From positions 1 to 26,470 of the forward strand of contig DJWQ01000177.1 of assembly GCA_002441045.1 (NCBI GenBank): a DNA stretch of 26,470 bases, read 5' to 3'. The position numbers were made by a program, and so were the translations under genes. The DNA is from Firmicutes bacterium UBA6226. GTDB taxonomy: Bacteria > Bacillota_A > Clostridia > Peptostreptococcales > Acidaminobacteraceae. Shown here one piece after another: positions 1 to 26,470 of the stretch (position 1 is its first letter; each line of letters starts with the position of its first letter). The notes under the pieces were generated by a model that saw only the letters and a program-made list of their open reading frames with translations, was not told the origin of the DNA and did no database searches.

Positions 1-543
1 TATGTCTTTCGATCGGTTTATAAAAAGGGAAGTGGTTCCGTAAGGTTTTACACTGCGGTGATGGCGACATTTTTGGTTTCAGGATTTTGGCATGGCGCAG
101 GTTGGCGATTTGTTTTGTGGGGTGGCATCAACGGTGTCTTCGTTTGTATGGCGCATTTTATGACTAGAAGAAAATGGTCATTGCCTACACCAATCGCATG
201 GGGACTGACTTTTATCGGTATCGTCGGAACCCGTATCATCTTCGTATCCGGTTCACTTAAGGATGCGATTCACGTTATGAAAACCATCGTCGATTTTTCT
301 GTATATAACGGTTGGGCCAAAACAGCAATTCTGGCTGAGCTCGGTCAATTTTTAATCGACAATATCTATATCATGGCACTATTAGCGGTCAGCATGTTTA
401 TTGCATTTTTCTTTAAAAATACAAGAGAAATTACAGAGAAGTTTGACAGCTCTTACAAATACGCTTTTATTACAGGCGTATTAATCGTCTTGTCACTGTT
501 TCAGATGTCCAATGTGGCAGATTTCTTGTACTTCCAGTTTTAG
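1..543 (+). CDS. MBOAT-family O-acyltransferase, C-terminal part (5' truncated by window)
   Basis: The reading frame is open from base 1 and stops at 543, so the N-terminal part of the gene lies outside the window. The visible 180 residues contain the MBOAT signature FLVSGFWHGAGWRFVLWGG, whose His is the presumed catalytic residue, followed by several hydrophobic membrane segments and a C-terminal run of hydrophobic residues. Proteins of this family (AlgI, DltB, PatA) move an acyl group, usually acetyl or D-alanyl, across the membrane to a polysaccharide or cell-wall polymer. The next gene starts 12 nt downstream and begins with a DltD/AlgJ-like SGNH domain, the usual partner of such an enzyme. 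Exopolysaccharide or cell-wall O-acetylation is therefore the likely role. The substrate is not visible from the sequence. The internal ATG at 58 is not the true start. Confidence 0.88.
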   Translation, partial: YVFRSVYKKGSGSVRFYTAVMATFLVSGFWHGAGWRFVLWGGINGVFVCMAHFMTRRKWSLPTPIAWGLTFIGIVGTRIIFVSGSLKDAIHVMKTIVDFSVYNGWAKTAILAELGQFLIDNIYIMALLAVSMFIAFFFKNTREITEKFDSSYKYAFITGVLIVLSLFQMSNVADFLYFQF

Positions 544-555
544 AGAGGAGGCATT

Positions 556-2376
556 ATGAAACCGTTTAAATGGGTAAAGTTATTAATTTTTGGACTTGTG
601 TTTTGTACCTTAATGCTTTTTGCATTTAATATCATCGTTGATCCTTTTGGTGTTTTCGGTGATCGCTTCATCAATTTTTTCGCATATGATATGAACAATA
701 ACCCAAGGGTTGCAAAAATCGCTTATCTGGATCAACATCATGATGAATACGATTCTTATGTGATCGGTGGGTCGAAATCAAGTTCGTTATCGCCTGAAAA
801 ACTCAATCAATATTTTGAAGGGGCATCGTTTTATAATATGATGATGTATGGTGGCGATTTTTATGACTATGAGCAAACTGTTCATTATCTAGTAGAGAAC
901 TATGAAGTTAAAAACATCATCGTCCACATGAGCATGCAGGAAATTGATCACTACAACCAATCGCCACGTAACATCAACACTGAGTTAAGTGGTAAGGTTT
1001 TAGGTGAATCTCAACTAAAATACTATACTAAATATCTTACTTTGAACCTTGAGCACGGCTTTAAAAAGATAGCTGGCTTGATTCAGAGAACTCAAAACCC
1101 TATGGCTTATGCGACATTTGTGCCTGAGCTTGGGGTCTATAATAAAAGCGTAAGGGACAGTGAAGACTTAGGGACTTTAGAAGATTTTTTGGTTAAGTAT
1201 CCTGAATTTAACGAGCCATTGTGGCCACTTTACGGTACTGCTATAGACGATAATGTCGCTGCACTTAAGCGTATAAAGACGTATCTAGAAGAAAAGGGAA
1301 TCAACTTTTACTTCGTTTCAGCGCCTACTTATTATAAAGAGATGGACCGATATGAGACCGCAGACATTCAAAAGCTTTGGAGAGGGCTCGCTAGTGTAAC
1401 CGATTTTTGGGATTTTACAGGATATACTGATTTTTCATACGATGCTAGAAATTTCTATGATAGAATGCATTACCGTAACACGCTAGGTGATCTTATGGTA
1501 GAGACGATGTTTTCTGGTGAGCAGCCAGTGAGTGATTTTGGTTATTATACAACTTCTGAAAATGTTGAAGAAAGACTAATGAGTATGCTTTCAGGACGTT
1601 TAGAAGTGGAACCTGGCGAGCCTTTATCGGTACCTATAGTGGTTTATCATCACTTATTATCTAAAGCAGATGACAGCGACAATATAACTTTAGATAAGTT
1701 CAAGGCAGATCTTGAAGCCTATAAGAATGCTGGGTTTACCACGATAGTATATTCTGATTTGATTAATTATGTCTATGACGGTATCGCCCTTCCTGAAAAA
1801 CCATTAATCATTTCCTTTGATGACGGGTATCTGAGTAACTATGAGCTGGCTTATCCTCTTTTGAAAGAGATGAAAATGAAAGCAGTTATATCTATGATTG
1901 GCTGGTCGGTAGGTCTCGACTATGATGTGATGAATGATCGACCAATTATACCTCACTTTACATGGGAACAAGCCAAGGAAATGACTGAATCTGGAGTAAT
2001 CGAGCTCCAGTCGCACAGCTTTGACCTACATGCGCTTCAGAGTGATGAGGGCACAAGAGCAGGTGTTTTACAGCTTCCAGTTGAAGATGAACTGGCCTAT
2101 ATTGCGACGTTTAAGCAGGACAATGCGCTTTTTCAAGCAGAGATGATTCAAAATATCGAGCGAAGAGCAACCTTCTTTACGTATCCATATGGGTATTATA
2201 ATGCCTTTACTGAAGGGCTGTTAAAGAATATTGGTTACTTTGGGAGCGTTACGGTTGAGGAAGGGATCAACCTTATCGATCGGAATCCAGAGTCTCTTTT
2301 CGGGCTTAAGAGAATTGATGCAGCTGGTTATCTTACCCCAGAGATGATTGTTGAAAAAATATTACAATTCCATTAA
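556..2376 (+). CDS. SGNH/DltD-like domain fused to NodB polysaccharide deacetylase
   Basis: This 606-residue protein has an N-terminal membrane anchor (about residues 8-28) and two enzyme-like halves. The first half has an SGNH/DltD-like layout: GGSKSSS at 71-77, with Ser73 as candidate nucleophile, and a C-terminal DRMH at 302-305 giving the Asp/His pair. The second half, from about residue 352, is a carbohydrate-esterase-4 (NodB) domain. It has SFDDGY at 420-425, the metal-binding HSFDLH at 487-492, and TYPYG at 542-546. It follows the MBOAT gene by 12 nt with a strong SD (AGAGGAGG) before ATG 556. The pair resembles AlgI/AlgJ or PatA/PatB acetylation modules, with a deacetylase attached to the partner. 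The protein is probably extracytoplasmic and acts on a surface polysaccharide. Domain calls are from motifs; the SGNH call is the weaker one. Confidence 0.82.
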   Translation: MKPFKWVKLLIFGLVFCTLMLFAFNIIVDPFGVFGDRFINFFAYDMNNNPRVAKIAYLDQHHDEYDSYVIGGSKSSSLSPEKLNQYFEGASFYNMMMYGGDFYDYEQTVHYLVENYEVKNIIVHMSMQEIDHYNQSPRNINTELSGKVLGESQLKYYTKYLTLNLEHGFKKIAGLIQRTQNPMAYATFVPELGVYNKSVRDSEDLGTLEDFLVKYPEFNEPLWPLYGTAIDDNVAALKRIKTYLEEKGINFYFVSAPTYYKEMDRYETADIQKLWRGLASVTDFWDFTGYTDFSYDARNFYDRMHYRNTLGDLMVETMFSGEQPVSDFGYYTTSENVEERLMSMLSGRLEVEPGEPLSVPIVVYHHLLSKADDSDNITLDKFKADLEAYKNAGFTTIVYSDLINYVYDGIALPEKPLIISFDDGYLSNYELAYPLLKEMKMKAVISMIGWSVGLDYDVMNDRPIIPHFTWEQAKEMTESGVIELQSHSFDLHALQSDEGTRAGVLQLPVEDELAYIATFKQDNALFQAEMIQNIERRATFFTYPYGYYNAFTEGLLKNIGYFGSVTVEEGINLIDRNPESLFGLKRIDAAGYLTPEMIVEKILQFH

Positions 2377-2381
2377 ATGGA

Positions 2382-2410
2382 TTGAAGGCAGACGCAACTT
2401 GTGATATATT
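2382..2410 (+). promoter_or_regulatory. Sigma-A promoter P1 of the hflX leader
   Basis: TTGAAG (2382-2387), a 17-nt spacer and TATATT (2405-2410) form a near-consensus promoter directly after the stop of the preceding gene. The expected transcript start near 2417 puts the ribosome binding site of the first leader ORF almost at the 5' end of the RNA. Confidence 0.7.
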
Positions 2411-2433
2411 TTAAATATTAATGGAGGTGCAAG

Positions 2434-2484
2434 ATGAGATTACGTAAAAATAGCCGAGTTCAATTAAATAGTATTAAGGCCTAG
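2434..2484 (+). CDS. Leader peptide uORF1 (16 aa, MRLR arrest motif)
   Basis: A 16-codon ORF encodes MRLRKNSRVQLNSIKA. It has a strong SD (GGAGG, 2423-2427) six nt before the ATG and lies just inside the predicted P1 transcript. The peptide opens with MRLR. In ErmD-type leader peptides this Arg-X-Arg sequence is sufficient for ribosome arrest in the presence of macrolides or ketolides (established knowledge). An intrinsic terminator follows 37 nt after the stop, before hflX. The peptide has no recognisable function as a mature protein. The best reading is a cis-acting sensor of antibiotic-inhibited ribosomes. The SD, the promoter and the terminator are seen; the sensing role is inference. Confidence 0.7.
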   Translation: MRLRKNSRVQLNSIKA

Positions 2485-2521
2485 TGTAATCAAGTCTGAC
2501 CGTTCATGAATTCGTTTTTTG

Positions 2522-2551
2522 AGCTGTAAGCTTTGTCTTACAGCTTTTTTT
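2522..2551 (+). terminator. Intrinsic terminator inside the hflX leader (candidate attenuator)
   Basis: AGCTGTAAG (2522-2530) and CTTACAGCT (2537-2545) form a perfect 9-bp stem around a 6-nt loop, followed by a run of seven T (2545-2551). It lies between promoter P1/uORF1 and hflX, so readthrough is needed for P1 to reach hflX. I found no long antiterminator pairing by eye. A short GATTAC/GTAATC pairing (2438-2443 with 2486-2491) links the MRLR codons to the segment just after the uORF1 stop. Confidence 0.8.
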
Positions 2552-2565
2552 GTTGTCATAAACGT

Positions 2566-2595
2566 ATTGTAAGTGTCATGCTTACAATCTATAAC
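2566..2595 (+). promoter_or_regulatory. 8-bp inverted repeat overlapping a promoter-like element
   Basis: ATTGTAAG (2566-2573) and CTTACAAT (2581-2588) are perfect inverted arms with a 7-nt spacer. They overlap TTGTAA-N17-TATAAC (2567-2595), which reads as a sigma-A promoter. The core TGTAAG...CTTACA is the same as in the terminator stem at 2522-2545, so the arms could also pair across the two hairpins. If this were a promoter, its start near 2602 would fall inside the uORF2 SD and remove it. It may thus be an operator-controlled second promoter for hflX alone, or simply an RNA hairpin. Confidence 0.4.
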
Positions 2596-2610
2596 ATAGG
2601 AGGGTGTGTC

Positions 2611-2652
2611 ATGTTAAGTTTTATCAAATTACGCCGTAGTACAAGTTTGTAA
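2611..2652 (+). CDS. Leader peptide uORF2 (13 aa, KLRR motif)
   Basis: A 13-codon ORF encodes MLSFIKLRRSTSL. It has a strong SD (AGGAGGG, 2598-2604) six nt before ATG 2611 and stops 48 nt before the hflX start. Residues 6-9, KLRR, fit the basic-X-basic (+X+) macrolide-dependent arrest motif known from Erm leader peptides and from ribosome-stalling studies. A perfect hairpin begins 4 nt after the stop codon. This looks like a second regulatory leader peptide, acting on translation of hflX rather than on termination. There is no evidence for a function of the peptide itself. Confidence 0.6.
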   Translation: MLSFIKLRRSTSL

Positions 2653-2656
2653 TAAC

Positions 2657-2694
2657 CACCTAAAAGCATCCTTTTAGGTGAATACCGAAAGGAG
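2657..2694 (+). promoter_or_regulatory. Alternative hairpins around the hflX ribosome binding site
   Basis: CACCTAAAAG (2657-2666) and CTTTTAGGTG (2671-2680) form a perfect 10-bp stem with loop CATC. It has no T-run, so it is not a terminator. TCCTTT (2669-2674), which sits in the loop and right arm, is also an exact complement of AAAGGA (2688-2693), the hflX SD. The two pairings exclude each other: the 10-bp hairpin leaves the SD free, and the alternative pairing hides it. Ribosome position on uORF2 could select between them (inference). Confidence 0.55.
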
Positions 2695-2700
2695 ATTATG

Positions 2701-4008
2701 ATGACTGAACAATTAAATGCCTATAATGAGAGGCAAAATTATAACCTTGAAACCGTTAATGCTGAAAAAGCAGTTGTAGTAGGGGTTAATATCAATAACA
2801 ATCCACTTTATGAAAATTCGATGACTGAACTCGAGAATTTAGCCCTCGCATGCCAAATACAATGTGTGGCTAGAGTGGAACAAAATTTAAAACGTGCGAC
2901 GACACAATATTATGTTGGCAGTGGAAAAGTAGATGAAATCAGAATGGGTGTAGAAGCCTTTGATGCGGATCTTGTGATCTTTAATCATGAGCTAACGCCA
3001 TCACAGATGCGGAACTTAGAGAAAGCTTTAAGCGTTCGTATCGTTGATCGAACCAATCTGATACTGGAAATCTTTGAACGTCGTGCCCAAACAAGAGAAG
3101 CGAAGCTTCAAGTAGAAGCGGCACATCTGAAATACCTTTTACCGAGACTGATTGGTTCATATGAAGCTCTAGGCCGTCAAAGTGGTGGTGTAGGGACGAA
3201 AAATAAAGGTGTTGGTGAAAAGAAACTTGAGCTCGATCGACGTAAAGTGGAGCAAAAAATTCATGATTTAAACCGTGAAATCGATCAAGTTGAAAAGGAA
3301 CGCATCACTCAGCGTAAGAAAAGAGCAGACTCAAGAGTAAAAGGCGTTGCGCTTGTGGGATATACCAATGCTGGGAAGTCCACTTTGATGAATGCCATGC
3401 TAGACCTATATTCTCAGAAAAAAGAAAAAAAAGTTTTTGAAAAAGATATGCTTTTTGCAACGCTGGAAACCTCTATTCGTCAGATGAAGCTGCCTGATAA
3501 AAAGACGTTTACACTTTCAGATACGGTTGGATTTGTCAGTGAGCTACCACACGATTTGGTTAAAGCGTTTAGAGCAACGCTAGAAGAAGTCAAGCAAGCG
3601 GATTTATTATTACACGTTGTCGATCTTGCCAACTCGGATTATAGACATCAAATGCAAGTGACACTTGAAACACTAGCTGAGATAGACGCAGCGGATGTAC
3701 CCATGCTGACCATTTATAACAAAGCAGATATCGCTACTGTCGATTTAAGCGAACTAGTAGATGGGATCGTCGTGAGTGCAAAAACATCAATGGGTATTGA
3801 TTCGCTTGTAGATGCAATCAAAGCATATATTTTTAAGGATTTTATCGACTGTGAAGTGAGAATTCCTATTGAAGATGGTAAGCTATTTGCCTACATCAAT
3901 GAATATTCTGGTGTTAGTGAGATGCGTTTTGAAGAAGAATCAACCATTCTGCAAATCAGTTGTAGTCCAGAAGTTTATGAGAAACTCAAAATGTATATTG
4001 TCGCTTAG
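2701..4008 (+). CDS. hflX: GTPase HflX (ribosome-associated, ribosome-splitting)
   Basis: This 435-residue protein has the HflX layout: an N-terminal HflX domain with QYYVGSGKVDEI and the helical EAKLQVEAAHLKYLLPRL segment, a long charged coiled coil (about 160-210), and a TRAFAC GTPase domain. The GTPase has G1 GYTNAGKST at 220-228, G3 DTVGF at 274-278 and G4 NKAD at 340-343. HflX binds the 50S subunit and splits stalled or stressed 70S ribosomes. Some homologues (HflXr of Listeria) give macrolide and lincosamide resistance and are induced through a leader. I prefer ATG 2701 because AAAGGAG ends at 2694, giving 6 nt spacing; ATG 2698 would leave only 3. It is a single gene with its own terminator and sits behind a leader with two +X+ peptides. 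That context favours an antibiotic-responsive HflX. Confidence 0.95.
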   Translation: MTEQLNAYNERQNYNLETVNAEKAVVVGVNINNNPLYENSMTELENLALACQIQCVARVEQNLKRATTQYYVGSGKVDEIRMGVEAFDADLVIFNHELTPSQMRNLEKALSVRIVDRTNLILEIFERRAQTREAKLQVEAAHLKYLLPRLIGSYEALGRQSGGVGTKNKGVGEKKLELDRRKVEQKIHDLNREIDQVEKERITQRKKRADSRVKGVALVGYTNAGKSTLMNAMLDLYSQKKEKKVFEKDMLFATLETSIRQMKLPDKKTFTLSDTVGFVSELPHDLVKAFRATLEEVKQADLLLHVVDLANSDYRHQMQVTLETLAEIDAADVPMLTIYNKADIATVDLSELVDGIVVSAKTSMGIDSLVDAIKAYIFKDFIDCEVRIPIEDGKLFAYINEYSGVSEMRFEEESTILQISCSPEVYEKLKMYIVA

Positions 4009-4034
4009 AATCGTTGTTATAAGTGTCAAGTTTT

Positions 4035-4067
4035 CGGTCAATTGCTGAGTCAATTGACCGATTTTAT
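4035..4067 (+). terminator. Intrinsic terminator after hflX
   Basis: CGGTCAATTG (4035-4044) and CAATTGACCG (4051-4060) form a perfect 10-bp stem with a 6-nt loop, followed by ATTTTATTT. Confidence 0.82.
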
Positions 4068-4095
4068 TTGCTAATAAATTCAATTAAGATATAAT
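4068..4095 (+). promoter_or_regulatory. Possible upstream promoter for the Cache-GGDEF-EAL gene
   Basis: TTGCTA (4068-4073), a 16-nt spacer and TATAAT (4090-4095). It would give a leader of about 110 nt. The downstream promoter at 4156-4184 is the better candidate. Confidence 0.4.
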
Positions 4096-4155
4096 ATTTA
4101 TATAAGTTTTTATAAGCATTTTGAATTTTTTTTGCACGAAGTTCTTGTATACATA

Positions 4156-4184
4156 TTGTAGCTTCTTTCAAATCTAAATATACT
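4156..4184 (+). promoter_or_regulatory. Promoter of the Cache-GGDEF-EAL gene
   Basis: TTGTAG (4156-4161), a 17-nt spacer and TATACT (4179-4184). Transcription would start near 4191. That leaves about 20 nt before ATG 4210 and excludes the TTG at 4189 as a start. Confidence 0.6.
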
Positions 4185-4209
4185 AAAATTGCCATTCATT
4201 GGAGATCCT

Positions 4210-6324
4210 ATGATTAAACCTTTTAAATTAACGACACTTAAAAAGAGTCTAATTTTATATATAACATTTTTACTGGTAATCTCAAGCCTTTTAGTAGGGG
4301 TTTTTGGATACTTTATCGCTAGAAATGCGCTTATTAATCGCGGAAAAATTACGCTTCAAAATGGTGTGAATTCTGCATTAATATTAATCGAACAGATGAA
4401 TGAAGAAGTTGAATCCGGTTACATGACACTTGAAAAAGCTCAAGAACTTGTTAAAAGCAAGCTGGTAGGCCCAATGCAGGAAGATGGCACGCGTCTGATT
4501 ACAACGAGTGTAAATTTTGGAAAGAATGGCTATTATATTATCTATTCAACGGATGGCGTTGAAATTCTTCATCCGACTCTAGAAGGGCAAAATGTCTGGG
4601 GTTTCATAGATAAAAAAGACGCTTCTAAGCCATTTTATTTGGTTCAGGATAAAATTAGAAAGGCTTTAAATGGTGGTGGTTTTACTCAGTATACTTGGGA
4701 ATATCCATATTCAGATAAGCTAGGTGAAAAAATCGTCTATTCTAAATACGATCCAAACTGGCAATGGGTTGTAACCGCTGGCTCTTATATTTCTGATTTC
4801 GATCAAGAGGCTTTAATTATACTCCAAGTTACTGCTATCGTTATTCTTTCTGTTGTACTTCTTGGAATTATCTTATCGATCAAATACATTCATACGATTA
4901 CATCACCACTTTCTAACGTTGTGGCGGGCATGAAAACGGCAGAAGCAGGGAAGTATGCAAGAGTTGAAAACTTTAGTAAAACTGAAGAAATGTTAAATTT
5001 AATCAATGGCTTTAACAACATGATAGAGTCAATTGAAACGGCTCAGATTAATCTTGTAAAAAAAGACGATCAGTTGTTAAGATACGCATATTATGACAGC
5101 TTAACAGGATTGCCTAATTCTTATTATTATAGGCTAAAAGTGAGTGCAAAAATGATAGAATCACCCGATTCAGCAGCATTGTTACTCGTTGATATTAAGG
5201 ACTTTAATTTTATTAATTCAGTATATGGTTCTGAATATGGCGATCAAGTACTTGCCTATATTGGCAATCAGCTTCTGGAAATATGCGATGACGAAGCCAT
5301 CGTCGCAAGGGTTGGTGGTAATGAATTTGCTATTTGGTACTCAAAGTTAGATGAGCAAAAAGTTGAAGAATTGATTCATGAACAATTTAATCGACTTAAA
5401 ATGAATTTAAGAGAAAGCGGGTTAATTAACCATATAGATTTCTATATGGGGCTTTATGTTACAGATGGCACAAACTGTGATTTTGATAAAGTTCTAAATA
5501 AAGCGACTATTGCGCTTCAAAATGCTAAAAATAGTGGTATTGTAACCCCAAACCGATATGATGAGTTGGTTCATCAGATCATTGAACGAGAATCAAGAAT
5601 AATCGACAAATTAGAAACAGCGATAGATAATGTAGAGTTTAAAGTATATTATCAATCAAAAGTGAATGCTTTTGAAAGTAAAATCATCGGTGTGGAGGGG
5701 CTTGCTAGATGGCAATCCAGTGAACTTGGATTTGTTTCTCCAGGAGAATTTATACCGTTAATTACTAGAGCAAATTTAATGCTCAGATTTACTCGAATGA
5801 TATTTACGATGGTCTGTGAGGATTTTGAAAAGCTTTTACAAAAGTATGGAGAGAGTGTTACAGTTTCGGTAAACATTTCACCTGCATTAATGTTTGACTC
5901 TGATTTCTTAGCGTTCATGAACGAAAAGGCGGATGCTTATCATGTGCCTAAATCTCAAATTGTATTGGAAATTACTGAGGATATTTTCATTAGTGACCTT
6001 GATTTGATACAAAAACAAGTCAATCAATTAAAGCAATATGGTTTTAAGATTGCATTAGACGACTTTGGAACAGGTTATTCTTCGTTAAATTATCTTGCAA
6101 AGGTTAAGTTCGACGAAATAAAAGTAGATAAAACCTTTGTGGATCCAATATTATTTGACCAATCTTCATACGATCTATTTAAGTCAATTGTAAGGATATC
6201 TGAAGCACTTGATTGTATGGTAGTTGCTGAAGGTGTTGAGACCGTCGAGCAAGTGAATAGGGTTATGAGCGCTGGGTGTCATATGATTCAAGGTTATTAC
6301 TATTCAAAACCTACACCGTTATAA
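4210..6324 (+). CDS. Membrane Cache-GGDEF-EAL cyclic-di-GMP protein, probably a phosphodiesterase
   Basis: This 704-residue protein has TM1 (about 17-38), an extracytoplasmic single-Cache sensor (about 40-195, with GYYIIYSTDGVEILHP and a WQWVVTAGSYI end), TM2 (about 200-224), a short linker, a GGDEF domain and an EAL domain. The GGDEF signature is GGNEF (369-373). Loss of the acidic third residue suggests no diguanylate cyclase activity, though the domain may still bind GTP. The EAL domain keeps its key residues: Glu496 in EGLAR, Glu587, DDFGTGYSS from Asp617, Lys638, Glu674 and Gln694. Breakdown of cyclic-di-GMP under control of an external small-molecule signal is likely. The start ATG 4210 has GGAG five nt upstream and fits the promoter at 4156-4184. 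The gene is monocistronic, ending at a shared bidirectional terminator. Confidence 0.92.
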   Translation: MIKPFKLTTLKKSLILYITFLLVISSLLVGVFGYFIARNALINRGKITLQNGVNSALILIEQMNEEVESGYMTLEKAQELVKSKLVGPMQEDGTRLITTSVNFGKNGYYIIYSTDGVEILHPTLEGQNVWGFIDKKDASKPFYLVQDKIRKALNGGGFTQYTWEYPYSDKLGEKIVYSKYDPNWQWVVTAGSYISDFDQEALIILQVTAIVILSVVLLGIILSIKYIHTITSPLSNVVAGMKTAEAGKYARVENFSKTEEMLNLINGFNNMIESIETAQINLVKKDDQLLRYAYYDSLTGLPNSYYYRLKVSAKMIESPDSAALLLVDIKDFNFINSVYGSEYGDQVLAYIGNQLLEICDDEAIVARVGGNEFAIWYSKLDEQKVEELIHEQFNRLKMNLRESGLINHIDFYMGLYVTDGTNCDFDKVLNKATIALQNAKNSGIVTPNRYDELVHQIIERESRIIDKLETAIDNVEFKVYYQSKVNAFESKIIGVEGLARWQSSELGFVSPGEFIPLITRANLMLRFTRMIFTMVCEDFEKLLQKYGESVTVSVNISPALMFDSDFLAFMNEKADAYHVPKSQIVLEITEDIFISDLDLIQKQVNQLKQYGFKIALDDFGTGYSSLNYLAKVKFDEIKVDKTFVDPILFDQSSYDLFKSIVRISEALDCMVVAEGVETVEQVNRVMSAGCHMIQGYYYSKPTPL

Positions 6325-6404
6325 GAGACTGGTTTGGAAAGTGACGGTTAACAAGTTACAACAAATTGTTTTAGAGCAATGTATAGCTAATAATGCGAAT
6401 TAAA

Positions 6405-6452
6405 AAAAGCCTATTCACTTCATCCTTTTTATTGGAAAGTGAATAGGCTTTT
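6405..6452. terminator. Bidirectional terminator between convergent genes
   Basis: AAAAGCCTATTCACTT (6405-6420) and AAGTGAATAGGCTTTT (6437-6452) form a perfect 16-bp stem with a 16-nt loop and A/T tracts on both sides. It serves the EAL gene on the plus strand and the secreted-protein gene on the minus strand. Confidence 0.85.
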
Positions 6453-6455
6453 AAA

Positions 6456-7400
6456 TTAGTTTATAGCTGTGTCAACGAATATTTCAAATGCATATGATTG
6501 TGGTGGAAGGCTTCTTGTCATTGCAAGACTATGGTAAACTTTAATTTGATTGCCTACTCTTAAATCTTCTACAGTTATTTTAATACCATTAAAGTTGGTT
6601 AATTTCGAGTTCTCATCAAAATTGAATTGAATTAGATCATTGCCTGTTTTGACTAAAACTGAATCATCATTAATGGATTGAATGGTACCTTCGTTATAAG
6701 CGACATCCTCAAGAACTTCAATTTCATATGCGTTATATTGTGCCGGATAGATGAGGATCATAATTGAAGGGTGGGTTACTTTTAATGTGTCACCAACTTT
6801 CAAATCCGTTAAAGCTAAGGTTTCTCCTGTTTTATGTGAGGTGATTACCGTTTCATCATTTGGTATAATGTAAGCTTCGCCTTCACCTTGTGAAACGTGA
6901 ATTTTACCATCTTTAATTTCAGTAATTACAAAACCACCTGTAGAGACTTGATCTTGAAGCGCTGCAAGAACTTCAACTGTATGATCACTTACAAATGCAT
7001 TCGCTTGCATAATTTCATCTATAAAATCAAGTGGAACATATGTCGTTCCTTCTGAGATGAATGCTTGTGCAGATAATGCCATAGGTGCCATTTTTCCAAA
7101 GGTGTAATAGTTTTCAGTTGTTTTAAAGGTAATGAAATGTGCCCCTTTAATTAGTTCAACATGTCGATCTTCAGGAAACCATTTTACTTGGTAACCTAGT
7201 GATTCAGAAACAACTTTGATTGGTAAGTAAACTTGTTCATCAACTGTTTTGTACTCTTTTTCTAAAGAGACACCATTCACGGTGATTTGATTTTGGATTG
7301 GGTTTGCTGAAATTAGAGTAGGGACTGCATCTGTAGCTGCATAAGCAGAACTTGATGCTGCAATTCCCATTGCTAATAACATAGCTAATGTTTTTTTCAT
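6456..7400 (-). CDS. Secreted protein with copper-amine-oxidase N-terminal-like domain
   Basis: The 314-residue product begins with a clear signal peptide (MKKTLAMLLAMGIAASSSAYA, cleavage expected after AYA near 21). Residues 37-145 fit the stalk-like domain called copper amine oxidase N-terminal domain in clostridia, with NGVSLEKEYKTVDEQVYLPIKVVSESLGY, a WFPEDRHVELIKG turn and TTYVPLDFIDEIM. The domain name is historical; no oxidase catalytic part is present. The C-terminal half is beta-rich with repeated KVGDTLKV/RVGNQIKV-like segments and no recognised active site. Such proteins are usually cell-wall or envelope-associated in Bacillota. ATG 7400 has a perfect AGGAGG upstream. Its promoter region carries GGAACT-N16-CGTC, the same element as the ECF sigma gene at 10192, so membership of an envelope-stress regulon is inferred. 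Confidence 0.85.
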   Translation of the reverse strand: MKKTLAMLLAMGIAASSSAYAATDAVPTLISANPIQNQITVNGVSLEKEYKTVDEQVYLPIKVVSESLGYQVKWFPEDRHVELIKGAHFITFKTTENYYTFGKMAPMALSAQAFISEGTTYVPLDFIDEIMQANAFVSDHTVEVLAALQDQVSTGGFVITEIKDGKIHVSQGEGEAYIIPNDETVITSHKTGETLALTDLKVGDTLKVTHPSIMILIYPAQYNAYEIEVLEDVAYNEGTIQSINDDSVLVKTGNDLIQFNFDENSKLTNFNGIKITVEDLRVGNQIKVYHSLAMTRSLPPQSYAFEIFVDTAIN

Positions 7401-7431
7401 ATTTGCCTCCTTTTAAGCATTATGCTATTAA

Positions 7432-7457
7432 GACGCAAGCTAATCTAATAAAGTTCC
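7432..7457 (-). promoter_or_regulatory. ECF-type promoter of the secreted-protein gene
   Basis: On the minus strand GGAACT (7457-7452), a 16-nt spacer and CGTC (7435-7432) match the element at 10132-10157 before the ECF sigma gene. The last base of CGTC lies 32 nt before the start codon, comparable with 35 nt at the sigma gene. Confidence 0.6.
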
Positions 7458-7616
7458 ATCAATATTCAAAAAAAGTATAATTAATAAATCAAAATGTTGA
7501 AAATAACATGTTTCTAATAGTAAATATGATTAAATTATGGAACACGTAGTTACATATATATTTCACCAATGGTTTACTTTAAAAGGGGTATATAAATAAA
7601 CTAAATAAATTATATT

Positions 7617-7646
7617 TTGATATTGCCAAGTTAGATTAGTTATGGT
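7617..7646 (+). promoter_or_regulatory. Promoter of tRNA-Leu(CAA)
   Basis: TTGATA (7617-7622), an 18-nt spacer and TATGGT (7641-7646) lie 18 nt before the tRNA 5' end. Match and spacing are moderate. Confidence 0.4.
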
Positions 7647-7664
7647 AATATTAAATAGCTGTGA

Positions 7665-7751
7665 GCCGAAGTGGTGGAATTGGCAGACGCGCCGGACTCA
7701 AAATCCGGAGAGGTAACACTCGTGCGGGTTCGACCCCCGCCTTCGGCACCA
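7665..7751 (+). tRNA. tRNA-Leu (anticodon CAA)
   Basis: An 87-nt class II tRNA. The acceptor stem is GCCGAAG/CTTCGGC, followed by discriminator A and an encoded CCA. The anticodon stem CCGGA/TCCGG encloses the loop CTCAAAA, which gives CAA, reading UUG. A long variable arm and the T-arm GCGGGTTCGACCCCCGC are present. A terminator follows 10 nt later. Confidence 0.97.
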
Positions 7752-7761
7752 AGGGAAAAGG

Positions 7762-7789
7762 GTACTATCATTTGATAGTATCTTTTTTT
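7762..7789 (+). terminator. Intrinsic terminator after tRNA-Leu(CAA)
   Basis: TACTATC (7763-7769) and GATAGTA (7774-7780) form a 7-bp stem with a 4-nt loop, followed by a run of seven T (7783-7789). Confidence 0.75.
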
Positions 7790-7806
7790 ATTTCAAATCC
7801 GATGCG

Positions 7807-7834
7807 TGTGACTTATTATTAAATATAGTATAAT
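7807..7834 (+). promoter_or_regulatory. Promoter of the M24 peptidase gene
   Basis: A consensus TATAAT at 7829-7834 has a weaker TGTGAC at 7807-7812, 16 nt upstream. AGGAGG (7852-7857) and ATG 7863 follow. Confidence 0.45.
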
Positions 7835-7862
7835 AGATTCAGATTAAAAGTAGGAGGCAGCT

Positions 7863-8930
7863 ATGAACATACAGAGAATTTCAAGAGTAAGAGAAGAAAT
7901 GAAGCAATATAGTTTTGATCAGTTGGTTATCACTTCACCAGATTCCATTTTTTACTTAACGGGAATAGACATTCATCCAGGTGAACGTTTATTTGCACTT
8001 TTGATTGATCAAGAAAAGTGTCATCTATTTTTGAGTGCTCTGTTTCCATTAAAAGAGGAGACATTACCGATAACCTATTTTTCAGATGATGTAGATTCTA
8101 TAGGGCTGTTGTCGAAGTCCATCATTGATCAAGGCGTAATCGGGATTGATAAATTTTGGGAAAGTCATTTTTTACTTAGACTCATGAAGGTTAAAAATAG
8201 TCTTTCATATGAAATTGGTTCTATAGCGGTTGATAATTGTCGACTTATAAAAGATGAAGATGAAAAAGATAAAATGAGACATGCCTCAAAATTAAACGAT
8301 GAAATTATGTCTGAAATCATTTCCTATATATATAGCGAAGCACCAAATGGTAATTTAACAGAATTAAAGGTTCAAAATCAAATAAAAAAACTACATGAAG
8401 ATAAAGGCATACATGCGCTTTCATTTACACCTTCTGTCTGCTTTGGCGCAAATGGTGCTGAGCCACATCACGACTGTGATGATACTATTTTAAAAGAAGG
8501 TATGGCAGTGGTAATCGATATGGGCGGTAAGGTTAATGGTTATTGCTCCGACATGACGAGAAGCTTCTTCTACGGTAATGCAACAGAGGAATATACAAAG
8601 GTCTATAATTTAGTGAAAGCAGCCAATGAAGCTGCTATTAAAGTCGTTAAACCAGGTGTTAAATTATCCGACGTCGATAATGCCGCTAGAGAGGTTATAG
8701 AAAACGCAGGCTATGGCGCGTACTTTACCCATAGAACGGGTCATGGCATCGGTATTCAAGTTCATGAGTTTCCAGATGTGAGCAGTGTGAGTCAAAATAC
8801 TTGTTTGACTGGAATGGCATTTTCCATCGAACCTGGCATATATTTAAAGGATCAGTTTGGTGTCAGAATAGAAGATTTGGTTTTAGTTACTGAGGATGGT
8901 GTAGAAGTGCTAAATCGTTTTATGAAATAA
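7863..8930 (+). CDS. M24-family metallopeptidase, Xaa-Pro aminopeptidase type
   Basis: This 355-residue cytoplasmic protein has the usual two-domain layout: an N-terminal creatinase-like domain (about 1-130) and a C-terminal pita-bread catalytic domain. All five metal ligands are visible: Asp219 (IDMGG), Asp230 (CSDMTR), His294 (HRTGHGIG), Glu323 (SIEPG) and Glu337 (RIEDLV). The enzyme should remove N-terminal residues preceding proline, or cleave X-Pro dipeptides (PepQ), as part of peptide catabolism. Sequence alone does not separate PepP from PepQ; the length of about 355 residues is typical of the short Bacillota type. It appears monocistronic, with its own promoter and an SD (AGGAGG) six nt before ATG 7863. 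No oddities were seen. Confidence 0.93.
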   Translation: MNIQRISRVREEMKQYSFDQLVITSPDSIFYLTGIDIHPGERLFALLIDQEKCHLFLSALFPLKEETLPITYFSDDVDSIGLLSKSIIDQGVIGIDKFWESHFLLRLMKVKNSLSYEIGSIAVDNCRLIKDEDEKDKMRHASKLNDEIMSEIISYIYSEAPNGNLTELKVQNQIKKLHEDKGIHALSFTPSVCFGANGAEPHHDCDDTILKEGMAVVIDMGGKVNGYCSDMTRSFFYGNATEEYTKVYNLVKAANEAAIKVVKPGVKLSDVDNAAREVIENAGYGAYFTHRTGHGIGIQVHEFPDVSSVSQNTCLTGMAFSIEPGIYLKDQFGVRIEDLVLVTEDGVEVLNRFMK

Positions 8931-8971
8931 GTAACCTTTCAAAAAGTTAACAATTTTCTGTCAATTTCAGT

Positions 8972-9000
8972 TTGTATTTATTACAATCATGTGGTAGACT
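8972..9000 (+). promoter_or_regulatory. Promoter of the ydjM-like gene
   Basis: TTGTAT (8972-8977), a 17-nt spacer and TAGACT (8995-9000). The -35 region is part of a short inverted repeat TTGTA-N5-TACAA (8972-8986), which could be an operator or chance in AT-rich DNA. Confidence 0.5.
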
Positions 9001-9046
9001 AATTTATGTTGAATATGGTTAACATAATTTTATGTCAGGAGCTAAA

Positions 9047-10000
9047 ATGGATCCACTTACACATGGTTTAGTAGGCAGTGCCATTTCCGCATTTTCAGGT
9101 ACTGCAGTTGGAATAGACAACCCATTGACGATTGGTGCTATGTTAGGTGCTATGTCGCCGGATTTAGACTTTGTAATAAGGTTATTTAAAGATGATGCAG
9201 CCTATTTGGAGCATCATAGAGGTGTTTCACATTCGATTCCTTTTTTGATTGGCTTTAGTGTAGTGATTACACTTGGACTTAGTTTTATGGGTTTTGAGCA
9301 ATTTGGTTTTCTCCAGACTTTGCTTTGGACATTTATAGGTGCTTTATCCCATACGGGTCTAGATATTTTAAACTCCTATGGCGCTAGATTATTTATAAAG
9401 AAAAGAAAAGCGAATTTGTTAACGCTATATGATCCTGTAATTACTTTGGTCGGGTTTTGGTTCGTGTTAAATGGAAAAAACACGCTTTATGAGCTAGTAA
9501 GTGGAACTTTAATTATCAGCATCTATCTACTTATGAGAAACAATTCCAAGCACAATGCTGGTAAACGAATTAAAGCATATTTTTCAAAGCTATATCAAGT
9601 TTCAGATATGAGTGTCATGCCTTCGCTTAAGGCGTTTTATAAGTGGGATTTTGTTGTACATACCAGTGAATATGATTTTGTTGGTCAGTACAGTCCACTT
9701 AGATTTAAAAACAAATTAAAAATTAAGCATAGGATGAAAACCGTAGATGAAAGTTACTATAATTTATTTAGATCTGCAATTGTAGGGGAAAAGTTTTCTG
9801 AGTTCTCTCCAAATCTCCATCTTGAAGTGACAAAGGATAGTGAAACGCACTTGATCATTATCAGAGCGATCGATTTGAGATACTTTGTTAAAGAGAATTT
9901 TATGCATCATGCGACGCTAATCGTCGATCATGATCATAAATTTGTTTCTTCTTTTATACACCCTTACAATATGAACAAGGCGATTCCCATTTATCAATAA
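9047..10000 (+). CDS. YdjM-family (DUF457) membrane-bound metal-dependent hydrolase
   Basis: This 317-residue protein starts with the family signature MDPLTHGLVGSAISAF. It also has SPDLDF near residue 39 and HHRGVSHS at 56-63, the His/Asp motifs that give the family its 'metal-dependent hydrolase' label. Several hydrophobic segments lie between about 65 and 170; the C-terminal 150 residues are soluble and variable. The biochemical role of the family is poorly known. E. coli YdjM is a LexA-regulated inner-membrane protein. ATG 9047 is chosen over ATG 9032 because AGGAG (9037-9041) lies five nt before it and the conserved N-terminus begins there. The gene stands alone between its promoter and a terminator. 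Confidence 0.88.
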   Translation: MDPLTHGLVGSAISAFSGTAVGIDNPLTIGAMLGAMSPDLDFVIRLFKDDAAYLEHHRGVSHSIPFLIGFSVVITLGLSFMGFEQFGFLQTLLWTFIGALSHTGLDILNSYGARLFIKKRKANLLTLYDPVITLVGFWFVLNGKNTLYELVSGTLIISIYLLMRNNSKHNAGKRIKAYFSKLYQVSDMSVMPSLKAFYKWDFVVHTSEYDFVGQYSPLRFKNKLKIKHRMKTVDESYYNLFRSAIVGEKFSEFSPNLHLEVTKDSETHLIIIRAIDLRYFVKENFMHHATLIVDHDHKFVSSFIHPYNMNKAIPIYQ

Positions 10001-10005
10001 AAAAC

Positions 10006-10029
10006 TGAGGACTCGAATCCTCAATTTTT
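10006..10029 (+). terminator. Intrinsic terminator after the ydjM-like gene
   Basis: TGAGGA (10006-10011) and TCCTCA (10018-10023) form a 6-bp stem with a 6-nt loop, followed by ATTTTT. The right arm overlaps the start of the intergenic repeat at 10019. Confidence 0.6.
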
Positions 10030-10059
10030 ACCACAAGTAAGATTGTGGCTAAATAAAAA
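10019..10059 (+). repeat. Intergenic hairpin repeat, copy A
   Basis: This 41-bp segment matches 17469-17509 at 33 of 41 positions without gaps. It contains the inverted arms CCACAA (10031-10036) and TTGTGG (10043-10048). A third, weaker copy is at 17405-17461. All lie between genes in the same orientation. The identity and function are unknown. Confidence 0.55.
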
Positions 10060-10065
10060 TCTTTG

Positions 10066-10100
10066 GCTATATCAGAGTTCTGATATAGCTATTTTTTTTT
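10066..10100 (+). terminator. Second intrinsic terminator before the sigma operon
   Basis: GCTATATCAG (10066-10075) and CTGATATAGC (10080-10089) form a perfect 10-bp stem with loop AGTT. A run of nine T follows (10092-10100), then a second T run. It insulates the sigma operon from upstream transcription. Confidence 0.85.
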
Positions 10101-10131
10101 ATTTTTTTTTATTAATGGTATAATTATTTAT

Positions 10132-10157
10132 GGAACTTTTTTATCAATTATAACGTC
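10132..10157 (+). promoter_or_regulatory. ECF-type autoregulatory promoter of the sigma operon
   Basis: GGAACT (10132-10137), a 16-nt spacer and CGTC (10154-10157) resemble the AAC/CGT pattern of ECF promoters such as those of SigW. The same element occurs at 7457-7432 on the minus strand. A TATAAT at 10119-10124, with no good -35, may add a basal sigma-A start. Confidence 0.6.
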
Positions 10158-10168
10158 AAAGTACTATA

Positions 10169-10182
10169 CCTTTCATGAAAGG
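10169..10182 (+). promoter_or_regulatory. Perfect palindrome overlapping the sigma gene SD
   Basis: CCTTTCATGAAAGG is a perfect 14-nt palindrome whose right arm contains the start of the SD (AAAGGAG, 10178-10184). It could fold into a small hairpin (CCTTT/AAAGG, loop CATG) that masks the SD, or be an operator for a dimeric regulator. Confidence 0.35.
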
Positions 10183-10191
10183 AGTGGAAAA

Positions 10192-10758
10192 ATGGAATCA
10201 ATGCTCATCGAAAAGAGCGTCCAGGGAGATGTTGAGAGCTTTGAAAAACTCATTGTTAAATACAATAGATATGTTTACAATATTGCATTTAGAATGATGG
10301 GCAATGAAGAGGATGCTAAGGACATGTCGCAGGAGACCTTAATTAAGGCTTTTAAGGCGATTGGTCAATTTAAAATGGAATCAAATTTTTCTACTTGGTT
10401 GTACAGAATAACGATTAATGTATGCAAAGATGAACTTAGAAAACGAAAAGAAACCGTTTTGTCTTATGATGCACCTTTAACTGAAGATGAAGTTACGTTA
10501 AAGGATACGCTGAAGGATGAAACCTACAATCCATTATTGATTTATGAAAAGCTTGAGTTAAGGTCTTCTATTGAAAATGCTTTAAATCAGCTTTCCGAAG
10601 ACAGCAAGTCCGTTGTAATCCTCAAAGATATTATGGGTTACTCTTATGAAGAAATTGGAGCTATTTTGGAGATACCTATAGGAACCGTTCGGTCAAGGTT
10701 GAATCGGAGTCGAACCGCACTAAAGAACATCTTACAAGTTCAACTATCAGAGAATTAG
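10192..10758 (+). CDS. ECF-type RNA polymerase sigma factor
   Basis: The 188-residue product has only sigma-70 regions 2 and 4, which defines the ECF group. Region 2 (about 8-80) includes YVYNIAFRMMGNEEDAKDMSQETLIKAF and FSTWLYRITINVCKDELRK. Region 4 (about 122-180) includes YSYEEIGAILEIPIGTVRSRLNRSRTALK, the helix-turn-helix that binds the -35 element. It resembles the SigW/RpoE type that responds to envelope stress. A zinc-finger anti-sigma gene starts 16 nt after its stop, as is usual for ECF operons. The upstream GGAACT-N16-CGTC element suggests autoregulation. ATG 10192 has GGAG about ten nt upstream. I do not assign a sig letter, because the signal and the full regulon are unknown. Confidence 0.94.
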   Translation: MESMLIEKSVQGDVESFEKLIVKYNRYVYNIAFRMMGNEEDAKDMSQETLIKAFKAIGQFKMESNFSTWLYRITINVCKDELRKRKETVLSYDAPLTEDEVTLKDTLKDETYNPLLIYEKLELRSSIENALNQLSEDSKSVVILKDIMGYSYEEIGAILEIPIGTVRSRLNRSRTALKNILQVQLSEN

Positions 10759-10774
10759 AAAGGAGGGAGTTTAT

Positions 10775-12073
10775 ATGAAGTGCATCGAAGCCAGAGAACT
10801 TATGAATGCGTATATTGATAACACTTTAAGTGAAAAAGAATTACAATCACTTGAAAAACACTTAGACTCCTGCGAATCTTGTACAGTTGAATTTGAAGAG
10901 TTCAAGTATATGGTTCAATTGATGGGAGAAATTGAGTTGAAAGAATTACCAAAGGGATTTGAAGAAGAACTCCACGAAAAGCTAATCATGGCTTCAGGAG
11001 AGATGGCAAATCAAAAACATCATAATGAAGCATCAAAAACAAGTAATGTGATTTCAATATTTAAGAATAACTTTATTAAGAAAAAATACTACCGTTATTC
11101 CGCGATACCTGCGGCGTTGCTTTTGGTTATTTTCGCAGCTAAGGGACTTTGGCCGAACTTAAATATGGCTAAAAGTGAGGATAGTGTTGAATCCTACTAT
11201 ATGGAAACCACTGCTGCAGCAATGATGGATAATGAAATGGCATTTGGCGGTGAGGAAGAAAGTAAAATGGCGATTTCTCCCTCTGTGGCTGATGTTAGAG
11301 TTACGACATCATTTTCTGAGAGCCAAGCATCAGACACTGGTGAGGTTTTGCTAAAGGGTACTGGTGAATCAAACTATGAAACGGGTCGTATGATCATTCA
11401 GACATCTAGTATTCAGATGGATGTTGAAAGCTTTGATGATAAAGTCGCACAGATCAAAGCGATGGTTGAAGCATCAGGTGGCTATGTTGAAAATGAAAAC
11501 TCATCTTATCGATTCTACGTTTCTGATGAAGACAATCTAAAATATGGCTATTTAACTTTACGTGTTCCAGAGGAGGGTTACTCCCTTATTACGGATAGTA
11601 TTAAAGAATTGGGTAGAGTAACCTCTGATTCGAGCAATGCAACTGATATTACGAAACAGTATAGAGATACTGCCGCTGTAATCGAAAACTTGAAAGTGAC
11701 CGAGCAAAGACTTCGTGAAATCATGAGTCAAGCGGTGGAGATATCCGACATACTTTCTATAGAAAATGAGTTGACTCGAATTCGTGGTAATATATCTAGT
11801 TATGAAAAGCAAATGAAAGATTGGGAAGGTTTAGTAAGTTTAACGACGATCACAGTGACACTTAACGAAGTGAAAAACCTTAAACCTATAGTTGAACCAA
11901 TTGACAACAGTTTATGGAGCAAAGCAAAAGAAGGGTTTATTGGTACTATCAATTCTGTTAAAACATTCTTTGAAAATTTAGTGATTTGGGTCATCGCTAA
12001 GTCACCGTATTTGGTAACGCTTGGTGTTCTAGCCTTAATCATAAAACATTTCTACTTTAAAAGGAGGAAGTAA
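10775..12073 (+). CDS. Anti-sigma factor: ZAS zinc finger fused to DUF4349
   Basis: The 432-residue membrane protein starts with an anti-sigma zinc finger: Cys3, His29, Cys33 and Cys36, in the order C...HxxxCxxC. This is followed by a linker, a TM segment (about 108-128), a Ser/Glu-rich stretch, and a DUF4349 domain (about 200-370). That domain has GRMIIQTSSIQMDVESF and a coiled-coil region near TEQRLREIMSQAVEISDIL. A second TM (about 402-422) and a basic KRRK tail complete it. The cytoplasmic finger should hold the sigma factor encoded just upstream, and the DUF4349 part probably faces outside and senses the envelope. Fusion of both in one chain suggests a direct sensor-to-sigma link. It has a strong SD (AAAGGAGGG), and the downstream gene starts one base after the stop codon. 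The trigger and any release protease are not visible. Confidence 0.88.
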   Translation: MKCIEARELMNAYIDNTLSEKELQSLEKHLDSCESCTVEFEEFKYMVQLMGEIELKELPKGFEEELHEKLIMASGEMANQKHHNEASKTSNVISIFKNNFIKKKYYRYSAIPAALLLVIFAAKGLWPNLNMAKSEDSVESYYMETTAAAMMDNEMAFGGEEESKMAISPSVADVRVTTSFSESQASDTGEVLLKGTGESNYETGRMIIQTSSIQMDVESFDDKVAQIKAMVEASGGYVENENSSYRFYVSDEDNLKYGYLTLRVPEEGYSLITDSIKELGRVTSDSSNATDITKQYRDTAAVIENLKVTEQRLREIMSQAVEISDILSIENELTRIRGNISSYEKQMKDWEGLVSLTTITVTLNEVKNLKPIVEPIDNSLWSKAKEGFIGTINSVKTFFENLVIWVIAKSPYLVTLGVLALIIKHFYFKRRK

Positions 12074-12074
12074 C

Positions 12075-12812
12075 ATGAAAAGCAAATTAATAACTGGCAT
12101 TTCAATGGTTTTATTAGTTGCCATGGCATTTAGTTTCATAGTAATGAATGCGCCAAATGAAGTTTCATTAGCAGATACGACGTCAAGTGACGTTAAATTA
12201 GTAACTGTAAGCGGTGAAGGTAAGATAGTAGTGACACCTGATTTGGCTTATATCGATCTTGGCGTACAAACGAAAAATGCAGATGCAGAAAAAGCTCAGC
12301 AAGAAAATGCGAAGCTTATGACAGCTGTTGTAGCTGCATTAAAGACTATGGGTATCGCTGAAGCAGATATTAAGACAACGGGATATAACCTTTATCAAAC
12401 CTATGATTATTATCAAGACAAACAAAGTGATCCTTACTATGTCGCAAGCAATATCGTTAATGTAAAAATCAAAGATATTACTAAAGTTGGTTCAATCATC
12501 GATGGTGCTACTAAAGCTGGTGCTAACAATGTGAACAGCATTCGATTTACAGTTGCGGATGACAGTAAATATTATCAAGAGGCACTAAAGCTTGCTATGG
12601 CAAATGCTAAAGGCAAAGCAACTGCAATTATGAGCACTTTTGGTAAAACGCCAAACATGCCATATGCTATAAACGAAACGAGCTACGGTGGCACATTATA
12701 TCTTGACTATTCTCCAGCAAAAGCAATGAATGAAGCTGCTGATTATTCTACACCAATTCAAACGGGTGAAATCACTATTACAGCAAACGTTTCAGTTCAG
12801 TACGATTATTAA
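12075..12812 (+). CDS. SIMPL (DUF541, YggE/BP26-like) exported protein
   Basis: The 245-residue protein has an N-terminal signal or anchor (about 5-28) and a SIMPL/DUF541 domain. Its landmarks are VTVSGEGKIVVTPDLAYIDLGV, IKTTGYNLYQTYDYY, NIVNVKIKDITKVGSIIDGA, and a C-terminal TGEITITANVSVQYDY strand. Homologues (E. coli YggE, Brucella BP26) are periplasmic or surface proteins linked to oxidative or envelope stress; BP26 forms ring-shaped oligomers. It starts one nt after the anti-sigma gene, with AAGGAGG inside that gene's end. It is therefore translationally close to it and should be induced by the same sigma factor. The molecular activity is unknown. Confidence 0.9.
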   Translation: MKSKLITGISMVLLVAMAFSFIVMNAPNEVSLADTTSSDVKLVTVSGEGKIVVTPDLAYIDLGVQTKNADAEKAQQENAKLMTAVVAALKTMGIAEADIKTTGYNLYQTYDYYQDKQSDPYYVASNIVNVKIKDITKVGSIIDGATKAGANNVNSIRFTVADDSKYYQEALKLAMANAKGKATAIMSTFGKTPNMPYAINETSYGGTLYLDYSPAKAMNEAADYSTPIQTGEITITANVSVQYDY

Positions 12813-12832
12813 TTTATGTTTAACTGTTGTTT

Positions 12833-12860
12833 AAACGGAAGGCTTAAGCCTTCCGTTTTT
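12833..12860 (+). terminator. Intrinsic terminator after the sigma operon
   Basis: ACGGAAGGC and GCCTTCCGT form a GC-rich perfect stem around TTAA, with T residues at 12856-12860. A TATAAT at 12865-12870 just beyond may start polA transcription, but I see no good -35. Confidence 0.88.
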
Positions 12861-12927
12861 ATGTTATAATAAGTGTAAATGATAATGATGATATTAAATC
12901 TTTAGATAAAACATAAGGGAGTAAGTG

Positions 12928-15567
12928 ATGGATAAAAAATCAGAACAAAAAATGATTATAATTGATGGCAACAGTTTGATTAATAGAGCTTTCTTTGCAA
13001 TGAGTGAAATGAAAAATTCAAATGGCGTCTATACAGGTGGGATCTATGGCTTGACGAATATGATCTATAGTTTAATTGATCAATTTAAGCCATCCCACTT
13101 TTGTGTTGCCTTTGACATGAAAGGTCCAACTTTTAGACACCAAAGTTACGATCAATACAAAGGAACTAGAAAAGGTATGCCAGATGAGCTGGCAATGCAA
13201 ATGCCAATCGTAAAGGAAATTTTAGACGCAATGAACATCATGCGTCTGGAACTACAAGGGTATGAAGCGGATGATTTGATAGGAACAGTGGCAAAAGCAT
13301 GTATGGATCAAAACATCGTGCCACATGTTATTACTGGTGATAAAGACGCCCTTCAGCTTGTTGCTTTTGGTGCTAATGTCCATATTACGAAGAAGGGCAT
13401 AACTCAGCTTAAACGTTATTCAGATGAAGATATCATGGAAGAGTGGGGCGTTCATGCTGATCAAGTAATTGACTTTAAAGGCATCAGTGGCGATAGCTCG
13501 GATAATATTCCCGGTATTCCCGGCTTTGGACCCAAGACAGCATCCAAATTACTTGCACAATTTGGAACTGTCGAGAACATGGTGGCGAATTATGATCAGA
13601 TTGAAAACAAACGCTGGAAGGGTTTGGTTGAAGAATATGCTGAGCAAGCGGTAATGTGTAAAAGACTTGCAACGATTATGACAGAGGTGCCTATTGAAAT
13701 TGACTTTGATAAGTTTTTATTAGAAGAGCCGTCATTAGAGGAACTCATTGGATTATTTAAGAAATATGAGCTCAACTCGCTTCTTTCAAGAATTAAAGTT
13801 GAAGCCGCATCTGTAGAAACTTCATTGGCACAAGATCAAGTGAGTTTAAATACTTTTATTGATTTGGCTTTAAGTAAAAAGCACTTTAGTTTTTTAACTT
13901 ACAGCGATGTAGAAGAAATCATTGAAAGAAAATTCAGAAGAGCGGTTTTTAAAGTAGACGACGCTATTTGTATTTTAGATGATATAGAGGATCTTAAATT
14001 ACTCAAGCCCTTATTTGAAAATAAGAACATTTTGAAAAGTGGTTATGATCTTAAGAAGGAATATTTACTATTAATGCAAGAGGGCATTGATTTAAACGGG
14101 GTAAGCTTTGATGGCTTTATCGCTGCTTATTTAGTTGAGCCAGCAAGAAAGAACTATGATTTAGCAGAGGTTACTTTTGAAAATGTCTCTTATAAGATGA
14201 TTTCGGAGGAGGATGTCTTAGGAAAAGGCGTAAAGAAACTCACTTATGATCAAGTGAATTCAGAGGAAATGAACCGTTTTGTTTTATCACAGATCGAAGG
14301 CGTTACTCGACTTCAAGCCTATTTTGAAAAGAAGCTTGAGGAGCTTTCACTTGTCAGTTTGTTTAAAGAGGTTGAAGTGCCTCTAGTAAAAATACTTTCT
14401 GATATTGAATTTACAGGATTTAGAATAGATAAAGAACAAATCGACCAGTTGGATGAACAATTGATTACGAAAATCGCCGAAATTGAAGCTTCAGTTTACG
14501 AAATGGCAGGAGAAAGTTTTAATATCAATTCACCTAAGCAGCTGGGTACTGTTTTATTTGAAAAGTTAGAACTGCCAAGCGGAAAGAAAACAAAAACAGG
14601 CTACTCAACCAGTCATGATGTTCTAGAAAAGCTTAGCAATCAACATCCAATCATTAATGAAATCATTGAATATAGAACTTATACTAAGCTAAAGTCAACC
14701 TATATTGATGGTTTACGGTTGGTGATAACAGATGGTGACCGCGTTCATACTTCACTTAATCAAACGATTGCAGTGACGGGAAGATTAAGCTCTACTGACC
14801 CAAATCTTCAAAACATTCCAATTAAACTGCCTTTTGGTCGCAAGATTAGACGATTCTTTATTGCAAATCAGGACTGTGTATTACTAGATGCAGACTACTC
14901 TCAAATCGAATTAAGAGTACTGGCACATTTATCTGAGGATCCTAAACTGATCGAGGCATTTAAAACGGATATGGATATCCATACTTTGACAGCATCACAG
15001 GTATTCCATGTAGATGAAAATGAAGTTTCATCACTTCAAAGAAGTCGAGCGAAAGAAGTAAACTTTGGAATCGTCTATGGTATGGGTGATTTTGGATTGT
15101 CTGAAAGCTTAGGCATCACAAGAAAAGATGCGAAAACCTATATTGAAAACTACTTCGCAAGTTATCCGCGAGTAAAAGACTTTATGGATGAAATTATTGA
15201 AGCTTGCAAGACCAATGGGTATGTTGAAACCATTCTAGGTAGAAGACGTGAAATTATCGATATTAATAATAGCAACTTTATGTTGCGATCAGCTGCGGAG
15301 CGGATTGCAAGAAATACGCCTATTCAAGGGAGTGCTGCAGATATTATTAAGCTAGCTATGATTAAAGTATTTGATGCACTTAAAGCAAATCAGTTAAAAT
15401 CAAAATTAATTTTACAGGTACACGATGAGCTCATATTAAATGTGCCTAAAGATGAAGTTGAAACTGTAAAGGGTCTTTTAAAATCATGTATGGAGGAGGC
15501 TTACGAGCTAATAGTACCTCTTAAAGTAGATATGAACACAGGAGACAGTTGGTATGAAGCGCACTAA
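12928..15567 (+). CDS. polA: DNA polymerase I
   Basis: This 879-residue protein has three domains. The N-terminal 5' nuclease (about 1-290) has IIDGNSLINRAFFA, the acidic GYEADDLIG and FKGISGDSSDNIPGIPGFG. The middle domain (about 300-460) has the 3'-5' exonuclease fold. The C-terminal polymerase has motif A DADYSQIELRVLAH (catalytic Asp656), the O-helix RSRAKEVNFGIVYG (Arg707-Gly718) and motif C QVHDE (Asp833, Glu834). The proofreading domain lacks the DxE of motif I and has GYDLKKE at motif II, so it is probably inactive, as in Bacillus Pol I. The enzyme acts in DNA repair and Okazaki-fragment processing. ATG 12928 is preferred to GTG 12925 because AAGGGAG ends at 12921. The gene overlaps coaE by 14 nt, a common polA-coaE pairing. 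Confidence 0.97.
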   Translation: MDKKSEQKMIIIDGNSLINRAFFAMSEMKNSNGVYTGGIYGLTNMIYSLIDQFKPSHFCVAFDMKGPTFRHQSYDQYKGTRKGMPDELAMQMPIVKEILDAMNIMRLELQGYEADDLIGTVAKACMDQNIVPHVITGDKDALQLVAFGANVHITKKGITQLKRYSDEDIMEEWGVHADQVIDFKGISGDSSDNIPGIPGFGPKTASKLLAQFGTVENMVANYDQIENKRWKGLVEEYAEQAVMCKRLATIMTEVPIEIDFDKFLLEEPSLEELIGLFKKYELNSLLSRIKVEAASVETSLAQDQVSLNTFIDLALSKKHFSFLTYSDVEEIIERKFRRAVFKVDDAICILDDIEDLKLLKPLFENKNILKSGYDLKKEYLLLMQEGIDLNGVSFDGFIAAYLVEPARKNYDLAEVTFENVSYKMISEEDVLGKGVKKLTYDQVNSEEMNRFVLSQIEGVTRLQAYFEKKLEELSLVSLFKEVEVPLVKILSDIEFTGFRIDKEQIDQLDEQLITKIAEIEASVYEMAGESFNINSPKQLGTVLFEKLELPSGKKTKTGYSTSHDVLEKLSNQHPIINEIIEYRTYTKLKSTYIDGLRLVITDGDRVHTSLNQTIAVTGRLSSTDPNLQNIPIKLPFGRKIRRFFIANQDCVLLDADYSQIELRVLAHLSEDPKLIEAFKTDMDIHTLTASQVFHVDENEVSSLQRSRAKEVNFGIVYGMGDFGLSESLGITRKDAKTYIENYFASYPRVKDFMDEIIEACKTNGYVETILGRRREIIDINNSNFMLRSAAERIARNTPIQGSAADIIKLAMIKVFDALKANQLKSKLILQVHDELILNVPKDEVETVKGLLKSCMEEAYELIVPLKVDMNTGDSWYEAH

Positions 15568-16192
15568 TACGCCATATAAAGTAGGACTTACAGGTGGTAT
15601 AGGCACCGGTAAGAGCACTGTAGTTAATTATCTTAAGCAAAAGGGTTATTTTATTATAGATGCTGATGAGATTGCGAGAGAAGTAGTTGAAATCGAAAGT
15701 GAAGGGTTAAAAGCTGTTGTAGCTGCATTTGGTGAAGGTATATTAAATGTAGATAATTCTTTAAATCGAAAGGTATTGGGTGAAATTGTTTTTAAGTCAA
15801 AAGATAAGCTACAAAAACTCAATCAAATCCTACATCCTTTAATTAGAGATAGAATTAAGTATTACGAAGTGCAAAACAGTCACTTGGATGTGATTTTTTA
15901 CGATGTTCCTTTGCTCTTTGAAACCAAACAACAACCTTTGTACAATGAAGTTCTGTTAATCTATGCTTCTTCTGAAATAGCCTTAAATAGAGTGATTGAA
16001 AGAGATGGTATTTCAGAGTCTTTAGCAAAGATGAAAATCCACGCTCAGTTCAGTATAGATGTAAAAAAAAGTTTAGCCGACCATGTTATTGAGAATGAAG
16101 TAGATCTGAATGAACTTTACAATCAAACGGATCATTATTTAGAAGCACTTAAGGTCAGAATGGAAAATTGGCAAAAAAATAACGAACATTGA
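15554..16192 (+). CDS. coaE: Dephospho-CoA kinase
   Basis: The 212-residue protein carries a P-loop, GLTGGIGTGKST (11-22), followed by IIDADEIAREVVE, which contains the catalytic Asp of CoaE. Later landmarks are LHPLIRDRI and VIFYDVPLLFETK, typical of the family. It phosphorylates the ribose 3'-OH of dephospho-CoA in the last step of CoA synthesis, in the cytoplasm. The start ATG lies inside polA, with GGAG (15541-15544) nine nt upstream, so the two are likely co-transcribed and translationally coupled. The length is normal for the family. No clear terminator follows; the promoter of the next gene overlaps the 3' end. Confidence 0.95.
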   Translation: MKRTNTPYKVGLTGGIGTGKSTVVNYLKQKGYFIIDADEIAREVVEIESEGLKAVVAAFGEGILNVDNSLNRKVLGEIVFKSKDKLQKLNQILHPLIRDRIKYYEVQNSHLDVIFYDVPLLFETKQQPLYNEVLLIYASSEIALNRVIERDGISESLAKMKIHAQFSIDVKKSLADHVIENEVDLNELYNQTDHYLEALKVRMENWQKNNEH

Positions 16193-16217
16193 ACATGTTC
16201 TCTAAATCACTTATAAT
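16189..16217 (+). promoter_or_regulatory. Promoter of the nicotinate phosphoribosyltransferase gene, with palindrome
   Basis: TTGAAC (16189-16194), a 17-nt spacer and TATAAT (16212-16217) are close to sigma-A consensus and overlap the coaE stop. GAACATGTTC (16191-16200), a perfect 10-nt palindrome, lies across the -35 element and could be a repressor site. Confidence 0.65.
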
Positions 16218-16250
16218 GTAAAAGACTATTGTTAGGAAGGATGATCCATT

Positions 16251-17288
16251 ATGAAGCAATTGGATACCATGCACGATATCAAAGAGATTAAGATAGATAA
16301 TGATCGTTTGATGCACAGTGCAACACATGAAGAAATCATTAACGGACATACTACAGACGTCTATTTTTTAAGAACGTTGGATATCTTAGGAGAGCTTGAT
16401 TTAGCTGAATCTGAGGTAGTTGCCGAAATTTTCCCTAGAAAAGCTGGAATGCTTGCAGGGGTAAACGAAGTATTAAATCTTTTAAAAGGAAGAAACCTTG
16501 AAATCTGGGCAGTTGAAGAGGGCGAGCGTTTTGAACCTAAAGATACTGTTATGAGAATAAAAGGTAAGTATAAAGACTTTGCTATTTTTGAAACGACCTT
16601 ATTGGGTATGATGGCGAGTGCATCTGGTTGGGCAACCGCTTCAAGCGTTATCAAAGAAGCTTGTGGTGATAAGTTCTTTTTATGCTTCGGTGCAAGACAC
16701 GTACATCCAGCGGTTGCTCCTGTCATGGAAAGAGCGGCTATCGTTGGAGGTGCTGGTGGCGTTAGCTGTATTTTAGCAGCGAAGTTGGGTGGGATTGAAC
16801 CATCAGGTACAGTACCACACAGCGCAATGCTCGTCGCAGGAGATACGGTTAAAGTTGCTGAAACTTATAATAAACTAGCAGCTCCTGACCATAACAGAAT
16901 CGTTTTAGTGGATACTTTTAAAGACGAAGTAGAAGAAGCGATAAGAGTTGCAAAAGCACTTGATGGTAAGCTTTCTGGCATTCGATTAGATACACCTAGT
17001 GAAAGAGGTGGTGTAACGCCGGGTCTTGTGAAAGAGATGAGGGCTAAACTTGATCTTGAAGGCTTCAATTATGTTAAAATTTTTGTATCTGGCGGTTTAA
17101 CACCTGAAAAGATCAAAACATTGATTGAAGCAGGCGCAGATGCATTTGGTGTAGGTAGCTATATTTCTGCTGCATCTCCAATAGATATGACGATGGATTT
17201 AAAAGTGGTCAATGGAAAAGCAGTTGCGAAACGCGGTAGAATACCAGGACTTGTAGATAATCCGAAGCTAAAAAAAGTAGAAGCATAA
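16251..17288 (+). CDS. Nicotinate phosphoribosyltransferase (NAD salvage)
   Basis: The 345-residue protein belongs to the short nicotinate phosphoribosyltransferase type. Landmarks are THEEIINGHTTDVYFLRT, the CFGARHVHPAVAPVMERAAIVGGAGG loop, GTVPHSAML, the IRLDTPSERGGVTP strand and the phosphate-binding IFVSGGLTPEKI and ADAFGVGSYI near the C-terminus. It should convert nicotinate and PRPP to nicotinate mononucleotide in the cytoplasm. The fold is shared with quinolinate phosphoribosyltransferase (NadC). The GARxxHPA element and the length favour the nicotinate enzyme. No nadA or nadB lies nearby, which also fits salvage rather than synthesis. It has its own promoter and terminator. The SD (AGGAAGG) lies about ten nt before ATG 16251. 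Confidence 0.87.
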   Translation: MKQLDTMHDIKEIKIDNDRLMHSATHEEIINGHTTDVYFLRTLDILGELDLAESEVVAEIFPRKAGMLAGVNEVLNLLKGRNLEIWAVEEGERFEPKDTVMRIKGKYKDFAIFETTLLGMMASASGWATASSVIKEACGDKFFLCFGARHVHPAVAPVMERAAIVGGAGGVSCILAAKLGGIEPSGTVPHSAMLVAGDTVKVAETYNKLAAPDHNRIVLVDTFKDEVEEAIRVAKALDGKLSGIRLDTPSERGGVTPGLVKEMRAKLDLEGFNYVKIFVSGGLTPEKIKTLIEAGADAFGVGSYISAASPIDMTMDLKVVNGKAVAKRGRIPGLVDNPKLKKVEA

Positions 17289-17292
17289 TAAT

Positions 17293-17342
17293 AAATCCTA
17301 CAGTTAAGCGGTTGATAGAACACCTTATCTGTAGGATTTTTT
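17293..17342 (+). terminator. Intrinsic terminator after the nicotinate phosphoribosyltransferase gene
   Basis: AAATCCTACAG (17293-17303) and CTGTAGGATTT (17329-17339) form an 11-bp stem with a 25-nt loop, followed by a T run to 17342. Confidence 0.75.
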
Positions 17343-17404
17343 AATGCTATAATCAGGGATCTATTTGTAACTAAATAATCTTTAGTAATCGAGCACATAG
17401 ATTC

Positions 17405-17461
17405 ATTGAGTACCGAGAATTTACCATTAGTGCACTGGTAGTAAAATAAAAATCTTAGGGC
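17405..17461 (+). repeat. Intergenic hairpin repeat, copy B
   Basis: It starts with ATTGAG and carries the inverted arms TACCA (17422-17426) and TGGTA (17436-17440). It is followed head-to-tail by copy C with a period of 57 nt; about 31 of 49 aligned positions match. The copy is the most diverged of the three. Confidence 0.42.
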
Positions 17462-17509
17462 ATTGAGCACTCAGGTTTTACCAAAAGCGAGATTGTGTCT
17501 TAATAAAAA
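17462..17509 (+). repeat. Intergenic hairpin repeat, copy C
   Basis: It starts with ATTGAG; bases 17469-17509 match copy A (10019-10059) at 33 of 41 positions. The hairpin arms are partly degenerate here. It directly abuts the bidirectional terminator at 17512. Confidence 0.5.
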
Positions 17510-17511
17510 AA

Positions 17512-17537
17512 CAACCTAAAGAATTAGGTTGCTTTTT
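17512..17537. terminator. Terminator of tRNA-Leu(GAG), usable in both directions
   Basis: CAACCTAA (17512-17519) and TTAGGTTG (17524-17531) form a perfect 8-bp stem with loop AGAA. TTTTT follows on the plus strand, and a run of seven A before the stem gives a T run on the minus strand, where the tRNA needs a terminator. Confidence 0.8.
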
Positions 17538-17539
17538 AG

Positions 17540-17625
17540 TGGTGCAGATGGCGGGACTCGAACCCGCATGAGCTATGCTCGCTACCCCCTCAAGATAGTG
17601 TGTATGCCAGTTTCACCACATCTGC
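17540..17625 (-). tRNA. tRNA-Leu (anticodon GAG)
   Basis: An 86-nt class II tRNA on the minus strand with acceptor stem GCAGATG/CATCTGC and an encoded CCA. The anticodon stem CTATC/GGTAG encloses the loop TTGAGGG, giving GAG (reads CUC and CUU). The T-arm is GCGGGTTCGAGTCCCGC and the variable arm is long. Confidence 0.96.
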
Positions 17626-17646
17626 ATGTCTTGTTGCGACTTTTTT

Positions 17647-17675
17647 ATTATAGTTATTACGCCATTAAAAGTCAA
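17647..17675 (-). promoter_or_regulatory. Promoter of tRNA-Leu(GAG)
   Basis: On the minus strand TTGACT (17675-17670), a 17-nt spacer and TATAAT (17652-17647) form a near-consensus sigma-A promoter 21 nt before the tRNA 5' end. Confidence 0.75.
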
Positions 17676-17727
17676 GCCTTTTTTAAAAAGAAATTTATAC
17701 TTATAGTATTAATGTATACGGTAAAAG

Positions 17728-17736
17728 TGCTATAAT
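17728..17736 (+). promoter_or_regulatory. Extended -10 promoter of the TSUP transporter gene
   Basis: TGCTATAAT (17728-17736) is an extended -10 element (TGnTATAAT) without a clear -35, 28 nt before ATG 17765. Confidence 0.5.
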
Positions 17737-17764
17737 AATTGAGTCGGAAAAATAGGAGGTTAGA

Positions 17765-18475
17765 ATGACATTTGTTTTTGCAGCTTTGATTATTATGCTT
17801 GCTTCTACAGTTCAAGGTGCAACGAGTTTTGGCTTTTCACTTATTGCTCTGCCACTACTTGGTTTTTTCTTTGATATCAAAGTTGTTGTACCAGCGTTGG
17901 TTTGTTTTTCATTGATACTTAATTTAATGATCTTACTTAAACTGAAATTAAAACCAGACCTAAGGCTACTGTTACCTCTTGTATTGTTTGCGACACTAAC
18001 CATCCCATTAGGTGTGAAAGCGCTTCTATTAATTGATGAACATTTATTAAAGCAAATTATAAGTATTATATTATTAGTTGTTTCGATTTTACTATTATTT
18101 GGTGCTAAAGTTCATTTCAAAAACAAATGGGTAACTTATAGTATCGCAGGCATAATCTCGGGTCTTCTCAATGGATCTGTTTCATTAAGTGGTCCACCAA
18201 TTGTTGTGTTACTTAGTAATGAAGGTGTTTCAAGAGATGAGTTTCGTGCTACCTTAACCTCATTGTTTTTTATATTGAATGTAATTACAATTGTAATGTA
18301 TGGCAGAGGTGGTTTGTTGACAAACCCTCAGTTATTTAACTTACTCTATTTAACGCCAATTATGATTGCGGGAACATTTATGGGTATATATTTAGGTAAT
18401 AAGATCAATGAAGCATTTTTTAAGCGATTAGTACTGATAATGCTAATGGCGATGAGTATAATTAACCTAATTTAG
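17765..18475 (+). CDS. TSUP (TauE/SafE) family membrane transporter
   Basis: The 236-residue protein is almost wholly hydrophobic, with about seven or eight membrane segments. It has the duplicated TSUP signature: FVFAALIIMLASTVQGATSFGFSLIALPLL in the first half, and GIISGLLNGSVSLSGPPIVVLLSNEG in the second. Members of the family move sulfite, sulfonates, organic acids or related anions across the cytoplasmic membrane. The substrate cannot be read from the sequence. AGGAGG precedes ATG 17765. A stand-alone CheY-like receiver starts 14 nt after its stop and is probably co-transcribed; no link between the two functions is obvious. Confidence 0.88.
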   Translation: MTFVFAALIIMLASTVQGATSFGFSLIALPLLGFFFDIKVVVPALVCFSLILNLMILLKLKLKPDLRLLLPLVLFATLTIPLGVKALLLIDEHLLKQIISIILLVVSILLLFGAKVHFKNKWVTYSIAGIISGLLNGSVSLSGPPIVVLLSNEGVSRDEFRATLTSLFFILNVITIVMYGRGGLLTNPQLFNLLYLTPIMIAGTFMGIYLGNKINEAFFKRLVLIMLMAMSIINLI

Positions 18476-18489
18476 TTGGAGGTATTTAA

Positions 18490-18852
18490 ATGGCGAAGAA
18501 AATACTTGTTGTGGATGATGCGATGTTTATGCGAAAGCTTTTAAGTGATATTTTATCAAAAGCAGGTTATGAAGTTGTTGCTGAAGCAGGTAATGGTGAA
18601 GAGGCCTATCAAATGTTTAAGTTGCATCAACCCGATCTTGTAACTATGGATATTACGATGCCAGAGGTTACGGGAATTGAGGGGGTCAAACTGATTACTT
18701 TAGATTATCCTGATGCAAAGATTTTAATGTGCAGTGCTATGGGTCAAGAAAACATGGTGATCGATTCAGTCAAAGCGGGTGCGAAAGGATTTATTGTAAA
18801 GCCTTTTGTTGCTGAAAAGGTTATCGCGGAAGTTCAAAAGCTGATTGGATAG
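18490..18852 (+). CDS. Stand-alone CheY-like response regulator receiver
   Basis: The 120-residue protein is a single receiver domain with no output domain. It has the acidic pair Asp9/Asp10 (VVDDAMFMRK), the phospho-acceptor Asp54 (TMDITMPE), Ser82 in CSAMGQ and Lys104 in KPF, so the phosphorylation site is intact. The N-terminal DDAMFMRKLL and CSAMGQ are close to CheY of Bacillota, which binds the flagellar switch. No chemotaxis or flagellar genes are near, so it could be CheY or a stand-alone phosphorelay receiver. GGAGG lies eight nt before ATG 18490. It probably shares a transcript with the upstream transporter. Confidence 0.9.
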   Translation: MAKKILVVDDAMFMRKLLSDILSKAGYEVVAEAGNGEEAYQMFKLHQPDLVTMDITMPEVTGIEGVKLITLDYPDAKILMCSAMGQENMVIDSVKAGAKGFIVKPFVAEKVIAEVQKLIG

Positions 18853-18905
18853 TTGAACAATATCGATAAATGATATTGCTATTAATAAATTATTGATAAT
18901 TTTAA

Positions 18906-18930
18906 GGTGGCTGATTAAGCCATCTTTTAT
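18906..18930 (+). terminator. Weak intrinsic terminator after the cheY-like gene
   Basis: GGTGGCT (18906-18912) and AGCCATC (18918-18924) form a 7-bp stem with one G-U pair, followed by TTTTATTAT. A second hairpin without a T run (CAATATC/GATATTG) lies just after the stop codon. Confidence 0.55.
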
Positions 18931-19183
18931 TATGTCTTAATGAAGTAAAGTTAAAATCAATAAGTTTTTAATGTTTCAAAAAAAATGACAAGCTTTATAA
19001 TAAAAATATAAAATTTTGTGCATCACATGATATTTGGTTAACAAAATATGATACAATAGTGAAGTGTAAGTATTAAGAAATCATCACAAAATGGCTAATT
19101 TCAAGTACTGGGACGTTTTTTGACTTTGACATTTTTTTAACTTTTAATTGCTTGAAAAGGTTGAAATTTCAATACGTCGTGCA
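18931..19183 (+). other. Gene-free AT-rich stretch upstream of the rnf promoter
   Basis: I see no gene here: no ORF with a ribosome binding site on either strand. It holds long A and T tracts and a perfect 12-nt palindrome, TTGAAATTTCAA (19161-19172), 11 nt before the -35 of the rnf promoter. A ten-codon ORF at 19091 has no SD and was discarded. Confidence 0.5.
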
Positions 19184-19212
19184 TTGACCTACAAATCGAT
19201 TTATAGTATTAT
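19184..19212 (+). promoter_or_regulatory. Promoter of the rnf operon
   Basis: TTGACC (19184-19189), a 17-nt spacer and TATTAT (19207-19212). The transcript would carry a leader of about 105 nt before rnfC. A lone TATAAT at 19243-19248 has no matching -35. Confidence 0.65.
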
Positions 19213-19325
19213 GTTAGTGGTGAGAAAAGATATTGTATACAGTATAATTAAGGCGATTTAAAATTATTTCTGTATCGTTCTTTATTCATAGAGGTATTAT
19301 TAAATTTCTAAAGGGGTGAGTATAT

Positions 19326-20639
19326 ATGGGGCTTTTAACTTTTAAAGGAGGCATTCATCCTCCACACGCTAAAGAGTCAACCGAGCATTTGCCAATCGTA
19401 GACTTTTTAGGCCCTAAAGTTGTTGAGATTCCCTTAAGACAGCACATTGGAGCACCTTGCGAGGCAACCGTCAAAAAAGGCGATGAAGTAAAGGTGGGAC
19501 AATTGATTGGTGCTGCAGGAGGATTCGTCTCTGCAAACGTTCACAGTTCTGTATCTGGTACTGTACTCGATGTTAAGAAACAAAACACTGCGTATGGATT
19601 TGATACTTGCGTTATTATCGAAAATGATGAACAGTACGTTCTACATGAAACGGTAGTTCCAAAACCAGATTACAAGACGTTATCTGGAAAAGAAATTGTG
19701 GATATTATTAAAGAAGCTGGCATCGTCGGAATGGGTGGTGCGGGTTTCCCAACTCATGTTAAATTATCTCCACCGCCAGAAAAACCAATTGATACAATTG
19801 TATTAAATGGTGCTGAGTGTGAGCCATATTTAACTTGTGACCACAGATTAATGCTTGAAGAGCCTGCTGCAATTATCAAAGGTCTTCAAATATTGATGCA
19901 TGCACTTAATGTAAAAGATGGTGTAATCGGCATCGAAAGCAATAAGCCTGACGCCATTGAAACCATGACAAAAGCTGCTTCTGGAACGGGTATTAGAGTC
20001 GTTGGACTAAAAACCAAGTATCCACAAGGTGCAGAAAAACAATTAATCTATGCTTGTACAGGAAGAGCGATTCCATCAGGTGGGCTACCTATGGACATCG
20101 GTGTTGTTGTAAACAATGTAGCTACAGTTGCTACAATTGGCAATTTATTTGAAACAGGTCTACCACTTGTTCAAAGAATTTGTACAGTAACAGGTAAAGG
20201 CATAAAGTCTCCTAAAAATATCAGATTTAGAGTTGGAACTCCATTGAAACAATTAATCGAGTTTTGTGATGGCTATAACGGTACGCCTGGCAAAATCTTA
20301 CTCGGTGGACCAATGATGGGTGTTGCACAGTTTTCTGATGAACTTCCAGCTATGAAAAACACATCGGGTGTTTTAGTATTTAGCGAAGAAGAAGCTAAAT
20401 TACCTGAAGCAACTGCATGTATTAAATGTGGTAAATGTGTTTCAATCTGTCCTATTAATCTCGAGCCAATTCAAATCAGTGCTTATGCATTGATGCATGA
20501 TTATGATAAAGCGGCGAAGTATAATGCATTGGATTGTATTGAGTGTGGTTCATGCTCATTTATTTGTCCTGCAAAGCGTCCTTTATTACAGTCAATACGT
20601 GTTGCAAAACGAGAGATTCTAGCAAGAAGAAAGAAATAG
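19326..20639 (+). CDS. rnfC: Rnf complex subunit RnfC (NADH-binding, iron-sulfur)
   Basis: This 437-residue peripheral subunit begins with the typical FKGGIHPPHAKESTE and a biotinyl-lipoyl-like fold (about 30-105). The NADH/FMN-binding part starts with IVGMGGAGFPTHVKL, related to NuoF. Two [4Fe-4S] motifs follow near the C-terminus: CIKCGKCVSICP and CIECGSCSFICP. RnfC passes electrons between NAD(H) and the membrane part of the complex. Rnf couples reduced ferredoxin and NAD+ to export of Na+ or H+; the sequence does not show which ion. It is the first gene of the operon, with AAGGGGTG before ATG 19326. The length is typical of clostridial RnfC, without the long C-terminal extension found in proteobacteria. 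Confidence 0.97.
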   Translation: MGLLTFKGGIHPPHAKESTEHLPIVDFLGPKVVEIPLRQHIGAPCEATVKKGDEVKVGQLIGAAGGFVSANVHSSVSGTVLDVKKQNTAYGFDTCVIIENDEQYVLHETVVPKPDYKTLSGKEIVDIIKEAGIVGMGGAGFPTHVKLSPPPEKPIDTIVLNGAECEPYLTCDHRLMLEEPAAIIKGLQILMHALNVKDGVIGIESNKPDAIETMTKAASGTGIRVVGLKTKYPQGAEKQLIYACTGRAIPSGGLPMDIGVVVNNVATVATIGNLFETGLPLVQRICTVTGKGIKSPKNIRFRVGTPLKQLIEFCDGYNGTPGKILLGGPMMGVAQFSDELPAMKNTSGVLVFSEEEAKLPEATACIKCGKCVSICPINLEPIQISAYALMHDYDKAAKYNALDCIECGSCSFICPAKRPLLQSIRVAKREILARRKK

Positions 20640-20651
20640 GGGAGGTTGATT

Positions 20652-21590
20652 ATGGAAAATAGATTAACGGTTTCATCATCGCCTCATATTCGTTCAAGTG
20701 AGACGACACAAAGTATCATGAGAGACGTTACCATTGCATTAGCTCCTGCTGCTGCATTTGGTGTTTATAATTTTGGTTTACGCGCACTTTTAATTCTTGT
20801 CATTTCTGTAGTAACTGCGATGCTGACAGAAGCATTGTGCCAAATGATTAGAAAACAACCGATCACTGTTAATGATTTCAGTGCAGTCGTGACAGGTTTA
20901 TTACTTGGTATGAACTTACCAGTATCTGTTCCAATTTGGATTCCAATCGTTGGTAGCTTTTTTGCTATCGCAATTGTTAAACAAGCTTTTGGTGGGTTAG
21001 GTCATAACTTTATTAACCCAGCATTGGCAGCTAGAGCTTTACTCGTTGCTTCTTGGCCGGTTCAGATGACCACGTGGACAGCAGTAAAGCCTGATGCACA
21101 AACGAGTGCAACTGTACTTGGGATTTTAAAAGAGGGTCTTGACCCAAGCTTTTTGCCATCTTTGAAAGATATGCTATTAGGTAGCATCGGTGGATGTATT
21201 GGGGAAACATCTGCAATTCTATTGTTATTAGGTGGAATCTACCTAATCTATAGAGGTGTTATTACAATTAAAATACCTGGAATTTATATTGGGACGGTTG
21301 CAATTTTAACGCTTTTAATTACTGGTTTTGATGTTCAGACAACTATGATTCATATCTTATCAGGCGGATTGATTTTAGGTGCTTTCTTTATGGCTACTGA
21401 CTATGCGTCATCGCCGATTACACCAAAAGGTCAAATTATATATGCAGTTGGTATGGGTCTGTTGACGACAATTATACGCTTCTATGGTGGTTATCCAGAA
21501 GGTGTATCTTATTCAATCCTATTAATGAATGTTGCAGCTCCATTAATTGACAAGTATTCTAAACCAAGAGTATTTGGAGGTGCAAAATAA
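20652..21590 (+). CDS. rnfD: Rnf complex subunit RnfD (flavin-carrying membrane subunit)
   Basis: The 312-residue integral membrane protein is related to NqrB. It starts with VSSSPHIRSSETTQSIM, followed by many membrane helices, a conserved FGGLGHNFINPALAARALL, and DYASSPITPKGQIIYAVGMG near the C-terminus. RnfD carries a covalently bound FMN on a Thr in an S(T)GAT-type motif. The best candidate here is TSAT at 151-154 (Thr154), which departs from the usual Gly. It starts at ATG 20652, six nt after GGGGAGG; the upstream TTG at 20646 sits too close to the SD. Its stop overlaps the rnfG start by one base, suggesting coupled translation. Confidence 0.96.
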   Translation: MENRLTVSSSPHIRSSETTQSIMRDVTIALAPAAAFGVYNFGLRALLILVISVVTAMLTEALCQMIRKQPITVNDFSAVVTGLLLGMNLPVSVPIWIPIVGSFFAIAIVKQAFGGLGHNFINPALAARALLVASWPVQMTTWTAVKPDAQTSATVLGILKEGLDPSFLPSLKDMLLGSIGGCIGETSAILLLLGGIYLIYRGVITIKIPGIYIGTVAILTLLITGFDVQTTMIHILSGGLILGAFFMATDYASSPITPKGQIIYAVGMGLLTTIIRFYGGYPEGVSYSILLMNVAAPLIDKYSKPRVFGGAK

Positions 21591-22183
21591 TGAAAGATAT
21601 TTTAAAAACGGGTCTAATATTATTTTTAGTTGCTGCAATCGCTGCTCTTGGACTAGGTCTTACAAATGAAGTTACTAAAGATCCAATTGCTGAACAAAGA
21701 AGAATTGCGAATGAGCAAGCAAAAAAAGAAGTTTTACCAGAAGCTGCTAGCTTTACGGATGCTAGTGAAGCAGATGTTGAAAAAATTGCATCTGAATTTG
21801 CTCCGGTAGTTGCTGTTTATACAGGACTAGATGCGAATGGTGAAGTAATTGGTTATGTATTTAAATCAACCCCAACTGGTTTTGGTGGTAATGTTGAAGT
21901 TGTAACTGGTATTTCTGTTGATGGTCAAGTAACCGGTTTAAGAGTAGGTAGTCATAATGAGACGCCTGGTCTGGGCGCAAAAGCGAAAGACGCTGCATTC
22001 TACGAGCAATATGCTGGTAAGTCAGCTGAAGAAGCTATTGGCGTATCTAAAACTGCTGCTACAGGTAATGAGATTCAAGCAATTACTGGTGCCACAATTT
22101 CAAGTGCTGCTATCACAAGTGGTGCGAATGCATCAATTGATGCTTTCCACTGGATTCTTGAGAATGGGGGGTTAGGAAATTGA
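21590..22183 (+). CDS. rnfG: Rnf complex subunit RnfG (FMN-binding)
   Basis: The 197-residue protein has one N-terminal membrane helix (about 5-25) and an extracytoplasmic FMN-binding domain. Conserved segments are GYVFKSTPTGFGGNVEVVTGI and VGSHNETPGLGAKA. The flavinylation motif is TGAT at 166-169, with Thr169 as the FMN-linked residue. It belongs to the RnfG/NqrC family and needs a flavin transferase (ApbE) encoded elsewhere. Its start overlaps the rnfD stop (TAATG), and its stop overlaps the TTG start of rnfE. Confidence 0.96.
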   Translation: MKDILKTGLILFLVAAIAALGLGLTNEVTKDPIAEQRRIANEQAKKEVLPEAASFTDASEADVEKIASEFAPVVAVYTGLDANGEVIGYVFKSTPTGFGGNVEVVTGISVDGQVTGLRVGSHNETPGLGAKAKDAAFYEQYAGKSAEEAIGVSKTAATGNEIQAITGATISSAAITSGANASIDAFHWILENGGLGN

Positions 22184-22773
22184 AATTAAGCAATTTGACT
22201 AAAGGTATTATTAAAGAAAATCCAATTTTCGTTCAGTTGCTTGGTATGTGTCCAACTCTTGCGGTTACGACATCAGCTATCAACGGTATTGGTATGGGTC
22301 TTGCGACTACTGCAGTTCTCGTAAGCTCAAATATAGCGATTTCACTTCTTAGAAAAGTGATTCCTGCTCAAGTTAGAATTCCTGCATTCGTAGTTGTTAT
22401 CTCGACATTCGTAACAATTGTCGGTATGTTAATGGAAGCTTTTATTCCTGATTTATTTAGTGCTCTTGGCTTATTTATCCCACTGATTGTTGTTAACTGT
22501 ATCATTTTAGCGCGTGCAGAAGCATTTGCATCTAAGAATGGAATTGTTGACTCAGCGTTTGATGGTATTGGAATGGGTCTTGGCTTTACACTTGCACTTA
22601 CAATTTTAGGGGCGGTTAGAGAATTGCTTGGTAATGGTAGTATTTTCGGAACTATGTTATTGGGTGAAGCTTATAAACCTGCATTGATTATGATTCTTCC
22701 TCCAGGCGGATTCTTAGCATTAGGTTTATTGTTGGCGCTTTATAACAGCTATCAAATTAAGAAAGCGAAGTAG
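22180..22773 (+). CDS. rnfE: Rnf complex subunit RnfE
   Basis: The 197-residue membrane protein belongs to the RnfE/NqrD family, with about six helices. It begins KLSNLTKGIIKENPIFVQLLGMCPTLAVTTSAING, with the conserved Cys in GMCPTLAV, and has a second conserved Cys in VVNCIILARAEAFA. With RnfA it forms a pseudo-symmetric pair that holds a [2Fe-2S] centre within the membrane (known for the family). The start codon is TTG at 22180, overlapping the rnfG stop TGA by 4 nt. No ATG lies near the conserved N-terminus, so the non-ATG start is well supported. Confidence 0.95.
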   Translation: MKLSNLTKGIIKENPIFVQLLGMCPTLAVTTSAINGIGMGLATTAVLVSSNIAISLLRKVIPAQVRIPAFVVVISTFVTIVGMLMEAFIPDLFSALGLFIPLIVVNCIILARAEAFASKNGIVDSAFDGIGMGLGFTLALTILGAVRELLGNGSIFGTMLLGEAYKPALIMILPPGGFLALGLLLALYNSYQIKKAK

Positions 22774-22784
22774 GAGGGTGACTT

Positions 22785-23366
22785 ATGGAAAATGCAAGTA
22801 TTTTTGTCATAATGGTCAGTGCCATTCTCGTAAATAACTTCGTACTTTCGAGATTTCTTGGTATCTGTCCGTTTTTAGGAGTTTCAAAACAAGTAGAAAC
22901 AGCTTTTGGTATGGGTATGGCTGTAACGTTCGTTATCACTTTAGCAGGTACGATCACATACTTTGTTCACTACTATATTTTAGTTAAGTTTCATTTAGAG
23001 TATCTTCAAACAGCTGCGTTTATTTTAGTAATTGCATCACTGGTTCAGTTCGTTGAAATCGTGCTACAGAAGATGAGCCCAACGCTTTATCAAGCTTTAG
23101 GTGTATTCTTGCCACTAATCACAACAAACTGTGCGGTTCTAGGTTTGGCGTTACTCAATATACAGTATAAGTTTAATCTAATTCAAACTATTTTCCACTC
23201 GTTCTTTGCAGCGATTGGTTTCTCACTTGCAATCGTATTATTTGCTGGTATCAGAGAAAAATTAGAAACATCTGACGTGCCACTTCCTTTTAAAGGATTC
23301 CCAATCGCACTTATAACTGCGAGTCTTATGTCAATAGCCTTCTTAGGCTTTACTGGCTTAGTTTAG
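22785..23366 (+). CDS. rnfA: Rnf complex subunit RnfA
   Basis: The 193-residue membrane protein belongs to the RnfA/NqrE family, with six predicted helices. It has the conserved [19 protein letters not shown] in the first half and [15 protein letters not shown] in the second, whose Cys residues are the partners of RnfE in binding the membrane iron-sulfur centre. The length is normal. GGAGGGTGACTT precedes ATG 22785, 11 nt after the rnfE stop. The opposite frames are open over part of the gene but have no ribosome binding site. Confidence 0.96.
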
Positions 23367-23375
23367 GAGGTTAGC

Positions 23376-24209
23376 ATGGATGTAAATTCTTTAATTTTAG
23401 CAGGAACAAGCTTAGGGGTTATGGGCTTGGTTTTCGGAGCATCTTTGGCGTTTGCTTCTAAGAAGTTTGCTGTAGAAGTTGATCCAAGGGTGATCGAAGT
23501 AAGAGAAGCTGTACCTGGTGCGAACTGCGGTGCATGTGGTTATCCAGGTTGTGATGGCTTTGCTAATGCAGTTGTTAAGGGTTTAGCGCCAGTTAACGGT
23601 TGCCCTGTTGGTGGTGCACCAGTTGCTTCAAGAGTTGCTCAAATCATGGGTGTTGAAGCAGGTGCAACAACTAAAAAAGTAGCAAAAGTAAAGTGCGAAG
23701 GTCATGAAGAAAACTGTAGCAATCGATATGATTATGATGGACTTGATAGTTGTGTTGCAGCGAATATGTTAAATGGTGGACCAAAAAGTTGTTTATTTGG
23801 CTGTATGGGTCTTGGATCGTGTGTACAAGTTTGTCCGTTTGACGCAATTCACATCAATGATAAGGGACTTGCTGAAGTTGATCCAGAGAAGTGTACAGCA
23901 TGTAATAAATGTATCGAAATTTGTCCTAAGATGGTTATCAGTTTAATACCTTATAACCAATTGACAATTGTTGAATGTAATAACAAAGATAAAGGACCTC
24001 AAGTTAAGAAAAATTGTAGTGTTGCTTGTATTGCTTGTGGTATCTGTGAAAGAAATTGTCCGCACGATGCGATTCATGTAGTAAACAATTTGGCTGAGAT
24101 TGATTATGACAAATGTACCAACTGTATGATTTGTGTCGAGAAATGTCCAACAAAAGCGATCAGCGGTGATTTGTCTAAACGAACTGTAGAAGTCGTTGCA
24201 CAAGCCTAA
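23376..24209 (+). CDS. rnfB: Rnf complex subunit RnfB (ferredoxin-type, electron entry)
   Basis: The 277-residue protein has an N-terminal membrane helix (about 8-28) and a Fes-type [4Fe-4S] motif with Cys51, Cys54, Cys59 and Cys76. It then has a Cys-rich stretch of further [4Fe-4S] motifs: CMGLGSCVQVCPFDAI, CTACNKCIEICP, CIACGICERNCPHDAI and CTNCMICVEKCPTKAI. RnfB is taken to accept electrons from reduced ferredoxin on the cytoplasmic side. It starts nine nt after rnfA with AGGAGG, and it is the last gene before a strong terminator, completing the order C-D-G-E-A-B seen in acetogens and clostridia. Confidence 0.97.
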   Translation: MDVNSLILAGTSLGVMGLVFGASLAFASKKFAVEVDPRVIEVREAVPGANCGACGYPGCDGFANAVVKGLAPVNGCPVGGAPVASRVAQIMGVEAGATTKKVAKVKCEGHEENCSNRYDYDGLDSCVAANMLNGGPKSCLFGCMGLGSCVQVCPFDAIHINDKGLAEVDPEKCTACNKCIEICPKMVISLIPYNQLTIVECNNKDKGPQVKKNCSVACIACGICERNCPHDAIHVVNNLAEIDYDKCTNCMICVEKCPTKAISGDLSKRTVEVVAQA

Positions 24210-24227
24210 TCAAAATATCGTAAAATT

Positions 24228-24254
24228 AAAACGGCCTTATGGCCGTTTTTTTTA
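24228..24254 (+). terminator. Intrinsic terminator of the rnf operon
   Basis: AAAACGGCC (24228-24236) and GGCCGTTTT (24241-24249) form a perfect 9-bp stem with loop TTAT, followed by more T residues. Confidence 0.9.
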
Positions 24255-24335
24255 GTTTTAACGGTTAACAGTATTTATATCGGTGGCTTATTATTTAATA
24301 AAATTCATGATTTTGTAACGCCCTTTTCCTTGTAA

Positions 24336-24363
24336 TTGACAGCAACCAATGTTAAACTAGATT
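24336..24363 (+). promoter_or_regulatory. Promoter upstream of DUF4321-maf-radC-mreB
   Basis: A consensus TTGACA (24336-24341), a 16-nt spacer and TAGATT (24358-24363). The leader before ATG 24441 would be about 70 nt and contains two TATGGAAA copies of unknown meaning. Confidence 0.5.
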
Positions 24364-24440
24364 TTAGATTAGACTGTACTTTTGGTCTGCCATCGCTATG
24401 GAAATATATGGAAAACTATGGTAAAATTAAGAGGTAATTC

Positions 24441-24689
24441 ATGAGAGTAAAAAGTAACGATGGAATTGTACTACTTGTATTACTGTTGGTCGGTGCTGTA
24501 TTTGGAAGTTTGATAGGCGCTGCATTAGGTGATATAATCCCAATTTTAAATTACGGAAAAACTATAGGGGTTGACCCTTTTGTAGTGGATTTAAATGTGA
24601 TTATTTTAACCTTCGGATTAAAGCTTAGTCTCAATCTTTCAGGCATTATAGGCATTGTGATTGCATTTTTTATCTATCGAAAATTATGA
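24441..24689 (+). CDS. DUF4321 small membrane protein
   Basis: The 82-residue protein has two hydrophobic helices (about 10-30 and 52-78) joined by a short loop that includes ALGDIIPILNYGKTIGVDP. This layout and its position directly before maf match the DUF4321 family of Bacillota, whose function is unknown. The start ATG follows AAGAGGT. The stop overlaps the maf start by 4 nt (ATGA), so translation is likely coupled. Position next to maf, radC and mreB points only loosely to cell envelope or division. Confidence 0.8.
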   Translation: MRVKSNDGIVLLVLLLVGAVFGSLIGAALGDIIPILNYGKTIGVDPFVVDLNVIILTFGLKLSLNLSGIIGIVIAFFIYRKL

Positions 24690-25269
24690 GAATCATTTTG
24701 GCCTCGGGCTCACCGAGAAGGGTAGAACTTTTAAAACAATTTATTGATGAGATTGAAATTATACCTAGCAGTATAGAAGAGAAAATTTCACTAAATGATC
24801 AGCCAAAGCAAGCCGTTATGGCGTTAGCATATGAAAAAGGAATGCAAGTTGCCCTAGAACATCCTGATGCACTTGTAATTGCAAGTGACACTATTGTTTA
24901 TAAGGATGAAATACTTGGAAAACCAGAAAATTATGACGACGCAAAACGCATGTTAAACCTATTAAATGACACAATTCATGATGTATTTACTGGCATCGCA
25001 CTTATTCATTTGGAGTGTGGCTTGAAAATAGTCGATTATGAGCGGACAGGTGTTACTTTTAATTCATTGTCCGAAAAGATGATTTGTGATTATTTAGATA
25101 CTGGAGAGCCTTATGATAAAGCAGGGGCATACGGTATACAAGGACATGGTGCGTTACTGGTAAATGGAATTGAAGGAGATTTTTTCAATGTCATGGGATT
25201 GCCACTCTCTAAATTAAACGCAATGCTACAAAAGTATTGTAATTTAAATTTGATGAAGCGAGGCGACTA

Positions 25270-25270
<1 letters not shown>
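24686..25270 (+). CDS. maf: Maf family nucleoside triphosphate pyrophosphatase
   Basis: The 194-residue protein has the Maf landmarks: N-terminal LASGSPRRVELL, which binds the substrate phosphates; ASDTIVYKDEILGKP with the catalytic Asp; HDVFTGIALI; and GAYGIQGHGALLVNGIEGDFFNVMGLPL. Maf proteins hydrolyse dTTP, UTP or modified nucleotides to monophosphates and were first linked to septum formation. The position between DUF4321 and radC-mreB is the common Bacillota order. The start overlaps DUF4321 (ATGA) and the stop overlaps radC (TAATG). No clear SD is visible, consistent with coupling. Confidence 0.94.

Positions 25271-26470
<1,200 letters not shown>

Follow-up and report, generated by a model that had tools for sequence, protein, structure and literature searches.

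Several described leaders share parts of their design with the hflX leader reported here. In Listeria monocytogenes, as at this locus, an hflX-type gene, hflXr (lmo0762), is preceded by a short RLR peptide and a terminator; read-through of this leader, rli80, is antibiotic-dependent, the one-peptide attenuator was shown experimentally, and a second hflX paralogue of the same species is not induced like hflXr (PMC6310831). The uORF uORFC-6-1, which precedes hflX in Bacillales, likewise carries RLR and is associated with a conserved RNA structure (PMC8632094). A pair of peptides is found in mefA/msrD, where two serial erythromycin-sensing peptides, MefAL (which carries MRLR) and MsrDL, act on one gene in what its authors term a "double lock" (PMC10314930), and in ermB, whose macrolide response involves the two leader peptides ErmBL and ErmBL2 (PMC8274638). 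Both levels of attenuation, transcriptional and translational, meet on one resistance gene in Bacillus subtilis tlrB (PMC6851288) and vmlR (PMC9226507), where they are exerted through drug-stalled ribosomes. Stalling with telithromycin depends critically on the basic-X-basic motif (Arg/Lys-X-Arg/Lys, here +x+), stalling with erythromycin less so (PMC8298421), and in the ErmK leader MRLR is the stall site and MTHAMRLR the minimal inducing sequence (PMC4335068).

The DNA analyzed here, called the window, is a whole stretch of 26,470 nt. The leader under study occupies positions 2382-2700 on the + strand, 5' of hflX. A promoter-like site, uORF1, an intrinsic terminator, uORF2, two overlapping alternative hairpins (2657-2693) and hflX follow one another in that order. 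Both uORFs are short, are led by a Shine-Dalgarno (SD) sequence and carry an Arg/Lys-X-Arg/Lys motif that is conserved, as is characteristic of +x+ leader peptides; to our knowledge, MsrDL has no +x+ motif. The features are listed below, where L001 denotes a locus whose HflX is 93% identical to that of the window and L002 and L087 denote two further relatives.

2382..2410, + strand: sigma-70-type promoter-like site TTGAAG-N17-TATATT with TG 5' of the -10, from a sequence scan; both hexamers unchanged in L001
2423..2427, + strand: SD of uORF1, GGAGG
2434..2484, + strand: uORF1, MRLRKNSRVQLNSIKA, with the +x+ motif at residues 2-4; MRLR kept in L001
2521..2552, + strand: intrinsic terminator between the uORFs, a stem at 2521-2546 followed by a U tract; identical in L001
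2566..2588, + strand: hairpin ATTGTAAG/CTTACAAT 5' of the uORF2 SD, from folding and alignment with L001
2598..2604, + strand: SD of uORF2, AGGAGGG
2611..2652, + strand: uORF2, MLSFIKLRRSTSL, with the +x+ motif KLR at residues 6-8; identical peptide in L001
2657..2680, + strand: predicted hairpin 2:3, CACCTAAAAG-CATC-CTTTTAGGTG, with the hflX SD left accessible; counterparts in L001, L002 and L087
2669..2693, + strand: predicted alternative hairpin 3:4, TCCTTTT-a-GGT / ACC-GAAAGGA, burying the hflX SD; from folding in which a terminating ribosome occupies segment 2
2689..2694, + strand: SD of hflX, AAGGAG
2698..4008, + strand: hflX, GTPase HflX, start at 2698 or 2701; TIGR03156, 2.5e-128

The product of hflX scores 427.9 bits against TIGR03156 (E 2.5e-128), over the curated cut-off of 216.75. 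A terminator-like hairpin at 4034-4061 lies immediately 3' of hflX, and the gene is therefore probably monocistronic. Rfam at gathering thresholds gave no match at the window's leader; two tRNA genes were found in the window, at 7665-7748 (+) and 17543-17625 (-). Ten relatives scanned whole with Rfam gave no leader match, their sole hit being a T-box elsewhere in L006.

The described systems differ from this arrangement in several respects. The Listeria hflXr/rli80 leader has one peptide and acts on transcription, and the portions of that report available to us describe neither a second peptide nor a translational switch (PMC6310831). uORFC-6-1 is a single uORF, predominantly of Bacillales, for which an effect on transcription is proposed (PMC8632094). 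In mefA/msrD both locks are transcriptional and mefA lies between them (PMC10314930), whereas ermB, with another gene and other peptides, is described as subject to translational attenuation (PMC8274638). A single uORF serves both levels in tlrB (PMC6851288) and vmlR (PMC9226507). No two-peptide hflX leader was found among the titles and abstract beginnings of the open-licence PMC literature. The earlier note was not aware of a two-peptide arrangement for hflX; novelty is confined to the two-peptide, two-level arrangement, because single-peptide hflXr/hflX leaders were already known (PMC6310831, PMC8632094). What is new is that two separate peptides, one per expression level, serve one gene and are conserved.

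We put at roughly 0.75 the probability that the leader attenuates an hflX of drug-response type through ribosome arrest in two stages. In the transcriptional stage, an antibiotic-bound ribosome would stall at MRLR in uORF1, the downstream RNA would refold, and RNA polymerase would pass the terminator at 2521-2552. In the translational stage, a second ribosome would stall on the KLR of uORF2 on the longer transcript, staying short of segment 2 (2657-2666), so that hairpin 2:3 would form and the hflX SD would be open; an unstalled ribosome at the uORF2 stop would instead cover segment 2, and segment 3 would pair with the SD. Full hflX output would be obtained only when both peptides arrest, which would make the leader a serial double lock. 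We infer that the uORFs are translated, that arrest on them is drug-dependent, that read-through occurs, and that this HflX rescues drug-stalled ribosomes.

The pair of uORFs is beyond chance. Among 3000 dinucleotide shuffles of 2382-2700, scored for strong-SD ATG ORFs of 5-25 aa, none contained two such ORFs and 10 contained one with +x+. Over the whole window the strong-SD short-ORF rule yields four ORFs on the + strand and four on the - strand; those with +x+ are just uORF1 and uORF2 on the former and one on the latter. The earlier note had reported two ORFs of 16 and 13 codons with consensus SDs, each with an arrest-type motif (MRLR in uORF1, KLR in uORF2), and their lengths and sequences are as it gave them. 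The promoter that it placed upstream is present at 2382-2410, though as a consensus match only, with five sites in 2300-4200 against an average of 6.0 in shuffles. The terminator at 2521-2552 and the alternative hairpins between uORF2 and hflX are additions to what it claimed. Its view of a tandem leader with one peptide per level is supported: the first +x+ peptide is followed by a terminator and the second by a switchable SD hairpin, an order that recurs in relatives.

L001 has the same promoter hexamers, terminator and pair of peptides as the window. Its uORF2 differs by one silent base change. Its uORF1 retains MRLR with four later residues changed, the pattern expected if the arrest motif and not the rest of the peptide is under selection. 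Searching 41 genomes of the family to which Fusibacter bizertensis (G002) belongs with the HflX of L087 gave a close HflX in 7 of them (E at most 1.6e-146). Counting the window, two uORFs around a terminator are present at seven of eight such loci; L003 has module 2 only. The peptides of these relatives are as follows.

L002: first MMKLRGNYDN; second MLIKKTVNYIKLRA
L087: first MFKLRVCVTTEY; second MFTVKFTQNNRLRA
L088: first MKLRDYSMIKVNKRNYR; second MNKFMRLKNSTLK
L139: first MMKLRLS; second MFKLCRLRRVMIIH
L090: first MMKLRLS; second MLKLCKLCRVIIIH, without a strict +x+
L003: MLMIYFVKLRD only

KLR stands near the start of the first peptide in L002, L087, L088, L090 and L139, and KLR, RLR or RLK is found in the second peptides of L002, L003, L087, L088 and L139. 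The motif is conserved in relatives as amino acids and not as nucleotides. Its codons are AGA TTA CGT in the window, AAA TTA AGA in L002 and AAA TTG AGA in L088, and as read from these sequences it is preserved through synonymous and charge-conserving codon changes. The earlier note had named lack of conservation in close relatives as one refutation of its reading; the peptides are conserved there, and that reading is not refuted. G001, G002 and G003 each carry a second hflX, 47-48% identical (loci L084-L086), and the same scan revealed no +x+ uORF at these three second copies. No relative was found among the viral contigs scanned with HflX.

A wider survey covered 172 distinct hflX loci, each with 400 nt or more of upstream sequence; identical starts were merged, and up to 750 nt were examined. 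The strict tandem order (peptide 1, terminator, peptide 2, hflX) is present at 14 of these loci and in none of 1300 shuffled upstream regions. Thirteen of these tandem loci are convincing, the doubtful one being L008, which passes solely by virtue of a late KYK; the strict rule also reports one spurious extra uORF1 in L007. Tandem loci amount to 13 of 65 at HflX identities of at least 50% and to none of 92 under 48.5%, with one (L019) just under 50%. Inspection of 620 nt upstream of 15 loci revealed the same order in other clostridia. L007 has MFIVKMRLRYLV, a terminator and MILNGGIFHIRLRG; the first and second peptides are MGYFFIRFRNLV and MAYRFSFSHIRLRG in L009 and MRNFFIRIRNLV and MRMWINIFYIRIRI in L013; and L004 and L005 are tandem with the first peptide near -650. 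On present sequences, then, both uORFs, the terminator between them and the alternative hairpins can be read in an order that recurs in relatives. The conserved two-module leader is real, and most likely it attenuates an hflXr-type gene in response to antibiotic serially, first in transcription and then in translation. Because a number of clostridial relatives share the peptide pair, the two-step antibiotic switch is probably real.

All 14 tandem loci belong to a single 34-row group of the HflX tree, the one that includes the window; its support of 91 falls short of the 95 mark. A +x+ uORF of the second type is present in 26 of these 34 rows, 14 tandem by rule and 12 labelled single for having no terminator after a +x+ uORF (L003, L102, L184, L198, six of C. 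difficile type, L006 and L010). Two of those so labelled, L006 and L010, have another kind of first uORF plus a terminator further upstream. The eight rows without a +x+ second uORF are L020, L025, L026, L028, L090, L101, L164 and L177. Many loci outside the group have peptides of the RxRF type, and in these a single peptide is combined with a terminator. Parsimony requires seven changes for 15 tandem rows (the 14 and L090), and none of 500 label shuffles gave a value as low. L020 has lost uORF2 and still has uORF1, the terminator and the SD-switch hairpin, while its close relative L022 is complete. Because L020 lost uORF2, and L003 and others are without module 1, the modules were seemingly lost separately. 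In L006, L010 and L008 (about -340 to -510) the first uORF encodes a 23-residue peptide without a convincing +x+ (MKKLFIVLKKFNKIHTAYNNRVI in L006, MKNLFRIFNKSNICCSNSKYKTI in L008), ahead of a terminator and an RLR second peptide; this first peptide may sense a different drug. In the same tree PDB chain 8a57, which we take to be Listeria HflXr, joins three lactic-acid bacterial rows; the deeper supports are 74, 93 and 75, and the window's HflX is not firmly placed with this chain.

The terminator at 2521-2552 is intrinsic and is sited between a leader peptide, uORF1, and hflX, as in transcription attenuators. The distance from the end of its stem to the uORF2 SD is 51 nt in both the window and L001, reaches 97 nt in L013 and is 9-26 nt in L002, L004, L005, L007, L008 and L088. 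The shortest gaps leave hardly any room for another promoter, so that expression of uORF2-hflX in these six loci almost certainly depends on read-through. The same distances weigh against an alternative in which only one module matters: uORF1 and the terminator end an older or separate transcript, a second promoter drives uORF2-hflX and control is purely translational. L003, L102 and the C. difficile loci L017 and L023 do have uORF2 without a recognizable first module, and TTGTAA-N17-TATAAC lies between the terminator and uORF2 in the window. However, transcription starting from this site would be expected to begin about inside the uORF2 SD, and MKLR or MRLR is conserved in uORF1 although that uORF is otherwise divergent. 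We regard this explanation as unlikely.

The SD and first codons of uORF1 pair with RNA 3' of uORF1, as an anti-antiterminator would; the fractions of shuffles for this pairing are 0.052 in the window, 0.03 in L001, 0.032 in L002, 0.008 in L087, 0.068 in L088 and 0.33 in L139. A convincing antiterminator was not found in the window. The best pairing there (-8.4 kcal/mol) is equalled by 29% of shuffles, and a strong conventional antiterminator was rejected for the window on this ground. In a static fold with a stalled ribosome the terminator is still dominant in six of seven leaders, the exception being the window, where it falls from 1.0 to 0.33. A segment ACTTGC, complementary to the terminator 5' arm, is discernible by eye in L002, L087, L009, L013, L020 and L022, and none of this type was seen by eye in the leaders of the window or L001. 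The transcriptional stage as proposed is based chiefly on the leader's anatomy and the precedent of Listeria. The hairpin at 2566-2588 shows, in an alignment with L001 judged by eye, one A-U to G-C change on both sides. Its CTTACA arm could alternatively pair with the terminator 5' arm.

For the translational stage, the 3' arm of hairpin 2:3 can alternatively pair with the hflX SD (3:4), and 3:4 is predicted to form once segment 2 is hidden beneath a ribosome that has reached the uORF2 stop. The modelled openness of the window's hflX SD is 0.63 with a stalled ribosome, against 0.15 with a terminating one and 0.59 with none. Since the SD is 0.59 open without a ribosome, tight repression would need a flow of terminating ribosomes. 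Among 25 loci the SD is more open with the stalled ribosome in 23; the difference is at least 0.11 in 15 and at most 0.01 in nine, and it is reversed in L010. The mean stalled-terminating difference over 15 representatives is 0.17, against -0.003 with the spacer shuffled; on shuffling, the 15-locus mean had an sd of 0.036, and its largest value in 20 sets was 0.087. A simple test of SD pairing is non-significant for the window alone (p 0.25) and modest over 15 loci (Fisher p 0.0012). Across nine clostridial leaders the consensus of hairpin 2:3 has 12 predicted pairs, of which 5 show replacement of both bases in one or more of the sequences; the covariation term is small (-0.34), and two of the nine rows look misaligned in the inner helix. 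Helix 3:4 was judged by energy tests, spacer indels putting the SD out of register in the nine-leader alignment. By eye, hairpin 2:3 also has a counterpart in L003, where the fold prefers 3:4. By prediction, then, the window has what defines a translation attenuator, namely alternative hairpins of which one hides the SD and which a ribosome switches, and the relatives give a mixed result. The division between transcription and translation drawn in the earlier note is consistent with the anatomy and, in the case of the window, with the folding model.

These results bear on a second alternative, namely that only uORF1 and the terminator sense the drug, uORF2 simply holding ribosomes on the leader or providing translational coupling to hflX. 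The Listeria hflXr attenuator, transcriptional and with one peptide (PMC6310831), would be a precedent, L020 retains uORF1 and the terminator without uORF2, and nine of the 25 modelled loci show no effect of the SD switch. A second-type uORF with +x+ is nevertheless kept in 26 of 34 rows of the window's HflX group (14 tandem, 12 single), and the modelled switch is large in the window, which together make a bystander role for uORF2 quite unlikely.

Some neighbouring genes agree, indirectly, with a macrolide-type cue for the two-stage attenuator. In L184 the leader and hflX lie directly 3' of an Erm-type gene end, a C-terminal piece that scores 105.3 bits with Erm23S_rRNA_broad against a full-length cut-off of 212, and in L102 directly 3' of the end of a gene like that for an RlmA-type 23S rRNA guanine-N1-methyltransferase (63.9 bits on the piece; cut-off 303). 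It is very unlikely that the peptides sense another cue, such as arginine or lysine starvation or another class of tunnel-binding drug, for although the codons of KLR and RLR are Arg and Lys codons and the cue may vary given that the first peptide of L006, L010 and L008 is without a convincing +x+, the alternation of K and R conserves charge and not one amino acid, which speaks against sensing of starvation for a single tRNA, and the target gene encodes a ribosome splitter that in two relatives lies 3' of the end of a 23S rRNA methyltransferase gene.

HflX splits stalled ribosomes, and because of this it could clear both leader arrests and so shut off its own gene. If the two-stage reading is true, a ribosome-splitting factor is subject to two antibiotic checkpoints that are independent and lie at different levels of expression, as against one peptide for both. 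Retention and loss of the modules across clostridia would then provide a natural series for studying why a double lock is needed, the drug ranges of the peptides and the feedback of HflX on the arrests in its own leader. More tentatively, and at rather less than even odds, a serial AND gate built from two arrest peptides that evolve separately, the first read by RNA polymerase and the other by the initiating ribosome, could be widespread in clostridial hflXr-type genes, with modules lost and swapped independently; in some species the two peptides may respond to different drugs.

Minor observations were made at several other loci. In L025, L026 and L177, close kin by HflX, no convincing +x+ peptide was found and a hairpin GGCTGCAGGTG...CATTTGCAGCC lies just 5' of hflX. 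L101, of the C. difficile-type group, has kept the 3' half of the SD-switch hairpin, with coding-like DNA adjoining and uORF2 absent. L184, L198 and L102 have hflX with an RLR leader, in L184 after the Erm-type gene end and in L102 after the RlmA-type one; the leader peptide of L184, MIMNGGIASIRLRG, presumably resembles the ErmQ leader. Two adjacent copies of hflX, the second with internal stop codons, were noted for G686, L188 and L198.
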